Source: Lentinus brumalis (lineage: Eukaryota > Basidiomycota > Agaricomycetes > Polyporales > Polyporaceae). From it: 64,000 bases of DNA. The stretch is taken from positions 620,001-684,000 of the forward strand of contig MARA01000011.1 in NCBI GenBank assembly GCA_001792895.1, given 5' to 3'. This document shows positions 1 to 64,000 of this stretch, one piece after another; the stretch's first letter is position 1, and the number at the start of each line of letters is the position of its first letter. The notes under the pieces were generated by a model. The model did not search any database and had not been told where the DNA came from. It saw only the letters and a program-made list of their open reading frames with translations. The position numbers were made by a program, and so were the translations under genes.

Positions 1-312
1 CTTTCGCGCAGCGTCCGTCTCTGCTCCGTAATGTAAGCCCCCACATCCGATGCCTGACTTGAGATAGCATACTCAAAACTTGGCTTCTACCAGCTCCTCA
101 TGCCTGAAATCCGGATGACGGTCTCAAACCTCTCGCAAGCTATTCATTTCTTAGTGGACAACGACTTCTTGGACAACGTCGAGCTGAAACCCGGACAGGC
201 CAGCGAGCGTATGATAGAGGTCGTAGGAGAGCAACCCGCTACAGGTTCTGCACCTACTGCGGGTGCCGATGACCCACCTTCTCGAGGCGTTATGATCACA
301 CACGATTCGTAG
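1..312 (+). CDS. C-terminal end of an unidentified gene (5' end outside window)
   Basis: The coding end of a gene that begins left of the window. A plausible exon end lies at about base 33 (donor gtaagc), and an acceptor (ctaccag) at about base 90 opens a last exon that runs in frame to the TAG at 310-312. The last exon gives about 74 residues: a mixed helical start (EIRMTVSNLSQAIHFLVDND), then a low-complexity Gly/Ala/Pro/Ser tail. The segment resembles a helical C-terminus, but I do not recognise a family. It converges on the M16 protease gene, whose stop codon is about 100 bp further on. Confidence 0.45.
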
Positions 313-414
313 TGCGCTGAGCTGGATGCTACATATCCTCCTCCCCCGCACCTACGAGCAGGGTCCCCGCATAAGGCTACATATTAGTAGGTAGTAGTAA
401 TGGTAGTAATGGTA

Positions 415-3400
415 CTATCGGCTCTCGTCGCTCTCGCTGCCACTGTCTTCGTCCGAGTCCGAGTCCGCGAACTCATCAGCCTCCACCTGCAGTGTCCTGC
501 GCTCAACCTCAAACCCGATCTTGCCGAGCTCTTCAAAGACTTCGTCTGCTTTGCCAGGGGCGGTGACCGCGACTGCGACGGAGGACGAGGAGTCGAAGAG
601 AGGAAGGAAGTACTTCTTAAGCGCCGTGAGGACGTCCTCCTTCGTGATGTGTTGGTACTTCTCGAGCAGCTCGACGTTGTAGTCCTGAGAGACACCCTTG
701 AGACCTTGGTTGACGAAGGACATGAGAGCCTAGGGGTGCATAGTAAGTGACGCTTCTGTCAAAGAACGAGGATGTGTATGCTTACAGCGCGGCCGGGGGT
801 AGAGACACTCTTCGCAACACCGAAGACAATGCTGCTCTTCGCTGCATCGAGAACAGTTTCGTCGAGCGATATCTGTGAAAACTATTTGAGTACATGATCT
901 GCCGACCACAATGTTCAGAACGTACTGAGCCGTCGGTAAGGCCCTTGATGACATTGGCGGCCTGTTTGAAGGCCTGAATGCTGTTAGAGCTCTATGGAAA
1001 CCTCGTCAGCGACCACTCTGCGAACGACCAGAATCGAACATACCCGATACAAACTGAAGCTGATGAATCCAGCCTCAAGGTCCAGCGAGCAATGCGCGCC
1101 ATACGCCAATCCGGAGCCACGGATGTATCTCTACACCGGAAGTCAGTTCCACGCGCTCGGCGTATACGAAGCAGCACATACCCAGAGGTAGCTCTCGGTC
1201 GCGTTGAGAACCTCCACCGCGACACGCAGGACGGGGAACTCGGGGTGCGACCAGCCCTGGATACCTTTAGCCGTGTGCGTGACGAATGCACTCTCAATCG
1301 TCGGCAGGCTGACGACCACCGCCTTCTTCACAGGGTTCTTGCCGACCGGGCTGAGCATGTCCGAAGCCAGCCGGTATGGTGCGAGCGAGCTCTCCTAGAA
1401 GCGTTTACGATGTCAGTATATGCGCGTGCCATACGGACGGCAGTTGCGCAGGCTTACGGGCAACGTCTTCCCGAAATGCCGCGCCCAAGCGCTGCGAGGC
1501 TCCTTCACAGACAAGATGTTGCCGTTGACCGAAATCCGAACGCCAGCGGGGTCCGTGACTGTAGAAGTACGTCAGCTTGCAATACAACAGCGAGGACCTG
1601 AAAGTCCTACTCACAGCAGCTCCGAATCTCCTCAAGGTCCTTGATGACCTCCTCGGGCGACTCCTGCAGCTGCTGGGCCAGCTTGGGCACGAAGTCGATC
1701 ATCGGGACGACGCTGCCCATCCGGGGCACATAGGTCTCGTCGAACAGCAGCTCGGAGTTGACCGAGCCAAGAACCGTGTCGCCGTCGCGCTTCATCTCAG
1801 GGAGAGACTGTTGAATCTTGGCGACGTTCACCGCTAGCCTGCAGAAGTGTCAGCTCCAAGTCCAGCCATGTATGAAGGTACGAGATCGACGAACCTGTCC
1901 TTGTCGAACTGAACCCCGTATACAAGGTCCTTCAACCACGCGATAGCGGTCTCGTACATATCCGTCTCGACCTTGATACTGACGCGGACAGCGTCGTTGA
2001 AGACGCCATTGACGCCAACAGCGACCTCGTACGAAACAGTATCACTGTCTAGTCGGTGGACGACCTCCTCGTGGCTTAGAAGCTCCCCGGTGCTCCTCTT
2101 CACGGGTAGAGCGAAGAAGGCGTTGAGGTAGATGCTCACGAGAGGCCGGAGGCGAGCAGGTACCTTCTCCAGGGAGAAGTAGGCGTGGACGGTGACGAAA
2201 TCCGACTTGACGTGATCGTACTGAACGAAGAACGGAAGGGGTGGGCCGTCCTGCTCGATGTGCTTCGCAAGCTCGGCGTTGTTTGAATGAGCCAGAGAGA
2301 CGCGTCCCTTTTGGCCATGTTTTTCCTGAACACTCTGCACGGGGATCCAGGTGATGCTCTTCACGCTGGGCACGGGGAACGAGGTCAGGATCTCTGTTGG
2401 GATTTCCTTCTCGTGCTCTTTCTTCGCCTCCTCGAGAAGGCGCTCGCACTCGGCGAGGCCAGCAGGACCAAGACGCTCCTTCTGCGCAGCGATGCGAGCC
2501 TTCTCCTCGCGATCGAGCCTGTCCGCCATCTCGCCGGAAGGCTTCCCGCGTACAACCACGCACGGGGGGTCGACGTAGTACTTGCGCAGGAGGGACGCCC
2601 ACTGATCGCTCGTCCACTTCTTCAGCTCCGTGTACATGTTGAACTCGTCCATGGACGGCGCAAGATCGGCACCGTCCTCCGAGCCGTACAAGGAGTCCGT
2701 GATGACGTTGCCCGAGAAGGTATCGCCTTGGGACGACTCGATCTTGCTGCGAAGCTGTTGACGGCGCTAGTAAGTACATTGGCGACCGACCGGGTGCAGA
2801 TGACTGACCTGTCGTTCGTCTCGACCGATGACCATGGCCATACGGTCCATATCGAAGCCCTCGTCGGCGATGCGCTTGAGACTTGCCTTGAGCTTCTCGT
2901 CGAAGGTGTCCAGATGCTCGGTCGGTACAGAGCCGATGTACACAGGGAGGTCTACGTAGGTCGCACGCGTGTCTTCACTGAAGTAGATGTACGTGCTGAA
3001 GCATCATTGGTCAGCTGGAGAGAACATCAGATACTGAAATACCTGAGCACATACCACATGGGGTTCTCAATCTCGACGTACTCCTTGTTCAACGGCGCCA
3101 CAGCAGACGATGTCAAGTAGAGCCCGAGGATGTCGATCGCCTTCCTCTCCAGGAAAGCTGTGGGCGGCGGACCTAGGAAACCAAGTGTAACCTCGCCAAC
3201 ACTCTCGTCCTTCTCGGGAAACTCGACGGTCTCCTTGATGGTCGTCGGAATAGGCTTGCGATCAGCACTGGCAGTCTCCACGAAGGGGCGTTTCCAGCCC
3301 TCGGGTCGAGGACCCTTGTTCTGGCCGTGTTCCACGATGGTCGGCTCTACCTGATGCTGCACGACATCTAAGAGAGACGATGTGCCGGATGCTAGCTTGC

Positions 3401-4543
3401 CAGTAACGATGAGCGTCAAATTGTGCGGAACGTAGTACGTGTGATGGTAGTCGCGGACTGGCAGGGTAACGTTAGGGCATGTATGGCAGGAACAATCGAA
3501 GACAGACATACTTTGCTCTACTGTCAGCACTCGGAGAGCTTCCATCAGACCACCCGTCTCGCTACGGTATGCACTCCCTGGCGGGTTCATTAACCTCTGC
3601 ATGCTGCAGTTGAATACTCTCAGTCAGCTACTCAGGGATGTGTATACGAGCGACAGCTTACCGAAGTGCCATGAGATCTCCTGAAGTGTTCTCGCGGCCC
3701 TGCATCTCGCTGTAGACCACACCGGAATCTTGTCCATTGCCATCTATATGGTGAACCTGCAAAATTTCAGTCTCAGCTCGACTTGGAACAGCACTGGACA
3801 AACCTCTGTAACGAACCCAGCCTTCGTGAGAGTAGGGTAGAGGATGTGATCGACGTAGATCGGGAGCAGTTGTAGGAAGCCTTGTTCTCCGGCAGTGGAT
3901 ACAGTGTAGGCGGTATGATCGGTGTCAGTCCAGGCATTTGTACCGTTCGAGAAGCCACGGTTAGCGAGATGATCTATGATGCCCTTGTACGGATACTTCT
4001 CGGAGCCCATGAACACGAGACTGCGACGAGTCAGTCATGAATCAAGGAGGAGAGTGAGAATACTCACTGCTCTAGTGTGTGCGGACAGCCACTATCATCG
4101 AAGACTGTTGGCCTCGTAAGTCGACGGCTATGCAATGCAAAGGATATGAAGGCATACTCTCGGTTCCAACGACGAAATAACCATTGACGAGAGGGGCTAT
4201 ACCACAAGATCAGTATCACGTCATACTATACTCGGATTGTGGACGCACCTTCGTAGTCCAGATGGACTACCGACAGCCCAGAGGAGCGACTCTTCCACTT
4301 CGAGACATGGACGTCTGCGAAGTCGAGCTTGAAGCGTTTCACAAGGTCAAAGTTTCCATGGCTCTCTGAAGGGGTCGCGTTCTGAGGGACAACGTTTGCA
4401 AAAGCAGGCATGCCAGTATGGAAGGTGCGAGGACGGGGAACGGAGGTGAAGCGGGTCGTGAGCTGAGGTCGTGGCGGCGTACGAGGAAGAGAGCGGAGGA
4501 GCCTGGACGTTTGGCTGGAAAAGAGACGGGAGAGAAAGAGCAT
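415..4543 (-). CDS. M16-family zinc metalloprotease (YOL098C/SDD3-like), probably mitochondrial
   Basis: Sixteen exons join in frame to 1113 residues: 4543-4249, 4196-4158, 4104-4068, 4020-3804, 3756-3662, 3603-3512, 3457-3043, 2995-2809, 2766-1895, 1838-1615, 1558-1458, 1394-1182, 1130-1044, 991-926, 872-786 and 729-415. The inverted zinc motif HxxEH appears as HTLEH, formed across the third intron and followed by LVFMGSEKYPYKG. The distal YSEMQGRE segment and the later M16 domains are also readable, and the protein ends in an acidic Asp/Ser tail. Length and order fit the large two-half M16 clade that includes yeast YOL098C. The start at 4543 gives about 44 residues rich in Arg, Ser and Leu with no acidic residue, which looks like a mitochondrial presequence. 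An internal ATG at 4411 would give a form without it. Substrate unknown; a peptide-degrading role is inferred from the family. Confidence 0.9.
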
Positions 4544-4840
4544 CCAGCTACTAGTGAGCCCAGCAAGCCGCCAAGAAGACCGGATATGTAGCCAGGGGAG
4601 CAGAGGCTGAGAGGCGAGAGGAAGGACGCCTTCAGCGGTAACTTCGTGTCTCCGCACTTACCAGTGTGCAGACGCCCATTACGCGCATTTCTCTGTGCAC
4701 GTGGCCGATCGTCCAAATAACAAGGCGTCTATCTGCCTGGTGAACGCCCTGCGTTCCGCGGCTCGGATGGCCCTCGTCCCCAGCGACCGCCGCCGGCATC
4801 CACGGACGCACTAGCACCGACCTGCTCGGCCTGTGGCTCG

Positions 4841-4850
4841 TACATATATC
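4841..4850. promoter_or_regulatory. TATA-like element between divergent M16 and PHA2 genes
   Basis: The run tacatatatc lies about 100 bp before the PHA2 start codon, inside the 402-bp spacer shared by the divergent M16 protease and PHA2 genes. Spacing suits either gene. Assignment is by position and composition only. Confidence 0.3.
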
Positions 4851-4945
4851 AGTATACTCTCTGCCGGTGCGAGCTGGGACTCGTCCAACTCGCGGACCTC
4901 CGACACTCTCTGAGTCTGATTTGGATCCTCGTGAGACTCTGATAC

Positions 4946-6107
4946 ATGGACGAGCACACCGCGCCCGGATTAGCTTTCCTCGGGCCGCCAGGATCGTATT
5001 CGCATCAGGTGAGCGAGCTCGACGGAGACGTTCTTGTCTGTCTGAACTATGTGATAGTGCGCTGTAGAAAGATTCGAGGATTCGGTTTGGTACGCGGCGC
5101 AATCTGCCATCACGGGTGCGTTAACCACTTTCCTGCATGCCATCGCACTATGCTCACAGGCTCCTTAGACGTATTTCACGCTGTCTCCGCGGAAGTCCCC
5201 TTCGCTGTCATACCGCAAGAGAACAGCACCTATGGCTCCGTCGTCGATACCTATGATTCTCTGCGCAGCCCGGAAGCAGGGCAGTCTGTCTTCGTCCGGG
5301 GGAGCTCACACTCTCCGTGAAGCACTGCCTCGTCGTCCGAAGCGGTGTCAAATTAGAAGATGTTCAGAGAGTCATGAGCCACGAGCAGGTCCCGCCATCC
5401 TGTCATATGTCTCTGCCCAGCGTGGACTGACACTCGGACAGGCTCTTGGGCAGTGCTCCCGTTTTTTGTCAGAGCATCTGCCAGGTGTTACTCGCACAAA
5501 GGTTCCGTCTACATCCGCCGCAGCAAGTGCTGTCCTCTGCTGCGGAGAGGGTACCGACGAGCCCGAGAGCGCAGCCATTTGCTCCGCTCACTGTGCCAGC
5601 TTGTTCGATGGCCTCGAGATTCTCCGTCACGATATTCAGGACGAAGCATGTACGTCACAGGAAGCTGCTATCATGTCTCATCAGGAAATGACGGCCACTT
5701 CGTGCATAGCTAATACGACTCGCTTCTACATCCTGGCGAAGTCTTTAGATGCGCCCTTACCTGGCAGTTCAAAACAGCCTCGTCGTCAGCGAGCTCTCAT
5801 TCGAGTCGGTAATCAGGTGAAGCTTCAAAGAGAATATGAATCACCGTCAACGAGCCACTCGACTCGTATTATCACAAGCACGCTGCTCACGACGTTCGGG
5901 TGTCCGCCCCTTCGCATCGATCGGAGACCTTCGCTGAACGGCATTCCTTTCGACGATGTCTACTTCTTGGAGGTTGGGGACCTCACTCTTCCGGTCACCG
6001 CTGCCACTATCAAGAACTGTGAAGAAGAGTGGCTGCAGCGACTGCAGAACGGTGTGGAGGGCATAAATACAGCTGGTGGAGAGGCAACCATTCTAGGAGT
6101 ATGGTAG
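4946..6107 (+). CDS. PHA2: Prephenate dehydratase with C-terminal ACT-like region; one apparent frameshift
   Basis: Converts prephenate to phenylpyruvate in phenylalanine synthesis. Exons 4946-5008, 5058-5115, 5160-5388, 5442-5649 and 5710-6107. The N-terminus carries [13 protein letters not shown], then [19 protein letters not shown], then the region [20 protein letters not shown]. The catalytic TRF motif ([11 protein letters not shown]) is rebuilt exactly across the last intron. The C-terminal part with RIDRRPSLN fits the regulatory ACT region, though it is divergent and has a Ser/Thr-rich insert after ALIRVG. Between VFVRG and ELTLSV the frame slips at a run of five G (5298-5302); one more G would restore VFVRGELTLSV. 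No intron fits there. This is either an assembly error or a broken allele; everything downstream is intact. Confidence 0.88.
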
Positions 6108-6282
6108 ATATGTTCTTGAACAGTGTAGCTCTTACTCGACTATTCGACGTTCCTGTTGACTCGTGTTCGCACTGCGTGCGCCGGGCGGGATGAGTAAGGT
6201 GATCCAATAAAGGAAATTCCCGCCTCTCTTGAGTGAGCGTCTGTAGGCGCCTGCTTGCCGCACATCTTGTCCACGGACTGTA

Positions 6283-7400
6283 ATGACGACTACGACCCTT
6301 GCCCCGCTCCAGGACATCATCAGTCCGAAGTTCCACCAGAACAACTTTGCTGAGGAAGCCTTCGTCAAGAATGAGCTCGGGATCAAGCTAGACAAAGGTG
6401 CGCAACCCACCGTTCCTGTCGTCGCAGAACTGTGCTCACTAACCCCACCGCAGACGACCAAATATGCAGGCTGTCGCTCACCGCGACAGGTTGTCCTCTG
6501 GGTCCCTTCACTGTCCTCTGAGACATACCACTCCATCTGTACAGAACTTCCAACCACCAAAACAACTACCTACCCATCCCCGTGAGCGCGAACGCCTTGC
6601 GACGGTCTGTAAGCACTGGCTCCGCGGACTATGTAAGAAGGGCGACGCATGTGAGTTCCTGCACGAGTACAACCTGCGCCGCATGCCCGAGTGCTGGTGG
6701 TACGCCAAGTACGGCTACTGTTCCGCGGGCGACGAGTGTCTGTATGCACATCCGAAGGAGCGGAGGGTGGAGTGTCCAGACTACAACAGAGGCTTCTGCA
6801 AACTCGGTGCGTCGCGTTCCCATACCACCTCCCTTCCTCATAATTGTGGCACTGACCTGCGACTCCGCTCATCTCCGTCGTCCCTCCCCGTGTGCTGCTA
6901 TGCATGCTCAGGCCCGAACTGTCCCCGCAAACATGTGCGACGGGTGGCATGTCAACTGTACCTCACCGGTTTCTGCCCTCTGGGCCCCGACTGCCCGCGT
7001 GGCCAGTGCGTTGCTTCTTCCTCTCCGTTCCTGTCACCATACCCACATTGACGTCGTGCCGTTCCAGTCCTAAGCCAGGCATTCCCCCACCTAAAGCGTA
7101 TGAGCCACCCGAACCTCCGTCAGTGAGAGACCTCGGACCGCCGCCGCCTGGATACGGTAGGTACGCGGACTTCGACCGTGGAGGGTCGAACTTCCCTGGG
7201 TCCCACCCACCGGGTCTGGGCGGGTCCGGCGGGCCTCCTGGTCCGCGGAGGAACCTCGAGGACGTCGTATGTTACAAGGTATGTTCGAACGATGATTCGG
7301 TGGTTTTGTAGCGTTGCTGACAGGTTCCTGGTAGTGCGGAGAGAAGGGCCATTATGCGAATCATTGTCGTCACCACGCTCACAAGCCATACAAGCGGTAA
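6283..7400 (+). CDS. YTH1: Cleavage/polyadenylation factor CPSF30/Yth1 zinc-finger protein; one apparent frameshift
   Basis: RNA-binding subunit of the pre-mRNA 3'-end processing complex. Exons 6283-6397, 6454-6806, 6912-7005, 7068-7278 and 7335-7400. Five CCCH fingers are visible in order: finger 1 with CRLSLTATGCPLGP, finger 2 TVCKHWLRGLCKKGDACEFL, then fingers starting MPECWWYAKYGYC, CPDYNRGFC and CQLYLTGFC. A Pro-rich linker leads to a C-terminal CCHC zinc knuckle (CYKCGEKGHYANHC) rebuilt across the last intron. The knuckle is found in animal CPSF4 and absent from yeast Yth1. Inside finger 1, at about 6505-6510, the frame slips: one extra base in the cccttcact stretch is needed to join GCPLGPF to CPLRHTTPS. 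No intron fits in the few bases available. Confidence 0.9.
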
Positions 7401-8008
7401 TACGGAGAGGAGGGATGGCTGGCTTCGGGATGTGTTCGTATCTGCTCGTCGCGCTGTGCTGTAAATTAGATGTGCTGCATAATAGCATCGTTCATTGCTA
7501 TCTCGACAACGTCTTGCGGTTGTTGGTAGCTTACTGGATACATGGCATCTGGTGACAACGAGCAACATAGGCATCATCATGTTCCGCGGCTGAAGCCATC
7601 CTTGTGAAGCTTCCCATATTCTTACAGACACATGACAGCAAGCTCAACCCCATCACAATCGCAGCAAACAGCAAGAGAAGTTCCGAGAGAAGATCATGTC
7701 CGCAAGTCTATGCCTAAGTACATTCCATGATTGCTATACACGAGACTCGAGGGCCCAGGCGACCAACGATAACGACGCCGCAAGACGAAGAAGAATACAC
7801 GGGTGAAGTAGCGATGAGCGCAGCTAGTTGTACAAATGTTCCACAGCAACCATCAAGTCCGCGGCACCAACGAAGCAGGCAACACACGCGGCACGCCCTG
7901 GGCCTGACATCGTACCATGCCTATCTCGCCGTCTCACACTGCGGGTGCGGAGCAAAAGAGCAGGTAGGTACACATGCCTGATGTCCGCAGGGCGGCCGCC
8001 GGGGCAAA
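7401..8008. other. Spacer between convergent YTH1 and Zn2Cys6 genes
   Basis: About 600 bp of converging 3' flanks. Short ORFs occur on both strands but none has family features or supporting splice structure. No repeat or RNA gene recognised. Confidence 0.5.
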
Positions 8009-11000
8009 CTACAATAGTCGGACACGAGAAAACGGGATAACGGAGAACGACAGCGCGAAACCAAGAGAAAATGAAAGCCCAGAGTAGAGATAGCAAGCAG
8101 CACTGACATCATTGCTGATACTTCGAGGAGACCGAGTGCGAGTACGGCCGCGTTGAACGGATCGTGGGGAGTTCCAGCTTCCAGGCGACGAAGCAGAGGT
8201 CAGCGACCCGCCGAGGCCAGTCATGCCCGTCGGCGACTCTGAGGCTTCCGGATACTGTGAGCTGTCTGGCAGCGGCGCGCCCGGGTGGTCCCTCGGGATC
8301 GCTTCCTTCGGGAAAACGCCTGCGTGCGAGAAGGGGTAGAGGGGCACGCCGACCTCGAGTGGCTGCATCTGACTCGTCATCCGCACGATCTCCGTCATGA
8401 GCCCTTGCAAAAGCCTCTCTTGCCGCGCTGGAATGCATGTCAGTATACCCGCAAGCTGTATAAGACGGTGTCAAAACTTACTGCCTATCGGCGACCGGGT
8501 ACCATAGGTGAGCATGGCGAACCTAGATGGACTGTCAGATATTCCGGAAACGTTCGCAGCAAGTACGCTGACGGACCGTAATGCGTTGATTTCGCCCCAA
8601 ATAGTCTGCTCCCTAGCAGTATCTCCGATCTCGATGAAGTACTTGCACAATTGCGTCTGCACGACAGCAGCCAGATACCAGCAAATCTGCGCAACGACCA
8701 TCAGTCAAGGAAGTGAGAATGGATGATGAGCCACGTACGGTTACGAAAGGATGTAGCCGCGTTATATCGAGTGACGTCTCGGAGAGCCTGTAGTACGCAG
8801 CCAGAATAGATCGAGTGGCATTCACGCATCGGCTCGTCGACATGCTCCGGGGATCGGAGAAATTGAGGTACGGGTTATGCAGTGTGATCGTCGCGCTGCG
8901 GGCCGACAGTAGATATGTTTCAGCCCGACACCATCAAACAGATTGACAAACAAAGTAAGCACGCACGCATGAGGGACGACATGAGCCATGTAGAGGTCCG
9001 TGTCGAGGGCACTGCCGTCATCGCTCACCCCGAGGTGCTTGAGCTCGCTTGGGAAGCTCTGGAGGAAGTCTTGGCCTACGAGTCGGTCGAGCTCCTCAAA
9101 TCCTGGCAACACGAAGGGGTTCTGATTCTTCGACGGAGGCATGCTTGCCCGAAGGTTGCTCCGAGTATTGTAGTCCGTCACTCGGCCGAACAGCATGGTT
9201 GCCTTGAGGAATAGAATGAAGGCATCGGTGTATTGTGGCGGATGCTGGGTGAAGACTTTATCCGTGGATATGTATTGAGGATTGGATGGGAGGTTAGCCA
9301 GGGATGCCTACGGCGACACGTCTTAGCACATGCTTCCCGCGGTGATATAGCGGTCCTGCAGATCTCACCTCAACGTCGAAATCGATGCGCCGCAGCGGGA
9401 GCTCAGTGCCGATATCCCGCTCATCGATACCATGCACCCAGCCGCCAACGGAGGCTATCCGGTCAAACATGACAGTCATCCACCATGTCCGCCTCCTTGA
9501 TTCCAAATCCTTGAGGTCCTTCGGTGGCGCGAGGTACGCGCCAGGCGATGCCGCTCCGATCGCGGAGAACGTTCCGGGGTAGTTGAGGCGAAGAGGTATC
9601 GCGGCACGCGTCTGGAAACCGGCGAATATCCAAACCTCCACCCACCTGCCCTCCTGGTAGAAATACCACGAGAGGATGATGCACGCCTGCATCACGGGGA
9701 AGATATCCTGACCCGTTGCCATCGTACGGTCGATATATGCTCTGGTTTTGCTAACGTGCAGGTCCGCAAACTTGTCGCGTCGTGTGCCGTCGGGGAGTGT
9801 TATGATATCTTGCGTCGTCCAACGAGAAGCCGAAGCGCACTGCAATAGATCAGAAGTCCATGTCAGCTTACATCATGTCATGCTGCTTCGGACTGCGTGG
9901 CGACTGACGATTGCATGCAATATGGCTGGATGCGGGTAGTTCTCGTCCTTCGGATGCAGATGCATAGATGCTAGGAAGGAGGGTTTGTGGAGGACGCGGG
10001 AGCCACAAGGGTCGCAGTTGAAGAACACTTCGATGCTGAGGAATGGACGTCGATTTCTGGCTTATAGAAGTCTGCTGCGGTCTAACTTACTAGTGGTCGA
10101 GGGTATCCGGGTCCGGTAGGTCGGGATCCCATCCGGAGAACAGTACGTCCATGAGAGGGTCTGGTATGTGTTGCTGTATGCCCTGGCGCATTTCCGGGCT
10201 ACTTGTAGACCCACGTGGATGAGAGTCTGTGCTGTCAGGGGAGAGCTGGCTGAGCACGTCGAGCGACGCATGTGGGAGGATGATTCCACCGCCGGTCGGG
10301 CTACCATCAGGTGATCGACCGTTGACGGAAGAGGTGGACGCGAAGTGGTGCCCGTTGCGGGCTAATTGAGCGTGTCGCGAAGGGGAGGCCGAACGTGAGT
10401 TGTAGCTTCTCGATTCATTGAGCTGGGACTTCAGTTGCGCTGGAAACGCGGCAGTCAGTATCGGAAGACTGCTGGGGCGTAGGTAGGTGGATAGGGACAC
10501 ACCGATCTGGTCCTCCAGCATCCGTATCCGCTCGGAAGGATCGGCGTTGGGTGCCATAGGGAGACCTTCGACTGGATCATAGGAGCACTGTGGCTCGGTG
10601 GGATGGCTGCGCGCGTCCTGTCGTCAGGGTCTGAGCGATGTCGCGAACGCGAGGAAACTCACGCGTAGCCAACGGGAGGGGGTACGCTGATCAGCGACTG
10701 CCATTGCCTAGTAGCGCCGTGGATCAGCCCTTGCAACGAAACCTAACGACTGCGGACCCACTTGACGCAAGTACCACAGTGGGGGCGCGAAGCATCGCAT
10801 TTCTGCAGCGTCCAGGGGTCAGGGGATGCCGCCGACGCGTAAAGGAGCACGAAGACGCACCAGCTTGCGTTTCCGGCAGGACAGACATGCCTACTCGCAC
10901 CAGAGCAAACGGATATCGGGCGCAGGTGAATGAGAGGGACAGAGCGGGCGGCATGGCACGCACCTGGTTCCTGCGCAGCGCAGGACGCGCGGAGGGAGTG

Positions 11001-11014
11001 GCGGCCTTGGGCAT
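8009..11014 (-). CDS. Zn(II)2Cys6 transcription factor with fungal-specific regulatory domain
   Basis: Twelve exons join in frame to 780 residues: 11014-10964, 10890-10861, 10802-10758, 10697-10663, 10606-10091, 10035-9909, 9839-9369, 9307-8967, 8895-8739, 8686-8577, 8522-8482 and 8427-8009. The binuclear zinc cluster is split over several exons: ACLSCRKRKLKC is made by joining exons 2 and 3, then RPHCGTC, with the sixth Cys in PQCSYDP from exon 5. A Ser/Pro-rich linker follows. The regulatory domain runs from EVFFNCDPCGSRVLHKPSFL through the RRRTWWMTVMFDR motif to MLFGRVTDYN. The last exon has an acidic, Ser/Pro-rich tail that may be an activation region. Target genes cannot be read from the sequence. 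The exact C-terminus is the least certain part, because another intron near the end cannot be excluded. Confidence 0.88.
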
Positions 11015-12276
11015 ACCGCGGAGAGGCCTGGTGCGGTTCGCGGGAGTTGTCGCGCACAAGAACTCGGGGTGTGGGACGGGCTAGGACGGGAGGGAGAACG
11101 AAGCTGATTTTCCGCGCTAGCGTATATAAGAGTGTGTGGTGGGAAGAGAGAAGCGCGGTCGGGATCTCGCGAAGGGAACCCGGCGGCGTACGTACGCGCT
11201 CGTCCACAGGCAGACTCCGTACCCCGTCAGACCTGCGCGGATAAGTATGCAGCGTTCTGATCGCCTCGCCCTCGTCCTGGGAACACACACGGACAGTATA
11301 TACGCGTATCCACGGCCGTGTCGTCGCCTTGACTGCCGTGTGGCGGGACCGTTGCGTGTAAGAGGACGGAGGATAGGCCTAGGCGTGCGCGCCAGGCCTT
11401 CAACTTCAGGATCTGCAAGGCGAGGTTGCGAGAGTGGCAGGCGTGGACCCCTTTCTGCGGAACGTGGGACGAGGAGGAGGCAGAGCAGCGATGCACTCAG
11501 GGGAACGGCGAACTGAACACCGCAGTCCACTTTCAGCCACAGATGCACTGACAGTGACACACGCCTTGTCATAGCCAGCCATGTGGCTTTGATCTTCCTT
11601 CTAATCCTCCCGATCAAACAAGCCAAGGCAAACCACATCCCGCAACACGCTTTCTGTTCATTATGCAGACAAACCATTCATCCAGGCCCCAAGCATGTGG
11701 CAGAGGCAATCAAGTCATGTAGAACTCTTCTTGGTGCGTCGATACATTTACCTTCGTCTCCAAAATATAGCTATCAGGCGAGCCAATATATCGCCAGGAC
11801 GCGGTTCCGATAGACTCGTCTGACTGGATGTGATGAGACTCAGGCGGGCTCGAAAGGCAGTCAACGCCCGGAAACTACGGCCCACGACTCGTCGGCGTCC
11901 TCAGGCAGGTGTGTTGTTGCGCTCATACTGGTAGTTTGGTTGGTCGCCGTCAGCCGGCCGTACTCAGACGGACATGGTCTCCGACTCCGAGACGGTTCGC
12001 GGGCCCTGACACTGCGCATAGCCGACCGGCAATCCCACAAACATACACATCGCCGATTAACCTACCCTCGATCACGGCGGGAGTGCAACACATCAGCGGC
12101 TGTCTGGCGTCGTACGCCGCCAGGATGGTGGAAACGCAGCGATTGCCGCATGGGATAACCATGTCAAGTGCATGCTCGGGAGTCGGTCGGTGCTCTACAG
12201 TGGGTCCAGATGCAAAGTATGGCATCCCGTGCTGCTCTTCACGATCTGGAGCCCTACGATCAGCAAATCACGGAGC
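11015..12276. other. Intergenic region upstream of the Zn2Cys6 gene
   Basis: Lies upstream of the minus-strand Zn2Cys6 gene and downstream of the YjbQ gene. A TATA-like tatataag sits at 11122-11129, about 110 bp before the Zn2Cys6 start codon. A 91-codon minus-strand ORF (12225-11950) has protein-like composition but no recognisable domain or splice partners, so it is not called as a gene. Confidence 0.4.
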
Positions 12277-13593
12277 TCACAACGGATGGGAGTCGACGTA
12301 CAGGATAGTCGCCACGATTCGACGCGCGTGGGGTGCATGCCTGAACTCGGTGAGGTAAATCCCTGTGACAGCGCACAGTAACAGCCCGTTGGGCATCATC
12401 GGCGCAGGTTGGGTAGCGATGTTGAGCTTAGCAGCTCTCGTGCACGATTTACATCACCACTCACCCTGCCATGTGCCGAGATTGAGACGGCCGTCCGTAA
12501 TCGGGACACAGATCGACGTCCCGACGAGCGAGGTCTTGGTGTGAGACACCCTGCAGCAAGTCAGCGCGGAGCGTACGAACGTCCGGTGCGCACATCAGCC
12601 ACCCGGACACCACGCAAGACAATGAACCGCTGCGAGGCACTCACGAGTCGCTGCGTTGCAAATCCCCAGTGAAGAACGGCGTCGACAGTCAGCATGGCCG
12701 TCAAGACAGAGATATTACCCCACGGCGGAGACCTCCGTATGGGACTTACTCCGGGCCCTCGTCTGTGTGTCTCCAGTTCAGGCTCTCCGGCACGATGGTG
12801 TCGAGGGCCATGTCCATGTCTACCGATGAATCGTGATTGACGGCGCACGACGCGGGGAGAAATCGAAGCACGAGCATAGCACAGGTCAGTCACCCAGGAT
12901 CTGCAATGAATAGGAAAGTACACCGCATCGACGCGATAATCTCTCACCTCTCCGAACGTCTGCGTTTCGGAGCGTCGTCAGAAGCGCTGAACGCGAGCAA
13001 ACGGAGGAACGCGCCTTTGTCAAAGTTCTCATTGATCGTGAGCGCTGCTGAGGTGTGTTGGCTGCGACGTGGTGCACGATACATATCGGCGTATCAGTGC
13101 ATATTCCCCCGGGCGTGGCCGGTAGTAGGTGGAACCCACATGAAGAGGTACAACATGCCGACCTGCAACATGAAATCACGCAAGTCAGCAACGGTGAATC
13201 AGACTAGAAACAGCTGTGACGTGAATATGAAGCATTTTCCAGTGCGTCCCACGATTGGAACGGAATGATTAGACATCGCCATCGTTGAGTACCAACAGGC
13301 GAAGTGCTCAGCAGCGCCGAACAAGACCGACGATGATGCCGTGCGTTACGGTTCAGCGGCGCACTAGCTGCGCCGTACGACCGCCGATGTATGTATTGCC
13401 AACATCTGCGACACGGCGGCCTCTGAACAAGAAGGCTCGGGTGCATACAGTAACCACAGAGACGGATTGAGGATCATGCAGAACGTACCTGCACTCCTCG
13501 CAGTCCTGGCTCAATCTGGGTAAGTACCTCGTCCGTGACGAGATGACAGCCCTTGCTGCGGCGAGCGAGCGTAAAGGTCTTCTGCCAGCCCAT
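12277..13593 (-). CDS. YjbQ/UPF0047 family protein with 12-nt and 6-nt microexons
   Basis: Eight exons give 144 residues, close to the bacterial family size: 13593-13489, 13162-13140, 13061-13015, 12959-12948, 12819-12750, 12650-12645, 12550-12465 and 12362-12277. The joined protein reads through all family blocks: KTFTLARRSKGCHLVTDEVL, then LFIQHTSAALTINENFD, DVRRDMDMALDTIVPE, DEGPDDSVSHTK, SLVGTSICVPITDGRLNLGT and GIYLTEFRHAP. The family is linked to secondary thiamine-phosphate synthase activity in bacteria; the fungal role is not established. Exon 4 (12 nt) supplies DVRR and exon 6 (6 nt) supplies the second Asp and part of the first Asp and Ser in EGPDDS. The intron before exon 4 starts GC rather than GT. 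The first intron (326 bp) is unusually long here. Confidence 0.88.
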
Positions 13594-14632
13594 GTTCAGA
13601 GAACGAGTAAATGTTCTGTGTCCGGAGGCAAGAGGAGCAAGTACGAATGACGATCGTGTGGGATCAGATCCCGATCCAACCCGGATCTAGGGTTATGAGA
13701 TCATATCCCTGACTTCGTTCAGAGGTGGTTTGTGTACTGACATACAAAATAAGTATCGGTAACGACAAATGCGTCACGACGAGCCGAAGACATATGCAGC
13801 GCAAAGCCATGGGTGCGGCAGTATCAGTAGCGAGAGTCGGAGAGATGGAAGATTGGTGTAGCAAAGGCCAGCAGAAGAATCCACTGTACTTTCGGACTCG
13901 TCCAGGAGATTCGGACAAAGATATCTACACCGCTCCATACCGTCTCTACAGACTGTACATGTTCGATGCCACGCTCACCGTCCATTTCAATCACGCGCAA
14001 CGCCCGGGTTCTCTCGTCGTGTCGCATGGTGTCGATGACCTCGGGCTAGGAAGGTGCGAGTGAGTCAGCATGGAGGAATCATCAACTGCGTCGACATGCC
14101 GGTCTTTGCATCGAGAGTTGCCTGTTCATTTCCAACATGTTACGGCCTCTTACGGCCCCGCAAGTTGACATGAGTCATTTGTGCGTTGACACGTACAGAT
14201 GGCCTTGCTTCCTGACACGCAGTATGTCGTATAAAACTGACGTTGGCCGTCCTACGGGATGGATAGCCTGAACACGTCAGAAAGTTAGAAGACTCGCACA
14301 CAGTGAACCGACGAAGAGAAATAGGGTCCCTTCGGAGGCCAAACCATCGGATACTGTACGTCTGGACCGACGGGAGCTATGGACATGCGCATCCATCGTG
14401 CCTTCCTTCTGCAGGCGCGCCAAACTGTCAACGTCGCAACGGCAAATAATTGTTCCATCCTGCGCGTTCATATGCTACAATATACTGATGCTGCGACGTC
14501 AGCACGGGACGCTATCGGGCGGTCGAGAACGCTCGCGCACCATATCATACACATCATGTGTAGAATACATGCTCGCCATCCAGGCAGAATGAGTGTCCGT
14601 GGTATGCAGCGAACAGGACCGCAAAGCAGCAC
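13594..14632. other. Intergenic region upstream of the YjbQ gene
   Basis: About 1 kb between two minus-strand genes. A 112-codon plus-strand ORF (13725-14063) has no recognisable motif and no supporting introns. I see no repeat or RNA gene. Confidence 0.4.
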
Positions 14633-15644
14633 TCAGCCGCGAGCGGCCTTGCGCTCAGCCTCGAGGATGGCATCGAACTCGGCCTGTGCCGTTACGCGGG
14701 GATCCTCCAGGTCGGAAGGCGCACTGCCTTGTGACTGGACATGGACGCGCTCGGAGACACGCTCACGTTCGTAGCGTTGGCGTAGCTCGTCCCACGAGCT
14801 TCGCTTTCCTGTGTTCTGCGCGTTAGCCTCCCGGATGGCCTCCCATACACTCTTGGGCCGAGAGGATGACGCATCCTCGGTAGCTGAGGAGACAAGCACG
14901 CGTCAGGCACATCTCACCAAAGGCGCAGAGACTCATACCTTTCGGGGCGGGCGTCGAACCATCTGTCATTGCCACGGACTCGGTAGACGAATCGCCTACG
15001 AGTTCGACATCCGGAGCGAGGTACTCGCCGCTCTCCTGTTTACGTTTCATGATGCGTTCCAGTATTCGGTTGTTGTCCAGCTGGGGGAAGAGGCGATTTG
15101 GATTCCCGAGACGCTTGTTCACGTTCTCGAGGACGAGCAGGAAGGCCTGGCGGTCCTCGAGCTGGCGAGCAAAGTTGCGGTGCTCGTGGAAGTAGTGGAC
15201 CAAGCCGAAGCCATAGCCAGACACTGCAGACACGCCGACTATGGTGGTGGGGAAGGGGATTTTGGGTTTGAAGCGATACAAACCGTAGCCAGCCGCAGCG
15301 CCCCAGAGGACGGAGTGGACGTACTGCGTGCCGTACACGGCGTGCAGATTGAATGCGGGTTCTGCAGGGTGTTAACGAGGAAGACATACAGGCAGGTACC
15401 GGTGATAACCGGGCAGGAAGGCGACGGCGAGGTCGAAGTCGTGCTGGGAGAGGAGGCCGGACTCGAGGTCAGGGCGGAGGAGCTGCTCGGTGGACTGGCG
15501 GGAGGAGAACGTGTGGTCGAACCAGCTCTTTCCGACGGACATGGCGCGGGGGATGGCGGGGGAAGGGAGCGTCGCGTCGGGCGGCTGCGATTGGACCGCG
15601 TCGAGCACGTGACTGCTCTGGGCCATAGGAACGTGCTCCGCCAT
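14633..15644 (-). CDS. Fungal two-helix membrane protein of unknown function
   Basis: Three exons (15644-15410, 15361-14939, 14883-14633) give 302 residues. Two short hydrophobic segments, SVLWGAAAGYGLYRF and TTIVGVSAVSGYGFGLVHYF, lie in the middle and are separated by a basic KPKIP turn, like a helical hairpin in a membrane. After them comes a charged region with coiled-coil character. The C-terminal part contains SVWEAIREANAQNTGKRSSW and an Arg/Glu-rich stretch. The start is uncertain: ATGs at 15770, 15689 and 15644 are in frame, and I took the last because upstream residues look random. The first splice (donor gttatc) is weak but is the only one that gives a normal-length intron. An OCIA-like mitochondrial protein is one possibility, unproven. 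Divergent from the RhoGEF gene 152 bp away. Confidence 0.62.
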
Positions 15645-15796
15645 CGCTCTGCAGAAGGCGTCGGTGCGACGAAGGACTGGCAGCAGCATCAGGTACCGCG
15701 CTCTCTCCGCTGTCCGTAGACGCTGCTCTTCGCTTTTCACGACGCTTGCATACGACGTGCCCTCGCGCATCCACATTCCTTTCTCTCCCTCTCCCC

Positions 15797-18700
15797 ATGG
15801 CCCTCCCAGATCTCCCCTCCAAGCCCCTCCCGCCCCCGGCCAAGGACGAGCAGCTCCCCTCCCTGCCCCCGCTCGACTTCGCTGTCCCTCCTCCACCGCC
15901 CAAGATTGTCCAGGATCTCGCGCCGGAGGAGCCTCCGCCGCCTCCCCACAAACCGCTCGCTCCAATCGATGTCAAGGCGTCTCTGGCTGCGTCAGACCTA
16001 TGTATGTCCCTCACGGCCTCACACGCGTTATGTGTTCTCCGTCTCACGATGTCCCAAAGCACTCGGTTCAGCTCCTCTCACTCCGCTCACGCCCGCACCG
16101 GGAGCGTTGCCACCAGTGCCAGCATCTCCCTCGGCAGATGGCAAGGGGAAGAAAGCCAATCCGCTCACCGACCTCATCGAGACGGAGAAGGTGTATGTGG
16201 ACCTGCTGACGGGGATTATCCGAGTACGTCCGAACCTTCTATTCACTTCATCTCCGTTGCCCGTGAGGCGTAACCAATCAACTCCTTGTGCATCCAGAAA
16301 GTCGCAGCGGCATGGTCTCGCTCAAACCTGCCCCCGCCGGAATTGGATACCATGTTCCGAAGCGTAGAGGGCATCTACAAGGCTAACCGTCAGTTGCTCG
16401 GGGTGAGATCATATTCGAGATCAAGTGCGACGCCGGTCTCACCTATGACTGGTAGAAACTGAAGGAGATCGGGACAAACCCTAAGGGTCTCGGTGATCTG
16501 CTCATGAAATGGGTGAGTGTTGTCCCTGAATCTTATAACGTGCTCCTGTCTCAAGCACTTGTTAGATCGACGATCTAGACGGCCCGTACACCAACTACTG
16601 TTCGAAGTTCTGTTCCGGATTCGATACTTGGGACCCTGTGCAGTCCAACTCCCGGGTCCGTACTAACCTCGCCATATTCTCATCGTCCAACCCTCCGCCG
16701 CTCCCCGCATCAGCTCCTGCACATCCCGCCGAGCCGCCAATTTGGACGCTGGATGAGCTCTTCCTGCTACCGAAGGGACGTCTCAAGTACTATAAGAAAC
16801 TCTACAATCGGTTGCTCAAGAGCACGACCCCAGGCCGAAGCGACCACCGTATGCTCTCTGGGGCTCTAGAGAAGCTGGATAGACTGCTCGCGATGCTGGA
16901 CAGCCGTGGGCAAATACGTGTTGGCGACTCTACCCCGAAGGAAGAGACGCTGCCTCCATTCGAAACCGAGGATGAAGTCGTGATTGACATGCGTGACCGA
17001 CAAAGCACGCTAGAGCCCCAGCCCCGCGTACCCTCGTCTCAGCCAACATCGCCCTCGCAACGAGCTAGTGATTCGACGCGAGGTAGTGGAAGCCTTTCGA
17101 GCAGGTAGGGTCGCACTCTATTGATGACATCAGAGATCTGTGTATTGACGGGCAACCCTTCTCAGTGGCAGACGGTCCGAAGATACGGCTCCTACAACCG
17201 ACAGTCGGACGTCGACGTCGACGTTATCCATGCCTATCACTGACCTTGAGCGACGGCTGTCCACAGAACGAACACTAGACATCTTCTCCATGAAGCCGAA
17301 GGTTCGTCTGTGAGGCATCGACGCTATGACATGTTCCTGATTATGCCATCATCTCACAGCAAGTACGCTTGCAAATCGCACCTCCGAACCTACACTATAC
17401 CCGAGAGCTGCGCTGCTCCACCCCTGTAATGATCTCCTTCATTCCGCGTTCAACTGGCGTCGAAGTAGTGCAGGAGCGCGGTCACGTCTTCTTGCTTACA
17501 GACTTGATGTTGGTGTGCGAGAAAATGACACCGAAGGAGATGGAGGCCGCTGGCCGCGATGGGCCGGACATGTGGCTGCTATACCCGCCTCTAGCAGGCA
17601 AACATTTGCGCGTAGCGCCCGTAGACGGTGAGCAAACTTCCCGCGAGATGCAGAATAACATTGACTGTTTCTTCAGACTTCTCTCTTTCTGTGCTTATTT
17701 TACGCAAGGAGACGCTGATCATGCGCACGGACTCGACGGCCTCCAGGGATCGGCTCATCGCCGATTTCCAGGACTGTATCGAGACCGCGTCTACATGTAA
17801 GTATAGAATTCAATCACGCATAGGTTTTGGCAAACTCACCGGCGTTGTGCCATACAGTGCTTCCGCCTTCTTCCAAGAATCCCCCACCCCCGGTTCCTGC
17901 CTTACCTTCCATGCAGAGCAACATGGGTAACAACACCTCAAGGCCACCTTCAGGTCCATTCGATCGGAGCCATCCTCCTTCAATGGCAGAGTCAATGGAC
18001 CGTTACAGCGATAGCATGTCTCCTGACCGGGCGATGTCGCCGGCAAGCTCAAACTCGCGGCGATCAAACGAACCACCATCCCGAGTCAACTCTGCTGGTG
18101 CTGCGCTCGCAGATGCGGCGTTGGCCGGCGAGGTCGGTAGAATGAACATGGGCGGCCCTGGGCAGCCACATTCCCCTGTGGGGCCCGCACAGCAAGGGTT
18201 CCCTCCACGTTCTACGTCTGCCGCTTCCGGACCGGGGGGGCAAGGATTTGGACCAGGGCAGGTTATGCCTCAAGGCGGCTATGGCCCCGGACAGGTTATG
18301 CCTCCCCGCCCTGGCCAGATGATTCCACCGGGCGGCTATGGACCTGGTCAGACTATGCCGCCGCAGGGGTATGGTCCCGGCCAGATGATGCCTCCAGGAC
18401 CAGGAGGCCCTATGGGTAGGGGTCATCCAAACTCCTTCAACGGACCGCCCGGTGGTCCGGGAATGCCTCCTCAGCGGAATCCCAGCTTCGGACACGGTCC
18501 TCCTCCCCACGGCGGTCCCAATCCTCAGCGTCAACCCGGTTTCAACGGTCCTGGACCGGGCGGTCCCGGTATGGGTATGGGTATGCCGCCTCCGCAACGG
18601 GGTATGCCTCCGCAAGGGCAAGGCAACTTTGCGAACGGTCCTCCGCAGATCGGCCAGTCATACCAGGGCATGCCGCCGCGCCCCCCACAACCTGGTATGG

Positions 18701-19452
18701 GCATGGGTCTCCCTCCGGGTCCACGTCCGGGCATGGGTCCGGGCGGCCCAGGACCCTCATACCTCCCGCCCCGCCCGCCTTCCGAGCCCACAATGGACGG
18801 TATGCGGACGATGCCTTCATCGCGCTCCTTGGGCGGTCATCAGCCTATGAACGGCGGTCACCCTCCCCCGATGCCGGGCTATCCCGGAGACCTTCCGCCT
18901 CCCCGACCTGGCTTCCTGCAGCGCAGCGGGTCATCGAGCTCGCTGCCGAATCTTGCGTCCGGCGGCGGTCTGCACGCACCCCAGCCCCTTCTACCCTCTG
19001 CACAGATGAGCATGCGGTCTGTCTCCACCGCCGGGTCATTCTCGATCGAAGACCCGAGCCCGCCGGGGTCGCCTGTGGAGGAAACCCCACAGCACACGGG
19101 CCCCGTGACGTCGGTGGTGTCCGCACAAATGAAGTGCAAGGTGTTCCTGAAGCAGCAGCACGCGCAGTGGAAGTCGCTCGGAAGTGCGCGGTTGCGCCTG
19201 TACCGCGAGGATCCGACGAACATCAAGCAGCTCGTCGTCGAGGCGGACAACAAGGACAAGACGGTGCTCATCTCGACGATTGTGCTCACGGATGGCGTCG
19301 AGCGCGTTGGCAAGACGGGCGTTGCGATCGAGCTGAGCAACAAGGGCCTGAGGACGGGCGTTGTTTACATGATTCAGCTTCGGAACGAGAAGAGCGCGGG
19401 TGGGCTGTTCGACGAGCTCCTCGTGGGCTCCGATCGTGCCAATGGCCGGTAA
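15797..19452 (+). CDS. Rho guanine-nucleotide exchange factor (DH-PH) with Pro/Gly-rich repeats
   Basis: Nine exons (15797-16001, 16060-16223, 16298-16402, 16456-16512, 16566-17104, 17166-17301, 17360-17627, 17677-17796, 17858-19452) join in frame to 1062 residues. A Pro-rich N-terminus precedes a DH domain beginning NPLTDLIETEKVYVDLLTGI and including IDDLDGPYTNYCSKFCSGFD and the helix DELFLLPKGRLKYYKKLYN. A PH-like region follows (RGHVFLLTDLMLVCEK, LRKETLIMRTDS). The last exon encodes a long Gly/Pro/Met/Gln-rich segment with GYGPGQ repeats, then a folded C-terminal region of about 110 residues (MKCKVFLKQQHAQWKSLGSA onward) that looks like a second PH/Ran-binding-type fold. Expected to activate a Rho-family GTPase at the membrane. 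RAC1 lies about 10 kb away, but that proximity is not evidence of pairing. Confidence 0.87.
18240..18420 (+). repeat. In-frame GYGPGQ/MPP codon repeat in the RhoGEF last exon
   Basis: Several imperfect copies of a unit reading GYGPGQxMPP lie in tandem inside the coding sequence. Similar Gly/Pro/Met-rich stretches continue to about 18800. The unit is intrinsically disordered in character and may serve as a linker or binding platform. It breaks no frame. Confidence 0.75.
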
Positions 19453-19862
19453 TGATGTGCACCAAATGTTGCTCGACTCTCTAATAGGTGCAGAACGGAC
19501 CTGGCGAGGGAATGCGGACTCGACTTTTGTTCTAATCCCGACACCTCCCATTACCATTGGCTGCCCATTCCCATTCACTTCTCTATCTCTCTCGTCTCCG
19601 CCCGTATCTACAATTTGTCATGACCTCTTCGTTGCTCGCATCACTACGCACTCATTCGTCTTTGAGGCCACGCCCTCTCCAAGTCTCCACACTACAGTAG
19701 ACCCGTCTATTAGCATATCTCTTCTCTCTCCACATGGCTGTAGCCTCTACTGCTCTTTTCCGAAACCTAATGATTATCATGTTGGCATACATCCACACAT
19801 TCGCTCGAGAACGAAGGCTCTATCTTGCTCTATCTCCACATCTTAATACCAAGTACCAAGCT
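19453..19862. other. Convergent 3' flank of RhoGEF and NGL2-type genes
   Basis: Pyrimidine-rich 410-bp spacer carrying both 3' untranslated regions. No further gene, repeat or structured RNA recognised. Confidence 0.5.
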
Positions 19863-21656
19863 TTACTGTAATGGAGGCCAGTGCAGATCCGCAGCCAGCG
19901 AGATGTGGTCGCTGCCACAAACGCCCTTCCGGGGAAGTCCGTCTCCAAACGCCTCCTTGCTGTGTGGTTTCGCAAGCCGCACGACTGAAACGTCGCGCCC
20001 GGGAGCGTCGAGGACAAAGATATAATCTGGCGAAGACAGAACGTGTCAGCCATGGTGTATCACGGAAACGATGCGACCTTCCACGCTCGTACCTAACACC
20101 GACTTCCAGTACTGTCGTTCGCAAACTCTGTCAGCAGCCCCTTTCTTTGCAAATAGGTGTTTCCTCTTACATGGGTATAACTCGTGTAAGACGGCTCGAA
20201 TGATCCCCGGCGGTCGCCAGGGATTGTACCTCTGCTCCCGTAGGTCAATCCGCTCCCCGAGATGCCCGGAACAGCCTTCTGTCCGGCGTCGTATGCACTC
20301 GTTGGCGTCCCGGACTGCCTGAACAAGCCCTCGAGCTCTGTGTCCGTCAGAAGGCCATCGGAGGGCTGTGCGGCGCGCGCGTTGACGATGACTTTGTCGG
20401 GATCGTTCTCGCCGCTCTCCGCGCCTTCTTCCTCTTCCTCTGCTTGTGCGGCGCCTCCTGCAGCGATGGTGGGGTCGATAGTTGCATGCACGACGCGGGA
20501 TGCCTCTAGTCGCGCCTTCTGTGCGGGCAGGAGCGCCTCTCCGGTGAGCAAGGAGTACGCTGGATCGTCTGGTGGGAAGTTGAAATCTAGGCAGCGTTAG
20601 AAAACACGCTGATCAAACCACCGAACTGTCTAGTGTGTCTTACCACCGGCAATGATAGACGGCCAGAGAGCCTCCGGGCCAGCGCCTTCTGAGCGAAACC
20701 TGGTGACTTCGCGCAGGAGAATGCCAGCCTGTCTGGAGACATCTGTCAGGTACAAGAGCACCACGGCATCTGAGCGAATACTTACCTTGCACGCTCATAC
20801 GCGTATCTGGGAGACGATGAGATATGTTGGCAAAAATTGGAACGAGCAGCAACGGACGCTCACGCTGGGTGCCAGAACAAGTGGGTAGTGGCAACGATCA
20901 CACCGTCGTTCCCGGGGCCAAGCTTCCGTAGGGCGACGAGGTTCCCAATGTTCTTCGTGCGGAAGCTGGAACCACGACGTGCCTGCTCATCTCCGTCCTC
21001 CCGGATCTCTTGGTCATCGTACGTGATGACCTTCTGGCGAATGCACGAGAAGGCGTCCTTCCGGTACGCAATTAGACAGCCGTGCTTCTTACGAGGGCCG
21101 GCCGCATACACCCAGGCATAGTTGGCCTTCTCGAGGACTGGGAACAACTTCTCTGTCCTGTCAACTTCCTGAAAGCGGTAGCTGTCAGATACGTAGTTTC
21201 TCAAGCTGGGGAGAGCCCAAACCTGGAGGCAGCAGATCGCAGCATTGTGAGATAGAATCTCGTTATACAGCATATGCTCGCGTTGGCTTGCTTTGAGGCA
21301 GTCGCCCGTGGGGAACAACTCCCTGCCTGAAGTCCGCTTGGTCAGTTGTGATATTGAGGATTGACGATCAACGCACTTACGAACGAGGCTCTGAGCCAGC
21401 AACTGTGTCCAAATTTTGTGTCAGTCGCACCCATGGAGTAGTCGCTAGCATTGCTCACGTTCCACGTCATGACTCTGATCGTATGGCCCTCACTGCTTGC
21501 GAGGTGCGGCGAGACGTCAAGCCATTCGCGAGGCAGTATCTGACCCTTGTCATCTTCCACTGCTGGAATTGCGATCTTCTTGGCTTGCTCTCTCTTGATT
21601 CGCCGCTGTTCCGCTTTAGCAATGTCTTCCGCGGTGGGTTGATACGGTCTGGACAT
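19863..21656 (-). CDS. NGL2: NGL2-type RNA exonuclease (CCR4-like EEP nuclease)
   Basis: Nine exons (21656-21459, 21402-21377, 21322-21223, 21168-20864, 20806-20786, 20732-20644, 20586-20171, 20111-20093, 20026-19863) give 445 residues. The endonuclease/exonuclease/phosphatase core is clear. The start strand and loop MTWNLLAQSLVRKELFPTGD is followed by CLQEVDR with the metal-binding Glu, then HGCLIAYRKDAF. TTHLFWHPAYAYERARQ holds a catalytic His, IIAGDFNFPPDDPAY holds the catalytic Asp/Asn, YWKSVLDYIFVLDAP follows, and the end is GSDHISLAADL with the SDH motif. An acidic, Glu-rich insert lies between GDFN and YWKSVLDY. The family removes nucleotides from RNA 3' ends; in yeast Ngl2 acts in 5.8S rRNA maturation. 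Exons of 21 and 19 nt are needed for frame. Confidence 0.88.
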
Positions 21657-21898
21657 AGTACGCAAATCTCTTCTGATGACTCGGACCTGATGAGCGAAGA
21701 GAACTAGGCTTGACTGTGAAGCCCTTGAGCAACCCTTCTGGTACAGGGAGCCTGTCAACCCCGAGCAGTATGTGCCACCGTTACGTGAGCTTGTAACCTT
21801 GCTATTCGGACAGAGGAGAGGTTGAGCGACAAACCGCGAAGTTCCGATTCCACTTGTTTGGAATCGGTATTCGCCTGGTAGGGCCCCTGCAAGATTAG

Positions 21899-21937
21899 GT
21901 AATCAGGGCGTGCAACCAGGGAGGGATCTCATTGGCT
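21899..21937 (-). repeat. Copy 1 of a 40-bp element with a CCAAT box
   Basis: On the minus strand this reads CAGCCAATGAGATC, then CCCTCCCTGGTTGCAC, then a C/G-rich step and CTGATTAC. A near-identical copy lies at 24318-24357. Copy 1 sits about 240 bp upstream of the NGL2-type start codon, so its CCAAT box could be promoter sequence. It could equally be a shared mobile or duplicated remnant. Confidence 0.55.
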
Positions 21938-22317
21938 GGCCGGTTTATAACCTTATATGGGTCCTCAACAATAAACGCCAGTGAGTCCCTGGGAAAGCGA
22001 GTACTTAGTGCAGCTTTGTGCGTGGAGGGTCGCGGAAGTCTCCAACTCGGATGCGTGGAACACATATATAAGGTCTCAGATAGGCATCACGAGTCGTCAT
22101 GAATATCAGCGGTTACATACAAAAGGCCGTAGCGTCCCCTAGGGCAATACTGGGCAGAGGCTGAGGGGACGCGCCGACATACTTTGTCCGCACTGTAGCC
22201 TACTGTAGCGGTGCAAGGAAGAGACGGGGGATGCCACGTTCAGAGGCGCGTTCATTCATGGTACAATCACATTCATATAGCGCCGCCGTATTCGCTTGAC
22301 GAATCGAACTTCCGTGT

Positions 22318-23262
22318 TCACATCTTGTTCATATCCTTCACGAAGCAGAGGCCAGAGAGGCCGACTAGGCTCAGCGTATGATCAGTCTCAAATAGAGCCG
22401 TATGAGGAAGTGTGGACATACTGTCGCTGTTCAAGTTGCCGCTGTGAAATCCTCCGAAGCCAACCACGTTCGTAACATAGAAACTTTCCCCGCGGCCCCC
22501 GGTGCGATTCCCGTTGTCTTGCGGATATGGCTATCAGTAGAGCAATGTCAGAGAAGTGCTCCAACGGTCACGGTCACTTGAAACATGGAATTAACACGCA
22601 CGCCGCAGCCTCGAACTGATCCATCGGCGGTGTCGAAGATGACAAATCCGATGCTTTGTATGACTTGGCGCTGGTCAGTCGCAGAGACCGATCCAACGTG
22701 ACCGGAGACCGCGAGTAGGACCTCACTACCTGCAAGTCGTGTACCTGCATCAACGTCCGACGGCTGAAACGAGGAGACTGTGGACCTACGGCGGAGATCT
22801 ACACGAGCCTTCCGCATGGTCTCCCTTCCCCGTTTGAAGGTCACGGATTCCTGCCCACGTACTGCAGCATGGTAAGTGACACTCATGCCACAAATCTACC
22901 CGGACGAGTATTGACTTCCTTATGAGCGTACTGCGCCTAGCATAAATTACGGAGACACGTACGAAGTTCTCGAAATACACTATAATCGTGTCGATAGGGT
23001 GATTCATATCGATCGCTCTCCGAGTCCTAGCTGTGGGTGAGGTGTGAGTCGGACTAAGTAGCCTTGCACAACAGATGCCAACACGTACTTCCAGCAGTCT
23101 GGACCAAGAATCCGCCTACATGCAGATGCGACTTGTGAGTCAGCAAACCCTCGGAGTAGGTAAGAGGATCTCACCGGTGACATCATTCGTGGTACAGAAG
23201 ACGTCGTTGTATATCTCGCCCTCTTGTCCGCCGAAGACAGGAGTCGTGATCAAGCAGTTCAT
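22318..23262 (-). CDS. Jacalin-like lectin (paralog B)
   Basis: Six exons (23262-23175, 23115-23089, 23030-22963, 22895-22790, 22729-22578, 22530-22318) join to 217 residues. The order of blocks matches a jacalin beta-prism: N-terminal TPVFGGQEGEIYNDV; then HPIDTIIVYFENF and MSVTYHAAVRG; then SEVLLAVSGHVGSV; then VIQSIGFVIFDTADGSVRGCG; then GESFYVTNVVGFGGFHSG; and a last strand LSLVGLSGLCF. There is no obvious signal peptide. Each block has a counterpart at the same position in the gene at 24681-25817. Fungal lectins of this fold bind sugars and are often linked to fruiting or defence; that role is inferred. The family call rests on pattern only. Confidence 0.55.
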
Positions 23263-23325
23263 AGCCTTGATCAAGCTAGCGGTGAGAGGAGTAGGCGTAA
23301 AGACCTAGGAGCATATCTGGCGGGT

Positions 23326-23332
23326 TTATATA
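23326..23332 (-). promoter_or_regulatory. TATA box of lectin paralog B
   Basis: Minus-strand TATATAA, about 65 bp before the start codon at 23262. The position is what is expected for a fungal TATA promoter and supports the chosen start. Confidence 0.5.
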
Positions 23333-24096
23333 GTGCTACGGAGCCCGCGTTCCCTCGGTCACCTTCAAGTACTGAGTCGTTGTGTCTCGTGGCCCCTACA
23401 ATTATAACGTGAGATTGGCATTAACAGAAGCAGTATCGAAGGTGGTCACTCACCTCGCGGTGACCTGCAAGTGGTTCGGAATACTGACTCCTGAGAAGTG
23501 GGCCATGCACATGGTCTCGACCGATGCCTCAATTGAAATTTGATCCTCCGCGTTCATGTTGTGCCGCCCCTGTCTGGTGACTAGGGCCTGTCTGTCGATC
23601 CACTCATAAAGAGTGAAGATCATGGAGTGGACTCGGAAGACGTCGAACTGGAAGTTTGACAGCACCGATGACTTGCCGTGAGAATATTCGAGCCTTCTGC
23701 GGCGACTGAACGGTGAATGCTAGGTGTACGGGGGCCCAAGAACGCACAATTGAGGACACATGTCATTGAAATTCGAGCCAGTCCCACAGAAGCAGAAGCC
23801 TCCAAGAAGAGGGGACAAATCGTGGTGCGGGCCTACGGATACATCTAGGTCAGAACAACTTGCGTATGGCCGTTTGCGGTAATTCCGGCCCTTGAGCCGG
23901 TGAACTTGACATGCCTCATCGCCTCGTACTTCAAGACTGTCTCCGGACGTGACAAAACTGCGGGCTGGCGAGCGATGCTACAAGTGAGCGTGATGATTGG
24001 AGCAGGCGAACTTCCAGGTTAGCATGAGCCTGCCCGGTGCAGTCCCGAGCACCTGGATGGAGAGAGCCGGAGGCCATGAAGTCTCGTCGTCGCGCG
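23333..24096. other. Unassigned minus-strand coding-like fragments
   Basis: Two stretches have protein-like composition on the minus strand: 23665-23450 (including NMNAEDQISIEASVETMCMA) and 24070-23978. I could not join them into a gene or match them to a family. They lie upstream of lectin B and may be remnants of other lectin-region genes. Confidence 0.3.
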
Positions 24097-24602
24097 GGTC
24101 AATCTTCGTCGTGCCGCTCGTGATCGTGCCCCCAGTGTTTTTGCACTGTGTGTGACTCAATCTGCTGCATCTCACGATAGAGCTTGTCCTAGTCTTACCG
24201 GGATCGGACAGCATCGCGCAGAGTATCACCGAGATAAGGATGAAGCCAAGCCTTGCCACATAGCAGTATGTTGTGCTGACGACAACATCCCAGTTCCGAC
24301 AGATGTGAGTGTGGTTAGTAATCAGGGGGTGCAACCAGGGAGCATTTCCATTGGCTGAAGCTTCTGCCCATATTTGGTGCGATGGCGCTCGTTGAAACGC
24401 GCGCCTTCGCGAGAACTTCAAGTTGCCACCTGTCTGCAGTGTCACTCGAGTACTGAGGCTTCGCGTTGAACTTGCTGAAGCAATGGAGGACAAGGGTGAG
24501 TCCCACCTGCTTCTGCGGACGTAGTATCAATAGGTAGAGTTCAAATTGACTGCATAACTTGTCCAGAAACTGGATGAGGGAACTCGACACCGACTGACTC
24601 AT
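24097..24602 (-). CDS. Possible small single-helix protein in the lectin cluster
   Basis: Minus-strand reading starts at an ATG (MSQSVSSSLIQFLDKLCSQF) and, with two or more short introns, may run through a hydrophobic segment (YVARLGFILISVILCAML) to a His/Asp/Glu-rich end near 24097. The exact splicing is not resolved. The 40-bp element copy 2 (24318-24357) falls inside it, which argues that part of this stretch is not true coding sequence. No family recognised. Confidence 0.25.
24318..24357 (-). repeat. Copy 2 of the 40-bp CCAAT-containing element
   Basis: Minus strand reads CAGCCAATGGAAATGC, then TCCCTGGTTGCACCCC, then CTGATTAC. It aligns over its whole length to 21899-21937 with only a few differences. 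The flanks of the two copies do not continue to match. Confidence 0.55.
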
Positions 24603-24680
24603 GGCGCGGGCTCACATGCGGCACTTCTACAGTTCTAGGCTACATATATACGCAATCGAGTTCGGGCTTGCTTCGGGCTC

Positions 24681-25817
24681 TCAGTCAATCATCTTCCACA
24701 ACCTCCAGTCTCCGTTCAAGGTCTCGGCCTGAATCATGGAATCGGTACACCGGCGGGGACCGCCGTCTCCTGCAAGTCTAGTTGTAGAAGTAGAGGCCAG
24801 TGAGACCACCTGAACTGGAGCTTCAGTATGGCAGCGCTTCGCCGGAAATGTATAAAGGGGCCTACCTCTCGGTCCCTCGAACCCGCCGAAAGCGCAAACG
24901 TTAGGGACGTGGAAGGGATCGCCATCTACGCGAGCGTGGTCGATTGGTTCAGACTGAGTCCATGGTAAGCCCGAGTTGGCCAAAACCGGAACGATCGCAA
25001 GACTCACCTCCACCGTGCGGACGTAACCCGTCTTCAAGTTACCCACTACGAAGCCTAAGGATAAGATTCTCTCAGAATCCATCGTGTTGCGCTCCTTTCC
25101 GGCGCGGCCATAAACGACCAATAGCCTGTCGCCGTCTAACTCGGCGACATGGCAGATCAGACTGCCTTTCTTAGGAGACTGTACACGCTACTTACCGTCA
25201 CGTAGGTCGACTGGGAACGCCTTCCCTTGCTTTTGACCGAGTGTAAGGGTGACAGGTTCGTTGTTACGGACTTGGTAGGTCACATCGATACCCATAACCT
25301 TCGTAGACATCATACCATTCCCTGGTCAATGGCTCGCGAAGTCGTGTACAGGAAGCAAATCTACATACCATGCCGTCTAGGTTATGAACCACGATGTGGC
25401 TAATTGGGTGCTCTTGATTCAGGACACTAGTGCGTTCGAAAGCTGCGAGCGCGAGGATCAGCGACGGAAGCTGGGCTTGCGAATCATGACATACCTCCGA
25501 TGTTGTTCAGCACAATATCGCCTTCTGGGAAAGGAATGAACGGTGAGCACCGTGATACAACCAAGCATAACAACGAGCGTACTGTGATCGGTCAGCTTGA
25601 TATGGCTGCGGTCCTTGGCGCCATGTTTGTATCCACCGAATACTTCAGTGATACCCAGACGCATACCCCTGTGAGACGTCACAGTCCCGTTTGACTTGAC
25701 AGAGGCACCACCTGGATCACCATACCAGTGAGGACCGACGGCGGGGATGAATGAGGCGAGCCGCGTGAAGAAAGAAGAGACGACGAGGTCAAGCGAGTGC
25801 GTAGGCGTGGTGTTCAT
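24681..25817 (-). CDS. Jacalin-like lectin (paralog A) with N-terminal extension
   Basis: Seven exons (25817-25583, 25524-25495, 25442-25369, 25298-25196, 25165-25008, 24953-24866, 24769-24681) join to 258 residues. After an extension of roughly 60 residues, the blocks follow the same order as paralog B: VFGGYKHGAKDR; HPISHIVVHNLDGM; MGIDVTYQVRNNEPVTLTLG; SLICHVAELDGDRLLVVYG; ILSLGFVVGNLKTGYVR; and GDPFHVPNVCAFGGFEG. The pattern (HPI.hIvv, IdVTY, SlgFV, GdpF, F.GF.G) is that of a jacalin-like beta-prism. The C-terminus ends WRLWKMID, unlike paralog B. A TATA box lies about 45 bp before the start. The N-terminal extension is not a clear secretion signal. Confidence 0.55.
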
Positions 25818-25860
25818 CGTGAGGGCCGCTGTTGTTTCGGGCCAGGGACTCCAGACTGCA

Positions 25861-25870
25861 CCATATATAC
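25861..25870 (-). promoter_or_regulatory. TATA box of lectin paralog A
   Basis: Plus-strand ccatatatac, read on the minus strand as GTATATATGG, ends about 44 bp before the start codon at 25817. The spacing supports that start. Confidence 0.5.
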
Positions 25871-26912
25871 CCTTCGGCGCATTATGTCACCAGAACGCAG
25901 GCCACCACCACCATCAGCAGTACTCGGTGCAGAAAAACCTACGAGTGCACCTTGCATGCAAAGTTTGGCCAACCTTCCAATCGCGGCATATGGGTGTCCT
26001 TGCATCGTGAGCACCGTAGTTCCCATTGCGAGTGAGGAGTCCGAGCGCGACGGACGTTGATACGGTTCATGAGCTATACACCCCGGCCGTTGTGCGTCCT
26101 AGTGATGGGCCGGGGTCACTTACAACAGCTGCAGTCTGAAAGCGGAGGTGGCGCTGCGTTCCGGCTGTCGGTGGCGGATCAAGGAAGGGTCAGTGACCAC
26201 AGCGCCCGCTCACGTAGAGAACTGTCGCAGACATGGCCGCATGGAGCCGGCCACAAGCTGTCCGTATGTTGCCGGCATCCTTGGAGTGGAACAGAGAGAC
26301 GGAAGGCCAGACACCCGCGGATATGCCATGAGACGTCATGACCAGCGTTGTCGATGTGGGACCGCACGAGCTGACATTTCAATGCGCTACGTGGTTTGAG
26401 GCCGTGACACTCATCACCTACATGTATCAATGTCGCAGAGCACCGGGAGACGAGAACACGCTATGGACAGAAGATCGTGGTTAGTGAGGAGGGCTGGTGA
26501 ACAGGACGAACACTTACCACTATAGACCGAGCTTGACAGCTCAATACCTTGTGAGAATTGACTAGCGGATAACGCACGGGCCCGGAGACTGACGTTTGAG
26601 TGACATGTGCTAGGCAGTATCGGCGGCCACAACGTCATGCCATGGGCATGTAAACCCAAATCGCAGCGATACCAGTACGCCGGCGATATTAGGACTGCAG
26701 CGCATGTCCGCGACATCGGACGACTGCCAGTAAGAGCCGGCGGTGCATTGAATGTGAGCTATCCATACAAGAAGAAACTGCATGTTATACAAAGCAAGAT
26801 GTTCAGCATGACGCGAATAGTTGAAAGTTGTGTGGGACCACGAGTCTCTCTATACCGTATACCAAAAGCAGCCTAAAACCCGAGTTCCACAGGAAATATG
26901 ACAGGGGTGAGG
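25871..26912. other. Unassigned accessory spacer upstream of lectin A
   Basis: About 1 kb with fragmentary minus-strand ORFs (for example around 26180-26430 and 26414-26716). I tried to fit a third lectin copy here and could not find the HPI, VTY or GFGG blocks. No RNA gene or repeat recognised. Confidence 0.35.
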
Positions 26913-28205
26913 TCACGCTCGCTTCTTGTAGTAAACATGGGGACTGATGAGTGGATGCTCGACCAGCGTCTTCCACATCGCGCGCCATTCGAGAGGATTT
27001 CCCTGCAACGTCGACGCAGCCGTCAGCGACCGATCCGATAGATGACACAATATACTCACCGCATCCCGCGCGAAGACGACGAAGGAGCCCGTGTAGTGTT
27101 CGATCTTGAACTCCTCGATCTCAACGTAGCCCTGCATGTGGATCTTGCGCTTGTCCTTCGTCCCGATGCGCATGCGAATCATCGGGACGTCCTCGGGGTC
27201 TTCGGAAATGAACTCCTTGGCTGGGTTCATCTTCACGCCCATCTCCGCAAGCGCCTCCTGAACGAGCCCGAGAAGCGCGTGAGGCAAGAGGGCGGCGAAG
27301 AACCGCGTGAGGTGCGGCGAATAGCGGTACTTGCTCCCGCCGGACACTTGCGACTGTGCAAAAAGGCGTCAGCGACCGGCGACAATGGTTCTAAGGGAGT
27401 GCGAGACGTACGAAGAGCATGAGCGACTGAGTGAACTGTGTCCGGGTGGGAAGCCTGATCGTGTCCTTGTCGTCCGTATCCATGGACTCCTCGCCGATGT
27501 CGGCTCGGCGATACCCATGTGTCCACTCTCGCGGAGACCTTCTGTCAGGCTCGCGGCGATCGCGGAAACTCCCCGCGACGCCAGCTGGCTCGGCCTGTGG
27601 GGGGACGAAGGGTCAGCGCTGTCCGCGTTTACGACGTCCACTCATCACGATTCACCTTGTCACCCAGCGATCCCCAGCAACCTCTACCAGCGTCATCCAC
27701 TGAGAAGGATCAATGTCGAGCATACCAGTGATGAGAGCTAAGCACGAGTAAGACCTGCACGCTTTCGATATGAAAAATGCAGGATCAACGCACAGAGAGC
27801 GTCTTGAGAGAAGCGGTTCCATGGTCTGTGGTTGAAGGCTTCTCCGGTAATGTACTGCCTGAACTCCGTGCTACCTCTCGTCGGCTCATCCCACGGCGTA
27901 TCTGATTGAAGTCAGTGTGCCACGTACGAACTCGACCGGAGAGAAGACGCACTGCCGGCCAGCATCGTGAACAGGATGACACCGCTGCCCCAAACGTCGA
28001 TCGACTCGGCCGCCTTGTTGATGTCTCCTTTGACGTCGTAGATGCTACCCGTCGAACCGCCGCTGGCGCTAAGCAACAGGGCTTCGCGAGACACTATCGA
28101 GGCTAGCCCTGGCTTAAAGTTGTAAGCTGGATGCGGAGGCAGCTTCGGTATCGCAGCGAGTCCGTTGGTCTTGAATGCCCCCAGCGGAACAACGGTTACC
28201 TAGAA
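26913..28205 (-). pseudogene. CHK1: CHK1 checkpoint kinase, N-terminally truncated, with one apparent frameshift
   Basis: Exons of the C-terminal half are clear: a region ending 27953, then 27901-27794, 27737-27656, 27594-27412, 27353-27060 and 27002-26913. They encode the kinase C-lobe from IDVWGSGVILFTMLAGNTPW, the helix block MLDIDPSQWMTLVEVAGDRW, the linker motif TRTQFTQSLMLFSQVSGGSK, and the C-terminal KA1-type regulatory domain ending GNPLEWRAMWKTLVEHP. Upstream of IDVWG the open frame does not resemble a kinase: there is no glycine loop, catalytic Lys, HRD or DFG motif before the RAC1 gene begins. Within exon 27594-27412, at about 27495, one extra base is needed to join GIAEP to DIGEESMDTDD. 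As it stands the locus cannot encode an active kinase. Misassembly that removed the 5' part is the main alternative. Confidence 0.72.
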
Positions 28206-29198
28206 AACTTGGACATCAATAATTTTGCACCAAGGAAGTTTACCGTCTTCTCTCTCCTCTGCCACGATAGGTTGCGAACGGTCTCGCGGCTGCGATGCCT
28301 GCGTTGTCTTCAGAATACATTATTCCGTTGAGCGGCCTTCAGCTCTGCGAGCGAGGACGAGCGGGCGATAGCCCCGACTCGGAGTCGAGCTCGCCCAATG
28401 CGTGCAAGTCTCTCGCCGGGGCCGTTCTTGTGATTTCAGCAATGAACATATGAGCTGATCACAACGGGCATTCCGGACCTTCATAGGTGAGACCGGCATG
28501 TACTTCTGCTCCTTCTGTAGTGTTCGTCAGAGTCAGTACGCGCGCCATTGGCCGGCGACTCATAAATTGCTTCCAGTACCATTTGGTTACGCATTCATGA
28601 TACTTTGAAGGACATGATCGTCTCTCCTCATCCTACCAACTGGCTTGCATTGTGGAACCGGAACCGGCGGGGCCGTCCCCGCCTCTACAACCAAGTCTTA
28701 TGATAGTCAATCAGTCGAATCGAGCGATCACATGACTGGACAAGTAGCTGAAACTTGAAAGCATTGCAAACGAAAGCTCAACGTCGCAGTCGAAACTCGA
28801 CATGAGAATCAGCATGCGTGTTGGAGAAGAATGTATCTTACACCGGTCATCCGATGAGCAATATTACACGACATGCAACACGAGCAACCAAGAGACATAC
28901 TCGGGCTATATGTGCGAGCCTGTGGACGAACGCAATATGATAAAGGCTAGCTAGGAAAGAACATCGGAAAACCGACACGCAGAGACGTGCACGACCAAGC
29001 TGTCACCGAAACGAAGTCTCGTGCGGTTAGAGATTGGAAGTCGAACGGCGGCCGCCATCTGCTCGCAGTACTCGGGCGTGGCGAAGGCGACTACGTGGGA
29101 CGTTGAACGGACGGGACATAAGTCGTAAATGGTTGCAAGATCGTAAATGGTATGATGATAGTCGTACTGGCAAATCATGATTCGTTCCGTGCGGATGT
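28206..29198. other. Gap where the CHK1 N-lobe would be expected
   Basis: Nearly 1 kb between the CHK1 remnant and the RAC1 stop codon. Minus-strand frames show none of the kinase N-lobe motifs. A short GC-rich stretch at 28660-28695 is faintly like the last exon of lectin A (24740-24769), which may be chance. AT-richer than neighbours. Confidence 0.4.
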
Positions 29199-30193
<995 letters not shown>

Positions 30194-31015
30194 TCTGTGT
30201 AATCAGGGGTCGTCTAACAGTCTCTCGTTGCGGGTGGGATATCTTGAGAGTGAAGGCAAGGGCGGGGTGCGAGTGACGGGCGGACGGGAGGATACGCGGC
30301 AAGTGACAACGGAGTATGGCAACGGTCGGATGAGATAGGTGCGGAGGATGGCAGGGAGGAAGAGACGGCCTCACCTGGATAGATACAAGAGAGGAAGAAG
30401 ACAAGGCGTAAATGTGCTGTAGGAGAGGCGAGGAGGAAGGAAGAGGAATGGAGGGGAGATTGTGCTAGGCTGTACTGATGGCCTTGGGACGATGTTGGTC
30501 CTACGCCAAAGTGACCATATCCGAAATCATCATCCCCGCTTTCTCACGTCGCCCCTCCTCTTGGCCCATCTCTCGCCCCTCCCTCCACCGCAACCCTGTC
30601 TAGGCACCGCACCGGACAGCGGGGAGGGGCCTGTGGCCAGCGAGGACGTGCTCGCCCGCCACTGTCTTCCCAAATATGCACAAAAAGGCCCATGAGCCCC
30701 AGAAGAGCACCCTTCGATCGGACAGTCTACCTGATGGAATATTCGCAAAGGGATAGATTTGTACACATCTGACCGTCGGATGAGAGGTTCTATGCATTGC
30801 TCAGTCCTCGACGAAGGCCCGGTAGACCGAGCGCGCTGTCCGACGGTCTCAGTCTGTGACGGTCAGAATATTCAGCCCCATACAACTTGCCTTTTTCGCA
30901 CACACGCCGCTCGTCCACGATGACATCAACCTGTCTGTTTACAAGAGCTCTTCCTCCTCCGCCTGTTCTTGACCCCCGACCGCCACCGCGTCGCAGCCAT
31001 TCGCCATGTCGCGTC
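30194..31015. other. Divergent promoter region of RAC1 and SHB17
   Basis: About 820 bp with long purine/pyrimidine-rich tracts (30240-30450). ORFs here are short and unconvincing. No clear TATA box on either side. Confidence 0.45.
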
Positions 31016-32342
31016 CTATGCCCCGCCTCTTCCTGATCCGACATGGTGCGACCTGATCTCACGCGTCGTTGTGACACACTCTGACGGCACGTCTAGGTCA
31101 AACGGAGTGGTCAATCAGCGGGTCAGTAGATCTGCGCGACAATACACGTCTCATGAGTCCTTGCTGATGTAGACCTAATCTTGTCCTCAACAGCCGCCAT
31201 GTATGTGTCGAGCCCACCTCCTGTGTGAGATCTCTATCAGTATCTACAAGCCTAACGAGTGTCGTCAGACCGGTCGGACGGACATTCCCCTGACAGCCGA
31301 CGGTGAGAAGGAGGCTGCTGAACAGGCTGCAATCCTGGTGGGCGAAGGCAGTCAGTATCTTGTCTCCACGCTTACCGGAGATATGCTCACCGCACAACAC
31401 CAGGAATCATTGATCCCAAGAACATTTGCACGGTCTTCGTCTCGCCTAGAATCCGCGCTCACAGGACCTTCCACCTTTTGTTTGATCATCTGCCGGAGAA
31501 GCCGCATCATGTCATCACCGAAGAAGTGAGGGAGTGGGATTACGGAGAATACGAGGGCCTTCTACCCTCGGAGATCAAGCAGCGGAACCCCAACTGGCTC
31601 ATATGGAGAGATGGGTGAGTTCCTCGGACTTGTTGCGTGACAATACTGAACTTCGACAGCTGTCCTGGCGGCGAGAGCGTCGAAGAGATGTGTGGTCGCG
31701 TCGATACTGTTATCGCCAAGGTACCACGATCGTCCTCCGCTTGCCCCATCATACCAATCAGAAGTGCAGGTCCGTGAGCTTCATCGCCAATGGAAGGACG
31801 AGGGTAAGGGTTGCCGTGACGTAGTCATCGTGGCACACGGGCACTTCAACCGTTGCTTTATCGCTCGGTGGATTGGTTTCGACCTCTGCCTCGGTAAGCG
31901 GTCTTCGCTCAGGGACCATCACACAGCGCTCACTAGTGCTCGGAATTAGGAACGCACTTCAACGTGCAACCAGCTGGGGTATGTTTTATCATGCTCGTTA
32001 CAGTCATCATGGCGAAACGAACGGAGTGGTCCCAACAAGCGGCGGTCTTTGTTTGACGGCTGTTCGTCCCCATCAACACTGTCTCCGAGCGCGAAGTTCG
32101 ACCCGCCAGACTGTCATGCACCAGTTGGCGTTCGCGGTGCCACCGGGTTGGCTTCATGCTGAGCAGTCCGATGGCACCGCGTTTCGCTGAGGACCCACCG
32201 ACCCGACTAGTACTACACTCCTCACACCCGATCGCAGAAGCTCACCCTATGTATGCAGGTTGCCATCCTATCATACAACCACAACAACCTCGCAGAACCC
32301 GCACTGAACGGTCTCAACTTATATGCGAAGCCTCTTCCTTAG
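31016..32342 (+). CDS. SHB17: Sedoheptulose-1,7-bisphosphatase-like histidine phosphatase with a 7-nt microexon
   Basis: Nine exons (31016-31055, 31097-31121, 31194-31200, 31269-31350, 31404-31614, 31660-31720, 31770-31893, 31950-31978, 32259-32342) give 220 residues. The phosphohistidine motif appears as LFLIRHGQTEWS, followed by [12 protein letters not shown]; the second catalytic part is [11 protein letters not shown]. Other blocks: [32 protein letters not shown] and the C-terminal [17 protein letters not shown]. This is the clade of yeast Shb17, which dephosphorylates sedoheptulose bisphosphate to feed ribose synthesis; related broad-range sugar phosphatases cannot be excluded. Exon 3 is only 7 nt and is required to make GRH of the GRHTG motif. 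The last intron (280 bp) is long for this genome. Confidence 0.88.
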
Positions 32343-32564
32343 TGGAGCTTGGTATCATTAGAGGACTCGGGATGGAATGCGTGGGTGGTCATGTACGCTA
32401 GATTACCTAGAGGGTAGAAGGCAGAGAAGATGATCATGAATTGTCAGTACTCAGCAGACTGGGTCAGGTCTTTGTCTACTGTGGCTCGACCTCGGAGTTG
32501 GAAAGATTCGCGGCAGCGACGCGTCCCAGCCTACGCGCCCGCGCTATTGTCCACTGGTCGGATT

Positions 32565-33045
32565 ACAGCGCTTTTCACACCACTTGTCGTTTGGGCGCCT
32601 TTCGCGCGGGACGCCACACTCTCCGACCGCCTCCACTTGAAACTTCGACTTGCAATATCTGCTTCATTTCTCAACACTTTGCCTCGCTTTTTGTTGCCCT
32701 CCACTCTCCTCATATACGCGTACCCAGAGATTTCTACTTTGCAAGGATTTGACACCGGCGACACGTCCATATGACACGACCTTGTCTTCAGCCACCGCTG
32801 CCTTCAACCCTCAATATCTTCAAAACTTATGCACAAACCGGCCTCGTCTTTGTAGGAGAGATATGTGGTGGACTATTCTCAGTTATCTCAGGTGTTTTTG
32901 CGTACAGTGCGTCGTCGCTCCCATACCGTCGCACTCCGCGCACACCGCCCTTATGGGACTCGCTGCTGGGATGGGTATAGGAGGGCTCTGGGGCGCCCGG
33001 GATGGCAGAGGGGCACATGGATGAGGTTCCCCGAGGGGGAGATGG
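32565..33045 (+). repeat. Left arm of a ~480-bp inverted repeat
   Basis: Matches the reverse complement of 33490-33963 along its length, with roughly three quarters of positions identical by eye. Shared landmarks in order: tacagcgcttttcacacc, the Leu-rich stretch, cttatgcacaaac, and atgggactcgctgctggga. Both arms can encode a short MGLAAGxxxGGxWxxRDGRG peptide, but neither has a convincing complete gene. Confidence 0.7.
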
Positions 33046-33489
33046 TTCGGACATTGTATGTTGCTGGTAGGTTTCTTGTTCTCCTTCCATACCCCCATGT
33101 TCTGGCTGCCCACCCTCTCCATACGCAAATACAAGTCTGATTGCATTCAAACTGTCGTCAAATCGTCGAACATATTCAATCTACCACGTCGTGCATTATT
33201 CTCTATCGCCGCTCGCCGCTGCATATGTACACAGATGTAGGCGAGATACCCATGTAAGCGCCCGTCTATGTCCTTTCGCTGTTGGCGGGTTGGCTCTTCT
33301 ATGAAGCTTCTACGATGCATCGCGCCAGGCAAATGTTCACGTCTAGAAGTTCATAGCATACCCGTGGAGTACAATACATGCATGTAACCGTACAGAAGCT
33401 CAAGCTCGCAGAGGGGAAGAGGCAGACGCAATGGCCTCGTGGACGCGAACGGGCGACATACCTGAAAGTGACACACTCTGATCATCCCT
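33046..33489. other. Spacer between inverted-repeat arms
   Basis: About 440 bp with no convincing ORF and no terminal repeats or transposase-like sequence that I can see. Confidence 0.45.
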
Positions 33490-33963
33490 CACCCCATGGG
33501 AACCTACGTCGAACCTCCCCCTGCCGTCCCTAGTGTCCCAGTGCCCTCCGGTGCTCGTCCCAGCAGCGAGTCCCATAGGTTGGTGTGCGCGCGGTGTGGC
33601 CATAAGTAAGTAATGACGTACTGTGAAAGATGCCACTGGATATGGCTGCGGAGGGTCCGCAAGGGTCCACCACTGAAATAACGAAGCCTGTTTGTGCATA
33701 AGTTTCTGAGATATTGTCGGTCGAAGTCGGCGGTGGCTGAACACGAGACCGTCTCGAGATGATGAACTGCACCGGCGAAAACTTCGCAACGTTGGTATCA
33801 TTCGATGCGCGCAGTAGAGCAGATGATGTGGCAGCAAGAAGTGAAGCGGAACGTTGAGAATTGAAGGAGTTATCGGGAGTCGAAGTTTCAAGTGGAGGCG
33901 GTCGAGAGTGTGGCGTCCCGAGCAAAAGGCGCCCAAACGACAAGTGGTGTGAAAAGCGCTGTA
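33490..33963 (-). repeat. Right arm of the ~480-bp inverted repeat
   Basis: Reverse-complement partner of 32565-33045. Its outer end lies less than 100 bp upstream of the coiled-coil gene's start codon, so the arm forms part of that gene's promoter region. Confidence 0.7.
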
Positions 33964-34050
33964 GGCTCTATCACAAACGCTCACCTGTGGTGATCCCACC
34001 TGCTCGCTGTGCTTTCCGCACAGTCTTCTACTCTTACTGGTATCTCTCTA

Positions 34051-37000
34051 ATGGCTGAAGTCGCAGCTCAGGCGCCGCCTCCCGCTTTCCAGGAGGAGGA
34101 CATTCAATCGGAAGGATCTGGCCCCGTGGACACCCACCCAGAGACGGATGGAGAACATGAGGCGACTGACGTGGTAGAAGCCTCCTCTGAAGCAGAGCAC
34201 ACCGAGGCCGAGTCTGCCGAGTCTGTTGACGATAATCAACCCGCGGAGAATGGTGTGGAGGAAAAGCAGGCAGAGGACGAATTGGAGGGAGAGACTGCTG
34301 CTCCTGCCGAAGACATGCCCAAGGATGACGCGAAGGATACTGCCTCCCCTCCCACCTCCCCAGCGAAGAAGTTAATCACGAAGTCCTCTCTTTCTGTCAA
34401 ACCTCCTCCGGGCAAGAGTACGGGAGGACCGCCGACTCCGCTCGTGAAGAAGGTACGTGGCACTTGCGTCCCTCGTCGCGCAAGGCCTCTGTGATGCGTA
34501 CGCGTGCTTAATGCTATCTGTGCCACGCTGTATAGATCCTCAACTCGGGCACGTTCGGGTCTGGCACCGTGAAGGCTGCGCCAACGGCCACCAAGGCCAC
34601 AGCGACTGCGGCTCCTGGGAAGACTCTGACTGCCACCAACGCTCTCAAGAAAGCGACCGGGGCAACCGTCACGAAACCGACCACTACTGCGTCTAAGCCG
34701 ACATCCTCTGCTACTGCTGCATCGAGAGCTATGCCTCCCCCTCCTGCACCTGGTACCGCTACGCGTCGACAGTCTCTCGCGCCCGGGGCCAAGGTCGGGG
34801 CCACGACCAATGCGACCAAGGCACCGACGTCCGCGAAGGCACCCACGCCGGTCTCGAGGGCCACCATCTCCAGGCCTACCCCTCGCGCTTCAGTCGCCTC
34901 TCCCGAGGCTGGTGCGGCAGCCCTCAGGTCTTCCACGTCGGGGAAGCCTCGTGCTTCCGTGTCGGAGGGCGTAAAGCGGACTGTGACTGGGTCGAAGCCC
35001 GCCGCCGCCGCCATGGCCAGACCACCGAGTACGACATCTCTCAAGGGCAGGACGCCAGGGGCGCAGTCTATCTCGTCCATCCAAGAGGTTCGAGACGACC
35101 ACAAGGCTATCACGGAGTTGCAGAGCAAGGTATGGAATGCGCTGGCTTGTCATTGACGGTATACTCAACTCCGTCGTAGCTGGACGAGGCGAATGCTGTC
35201 ATAAGATCGAGAATGGAGGCGATTGCCGGGCTTGAGAGCGAGATTGAGACCTTGAAGTCTTCGCTACAGGCTTCGCAGGCAGAGTTGGAGGCGAAGACCG
35301 CTGCTTTGGAGGAGCTGGCCGAAGCGAAGACGAAGGCTGAGGAAGAGCTTGCCGCAGTTCGGCAGGCGTTGGAGAATCTGCAAGCTGGCCAGTCCGATAA
35401 CTCTTCCACACTCCAGGCTGTCTACGCTGAGGTATGCAGTAACCTTCTGGTGTCAGGTCTCTCCACTGATGTGCCTGCAGCTGGAGGAATCCAAGGCCGC
35501 GAGTGCAGCTCAGGCTGAACGCGTCGCTACCCTCACTGCGCAGCTCGAGGCGCTGCAAATCGAGGTGCAACAGGCGCAAGACAACCTTGCAGCGCTTCGT
35601 GCGTCTTCTGACGAGACTTCTGCTTCTACTTCTGCCGCTGCCGAGGCTGAGCACGCTGCTCTCCTCAAGGCTCAGGCCGACTTCGAGGCAATCAAGGCGG
35701 AGACGGAGGCTCTCAAGGCCGCTCAGAACGAGGCGTTTGCTGCGTCAGACGCTAAGATCAAGGAGCTCGAAGAGAAAGCTTCCTCTGTCGACGCACTCGC
35801 CTCCCAGATCGAGCAGCTGAAGTTTGAGAACGAGGAGAAGGCGAACAAGGTCTCCGAGCTCGAGATCGAAATCCTTGAGCTCAAGGAAGACCAGGAGAGC
35901 TCCGGCGACGAGCACTCCAAGGCTCTTGCTCGTTTGCAGACCCTCGAGGAGGAGCTTGCTGCGTCTGCTGCTGCAGTGCAGAAGGCTCTCGAGGACGCGC
36001 AAGCAAAGGAAGCGGAGTACGCGGCCAAGTCTGAGGAGGCTTCGCAGGCTCACCAGGCTCAGCTCGACAAGGCCGCCTCCGAGCATGCGGAGCTGCAGGA
36101 TAAGCTTGCTGCGCTGCAGGCTGAGCTCGCTGAGGCAATCGCCGCCAACGAGAAGGCGAAGGAGGAAGCGCAGGCTGCCGCCGAAGAGCATCTCAGCAAG
36201 CTGGCGGCTGCAGAACACCTTCGTCAGGAAGTAGAGGCTAGACTGTCCGAGGAGATCGCTAGGATCACGGCTGAGCTTGAGGTATGTCATCGCGTCTGTC
36301 AGCATAATGTGTTTGTTGCTCACTGGGATGCAGAGCCAAGAGTCGAAGTACAACGCGAAGGTCGACGCGGTCAAAGCTGAGCATGACCAGCTGCTTCAGG
36401 AAGCATTCGAGAAAGCCAAGGTATGCCAGCACATCTGAGTCACGGGCATCAGTTCGAAACTCACTGACACGCGCAGAACGAGGCGGGCGAGCTGCACGGG
36501 CAAGATTTGCAGAAGCTTCGCGCTGAATCTCAGGCTGCCATCGAGCAGCTCCGCGCGGCGCACCAGAACACCATCGAAGAGCTCAAGTCGGAGCACCAGG
36601 CTCTCCTCGAGAGTCAGGTCAAGGCCCTCGAGAAGAAGCTTACGAACCAGACTCTCGAGCTCAGCGCTACGCAGGAGGACCTCGCCAAGGCGAAGGCTTA
36701 TGTCACCTCTGTCACCCAAGAGCTCGACTCCGTCAAGGCTCAGCTCGAGCAGGCCCGTCAGTTGGTGTCGTCCTTGGATAAGTCTGACAAGGACGAGGTC
36801 ATCGCGCAACTGAACCGGGATCTTTCGAACCTTCGAGAGGACCACTCTGCCTTGAACGAGATGTTCCAAGCGACCAGGGCCTCGCTCGGAGAGATGGCTG
36901 ATAACCACGTGAAGGAGCTGGAGGAGGCGGCCAAGGGACGCGCGGAAGAGGTCACGAAGCTCCGTACTGCTCACCAGGAGGAGATCGCCGCGCTCTCCGC

Positions 37001-37727
37001 CGAGAAGGCACAGCTGCTCACGAGGCTGTCCGACCTCGAGGGTGAGCTTGCTACTACGAAGGCCGCTGCCATGGCGGAGCCGGCTACGCCGCAGAAGACG
37101 AATGGCGCTGCGCACCACCGGACGGCCAGCATCTCGCGTGAGGAGCTTCAGCGGCTGCACGAGGCCCACAACGCGAAGATGCACGACGTCCAGGCGGAGC
37201 ACGAGCGTGCAATGCGCGCGCTCCGTGAGGAGCTCGAGATTCATCTGGCCAAGGCAGACGAGTTGCAGCAAGAGGTTGCCCGCAAGGCGATGGAGATCCA
37301 GTACCTTGAGCAAGACCAGGAAGAGAGCCAAGATCAGCTTACACGGTACGTGAAAGTCTTTGGTATCAAAAGTTTTGTTGGTGCCGTATTCGCGCTGGCC
37401 GTGATATACGGAATCTTTTGACTATGATAGCTTTCGTCCCACTTGATTTATCGCATCCGCTACTTATACGCCGATCGTCCGCTTCATTCCTTACTTATAC
37501 CCTACACATGCACGTATACCGCACTCTCATCATGGACTTCTCACCCTTGCAACACTCATTTCGCATCTTCCCTTTCTTTTTCTACTCTTTCTTATCTTAT
37601 AACCGCACGCGCGTAACCTAATGCTCATGCACGCTCCTTCCCTCCGCGACGCGGTTTTCATAACAGAATGAAGGAAGACATCGAACATCTCCAGGAGCAA
37701 CTCAAGGCAAAGGAAGCAATGGCATAA
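34051..37727 (+). CDS. Long coiled-coil protein with Ser/Thr/Pro/Ala-rich N-terminus
   Basis: Seven exons (34051-34452, 34536-35129, 35180-35431, 35481-36281, 36334-36420, 36477-37345, 37667-37727) give 1021 residues. Residues 1-130 are acidic; 135-335 are basic and rich in Ser/Thr/Pro/Ala; from about 340 to the end nearly everything is heptad-patterned coiled coil rich in Glu, Lys, Ala, Gln and Leu. The basic Ser/Thr/Pro region followed by coiled coil resembles cytoskeletal or vesicle-tether proteins, but I do not recognise an orthologue. The last intron is long (321 bp). If it is not removed, the frame continues into a hydrophobic stretch and stops at 37419-37421, giving a possible membrane-anchored form. 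Strong codon bias produces long antisense ORFs that are not genes. Confidence 0.85.
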
Positions 37728-38349
37728 CGGCGCGGCATCGCTTGCCTCATGGACCCCGCATGGATCCCGCACGTCCCGGACCTCTTTCGCCGTCCCCACA
37801 CCTTTCAAAGTCGCCTTCCGGTCGTCGATCGGGACCCCCATCGCTTCCTTTCCCCCTTCTTCGGTACAACACAACAACATCGCCTCGTTGCACGGACGAT
37901 CACTGTACAGCACGCCTTAAGCACCTCGAACACACCCAACACCGGGTCATAATACAGACACTCCTTTCGTTCTCACTCCCTCACACATACCAACACGAAG
38001 TGATTCGCTAGTCCGTTCCCTCTCTCACACTCGATCTCGCTCATCCTCCCTATGTTACCCCGTTGCACCTATACCCGCTCCGCTGCTATCCTCCATCCCC
38101 CATGCCTGCTACGGTTATCTCGCTAGTCTACACTGTACTGTCGTTGTTGCGTAATCAAGCTTCGAGGCCGGCGGAGAGACGATGTTGTTGTGGTATACAT
38201 AGATGAGCACGCGTGCATTATGACTGAGGACGACATACAACAGCCATTGAGGAAGATCATACAGTACGTGGTATGTAGATGCAGGGCAAATCAGGACTAG
38301 ATGTGGAGCAGATTATACAACGATACGATAGCGGCAAGCAGGATCATCA
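37728..38349. other. Convergent 3' flank of coiled-coil and F-box genes
   Basis: About 620 bp, pyrimidine-rich, with only short ORFs. No repeat or RNA gene recognised. Confidence 0.5.
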
Positions 38350-39573
38350 TCAAGCACATGTTCCTCCATCATCCTTAGCATTGGCAACCTGAACCATACC
38401 CTTCTGATAGAAGGACGCGAGGTGTCCGCGAATGTGGCCGTCGACCTCCTCGAAGTCCCTGTGCACCCCCGGCCAGAGGTTGACTGCGAACCTGAGCTTC
38501 TTCAAGCTCCGGTAGCCCTCGGAGGACAGGAGGTTTGCGAGCCCATCCCAGTCCAGGGAGTCGATGTGGCCGAGCAGGCGGATGTCGCACGAGATCGAGC
38601 GCACGGCGGCGACGTCGAGCGTCGCGAGGAGCGAGGTGACCCACGGCACGCTCGTGCTGTAGTGCACGGGGAAGCGGAGCCTGAGCTTGTCGAGCGCCGT
38701 GCAGTAGCTCAGGGACACGCTCTCCGGGAGGATGATGGCTGTGCAACGCAGAGCGAAGGTTCAGTCAGTCGGAAACGTCTGCGGTTTCAAAAGTCAAGCA
38801 CCGGCGCTGGGACTCACTCTTGTCGCCGGTCATGCTCCAGTCGAGGTCGAGCTCCTGCAGCGAGGGCCCGGCGAGTTTGATGAACGGGCCGACGAGGTCG
38901 GCGTCGCGGTGCGAGGCGCACCGTGCTGTGAGGTGGGTGACCGAGGTGTGGAAGCCCGCCGCCTCGAACCAGGCGAAGAGCAGCTCCGAGTCCATGCCGC
39001 GGCCGAAATCAAGGTTCCGAGGGGTCGGAAGGGGCGTGAGCGCGCATGAGCGCGTCTCCTCTCTCCAGGTCAGGCCGGCGAGGGCGAGGTCCGTGAGGTG
39101 CGGGAAGCACGCGACGAGGGCGGGGATGTCCGCGAACTCGTTGAACTGGCAGTACGAGAGGGTGAGCGCGGCCACGGAGGGGTGCCGGAGGCCCGTGAGA
39201 TCCGGGATGCACTTCAGGTCGACGTGCGAGAGCGAGAGCGTGCGGAGGGCGTGGATGTGCATGAAGATCTGCGGGAGGGCGAGCTCGACGGCGGTGGGGA
39301 GTTGTGGGGCGGTTTCCGAAGTTGCCTTTGCGACGTCGACGAACTTGGCGATGGTCAGCTGGCGGACGTACCAGCCGACGTCGGGGAGGTGTGCAGGAGC
39401 CGCTGGAAGGGCGGGACGTAGTCGCGGTTCTGGAGGACGACACTATGGAATTGGTGGAAGCGGGCTGCCGGTGTCCATGCGCGACAGGTGAGGGCACAGG
39501 CAGCAAGGGCCTTCGGGTCGGCATGAAGGAAGTCGATGATATAGTCGGAGAGTTCGAAAGGAACGGGCGACAT
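38350..39573 (-). CDS. F-box/leucine-rich-type protein; one apparent frameshift
   Basis: Two exons (39573-38818 and 38738-38350). The N-terminus is a typical basidiomycete F-box (FELSDYIIDFLHADPKALAA, CALTCRAWTPAAR). It is followed by irregular leucine-rich segments (HIHALRTLSLSHVDLKCIPD, HLTDLALAGLTW, LQELDLDWSMTGDK) and a C-terminal RLRFPVHYSTSVPW region. Such proteins usually act as substrate receptors of SCF ubiquitin ligases. At about 39393-39397 a run of four C breaks the frame between LLHTSP and DVGWYVRQLTI; one more C restores it and makes the exon length fit the following splice phase. Confidence 0.78.
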
Positions 39574-40633
39574 GGTTTGGCTAGCGCGTGGACAGCGAAG
39601 TATTCAGCACGATAGACGAGCGTGCGTGACGCCAGAGAAAGGAGAGCTGGGTGAGAGCGTCAGCCTCAATGTTATAGAGAGGGTGAACGGTTATAAAGTG
39701 CTCACGGTGACCTGTGATTGATGAGAGCGCAGAGCGAGGGCGGAACGGCCTGGGTGACTCGGGAAGAGGCCTCGGTGGAGACTTTATACTGGAAGGCCGG
39801 GGTGTTAAGGAATGTTGGTATGCCGCAAGGGTGAGGCTTGTTACGACATTGAACAGGCCGTCCGGTTTGGATGGACATTCCCTCGAGCCAGCCACCTCGG
39901 CTAACCATTGGGATGCGGCCTGCATTCCCGCCGCTTACCATATGCGGCATGCGACTTGAGGGCGCGTTCGGTTCAAGGCGCGTTCACACCGCGCCCTGCG
40001 ATCCCCTGCGAGACCCGAGGAGATAGTCTCGATTCGCAGAGTGATGAGCTCGCTGCTGAGAGCGGCGGCGTCGGCCTGTGGGGAGAGCATACGATCAGCC
40101 AGCCAGTTTCGGTCGTGATTGACACTGGGAGCTAGCGTACCAGCATGTCAAAAAATTGTGAGCGCAGCCAGGGCGCACCGCCGGGCTGTTCAGTGGTCGT
40201 TCATTGGCCACAGGCAAAGACAGGCTGAGGCAGCGTTCGCTGCCGAGAGATGGGAGTGAGGTTAACTCGCCCAAGTCCGCGCTAGCCGCATGGGCGTCAA
40301 ACGGAAGCGGCGGAAGCGTGCAGGAACATGGGCAGCGTGCGGGGAAAGTGGCTGAATCTCCGTCCGCTGCGAGTGGGTATGGCGCCCGGAGAGTCGAGGA
40401 GGACATCGTACCTGGCTGCGTCGTACCATCTCCGCGTCGTTCGAGGCGGATGTCCGTGGAATGGCGCGGAGGACCGTGTTTGCACCGGCCAAACACGCTC
40501 CCCTTAGCCGCCGCTACCGCCAATATTTTGGGGCACCGCGTCTTGTCCCGTCCTGCTCCTCCTCCCCTCCCCTTCTCCCTCTCCGCCCTCGCGCCCCCCC
40601 TCGTCCCCTCACGACCCCCGCACACTCTCCGCC
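39574..40633. other. Divergent promoter region of F-box and YHM2 genes
   Basis: About 1.06 kb. ORFs on both strands are short and lack motifs. The 120 bp before the YHM2 start are strongly pyrimidine-rich (40550-40630), as is common before highly expressed fungal genes. No TATA box recognised. Confidence 0.45.
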
Positions 40634-42004
40634 ATGGCAATCACGAAGGAACCCGGCCAGAAGGGCGTCAACTGGTCCAACATCGCTGTCGGTGAGTGCG
40701 ACGCGTCGACGCGTATGAGCTGGCGCACGTGAATGCCGACCTTGACTTCCAGGTGGTATCATGAACATGGTATGCCTCTCTACATAGTGTGGATGAATCC
40801 AGGATGCTGAACGACGCGTGATGGGTCGTTATTGGGACGTGTAGTTCGTGAGTAGACTGCGAACTCATCACACTCGCGGCGTTACTGATTGTATCCCCGC
40901 AGGAGGCGAGTCTGCGTGTTGCCCGACGTGCTGGAGACAAGTCGGCTCACTATGGAGACACAGGTCACGACTCTTGGACAACCGCTTGAGGTTCTCAAGA
41001 CGCAGATGGCTGCCAACCGTCAACAGACCATGTTGCAGGCTATCAAGACCGTCTGGAGTCGCGGTGGTATCGCAGGGTTCTACCAAGGTCTCATTCCATG
41101 GGTATGTACCGCGCATATATCCCTCAAGTCCGCCCCTCACATCCTTGCCAGGCATGGATTGAGGCATCAACGAAGGGCGCCGTCCTCCTCTTCACCGCTT
41201 CCGAGATCGAGACTGCTGCGACAGGATGGGGTGTCAATCCCGCAGCCGCTGGTCTGCTCGGTGGTATGGGAGGCGGCGTTGCCCAAGCCTACGCCACTAT
41301 GGGTGAGTGGGACATCCTCTCCCCGCTGCGCTCGTTACTGATACACAAATGCGTGCAGGTTTCTGCACATGTATGAAGACGGCGGAGATTACCCGGCATA
41401 AACAGGCGGCGAGCGGCATCAAGCCCCCATCGACATGGGCTGTCTTTGCTGACATCTACCGTCGGGAAGGTATCGCTGGTATCAACAAGGGTGTGAACGC
41501 TGTCGCCGTCCGGCAATGTACGAACTGGGGTTCCCGGTGAGTGACGTCGTGCCCCCAGCCTCGGCCGAGGAGACTCATTGGGGTCGGCGATGACAGCATG
41601 GGCTTCGCGCGGTTAGCGGAGAGCAGCATCCGGTCATGGAGAGGCAAGGGCGAGGACGAGAAGCTCACCCCATTCGAGAAGATCCTGTCGTCGACGATCG
41701 GCGGTGCGCTCGCGACCTGGAATCAACCGATTGAGGTCGTCCGCGTCGAGATGCAGTCTATGGCAAAGGGCGCGGAGCGCGGGGAGAAGAAAACGATCCT
41801 CAACACACTCACGTACGTCTACAAGGAGAACGGCATCAAGGGTCTCTACCGCGGTGTCACCCCCCGGATAGGTCTCGGCATCTGGCAAACAGTATGCATG
41901 GTCTCGTTCGCGGACTACGTCAAAGCTTGGTGCGTCTCATCTTTGACCTCCTGCGCTGGACACCCGAACTGACGCGATGATTTTGTAGGGTCAAGGGAGA
42001 ATAA
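40634..42004 (+). CDS. YHM2: Mitochondrial carrier YHM2 (citrate/2-oxoglutarate type) with two 3-nt microexons
   Basis: Nine exons give 298 residues: 40634-40691, 40753-40769, 40845-40847, 40903-40905, 40964-41101, 41152-41302, 41359-41536, 41597-41929 and 41989-42004. The carrier signature [10 protein letters not shown] (PxExxK) is in repeat 1, [14 protein letters not shown] is the Yhm2-specific repeat-2 variant, and [13 protein letters not shown] is in repeat 3. [16 protein letters not shown] also matches this subfamily. Yeast Yhm2 exports citrate for 2-oxoglutarate across the inner mitochondrial membrane. Joining exon 2 directly to exon 5 keeps the frame but deletes the conserved Phe-Glu of the motif FEVTTLGQP. 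The sequence offers a TTC flanked by tag and gtgagt, and a GAG flanked by cgcag and gcgagt, which exactly supply F and E. Gene identity is firm; the microexons need RNA support. Confidence 0.9.
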
Positions 42005-42353
42005 CTTTAAGGATTCGCTTTCGTTCTGGATTCTGGTTGCTAGAGTTGCGCTTACGCCCGTTACCCATGTTTATTGTTACCTTACCGTTCGTATCAATGC
42101 TCTATTGCTCTGTAGGCACCCATGCACACATTCTGAGTCGCCTGCAGCACTGTGTCACTGTGATGATGAAGCTGCGGGGTGGGTCGAATGCGGGGTAGCG
42201 CAGAACCCGAATAGCCGGAGGTGACCTGATCGAGATGGGCGGCCTGCTTAATGCCTTCCTGTTGCCTCCTCATATGTAAGTGCACGTCGGCCACGGTCTC
42301 ATTCAATCCCCCCTTGCCCGCAACCTCTCCTGCCTCTCCGACGACTAGCAGCC

Positions 42354-43395
42354 ATGAGCGCAGCAGCACCCAAGCAGATGAATCCGCTCCTCGCGGCCTA
42401 CCTCCGCAACCTCTCCTTGCACCCGCTCCGGACCAAGGCAATCACGACAGGTACGTGTACCCACGAGCTGTCCCCTCCCCGCACCCTGCGTGCTCTACCT
42501 CCGTTACCTCCGCACTTGCAATCGAGCTCTCGCTAACTGATTCTTCCATGGCTTTCTTGCATGCTCAAACGGTCGACATCTCCCCGACGACACGGTGACT
42601 TCCCCCACTCGACGACGTAACCACAAACATAACCAACCCCGTGGCAGCCTTCCTCCAGTTCTTCCAGGAGATCCTCGCCTCGCACCTCGCCGGCACGCCC
42701 CCGCCGCGCGTCGCCAAGGACGCGCCGCTGCTCGTGCACGCCCTCGCGCGCGCGCAGGTGTCGGGCAAGGCGCTCAAGATGGCCGCGTACGGCGCGTTCG
42801 TGTCCGCCCCCGTCTCGCACACGCTCGTGAACGCGCTCCAGCGGGTCTTTGCCGGCAGGACGGGGCTGCAGGCGCGCCTCGGCATGCTGCTCGCGAGCCA
42901 GCTCGTCGTTGCGCCCATCCAGATCGTCGGTGAGTCTCCGTGCGTGCAGGGAGGAGAGTCTGAGGGCGAGGGCTCACGCGGATGGGTGTGCACAGTGTAC
43001 CTCGCGGCGATGGCGGTCATTAATGGCGCCAAGACGGTGGACGACGTCAAGAAGACCGTCAAGGCTGGGTTTGGAAAGGTTATACGGGTGCGTCAGCGAA
43101 GCGGCACATTTACTCAAGCATTGGCTGAATGCTCTTGTCGATGCACCTCGCAGATCACATGGATGACCTCCCCGGTGTACACTGTCTTCGCGCAGCAGTT
43201 CTTGCCGGCGGAGCTGTGGGTCCCGTTCTTCAACTTCATGCAGTTCCTCGCCGGGGTGAGTATGACTCGTCATATACATACGCTGGCCGACACGCTGACA
43301 CGTCTCGCCAGACTTACTTCAACACGAAGCTCAAGAAGATGCGTATCGAGGCCGACGAGAAGGCGAAGAAGGACAAGGAGGACAAGGCGAACTGA
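42354..43395 (+). CDS. Mpv17/PMP22-family membrane protein
   Basis: Five exons (42354-42450, 42648-42929, 42996-43087, 43154-43255, 43312-43395) give 218 residues, a typical size for the family. The N-terminus LLAAYLRNLSLHPLRTKAIT and the blocks MAAYGAFVSAPVSHTLVNAL, QLVVAPIQIVVYLAAMAVI, FGKVIRITWMTSPVYTVFAQ and PAELWVPFFNFMQFLAGTYF are family hallmarks. Four hydrophobic helices are expected, with a strongly basic/acidic C-terminal tail rich in Lys, Glu and Asp. Members sit in peroxisomal, mitochondrial or vacuolar membranes; the short N-terminus without a presequence suits a peroxisomal PMP22 type. It converges on TRS85 with 138 bp between stop codons. Confidence 0.9.
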
Positions 43396-43533
43396 GCCTC
43401 CAGATCTTCCGCCCATACCTATCTTATATCATCTCTCCTGGATCTGGTTTGCTGTCCCGTCTTGCGTGATTGCGCTCACTCGATGTATGGATTCCGTAGT
43501 ACACTGCTATATCGTACCGAATATATGCACTAT

Positions 43534-46500
43534 CTATCCGAGTCTTCCAACGTCCACTACAGTCACACAAGGCCGATCACCCGCCCGCGGGCTCTGTACA
43601 TATCGTAGATGTCTTGATCTCCACCTGCCTCTCGACGGATTCGAGTCAGAGTCCTCAGGTGCAGGCTCGCCGACGTCCGTCTCTACTGTCCATGAGTCGA
43701 GCGCGAAGCATCCTGGTCGAGTGATCCAGAGCTTGGCTTGAGCGGTTACGGATTGTGAAGGGGGGATGACGTGTCGGTGCATCAGGCGACCTGCGTATGG
43801 TGCAGGGAGGAGGTCGCTGCAAGCCAGTCAGGAACAAGAACGCACAGAGAGTCAAGGATGTCACTCACGAGGAGACATCGCCAGACGGGGGGCCCGCGAG
43901 TTTCAACACCGCTCGGGCCGGATGGGTGAGCGAGAGGTTTCGCAGTGTGACCGAGACAGGGACATGACAAGGTCTGCAGAGATAACAGAGCTCAGTTGGT
44001 GGAGGTCACCTGATGCGTCCATCGACGTACCCTTGCCGGAAGTCGTGTTCCACAACTGTTCCGTCCTGCACAAAGATTGCGATGGGGTCGGTCTCCCTGT
44101 TCCACTCGCAATTCCTCACCGCCTCGAGGATCGCCTGCCGCTCGCGCTCGGTCTCGGCGTACATAGACCGCTTGATCTTCATGGTCTCCGCAGTCTCGAT
44201 GATCTCCTTGAGTGCAGCATGCCCAGCACCCAGCGTGGGGCCTTGCAGCAGGATATGACCTGCACGCTTTTGTGCCGGGAGCTCCCAGAAGATGACCACA
44301 TCAACCGTGGAGGGGTTGTACAGTGGGAAGATGGAAGGGTGAAGACGGGAGGGGATATCGGGATGTGCGCTGGCGGTGGCTTGCGCGGTCATGGTCCGGC
44401 GGCCGCAATGTAGGAAGTGCCGAGTGGCAGGTGTACGCAACGGAACAATATTGGTGCCCTGCAGAAGACTGAGTGTGTCTCTCAGTGCAGCACGATCGGC
44501 CGACTTACCTCAGCCAGATGAGTGCAGCTCAGCTCTATCGGGGGAGGCTCTGAAGGATCGACTTGGCCGCCTTGGAGCACAGTCTCGATCTTCCGAAGGA
44601 CGAACTCAGTCGTCTCCGTCGCACCAGTGCCGGCTTGCCGTGGAGAAGCGCCGAACGAGTACTCGACGGCTTGGCGAGGAGGTATACTAGCACTATGAAG
44701 AGTGAGTTGAAAGCCAACGGACGCAGGTAAGGAGATGCGTACAGTGTGTGTGACCCTAGCGGCAAGCAAGTCCACAGTGCACTCATTGTCGACAGCTGTG
44801 TGACCTGTATGTTGCTTGCGCCGGTGATGTTTTCGACTTCGATGCCGACGATATACGACTGCTCCGGAGACGCGCTGGCCCGCAAGGACGTGGTGATGTT
44901 GATGATCGACTTGACTTCGTACCTACGTGTAACCCTAGTGCAGTGGAACGGCGTTCCATCCGACTACGAAGCATACAATAAGCGCTGAATATGGGAGCTA
45001 AGAAGACGCTCACATACTTGTCGGAAAATGAAGAGTATAGATAGGTCTTGCTCGCCATGGTGAGCGGCATGGAGAATGAAGGGAACCTGCACTCCGTCTC
45101 CGGGAGCAAGGACGGGAGACGAGTGTATGCTTTCCAAGGGTATCCGGTATGGCTTCCTAGGAGAAAGCGTATTGCTTGACCGCAGAATTTCGCTATTGGG
45201 AGGAGACGAGGATGATGGGTCTACAAAGCGAATCAGTCGCATTGCCGTATAGTTCGAATTTCTGCACATACCTGCGCTTTCTTCACCAGAATCCACCCAC
45301 AGCTCATCCTGCTCTCCAGCCAGTAACCACAACTCGCTTATTGGACGTGTGCCGGAATTTGTGAGCCAAATGCGTTGATGCTTGTACTCTCCTTGGGCGA
45401 GCATAAGATGCCGGTCGTCGACAAAATGCGCGTGCACCCGTTGTCCGGCTTCTTCCACTTCGACCTTGATTAGCACGTCTGGTGCATACACCTTGCCCTG
45501 CCGTTGTATTGGAGTATCATTGAGGCGCCGGCCGCGTACGGCAAGGGACTCCGAAGCAGGGAGCAACGCAAAGAACTCGTATGTGGCGTGAGTGACGACT
45601 AGTGAGATAGGCTGAGAGCATTTGATGCCAATTGGTATCTGCAAAACGGATCAGTACTAGAGAAGCGTCTCGCTAACACCGAGAAATGTTCACAGTTCGG
45701 GTATCTCTGGGATCGAGGACGACATCATCTATGACCTCCACCTCAACAGACTCCGGTACCGTCTCCGCGTCAGTCGCTGATGCGTCTCGGACAACGACAG
45801 TAAGATTCGACAACGAGACTTCGACTCCTAAAGGGTTCCTGACAACGAGATCCACCCAGAATGTCTCTGATCACCATTTCAGCGTCAAAGCGAGGAGACA
45901 TATACAGAGATCGTATGGCTCACCGTCCACGGCTGCCTTCCCGCTCTTGCTGAGCTTCTCCTTGCCACGAGAAGTCCAGAAAGTAGCCCAGTCCTGCTCT
46001 AGCTTTTCCCACGTGGCTGCATCACCCTCTACAGCATCGCCTGGATACCGGACACGAGTTTGCTTCGCTTGGCAGAAGCTTATGGGTAAGTGTAGACCAA
46101 GGCTCTTCCACCTATCACCCTCCGTCTCTTTGAAGTGCTAGAAGTCTTGCTGAGAATGCGCCGACAAGAAAAATGAATCAGCGCATACCTTGAACGCGAC
46201 TCGGAAGTCCTCTAGGTACACCTTGTCCGGGCTCGGTTGGGGTAACAGGGGAGAAGCACTTCCATTGGCAGGGGCGGGATAAGGGTGCGGATGAGGACTG
46301 GCTGGCGAAGGTGGCTGGAGCAGTCCCATGAAATACTTTACCGCGCCTGCCGTGTCACCGGTAGTGTACAGCAACCGCCCTGCGAGGTTGTCAGTCAGCG
46401 AAGTTGTACCCGGAAGGTGTATAATCCTGACCTAGCTCATGATCGATGCCGGGAAGCACGGCCGGGAAGCCGTCCCAATGCGTAGGACTCCGGTCTTCAA

Positions 46501-48671
46501 TTTCCCAGAAAGACGGAGACAGCTCCTTCGGTATTCGGTCTTGATACAGACCATGCGCCTTGCGGAAGAACAGCATCGCAAGAGGTTTCTGCGGGAGACC
46601 ATTGTGTATTAGCATGCGCATCCCTGACTTGACGTTGGAATGATCGTGTACGCACAATACCCGTCTTCTCCAGTTTGTCCGCGGCAACCAGATACCATAA
46701 GGCAGCTCTGCGTCGTGCACCCTTGAGCTCGCTGAGGAATGCAGCATGTGCGTACAGTGTTGCCGTAGGCGGCTCTTCGGCCTTCGTTGAATCGTCAATA
46801 TTTCTGACCTAGATGCTAGTCCGAAGAGACCACTTACGCTTGACGCAGCTTTGACGAGCCAGCGCTCACCCTCCAGCGTAGAGCTCAGGAAGTCCTGACG
46901 ATCGATACCTGTCTCCCATCGCACCGCATAAACAAGGGCCCTATACTGTGCGTGTGCAGGTGCCTCAAATGCGGCGGGTTGTCTGGGCTGCGGGCCTGTC
47001 AAAGTCGCCAGAGCGTGGTCCGCATGTAGGGCCAAAGCAGGAGACGGCGCAGATAATAGCGGCAGGATGTCCTATGTTGGCGGTAATCAGGAGGCAGACA
47101 TCGGGACGAGTGAAAAGTACATACAGAACCGCCTCTACCTTCCTTGCGCAGCGTCTCCCACACCGAGATGGCTAGCTTGTAGTCGCCAAGAATAGTCGCG
47201 AATTCCGCGAGCCGTCGTTGTTGGGTGACGCTGCCTCCACCCATCGTGGAGATCGAGGTTACCGACGCGATAGAGCTAACGGAACTGTTCGGCCCATGGG
47301 TAAACCTAGTACTTGTTGACGAGACAGACGGACTAGAACCATGCGTTGGTGTTGCTGGTGAGGACACTGCCGTGGAAGCACCGAACAAGCGACGGGTCGA
47401 GGAGAAGAGCCGCGATGGAAGACGCCTTGATGAAGAGTACTGTACTATGCTAAGAGGAGTTCCGAGCGGATAGAACATCAGGGACGTACGCTCTCGTTCC
47501 ACTCCATCACACACTTCTCCATCCAAGGGATCAGGCTCATGGTAACGAACTCGCGCACGAAGCGGCCAAGTTGTTGAATGTCTTCCTGTGTGAGGTTGAC
47601 CGTGCTGCCTTCGTAGCCGCGTGGTGGTTGCGAATTCTCGGCGGGTTTGTTGGTTAAAGGTGGGGGCCCCGGTTGTCTGGGCATTGGCGATGCTGGAGGG
47701 CGTGGTGGTGTGAGACCGGGCATGAGCGACGATCCATCCTGGGGAGCAAGTGAAGGGGAGTCGTGAGAGGACAGAACTGGGAGTCGCGGTGGAAGGGCAG
47801 GAACAGGAACAGGTGGTGGGGTGGGACGGGAAGCTGCAGAGGAAGTAGGAAACTATGTAGCCCATACTGCTTCTTGACAGCGTTAAACAATGAGTCTGCT
47901 CTGAAGAACGCGGTGGATTTGTTAGTGGGCCGGTCCATATAGCGAAGGACTCACATACATTGGTTCTGCTAGCGGTGAACTGGACGGATGGATGATCAGG
48001 AAGTAGCGTAGGGATGTGAGGTCTACCCATGGCGGGAAGTCGAACGCGCGCGAGGTTAAGTCTTGCAACGCCTGTAGCGGGTTCGCAGCGGTAGTAGAAA
48101 CGGCAAGAATGACTGCAGTACCATGAGGTCTACCAATCAGCTCCTCACAAGCCAGCATACTTCGGGAAGGACGCACGAGACACTGGATGGTTCCACCCTT
48201 CGACGCTGCTGGGCACATGGTCCCCGTCCACGCACCTCTTCACCTCCTCCCACCACGGTGTCCTTGTCCTCCACATCTTGCCGCCCTCGCGCGAGTCTGT
48301 CTCGAGCATGTCCATCCACCGCTCGCACCTTTCCGATATGCGGGAGCCGATCCAATCCATTGTCCGCCCCGCGCGCTGCTCTTCATCTTCGTGTACCGCG
48401 TCTTCTATCTGTGTGACGTCCGAGAACCTGAGCGCAAAGGACGCATGCGGTACTGACGTCAAGGCTGTAGTCCTTGTCGTTACTGCGCATAGCGTTCAAT
48501 GAATGCCATTCCTCCGAGTCGTTCTGCAGACGTACTCTGTGGTAATGGCGAGAAACATTGCAGTATCTCCGGGAGTGAAGGTAAACCAGCTTCATCTAAG
48601 ACCTGCTGCACATCCGGTGAAGCGAGTATACAGACATGTGGACTGAGTGAGTTCGGAAGTATCGGCGGCAT
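43534..48671 (-). CDS. TRS85: TRAPP complex subunit TRS85/TRAPPC8 (TRAPPIII)
   Basis: A large multi-exon gene. First exons 48671-48536, 48464-48177 and 48112-47958; the last exon ends at 43534. The N-terminus LPNSLSPHVCILASPDVQQV is the TRAPPC8 start, followed by SFALRFSDVTQIEDAV. Next come VILAVSTTAANP, a Pro-rich segment (about 47830-47640), NLTQEDIQQLGRFVREFVTM, and TPR-like helices such as RRLAEFATILGDYKLAISVW and ALWYLVAADKLEKTGI. The C-terminal half has Ig-like beta blocks (VDLVVRNPLGVEVSLSNLTV, YIVGIEVENITGASNIQVTQ) and ends VTLRNLSLTHPARAVLKLAG. TRAPPIII activates Rab1/Ypt1 in autophagy and early secretion. I did not resolve every middle exon, and the frame change in the Pro-rich part could be an intron. 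Confidence 0.85.
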
Positions 48672-48885
48672 ACTCTAACTCGGGTATGACGGGATACTCA
48701 GATCGTAAAGCTCGAAAAGTTCCAGGTGTAACGCGTCGAGATGACGAGCATATGTGGCCGACAAGAGGCGGAAATTAGGCAGAACCTGGAGTCGGTGGAG
48801 AGATGAAGACCGCGCGCGTCGCGCAACTGTCCGACGAGAGAGGACGAGAGGAGGTGGAGAGATGAATAGGCGCGCGGCGCGCGGC

Positions 48886-49802
48886 TCACGTCTTGCTCAG
48901 GTCCTCCTCTTGCTGGTTATCACATCCAAGTCGTAATATGTCGCCTTTGCAATATACCTCGCAGATCCTCCTCCAAACGCACCGCCAACACACCCTGACC
49001 GGGCAGCTTACGCATTGCATGCATTTTATGTGCTGACACACAGGTATCAACTCCTCATCTTCCACGTACGACAGCACGGCGAGGCCACGGCGATATATCG
49101 CGAGATGTCCAGCATCCTGCTCGGACAGCAGAGCGCACAATGCTTGACGTAGCCCGCCCAGCAAAGGCATGTCAGAGCTCCTCACCGCTCTAACCGAGGG
49201 GTCGTAGTCGGTCTCGGTAAGGAAGTCTTCGACTTCGAACCAATCATCGATGTCTCCAACATTCTGCCTGCCCCCGATCTCCGCCTTCTCGATGGCGCTG
49301 TCGAGAGCCACCAACGCCTTCCTACCCTCCGATGTAACCATATCCTGCTTCGCGGGCTGACACGCCTCGTACACAGTCACGACGAAGTTGATTTCGACAT
49401 CGGCCAATTGTCGCTCGCCGTGTGGAGGGTGAACGGGTGGGGATGACGACTGTGTGAGGTCCTTTGAGCAGGAGCCAACCACCTGTTGTTGTCGGGGTAG
49501 GGGGGTGGGGCAGGGCGATGAGGAGCTGGGTTTCCGACTCGAGAGCCTGAGCTACACACACAGGGGCAATCAGGGTGAAGCGAGCACTCTGTAGCGAAGG
49601 CATCAAGGAAGATGTCCTTCCATGGAGGAGGACGGGTGAGTTGGCAGTAGCTATAACTTAGCTCTTCATCGAGCTTCCAGGTTAAATCTCGCAGATGGGC
49701 TGTCGCGATCAGAGGGGCCAAGACGGAGGCCAAAGGGAGAACTTGAGCAACAGTGAGCTTGCAATCGTCCCGCAAGGGAGGACCCGATGCGCCGTCAGAC
49801 AT
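48886..49802 (-). CDS. Unknown protein with Cys-rich C-terminus
   Basis: Begins MSDGASGPPLRDDCKLTVAQ at 49802 and has at least one intron near 49560-49600, after which a long open frame runs to 48886. The second part contains ADVEINFVVTVYEACQPAKQ, a helical Ala/Leu-rich block and a Cys-rich end. I recognise no family. It lies between TRS85 and a fragment of the TRS85 first exon, so it may have arrived or been trapped by the duplication that made the fragment. The exact exon borders and C-terminus are uncertain. Confidence 0.4.
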
Positions 49803-50307
49803 GTCGAAGCGCAGCCCAGAGGTCCAGGATGGTGAAGATCACGAAAGCTTGAGACTCAGAGATGGAATCTGAGAGCAGAACGTATGACTCACGGCCGCAC
49901 TCACGCGACAGGCTAGAGGAGACTGAGTTGCTCAGAGTCAATGCTCAATGTGGCTGCATTTCGCCCATGGGCGCTACTGTACTTAGTACAGAGTCTGGGA
50001 GGAGGTAGGCCAGCTCCATCTAGGACCTGCTGCACATCCGGCATGTACTGAGTGAATTCGGAAGTGAGCACTCGGCGAGGAGGAGAACAGTAACATACTT
50101 AGCCTGAGTATACATGTCATACCCTTCTTGGAGTTCGGTGGAAGATACACACGTCTTCGCCAACAAGATCAGTGATAAACGATGTTTGCGCTACATCGTA
50201 CAACAGACTAGTATTCGTCAAGAAAACATAGGTATCAGGTCGTGTATAGCGTACAGGTGGAACAGGCAACGGAAGTCCATCGTGCATTCAGAAGGCGAGT
50301 GAGTCCA
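49803..50307. other. Spacer holding a TRS85 exon-1 fragment
   Basis: Between the unknown gene and the WW protein. Apart from the TRS85-like fragment at 49995-50080 I see nothing recognisable here. Confidence 0.45.
49995..50080 (-). pseudogene. Duplicated fragment of TRS85 exon 1
   Basis: On the minus strand this stretch matches TRS85 exon 1 (48671-48585). It shares ccggatgtgcagcaggtc, then tagatg.agctgg.ttacct, and upstream cttccgaa.tcactcagt. About 20 bases are missing in the middle relative to TRS85. No ATG-initiated frame continues beyond it, so it is a non-functional partial copy. Confidence 0.7.
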
Positions 50308-50400
50308 TTAGAAGCCTCCGCCGTCGAAGCCTCCGCCGTCGAAGCCTCCGCCGTCAAATCCTCCACCGTCAAATCCTCCACCGTCGAATCCTCCACCGTA
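50308..50400 (-). repeat. Tandem 15-bp coding repeat (GGGFD units)
   Basis: Six near-identical 15-bp units encode GGGFD in tandem at the end of the WW-protein gene, preceded by GGGYGGGF. The unit length is a multiple of three, so copy-number change would keep the frame. Confidence 0.8.
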
Positions 50401-51272
50401 TCCTCCTCCATAACCGGGACCATCAAGCATGTCTCCAAGGATAAGGCCACCCGCAAGGCCACCGAGGATAGGCAGACCCATACCCATACCCCCCATGCCC
50501 ATACCACCTCCGTAACCGCCTCCGTAGCCGCCTCCAAACATGCCAGGACGTCTTCCCATCCCCATACTGAAGGGGTTTCCAGCGGGTGCAGCATACATTG
50601 GCTGGCCGAACGGCCGTCCATATTGCGAACCGTAGCTGGAACTGCCCCCGAGACGTCCAAACGGCGAGGACATGCGCTGCTGCTCGAGTGCTCGTTGCCT
50701 CAGGCGTCGCTGCTCAGCAAGCTGCCGCATGTACTGTCACAGAAGTCAGTCACCGCAACAGCAACGGGCACGATGAAGGCACGTACCTCTTCCTCACGGC
50801 CCCTGTCCTCGCGCCGTTTGGCTTCCCGCTCTTCTTTAGTGCCCACAGCTTTATCTTTGAGCTTCCCGAAGAATCCCCTGTCATTCTGCGTAGCTACAGG
50901 GGTTCCGGGGTGCGAGGTCGGTCTCGCGGCATCAGTGCGCTCGGGTACGTTGAGGCGAGAGCCCGAAGGCGCCCCGGAATATGAATGACGTCTGGGCGAG
51001 TACGGCGGAGGAGCTTCTTCACGTTCTCGAGCGAGACGATCGCGAATATCAGGATGCTCTCTCAGGAACTGCTCGTCTTCGTACGGATGTATCCAGATGG
51101 ACCGCGGTGGCTTCGCCCTCGTATCTACCTATTGAGCGGAGGCAGTCAGCTGTGGCGTCCGATCCTGGCGGTGACTGTCGCTCGGAGAGCTACGTACCCA
51201 GAACGGGTGCTTTGTCTTGGGGTCGACTTCACGAATCCAGCCGTCTGGCAGGGGTAAGTTGTCGTTGCTCAT
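50308..51272 (-). CDS. WWM1: WW-domain protein with Gly-rich repeat tail (WWM1-like)
   Basis: Three exons (51272-51198, 51128-50787, 50733-50308) give 280 residues. The WW domain starts LPLPDGWIREVDPKTKHPFW and continues VDTRAKPPRSIWIHPYED; the second tryptophan position is shifted as in the yeast Wwm1 type. A charged middle region (FFGKLKDKAVGTKEEREAKR) follows. The C-terminal third is Gly/Met/Tyr-rich and ends in tandem GGGFD repeats. Yeast Wwm1 is a small WW protein of poorly defined role linked to stress and to the metacaspase; function here is inferred only from that likeness. A Gly-rich tail like this is typical of disordered, aggregation-prone or condensate-forming regions. Confidence 0.75.
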
Positions 51273-51799
51273 AGTGCGGTCGAGGTATAAAGTTGAGTCG
51301 TCAGCTCTGCTTCGCAAGTGCTTAAGTATGGGAGGATAGCCCCCTGGCCAGCTCTGGCCCCACAGCCACTATGCTACCCCGGCTGACGTCATTCATGCCC
51401 ACACCGATTGAGAATTGAGTTCGTGAACTCGGTTACTGAATTCGATGGATGTACAATTCTCGGAAACGCGCAGCGCATCATTGTAAATAGAGCAAGCAGA
51501 AGAAGGTGAACACTAAAGTCGTGAATGTCCATCGTGCGCGGTCGTCATAAGTATGTGATATAATACAGAGAGACCGTTCATGCTCGAACGGTGAGGATGA
51601 GGGAGCAAACATATAACACGAACGTCAGATGTGGCATGGTGGGTATGATGGATCATCGTTGTGATGATCCTCCTATCCGAGCGGAAGGGTATCACGGACG
51701 ATTCAGCCTGTGAACGTGGCAGAATGGGAACCTGTCGAGCAAGTCAGTACTATGCCACGACCGATGAGCAGAACGAACACGGCGACGTACCTGATGCAT
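51273..51799. other. Intergenic spacer upstream of the WW-protein gene
   Basis: About 530 bp between two minus-strand genes. No gene, repeat or RNA recognised. Confidence 0.45.
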
Positions 51800-52722
51800 T
51801 CAATGGATCTTCATCTTCCTGCCATCCCGGGGACGGCCATTCGCCCCATCAAAGACCTGCCTCCGATCACCAAGTTGCCCACGCCCATGCCCCTTAGCGC
51901 GACCGTTCCTACGAGGCTTGGGCGACCTGCGAGGGACGGAAGGCCAGAGCGGGGTGGCATCCGAGCCTTGCTGGACCGGTGCGGGAACGTCTGTCCAGGG
52001 TGTGACTTCGTCCCGAGATATGCCCCATACTTCGTATGGGTCTTCCGAGACATGGCCCCACATCTGCTTCGCCTCCGCTGCCAGCGCACCAGGCGATTGT
52101 TGCGCAGGCGGGGGAGGAGGGCCTTCCTCGCGAGGATCAAATGAGCCACCGCTGTACCACCAACCTTGGACACCTTCCCACTCCTCGGCGGGCTCCTCCT
52201 GCGCGTTCGCCTTGTCCTGCGCCTCCTTCCACTCACCACTCTCTTGTTTCCACTTCCTCAGCCACTCCGCGTGCTTGGCATTGAACCGGTCAATGAAGGA
52301 GTCCATGGGTTCCATAGGCTCGTCTCGCTCCGCAGCCTCGACGTTGTTCATCCAGTGAAGGATAAAGTCCTCGGCGCGATCCGCTGGGTACGACTCCTCC
52401 CAAGCGGTCGAACCTTTCGGCAACTCAACTGGCCCCCAATCATAACCGGGCTGATACGCCCAGTCGTTGATGATTGCCTCCTTGACCTTCTCGAGGTGCT
52501 TCTCGCACGTCCGCTCATGACGGAGAGCGGCGGCGAGCTGCATTGGAACCCCGCGAGCCTTGCCTTCGGGGACGCAGAGCTTGCAAGCGTACTTGCCGCC
52601 CTTTAGCGGGACAAAGTCTACGGACGAGGATTATCGGTGTCCTCTATGAGCTCGACCATTCGTAACCACCTGTCTCGCAACTCACCGTCGGGCTTTATGA
52701 AGGGCGCCTCTTTGCCAGGCAT
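51800..52722 (-). CDS. Hypothetical protein with Cys/His motif and Pro/Glu/Trp-rich C-terminus
   Basis: Two exons (52722-52686 and 52617-51800) give 284 residues. Near the N-terminus KYACKLC is followed after about 18 residues by RHERTCEKH, so C-x2-C and H-x3-C-x2-H spacings could bind one zinc, a little like a degenerate C2H2 or BED finger. The middle (AWEESYPADRAEDFILHWMN) is acidic and helical; the C-terminal third is low complexity with Pro, Trp and basic Arg/Gly clusters. I do not recognise the family. Nucleic-acid binding is plausible but unproven. Confidence 0.6.
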
Positions 52723-53268
52723 GATGTGGACGAGTAAGTAGTGAGAATGGTATCAGAGTACGCCCTCGTGTAGAGCGATAGGATATGGGTGGTGGTGGCG
52801 GGAGTTGGAAGCTGGCCGCTGCAGGCCGCTGCTCATATATGTAGCCCTCTGACTGCTTTGTCCGCTGCTTTCAGCAGCCACTGGCCAGAATCACGGATCA
52901 GCCAGATCTCATGAGCGGATCTCTGTTGATCGGGCCGTCCCCTGACGTTTCATTGGCTCGCAATTGAGCATCTAGGCGCCCGAGATGACCGCATCCGTGT
53001 CCCCTGCGAAATCCTGCTGCTTGCCATCTCGAGCGGTTTCACTCCGAGAGTCCACGGCACATGCGGCAACGGGAGCTGCAAAGTGACGCGCTGCGTCTGG
53101 TGGAATCCGCGCATATCCAACAAGGTTTCGGGGCACACAAGTCTTAAGCTTCGCCGAAATACGTGAACATGAGTACAATTCTATTAGTCCGAAGTCCATC
53201 CAACCACAACCCAGTGATGAGAGTACGATACGAATGTAGAAACATGCGAGAGCAAAGTTCATCCTCTA
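52723..53268. other. Intergenic spacer
   Basis: About 545 bp between minus-strand genes. A 96-codon minus ORF (53262-52972) has no motif. Nothing else recognised. Confidence 0.45.
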
Positions 53269-55440
53269 TCAGGATGGTCCGGGCGCAGGATCGACCCAGG
53301 TCCCGTTCGGATACAGCGTGGCGGCCTTCGTGAAGTCTCCGGAGGTCCCAGAACTCGTGTACTGCGGCAGGTAGACGAGAAGTACGTCAGCTATACAGTA
53401 CGAATATATCACGGGGAGCGGAAGCTCCAAAGGCATGAGAAGACACTCACCGCAAGCCGGAAGAAGTGAATGATTCCTGGCTGAAGGGCCGATAGAGAGT
53501 AGTTCAGCGCTGCGCCCACATATCGCTCCACGTCGTCGACCAACAGCGCAAACCCATCCCAGCTCTCATCCGATGGTAGCGGGTGCCAAAAGATGGTCTG
53601 GTTGACGAATGGTATCGAAGGGTTGAAGTTTGTCGAGTTCGTCTCAAAGGAGGGAAGGTCGGACCCCAACGGGGCATCGCGTTGCAGCTGCGAAGTCAGA
53701 GTTCGCAGCATCAGCTACCGCAGCGGGGAGATGCGGCCGGCAACTCACGTCTTGGGCGGTCTGGAGTATGGAATCGAACCCGAACGCTGCGACTCCGTTG
53801 AGGAACATTCCAAGTAGAAAGCCTTGATATATAGCGGATAGTCGGGTCGGAAAGCCGGTCCCGGGGATGAGAACCATCGCAAGGATGTAATGGTGCAGGC
53901 GAAACTCGAGCCCGGGGAGCAGCGCGAGAACAAGTGTAACCAGGCCACCTGCTACGTACCATCCAAGGTACCAGGGCAGCCAACCAGTCTTCCTGATAAC
54001 TCTGACTTGGTTAAGTACAATGACTAAAAGAATGAGTACGATGACGATTAGGGCGGTGAGAGCACCAGGTCGTGAGGAGATGTCCGATGCAACGAGACGG
54101 TCAATGGGAATCTTGTCCATGGTCAGGTTGGTCAAGACTCCCGTCCAGTACGGGGCGAGGTACCAGACGGAGGCTTCGATGGGTGCTTTGCGGAACGCGG
54201 GGAGAGTGAACCGGAAAGCCAGACGCCAGAAGGCATAGGCGACGAATAACGTGGGTAGGAATTGCTGGAAGGCAGCATCGAGAGGAGGGGACTTGCCATA
54301 GGTTGAGAGAAGAGTGCCACATGCCAGAAACCGATGCAGACCAGGCACCAGTAGAGTACGATAGGCTTCGGTCGAAGCACTAGGAAGAGAAGGGCGGTGA
54401 CAATAACGTTCATCGCGAGCGCTGCGTCGCGGTTGTCTGAGCAGCTACGCAGCGAGGTGGTGGGGAGGAACCGGAAGGAGAGCGGGAAGACGGAGGGGAA
54501 GCCGATCGATGTCAGGCCATGCGCGTTCCATGGTAGGTAGTTCGTGAAGTTCCCCGTGAGTTCAAGGGTAGCGCATCCGCCCTTCTGGTCGCTGACTAGA
54601 CCTCTGTACGGGCCATCCAACCGACGGTTAACCTAGACCTGGGGTCCAAAGAAGAATGGCACTCACGCCTGTACAGCAGCTGCGCAGATGAAACTGTCCC
54701 CTCGATACGTCCTATTCGAGTCTCCTCCGCCGACAATCAGGGGAACGAGATCGACTTGCTGGTCACCGACCGTTCGTGGGTTCTGTAACACCACCCTGCT
54801 ACATTGCGCGGGACATCGGAAGTCGAACGTCGCATCGTCGAACGGCATGCACGCCGAGCCGTCCAGGCCGCATCCGTCCAGCGCCGCCCAGTAGGTCGCT
54901 GTACACCCAATGAAGGAGTCCGCTGGCGTCAAGAACGATTGGGCACGAGTAAAGAAGGCGAAGCCGATGATCCAGCCCGCTGCCAGGACGGCAAATAGCC
55001 ATGGGTTCGTCAGGGGGCGTGTGAGGCGAATGAGTGCAGGCTCGAGCGCAATGGAGTAGTGCTTGCGCCCCGTATAGAAGGTGAGGTTCAGGAAGGGGGT
55101 AGGATCTGTCGCCCCCGCTGAGCATTCACAAAGTTCTGCCAGACAGACGGGACCAGTACGTACCTGGCAAGTCAACCTTCGGGCGCGGTCCGCGAATGTA
55201 GCGCCATATACGCTGGACCCTTGGGTTGTCCAAACGCAATGCTCTCTGCAAACGGAGTGCCCATGAATATCGATGACGTTTGAAGATGGTCTGTGAGGGG
55301 AGTCCCGGCTCTTCAACCTCAAAGCTAGCTGTTGGCGTGTACTTGACAGGGTGGGTCGAAGGCGGCTCTACGCCGACGTGCGTTAAGCGAGAAGAGGCGA
55401 ACGATGCCGATGCTGAAGTCGAAGCCGACGCCTCCGCCAT
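53269..55440 (-). CDS. LCCL-domain polytopic membrane protein
   Basis: Starts at 55440 with an Ala/Ser-rich head, followed by a basic, Arg-rich cytosolic stretch (IFKRHRYSWALRLQRALRLD). A first membrane segment is TNPWLFAVLAAGWIIGFAFF. The lumenal part GCTATYWAALDGCGLDGSAC leads into an LCCL domain: RTYRGDSFICAAAVQA, then GLVSDQKGGCATLELTG and FPSVFPLSFRF. Several further helices follow (for example IVIVLILLVIVLNQVRVI and TLVLALLPGLEFRLHHYILA), then a C-terminal domain with NxT/S sites. The last exon ends near WVDPAPGPS. The topology matches conserved fungal LCCL membrane proteins of unknown role. Four or more introns; not all borders were fixed. Confidence 0.82.
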
Positions 55441-56408
55441 CCCATGTGATAAGCCACAGCCTAGTGAAAGAAGGGAAGGTCGAGCTGAGAGAGCTACTTA
55501 TCAGCGTAGAACTGGCATGAAGGTTGAGGAGACCAGTGAGAAGACTCGTGCTCGGCGGACGCATGCAAGCGCAGCAGCGTTAATCTTACATAGCTTCCGG
55601 AACACCATTCGCCAATTACTTAATGACCCGCACTTGCGACTAGAGAAACGCCGCCGGGCGGCACTTCACCTTGTGTACCGTGCAAGCTGTATCACGCAAG
55701 AGTGGTCGTCCGTCCTATCGCCCTACTGATGCTGTAGCATCTCGAAGTTGTGCCATATCGTTACGTTCATCTCTGGTATGTATTAGATACTGGCAGACAT
55801 ACTGCTTACGCTGGCAAAATCCACGCAACCACAGTCCACAGCTAAGCAACATGAAATTGTGAAGGTACTACATGTGCTCCACTCTTGAGTTTGTCGAGGG
55901 ACGATGTACCCTGGAGAGTCGAGGTACCCTGGAGAGTCGAAAAGGGCGACGTCCGTCGTACTAGCTCCTATTACCGACAAGCACCAACACTCGCAACATG
56001 ACGGTCCTGACCAGTAGCAGCTTCGTGCCCTTGGGTTCCGACATGGGCTTCACAACACACATGGGAAATTCTGCACCGGTGGTCGAACGCTTATCGCCAA
56101 GGTGCACGGTGCCTTCCTCACTACGGCCGCCGACGAGAATCCACCGGCGCCCACAACATGACGCGCTGCACCAAGGGAAGCTTCGTTGCCCTTGGTCTCC
56201 TTGGACGGCTTGATGAGCGGGTGACTAGACTCTCCGGGGAGGAGCGTGACGTTGGCCTTGCTCTGAGTACCCAGGAGCATTGAATCCTCGCACCAAGGGA
56301 GCAGCGTCAAAGCCGTGACGGCAGTGGAGTGCGAACCAGTACCTGGAACTGGGATCAAGTCAGTATGTGCGCAGCGAAGAGCATACATAGAGACACGTAC
56401 GCGTCTGC
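55441..56408. other. Unassigned region with a small tandem duplication
   Basis: Upstream of the LCCL gene. Bases 55906-55940 hold two copies of a 17-bp unit (gtaccctggagagtcga) one base apart. A minus-strand open frame at 56388-56050 reads protein-like residues, but I could not join it in frame to the gene upstream. Confidence 0.35.
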
Positions 56409-56878
56409 TTACAAGTGCGCGGCCGACTGAGCGGTGCTCTGAATGGCCTCAGCGGCGTCTTGAGCAGTGTTCTGAACGGTCTGTGAGGCACCCTGAGCTG
56501 TACACTGGAGACAGTCTGCGCATAGGCACCGCCAGCGGACCATCTACTGTATCGTATATTCGCAAAGAGAGATGGTAGTAGCGACACCGGGGACAGTGGA
56601 AGCAGAACTCCGGCGAGTCGCGACATTTGAGACGTCAGTACGCTCAAGTGGAAGCTTGGGAACAGCGACCTTGTTGAAAAATCCAAGCAGGGAGCCGACA
56701 CCGCCGACGATGTCGACGTGCTTGCCGGTACTTCCGCCAGTGACCGCGGATAAAGGGAATGAGGTCTTGTGCTCGCTGTTGAGCTCGACGCGCGAGCAGT
56801 GCTCATTCCGGCGGAGGTGGTAGCTAAGTATGATGCGTGTCAGCATACATGTACATACAGCGACAGGGTTAAATTCAT
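56409..56878 (-). CDS. Possible small protein with a TAQ-type helical repeat
   Basis: Three exons (56878-56859, 56823-56642, 56515-56409) join in frame to 102 residues. The middle carries GGVGSLLGFFNKVAVPKLPL and the end an Ala/Gln/Thr repeat (GASQTVQNTAQDAAEAIQST, about five 4-5-residue turns), suggestive of an amphipathic helix like those in LEA-type or membrane-surface proteins. No family recognised. The splice sites are ordinary, but the evidence is limited to composition and frame. Confidence 0.35.
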
Positions 56879-57298
56879 GCAGCATCAGCTCCGTTCGCAA
56901 GAGCCATTGCAGAGAGAAAGCAGAGTGATGTCGTAGCGTCGAGATGGAAAGCGGCTGTAGCAAATGCCACTCGGAAGCGCCGAGGTACGACAGCCTGCTC
57001 GGGAAACGTCGGAAAGCGGGAAAAGTCGGGTTTATCCAAAAGGCTTCAATTATGACCGTCCGGGTGACCTTGTACACAAGGTAATCGACGTCGTCATGCA
57101 TCCCATACTGTACATGTATGCAACGGGTAGTGCGCAGACGTACGCGCGTGTCTCTGAGACTGGTCTTGATATCGATGGTAGGAACACAAGCCTCAGGCTC
57201 TTGTGTCCGGGTCCAGTCGATGATGTCGACGCATGCAGTCCTCTGGAGTGGATCCATGTGATACTACATTGGCACAGTCCCAAGGGACCAACTACCTC

Positions 57299-57317
57299 AT
57301 ATATATATATATATATA
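57299..57317. repeat. (AT)n microsatellite, TATA-like, upstream of 57386 gene
   Basis: An uninterrupted AT dinucleotide run of about nine units, starting 87 bp before the ATG at 57386. It may serve as the TATA element of that gene. Confidence 0.6.
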
Positions 57318-57385
57318 CGCCAGTTGAGACAACCTGCCGTAAGACCTCTCTTGCTCCCTAACTCAACCCCAACTAGCCACTCACT

Positions 57386-58109
57386 ATGGCCGCCCCCGCT
57401 GAGATGACCACCCGCGACATCAGCGGCAAGTTCATTATGGTGAGGTTGCCATGTCGCGACTGCGTCTGCAGATCTGACAGTCCTTCTCATTTGCAGAACA
57501 AGACCCTCAGCGACGATAGCGATGAGATCCTGCGTCTCCAAGGCGTGAGCTGGTTCACCAGGAAGGCCATCGCGATGGCTACGTTGTACCTGGACATCAA
57601 ACACTTCAAGGACGACAGTGGTATCGAGCACCTTGATATCGACCAAACTATCACTGGTGGTATCAAGGGCACGAACGAGCACCGCATCCTTGACTGGACA
57701 GAGAGGCCCCACGAAGACCACGTCTTTGGCCCTGTCCTTTCGAAGAGCAGGCGGGTGACCCTCGATGACGTCGAGCGCGAGTGGCTCAAGAAGGACTGGC
57801 TCGAGGAGTCGTTCGCAGATGGGCACATCATCTACACCTGCGCGAAGAGCGACTCGGCCAAGAGCGGGACGACCTGGTCGTCGGAGCAGGTCAGCCGTTG
57901 ATGGACTTGTGCCATCGCGCTTCACTGACGGGTTGCAGGTCTGGGGTTTCGAGATCGTCAATGGGGAGAAGCGGTACGCAAGGCACGTCTACTTCGAGGG
58001 CCCTAAGGGCGAGGTCGTGACCATCCGCTTGGTGTACGATTACCGTGAGTCCCCGTCTTGACTTCCTAGTCGCTCCATGCCTAACGTCTGAACAGAGGGT
58101 CCCTTGTAG
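57386..58109 (+). CDS. Conserved fungal protein, lipocalin-like in pattern
   Basis: Four exons (57386-57439, 57497-57889, 57939-58044, 58096-58109) give 188 residues; the last exon is only 14 nt. Blocks include SWFTRKAIAMATLYLDIKHF, GIEHLDIDQTITGGIKGTNE, RILDWTERPHEDHVFGPV and WGFEIVNGEKRYARHVYF. This arrangement is common to a widely conserved family in ascomycetes and basidiomycetes of unknown biochemical role. The alternating polar/hydrophobic strands and paired Trp residues suggest a small beta-barrel that could bind a hydrophobic ligand; that is inference. It converges on the gene at 58236-58876 with about 125 bp between them. Confidence 0.75.
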
Positions 58110-58235
58110 ATTATACCAGTACAACAGTGTATTTGTGCTTTCTGCTGATCGTAACGCAATTTGTATGAGAACGACGTACATACCTTAATGGGAGACCGGG
58201 AACGAAGCAGTATACCTACCTTGCACGCTCTGCCT

Positions 58236-58876
58236 TCATTCAGTCTTCGCCGGGAAGATACTGATGACCTTCCAAACCGCATCCTTCCCGCGTTCCCAAG
58301 CCTGGGGCCCTCGGCTCTCCTCCCCGCCGAACTCTACCATGACGCCGTCCTTTGACCACTCGCACCAGATGCCTATCGACCCGGAAGACGGCCCCGCACC
58401 TCCGCCCTTCCTGTCTGGTTCTCCCATAGCCAGCACGAAGTCCTTGCCAGTCGTCTCTGGGGTGATGCTGACGGACTCGGCACGCGTCTGGCCTTCCTTG
58501 TCGGCGGGGAGCGGAACAAGACTGAGGGTGATCGGGAGATGGTGTAGGTGGTGTAGGGTGATTTGGTCGCGCGAGACGCGTTCGCGCCTGCCTTCGGCTT
58601 CGGAACGTTGTAGATGTCGATTCCGTCAAGGATGAGGTTGTTGTCCTGCAGCTCCTCGAGCTTCAGCCCCGTCTTCGGCTTGTATCCGCCGACGGGCTTG
58701 AAGAGCAAGCTGAGGCCGAGCGGGTAGTAATTGAAGTAGACGGCGTCCGAGTAGGACTTGACTTCGGGCGTCGGGGCATCTGGCTTCGACGCTGCGGTCG
58801 CAAGTGCGGAGATATGAGCAGTGAGCTCTGCAGAGAACGGTTTGAGGCCAAGGAGGTTCTTGAGATCGCTGGCCAT
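58236..58876 (-). CDS. Conserved fungal protein; one apparent frameshift
   Basis: A single exon. The N-terminal part contains DLKNLLGLKPFSAELTAHIS, AVYFNYYPLGLSLLFKPVGG and DNNLILDGIDIYNVPKPKAG; the C-terminal part contains ESVSITPETTGKDFVLAMGE and GSIGIWCEWSKDGVMVEFGG, then GPQAWERGKDAVWKVISIF. These blocks recur in many basidiomycetes and have no assigned function. At about 58540-58545 the frame slips: one extra base near ccatctcccgat joins SPYTTYTI to PITLSLVPLPADKEGQ and makes the gene 213 codons long. The seipin gene starts 113 bp away on the other strand, so they share a short bidirectional promoter. Confidence 0.78.
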
Positions 58877-58989
58877 GGTGGTGGTAGCAGAAGAAGATAA
58901 TCACGTGTAGCGCGTATGACGTCTGGACGCGAGGCGCTGCTCTCTGCCGCACACTCTCACCAGCTCTCCTCGCATGCACGCTCGCCTCC

Positions 58990-60360
58990 ATGAGTGCTAG
59001 CATGGATCCCTTGGCAAAAGTTGACGTGGACCAAGAGGAGCAAGAGCAGCTGCGCGAGAAGGTCGCGGAGGACACGCGCGGCATCCTCAACTACTTCTGG
59101 CCGTTCCACCCCATGCAGCTCGCCATCGACCTCCTCTGGGCTCTGGGTCGTCTGTTCCGCCCACTTGCGCCGCACCTGATCCCCCTCGCTGTCTTCTCAG
59201 CGGCCTTGCCGCTTATCGCCTTCTTGTCGGTCGGGTCGGGGTACATGGTATGGAAGAGCGTCGCGGTCAGTTGGGAGACTGAGCTGTACTTACAGTACGG
59301 GTATGTGCCTCTATGTCAGTCCTCAGAAATCCTCTCATAGTGTCTGCGCAGTGAAAGCGTGTCGCCATATGCGGAGGTAATGCTCACGGAGCTTGGGCCG
59401 CAACAGCCATATGACATCTCCCTGCATCTGGTCGTCCCCGCAAACGAAGCGAATTTCCGGCTCGGTAACTTCATGGCAAGCCTCTCTCTCATGACACCAT
59501 CCAATGGCACTATTGTGGATGCGCGCAAGCCGGTACGTACATTCTTCTCGCTCATATTCTCGCTCATATGCGCCTTGGACATTGACCCCGCGCCCCAGGC
59601 AATTGTGCTCCCGCCATATGCGTCTCCATGGACGTATTTGTACAACCGCCCAGGAACGATCGACCTCAACTTGCAGATGCTCAGCGACTTCGTGGTGGGC
59701 ACATCTCGTGCACTTGCCAGGATAGAGCTAGGTCGCCGAGATCAGTGGCGGACACTGGGCGAAGGACACGGACGCGAACTCGCAGTCCTCTCTGGAACCA
59801 TCCGAGGTATCGTAAAGCACCACGGTGTCCGGTAAGCAAGCTGCATTGCCTCCAAAAGCTGACCACTCAGTTAACCATGCATTGCAGTGGCCTGATAGCG
59901 CGCTTCCCGCTCATCTTCTCCCTCGTCGCCGCCTGCGTATTCTTCTTCATTTTGTTCATTGGCCTGGTCGCGTGCCTCATGCCCATAGTGGAGTGGCACT
60001 TCCCTCCAGACGAGCCGCGCCAGCTCGAGCCTGAAGACAAGCCGCGCAGACGCAAGCGGTCTCGTCGTCCAGAGCGCATTGAGAAGGAGCGTTCGACGAG
60101 CGAGAGCAGGCCAAAGACTGCCGTACGGAGAAGCGGGGGCAGCGGTTCCCGCTCTAGACCATCTGTACGTGTCCGTGCCACACTTTTGACCTGGAGCTGA
60201 ACCGAGCGTATAGAGCGGGTTGTATACGGACGTCAAGGGTGAGGATGCTGATTACCAGACTTTGATCGCGGACTCTGCGTCCGCCGGCCATGGGCCAATC
60301 CCTGCACCCATGCGGCGACGTGTATCGCGACAGTCGGAGAACGATCAGTTCGAGCAATAG
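58990..60360 (+). CDS. SEI1: Seipin, lipid-droplet biogenesis protein
   Basis: Five exons (58990-59300, 59352-59532, 59599-59831, 59888-60164, 60214-60360) give 382 residues. There are two membrane helices: HLIPLAVFSAALPLIAFLSV near the N-terminus, and FPLIFSLVAACVFFFILFIG after the lumenal domain. The lumenal seipin core shows the diagnostic start (YDISLHLVVPANEANFRLGN, FMASLSLMT), then WTYLYNRPGTIDLNLQMLSD and RIELGRRDQWRTL. The C-terminal cytosolic tail is very basic then Ser/Arg-rich. Seipin forms rings at ER-lipid droplet contacts. Length is within the range of fungal seipins. Confidence 0.92.
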
Positions 60361-60559
60361 GTCACTCTCTGACCGTCGGAGGCCTGTACGTTGGCATCGG
60401 ACATAGACATCATCTGGGTAGTAGTATTCAAGTTGTAATGCCAGGGCCCTCTGTACATCACCCAATCCTGTGAATTATCCGTTACATCTCTCCAGTATGA
60501 ATCTATATGGGGTATGTGTTGTAAATGCCGAAGCAGCATGCGACAGAGTGGGGGGAATG
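60361..60559. other. Convergent 3' flank of seipin and SH3BGR-like genes
   Basis: A 199-bp spacer; nothing recognised beyond the 3' ends. Confidence 0.5.
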
Positions 60560-61848
60560 TCAAGCATCTTGCGTCTCCTCTGCGGCAGCAGGCTTGTCTG
60601 TACCCGCAGGCTCCACGTTCTCTGCGGCCTTCGTAGGCTCCTCTGACTGCTCCTCGGCCGTCGTCTCATCCCCCTTCTCTGCCGCCTTCGTAGGCTCATC
60701 TGACTGCTCGGCTGCCTCCGGCTCCTCCGCCTTCTGTGCGGCCTTCGTCTCTTCCGTGCTCGCAGCAGGCTCATCAATCTTCACCTCAAGCTTCGGCACC
60801 TCAGTCTTCTCCGACGCGACCTCTTGGACAGGGACGGCAGGAGGCTGCTCTTTGGCTGGCACAGCGGGCTTCTCCTTCGTCGCCGCAGATGGCTCCTTCG
60901 CTGCCGCAGACGCCTTCTTTGCTGCCGCAGAATCCTGGAGGACCTTCGCAAGCGCAGCAGCAGGCCCCTCCTTTGCGGAAGCCGCTGACGCCTCCTTCTC
61001 AAGAGGGGCAGGAGCCTTCTTCACTGCGGCATCTTCGCCAGCCAGGCCTTTGACGAGGTCGTTAGCCGAGGCTTCGTCAAGCCCCAGCTCCTCCACAAGC
61101 TTGAGCAGTTCGTCGTCGGTGACGTTGACCCCATGGAGACTCGAGTCCCCGAGCTTGTCTCCCGCGTCTAGCTCGCCTTCTCGGTGAGGGTGCTTGCTCT
61201 TGATTGGAGAAGGTGCAGGGGAGATGTGCTCGGGATTCATCTGTGCGGGGGCATACGCGCCAGGGATACCGACGGGAACGGCGCGGAGGAGGGGTTTGTC
61301 ATCTTCGAGGGGGTCCCAATTCTCGTTGAGGCGGAGGAATTGGTCAAGCTCGCCGAACTCGACTGCTTCTTCGCTGAGTAACAGGCGCACGATCAGAGCA
61401 ACCCCATGAAGCCCATGACACGGTGCTGCACTCACAAATCCTGGAACGTCTAGAAGACCGGAAGCTCAGTACCGCTGCAAGAGCGAAGCTATGAATGAGA
61501 CGCACCCCGGGGAACTGTCCTCCAATGAGCAGTCCTGGTAGCTGCTGCTTGTCTACGCGCGCGCACAGTCAGCTTTCCTGGTGCCCTGCCGGCGGCGAGC
61601 GGATAGCAGACCAGTACTAGCCTAGTGGTGCTTTCCTGCGCCAGAGCTTCTTGGCATCTTCGTCGGAGGCGAGATCGTAAGACGTGAACTGGGCCTTCTT
61701 GACCTGCAGGACGCGCAGGACATACTCTGCGAGATGGGATCGGATCCTGCGCATGTCATGGATGCGAGAGATGCGCACCTTGGCGCTGCCGGAGCGCGGG
61801 CTGGGATGCGATGGTGGTGAGGAAAACCTGGATGGGAGGAGGAGGCAT
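60560..61848 (-). CDS. SH3BGR-like (thioredoxin-fold) protein with long acidic Ala/Glu/Pro tail
   Basis: Five exons (61848-61779, 61726-61622, 61552-61506, 61449-61436, 61373-60560) give 349 residues. The N-terminal 100 residues have the SH3-binding-glutamate-rich fold: IQVFLTTIASQPALRQRQ, QVKKAQFTSYDLASDEDAKK, PLDKQQLPGLLIGGQFPG and EAVEFGELDQFL. The remaining 250 residues are low-complexity Ala/Glu/Lys/Pro/Thr repeats, presumably disordered. Exon 4 is a 14-nt microexon supplying TFQDF between FPG and EEAVEFG. The intron before exon 3 starts with GC (gctagt), since no GT site keeps the frame. Function in fungi unknown. Divergent from the MMSDH gene 245 bp away. Confidence 0.82.
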
Positions 61849-62010
61849 GGCTGAGCGTTGGTGGAAGACAAGAGCCGCGGGAGGCGCGGGCGGGGGCGCG
61901 GGCGGATCAGACGGTGGCGGACGCCTTGGGGTACCCCACATGACCCCCGCGTCCTCCTCACGCGTCCTGCGTCGGTGACCGACGTTTCTGGCCCGGAACC
62001 CCGCCGGAAG

Positions 62011-62020
62011 ACATATATAC
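62011..62020 (+). promoter_or_regulatory. TATA box of the MMSDH gene
   Basis: acatatatac lies about 75 bp before the start codon at 62094, in the short divergent promoter shared with the SH3BGR-like gene. Confidence 0.45.
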
Positions 62021-62093
62021 TCGCCTTGCGAACGCGAAGCTGGTCTGCTGCACCCACGAACCCATCGGGCCATTCCCACTCACTCCCCTCCCC

Positions 62094-64000
62094 ATGTCTC
62101 TCGCCAAGCTCCCCTTGCCCGCTCAGCTGCGCGGCGTGCGTGCACTGGCAACCGCAGCGCCGCGTCCCGCCCTCAGTGGGCTGAGCGCAACCGCGAAGTC
62201 GAAGGCCGAGAAGATCTCCCAGGACTGGAAGGGCACCAGCGCGACTGGCGCGAACACCAAGAACTTCATTGGCGGGGAGTTCGTCGAGAGCAAGACAGAC
62301 AAGTGGATCGACGTCGTGGATCCCGTATGTGTCCGTCCATCATACTCCAGTACCGCCTTGACTCAGAATGGTGGACCATAGGCGTCCCAAACGCTCTTGA
62401 CAAGGGTGCCCGAGACCACTCCTGCCGAGTTCGAGCAGGCTGTGGACGCTGCCTCACAAGCATACAAGACTTGGAGCCGTACAAGCGTCCTCACCCGGCA
62501 GAGATTCGTCATGGAGTGCGTGCTGCTTTCTCCTTCTATACTCTGGTCTGACGGTCGCGCAGCCTGCAACACCAGCTGAGGCAGAACGGAGACGCTATTG
62601 CTACCAGCATCGTTCTCGAGCAGGGCAAGACATATGCAGGTTCGTCCGACTCTCGTCCCTCTGTGAGACCCGTGGCTTACACCTTGTCCAGATGCACAAG
62701 GAGACCTGCTTCGAGGGTTGCAGGTGGTGGAGAGTGCTACCAACATTCCGACCGCCCTCCTCGGGGACACGATCGAGGGTCGGTCTGTTCGACTGTTCAC
62801 AAGTACGGCCTCACTGACCAGTCGCCATAGTCTCCAAGGACATGGATACCTCAACACGACGACTTCCTCTCGGTGTCTGTGCGAGGTCGGTCTCCTCAGC
62901 TACGCCTCAATGTCCCTTGCTGACGCGCTCGTGAATAGCATTGCGCCCTTCAACTTCCCTGCGTAAGCTATATAGCCCGCAAGTCAATGTGGTTGATCAC
63001 TCACATTCATCCGTAGTATGATTCCTCTGTGGACCATCCCTATGGCTTTAGCTACCGGCAACACCCTCATCCTCAAGCCCTCAGAACGAGATCCAGGCGC
63101 TGCCATGATCATCTCCGAGCTATGCCAGCGCGCAGGGCTCCCCGCCGGCGTGCTCAACGTTGTTCACGGCACGGTACCGACCGTCAATGCCATCTGCGAC
63201 CACCCGTCTATTAAGGCCATCAGCTTCGTGGGCGGTGACCGCGCTGGCAAGCACATCTATGAGAGGGGCCGTGCAAGCGGCAAGCGGGTCCAGGCGAACC
63301 TGGGTGCAAAGAACCATGCTGTCCTCATGCCTGATGGTGGGTGGGTAAGATGTCCCGCCATGTACTCGTTGCTCATCGATTGCGCAGCGAACAAGAACCA
63401 CGCATTGAACTCAATTCTTGGCGCTGCATTCGGAGGTATGTGTTGCAGTAGAGATTTGTATAATGAGCTCATCGTTGCCCCCCCTCAGCTGCCGGGCAGC
63501 GTTGCATGGCTATCTCCGTAGGTGTGTGGATATCGCAGTGTTTTGTGTCGTGCGCTGCTGACCACTTGGGATAGCTGTGTTGGTCGGGACCGCACAATCA
63601 TGGCTGCCCGAGCTCATCGAACGCGCCAAGAAGCTCAAGGTCAACCAGGGCTTCGAGCAGGGTGCCGACTTGTGAGTGCTATTATTAGCCTACTGGTCGG
63701 TACATATATCAGGTGCTCACCGAGTTCTAGTGGTCCCGTCATCTCCCCAGCTTCCAAGGAGCGCATTACTGGCCTAATTGCCTCTGCCGAGGAAGAGGGC
63801 GGCATCATCCACCTCGATGGCCGCGGTTACGAGGTCCCTGCCTTCCCCGACGGCAACTGGATCGGCCCGACGATCATCGAGGCGACGACCACGATGCGGT
63901 GCTACCGGTGAGCTCTTCCAACGGTCTGACGGTCACCTTGAACGAGCGCTCATCATGTTTACAGTGAGGAGATCTTCGGGCCTGTCTTGACCGTCATCAC
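62094..64000 (+). CDS. Methylmalonate-semialdehyde dehydrogenase (acylating), 3' part outside window
   Basis: Mitochondrial ALDH6-type enzyme of valine and thymine catabolism. The N-terminus is a likely presequence (Leu/Ala/Arg-rich, no acidic residue) before FIGGEFVESKTDKWIDVVDP. Then come LTRQRFVM, LEQGKTYADAQGDLLRGLQV, CASIAPFNFPAMIPLWTIPM and NTLILKPSERDPGAAMI. Next are VVHGTVPTVNAICDHPSIKA, SFVGGDRAGKHIYERG, NLGAKNHAVLMPDANKNHAL and the catalytic Cys region AGQRCMAISVAVLVGTAQSW, rebuilt across introns. FGPVISPASKERITG and IGPTIIEATTT follow before EEIFGPVLTVI at the very edge. Introns are short and numerous. The ALDH6 call rests on the PFNFPAMIPLW and GQRCMA blocks. The C-terminal ~100 residues are missing because the window ends. 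Confidence 0.9.

What the first reader, a model, noticed from the sequence alone, without database searches (positions are those of the whole stretch)
40770..40963. Two candidate 3-nt exons in the YHM2 carrier gene
Seen: splicing exon 2 (ending MNM) directly to exon 5 (starting VTTLGQP) keeps the frame but loses Phe-Glu. Between them lie tag|TTC|gtgagt at 40845-40847 and cgcag|GAG|gcgagt at 40903-40905, each in phase 0, which exactly supply F and E. Known: the FEVTTLGQP block is highly conserved in Yhm2-type carriers. Inferred: two one-codon exons, the second with a GC donor. These would be among the smallest exons possible and invisible to ordinary gene finders.
Basis: partly seen in the sequence, partly recalled or inferred. 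Interest (0 to 1): 0.78.

Follow-up and report, generated by a model that had tools for sequence, protein, structure and literature searches.

The report
Two back-to-back one-codon exons
In a mushroom-type fungus, the gene for a mitochondrial carrier almost certainly contains two consecutive exons of just three letters each, each supplying one amino acid that many published gene models of its relatives lack or replace.

Summary
Spliced, the gene (40634-42004, + strand, 9 exons of 58, 17, 3, 3, 138, 151, 178, 333 and 16 nt) encodes a 298-aa YHM2-type carrier. Among GT/GC..AG paths with introns of 20-200 nt, exactly one joins exon 2 to exon 5 and spells MNM-FE-VTT: two single-codon exons, TTC (40845-40847) and GAG (40903-40905); no GT-only path does. 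Only 21 of 20,000 interior shuffles allow any such path. Relatives give the strongest support: F-E is present in 82 of 82 listed relatives without an NCBI name (mostly cDNA-sized contigs) but in 25 of 81 NCBI genome models; 36 of 81 lack both residues, 5 have E alone, 15 carry other residues. F and E are the two extreme outliers among 190 conserved columns. The tiny-exon problem therefore probably extends over much of the Agaricomycetes, although no relative's genomic DNA could be read. Microexons, including codon-sized ones in a truffle and a 1-nt exon in Fusarium, are known: this is a new, unusually tight member of a known kind. Open: cDNA from this species, and whether the skip form deposited for Somion occarium is real.

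The parts
40634..42004 (+). coding span of the YHM2-type mitochondrial carrier gene, start codon to stop codon (897 nt spliced, 298 aa)
   Evidence: spliced translation; three PF00153 stretches; best named relatives are mitochondrial carriers and YHM2 proteins
40634..40691 (+). exon 1 (58 nt)
   Evidence: homologue alignment
40753..40769 (+). exon 2 (17 nt), itself a microexon, ends ...MNM
40770..40844 (+). intron 2 (75 nt, GTATGC...GTGTAG), the longest of the gene; no CTNAY branch-like site, only CTGAA starting 38 nt from its end
40845..40847 (+). exon 3, 3 nt, TTC = Phe26
   Evidence: only path spelling FE; F in 82 of 82 relatives without an NCBI name
40848..40902 (+). intron 3 (55 nt, GTGAGT...CCGCAG; CTGAT branch-like site near the acceptor)
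40903..40905 (+). exon 4, 3 nt, GAG = Glu27
   Evidence: only path spelling FE; E in 82 of 82 relatives without an NCBI name
40906..40963 (+). intron 4 (58 nt, GC donor GCGAGT...ACACAG; CTCAC branch-like site near the acceptor)
40964..41101 (+). exon 5 (138 nt), starts [10 protein letters not shown]
41152..41302 (+). exon 6 (151 nt)
41359..41536 (+). exon 7 (178 nt)
41597..41929 (+). exon 8 (333 nt)
41989..42004 (+). exon 9 (16 nt coding, with stop TAA)

Best explanation
The YHM2 carrier gene of this Polyporales-like fungus has two consecutive constitutive exons of one codon each (Phe26, Glu27), separated and flanked by ordinary short introns of 75, 55 and 58 nt, the last with a GC donor. Each intron is probably recognised as a unit (intron definition, usual for short fungal introns; recalled), and because the donor and acceptor machineries can hardly sit together on 3 nt (general knowledge), the introns are probably removed one after another: joining ATG to TTC leaves the intact donor gtgagt of the next intron, and joining TTC to GAG leaves gcgagt for the last. 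The product carries the F-E pair near the end of what the low-confidence model shows as the first helix. Shown: the unique path, its low chance, and F-E in relatives' transcript-like sequences. Inferred: actual splicing here, its constitutive nature and its order.
For: Unique path; 21 of 20,000 shuffles. F-E in 82 of 82 listed relatives without an NCBI name; 70 of the 82 have their longest contig shorter than the 1,371-nt genomic coding span, median 1,108 nt, as expected of cDNA. Genome-derived models depart most at these two columns: the consensus residue is kept in 38% and 42% of them against 100% in the other group; the next worst of 190 conserved columns is 78% against 96%. Donors, acceptors and lengths resemble the gene's other introns (50-61 nt; donors GTGAGT, GTATGT, GTGCGT). 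The gene is found once in the 53.4-Mb genome.
Against: No RNA of this species was available. Exon 4 depends on a GC donor, and no GT-only solution exists. Intron 2 lacks a CTNAY site (so does the uncontroversial intron 1). 36 of 81 deposited models of relatives lack both residues, and one species has both forms deposited. The Pfam score barely changes without FE (108.9 against 108.6 bits), so that profile does not demand it. Relatives' genomic DNA could not be examined (searches confirmed none).
Confidence: 0.93

Rival explanations
1. Both one-codon exons are real but form an optional cassette: some transcripts join 40769 to 40964 and make a carrier without Phe-Glu, perhaps under regulation.
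For: Both exons are three nt long and in phase 0, so skipping keeps the frame. Somion occarium has two deposited models identical in every residue except F-E (P0012, P0030). 34 of 81 genome models have exactly the MNM/L-V junction.
Against: 0 of 82 listed relatives without an NCBI name lack F-E, although the database is clustered at 90% identity and may hide minor forms. Among the deviating models 15 carry odd residues or inserts (FQ, FV, FK, VQ, LE and others), which points to prediction error. The skip intron would be 194 nt against 50-75 nt for the gene's other introns.
Confidence: 0.12
2. This species has truly lost Phe-Glu: one 194-nt intron 40770-40963 is spliced and the two 3-nt matches are chance.
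For: The skip path is canonical GT-AG and in frame.
Against: Chance of an FE path is about 0.1%; F-E in 82 of 82 listed relatives without an NCBI name; 194 nt would be more than twice the longest other intron of the gene.
Confidence: 0.03
3. F-E (or one of the two) comes from another exon with non-canonical splice sites, or an assembly error hides a simpler structure.
For: The GC donor is unusual; assembly reads could not be checked.
Against: Allowing AT donors and AC acceptors adds no path. The sites found resemble the gene's other sites and intron sizes.
Confidence: 0.03

Closest known systems
Microexons of Phanerochaete chrysosporium P450 genes (PMC1184071, passages seen)
   Same: Basidiomycete, of the Polyporales (recalled), the order presumed here; very short exons among frequent 45-55-bp introns
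   Different: Shortest exon reported there is 6 bp (2 aa); no pair of single-codon exons in the passages seen
Codon-sized microexons of nank genes in Tuber melanosporum (Iotti et al. 2012, not seen; cited in PMC4986451 and PMC3689799, passages)
   Same: Exons of about one codon in a filamentous fungus
   Different: Described there as tens of alternatively spliced exons that diversify a NACHT-ankyrin family; here two exons in a metabolic carrier, apparently constitutive
One-nucleotide exon of CYP621A in Fusarium (PMC12940212, passages)
   Same: Ultra-small exon needed to keep a conserved motif, inferred from an alignment and then confirmed by reads
   Different: 1 nt, single, ascomycete, P450; confirmed by reads, which is lacking here
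Conserved, misannotated small microexons of plants (PMC8831610, abstract and passages)
   Same: Evolutionarily retained tiny exons that public annotations miss
   Different: Plants; found with RNA-seq; one rice transcript has adjacent 5-nt and 12-nt microexons, not two of 3 nt
3-bp exons of animals, e.g. Drosophila hth and troponin T, rodent NCAM (PMC7392893, abstract and introduction)
   Same: Single-codon exons
   Different: Animal genes; the hth and NCAM exons are alternatively spliced

Membership tests
Microexon (exon of about 30 nt or less) | length of about 3-30 nt bounded by valid splice sites | tested here: met
   3 nt each; AG before, GT or GC after
Microexon (exon of about 30 nt or less) | included in mature mRNA | not testable with these tools
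   no RNA of this species; indirect: F-E in 82 of 82 listed relatives without an NCBI name
Microexon (exon of about 30 nt or less) | structure conserved in relatives' genes (not strictly defining) | tested here: inconclusive
   56 of 81 genome models do not read F-E at exactly these columns; no relative's DNA confirmed
YHM2-type mitochondrial carrier | three Mito_carr repeats (PF00153) | tested here: met
   3 stretches, 108.9 bits against a cut-off of 22.3
YHM2-type mitochondrial carrier | full-length close relatives named YHM2 | tested here: met
   87-91% identity over 99-100% of the query for the seven best hits; of these, Irpex rosettiformis and Steccherinum ochraceum (90%) are named YHM2
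YHM2-type mitochondrial carrier | exchange of citrate for oxoglutarate | not testable with these tools
   described for yeast Yhm2 (PMC10855732, passages)
GC-AG intron | GC donor with otherwise good donor consensus, and AG acceptor | tested here: met
   GAG|GCGAGT...ACACAG|GTC, 58 nt; use in vivo not tested

The most novel reading that the evidence does not exclude
A pair of single-codon exons, old within the Agaricomycetes, that the spliceosome must include by strict one-after-another splicing, and whose joint in-frame skipping acts as a built-in switch that removes two residues from transmembrane helix 1 of the citrate/oxoglutarate carrier and so lowers its activity.
Probability: 0.08. Interest if true: 0.8.

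Novelty: new member of a known kind. Interest (0 to 1): 0.55.

Why it matters
Two adjacent one-codon exons are close to the limit of what a spliceosome can define and would give a clean natural test of sequential splicing of neighbouring introns. Practically, 56 of 81 listed genome models of this conserved carrier from mushroom-forming fungi and relatives do not read F-E at exactly these two residues, probably for the most part by error, so one easily fixed feature seems to corrupt many annotations; the same comparison of transcript-like against genome-derived proteins could find further missed microexons.

Tried and rejected
Rejected: a single 6-nt exon, split-codon solutions, GT-only solutions and solutions with AT donors and AC acceptors: none exists. 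Not supported: introns inserted as repeated elements; the 194-nt stretch matches the genome only at its own place, and a repeat search of 40620-41110 shows only pairs of 11-13 nt. The DNA search skips common words, so this is weak.

Led nowhere: scans of viral and prokaryote contigs for relatives' DNA (20 and 13 pattern matches, 0 confirmed). A 3-bp 'exon 2' of Ganoderma gpd proved to be 3 bp of a longer exon. In PMC3990503 and PMC4014442 the one 'microexon' is a setting of a read aligner (passages). A GAPDH search in the own genome, meant as a control, gave one match and was not followed up. A sequence search of solved structures gave only four distant carriers (E from 1.6e-8 to 5e-4). AlphaFold models of the Somion pair with and without FE had low confidence (mean pLDDT 66.2 and 63.7, 33 sequences each); F26-E27 lie in helix 14-31 of the first, and confidence over residues 11-30 is lower without FE (49 and 53 against 58 and 67), but I draw no conclusion.

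Caveats on counts: my pattern missed 3 rows that do hold FE; one search recounts all 82. The 163 proteins are all those listed in the three searches (best 120 each, of 2462, 2372 and 2379 hits; only the 7997 candidates sharing most words were scored). They are cluster representatives. The division into 81 and 82 is by whether the source column holds 'ncbi', as I read it; that jgi, lgn and ena rows are read assemblies, many of them of RNA, is my inference from labels and contig sizes; 12 of the 82 lie on contigs longer than 1,371 nt. P0036 and P0091, which bear both kinds of label, were counted with the genome models (both have FE). Several species appear more than once (Schizophyllum commune three times, Somion twice). 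Fisher's p of 2e-24 ignores relatedness. The 'strong site' pattern (0 of 20,000 shuffles) was written after seeing the sites and is not independent.

Full report
What is there. The stretch lies in a gene on the + strand whose spliced product is a complete 298-residue carrier: exons 40634-40691, 40753-40769, 40845-40847, 40903-40905, 40964-41101, 41152-41302, 41359-41536, 41597-41929 and 41989-42004, 897 nt with the stop codon. The protein has three Mito_carr stretches (108.9 bits, cut-off 22.3), and its closest named relatives are mitochondrial carriers of Cubamyces and Earliella (91%) and proteins named YHM2 of Irpex and Steccherinum (90%). The window is therefore from an agaricomycete, most likely one of the Polyporales (inference). 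In the own 53.4-Mb genome the protein matches only this gene, exon by exon, and the 194-nt stretch only its own place. Yeast Yhm2 is described as a citrate/alpha-ketoglutarate carrier with a role in cytosolic NADPH supply (PMC10855732, passages).

The observation. I enumerated the ways to splice from exon 2 into exon 5 so that the product reads GIMNM-FE-VTT, with any codon split, any number of exons, synonymous codons, introns of 20-200 nt, GT or GC donors and AG acceptors. There is one way, the proposed one; without GC donors there is none; AT donors and AC acceptors add none. Twelve paths (introns of at least 45 nt) give a product of the right length and one of them spells FE. When the 182 interior bases are shuffled with dinucleotides kept, 21 of 20,000 shuffles allow a GT/GC..AG path to FE.

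The sites. Intron lengths of 75, 55 and 58 nt compare with 61, 50, 56, 60 and 59 nt for the gene's other introns. Donors are GTATGC, GTGAGT and GCGAGT; the other five are GTGAGT (three), GTATGT and GTGCGT. Introns 3 and 4 each have a CTNAY branch-like site near the acceptor; intron 2 has only CTGAA, and the uncontroversial intron 1 likewise lacks CTNAY. Exon 2, at 17 nt, is a microexon too, so three small exons follow each other.

Relatives. No relative's genomic DNA was confirmed in the collections open to me, so I compared proteins by origin. Three searches listed 163 different proteins. Of these, 82 come only from jgi, lgn or ena; for 70 of the 82 the longest contig is shorter than the 1,371-nt genomic coding span, median 1,108 nt, as assembled mRNA would be; that they are cDNA is inference. 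All 82 of 82 read F-E at this place. The other 81 carry NCBI names and lie on contigs of 32 kb or more, thus are models made from genomes: 25 of 81 read F-E, 36 lack both residues (34 of them with exactly the MNM/L-V junction), 5 have E alone (four Schizophyllum, one Pleurotus), and 15 have other residues or inserts (FQ three times, IE twice, FV, VE, FK, LE, VQ, ID and others). As a control within the same proteins, of 190 columns conserved at 95% or more in the first group, F and E have by far the largest deficit in genome models (0.62 and 0.58; next 0.19, 0.11, 0.10; median 0). The simplest reading is that many Agaricomycetes share exons here too small for gene finders. Deviating models include Cantharellales (Botryobasidium), Auriculariales (Auricularia), Hymenochaetales (Fomitiporia), Boletales (Serpula) and Gloeophyllales (Neolentinus) (orders), which suggests an old feature; the models of Calocera and Dacryopinax (Dacrymycetes, recalled) and Phaffia (Tremellomycetes, recalled) show FE. 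Whether each relative has one or two tiny exons is unknown; the models with E alone hint that it varies.

Against this, or unexplained. Somion occarium has two deposited models that differ in nothing but F-E. They may be real isoforms or two predictions. Both exons can be skipped in frame, so a skip form is possible; none appears among the 82, but clustering at 90% identity can hide minor forms. The Pfam score hardly changes without FE (108.9 against 108.6). Structure models of the Somion pair were of low confidence and settle nothing.

How it probably works. With intron definition the three introns can be removed in turn: joining ATG to TTC leaves the donor gtgagt intact next to the new exon end, and joining TTC to GAG leaves gcgagt. 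Simultaneous recognition of both ends of a 3-nt exon is sterically unlikely (general knowledge), so ordered removal is the most likely mechanism; it is not shown here.

Known or new. Searches of the paper library (all ten allowed) listed no paper that I recognised as describing this YHM2 structure; I saw listings and the passages named, and most subscription papers are not held. The kind is known: P. chrysosporium P450 genes have exons down to 6 bp (PMC1184071, passages), a truffle gene family has codon-sized microexons (cited in PMC4986451 and PMC3689799, passages), Fusarium CYP621A has a 1-nt exon (PMC12940212, passages), animals have 3-bp exons (PMC7392893, abstract and introduction), and plants show pervasive misannotation of conserved microexons (PMC8831610, passages). 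One paper on Trichoderma states that functional microexons had not been described in filamentous fungi before (PMC11121469, passages). What seems new is two adjacent single-codon exons in a metabolic carrier gene, with signs of conservation across the Agaricomycetes and measurable damage to public annotation.

Noticed in passing
40753-40769: Exon 2 of the same gene is only 17 nt, so three consecutive exons (17, 3, 3 nt) are microexons, all within the first 27 codons.
   Followed up: partly
proteins P0012 and P0030 (Somion occarium): Two deposited models identical except for presence or absence of Phe-Glu: a possible natural skip isoform.
   Followed up: partly
proteins P0087, P0094, P0095, P0105, P0161: Models of Schizophyllum (four) and Pleurotus (one) keep E but lack F, hinting that the E-V intron may be absent there and only one one-codon exon remains.
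   Followed up: no
proteins P0152 (Sphagnurus) and P0163 (Moniliophthora): Models carry 27 or 11 residues in place of the two, as if intron letters had been read as exon.
   Followed up: no
window 42354 onward, + strand: A likely next gene starts about 350 nt downstream with ATGAGCGCAGCAGCACCC; by recall it resembles an Mpv17/PMP22-type membrane protein; no search was made.
   Followed up: no
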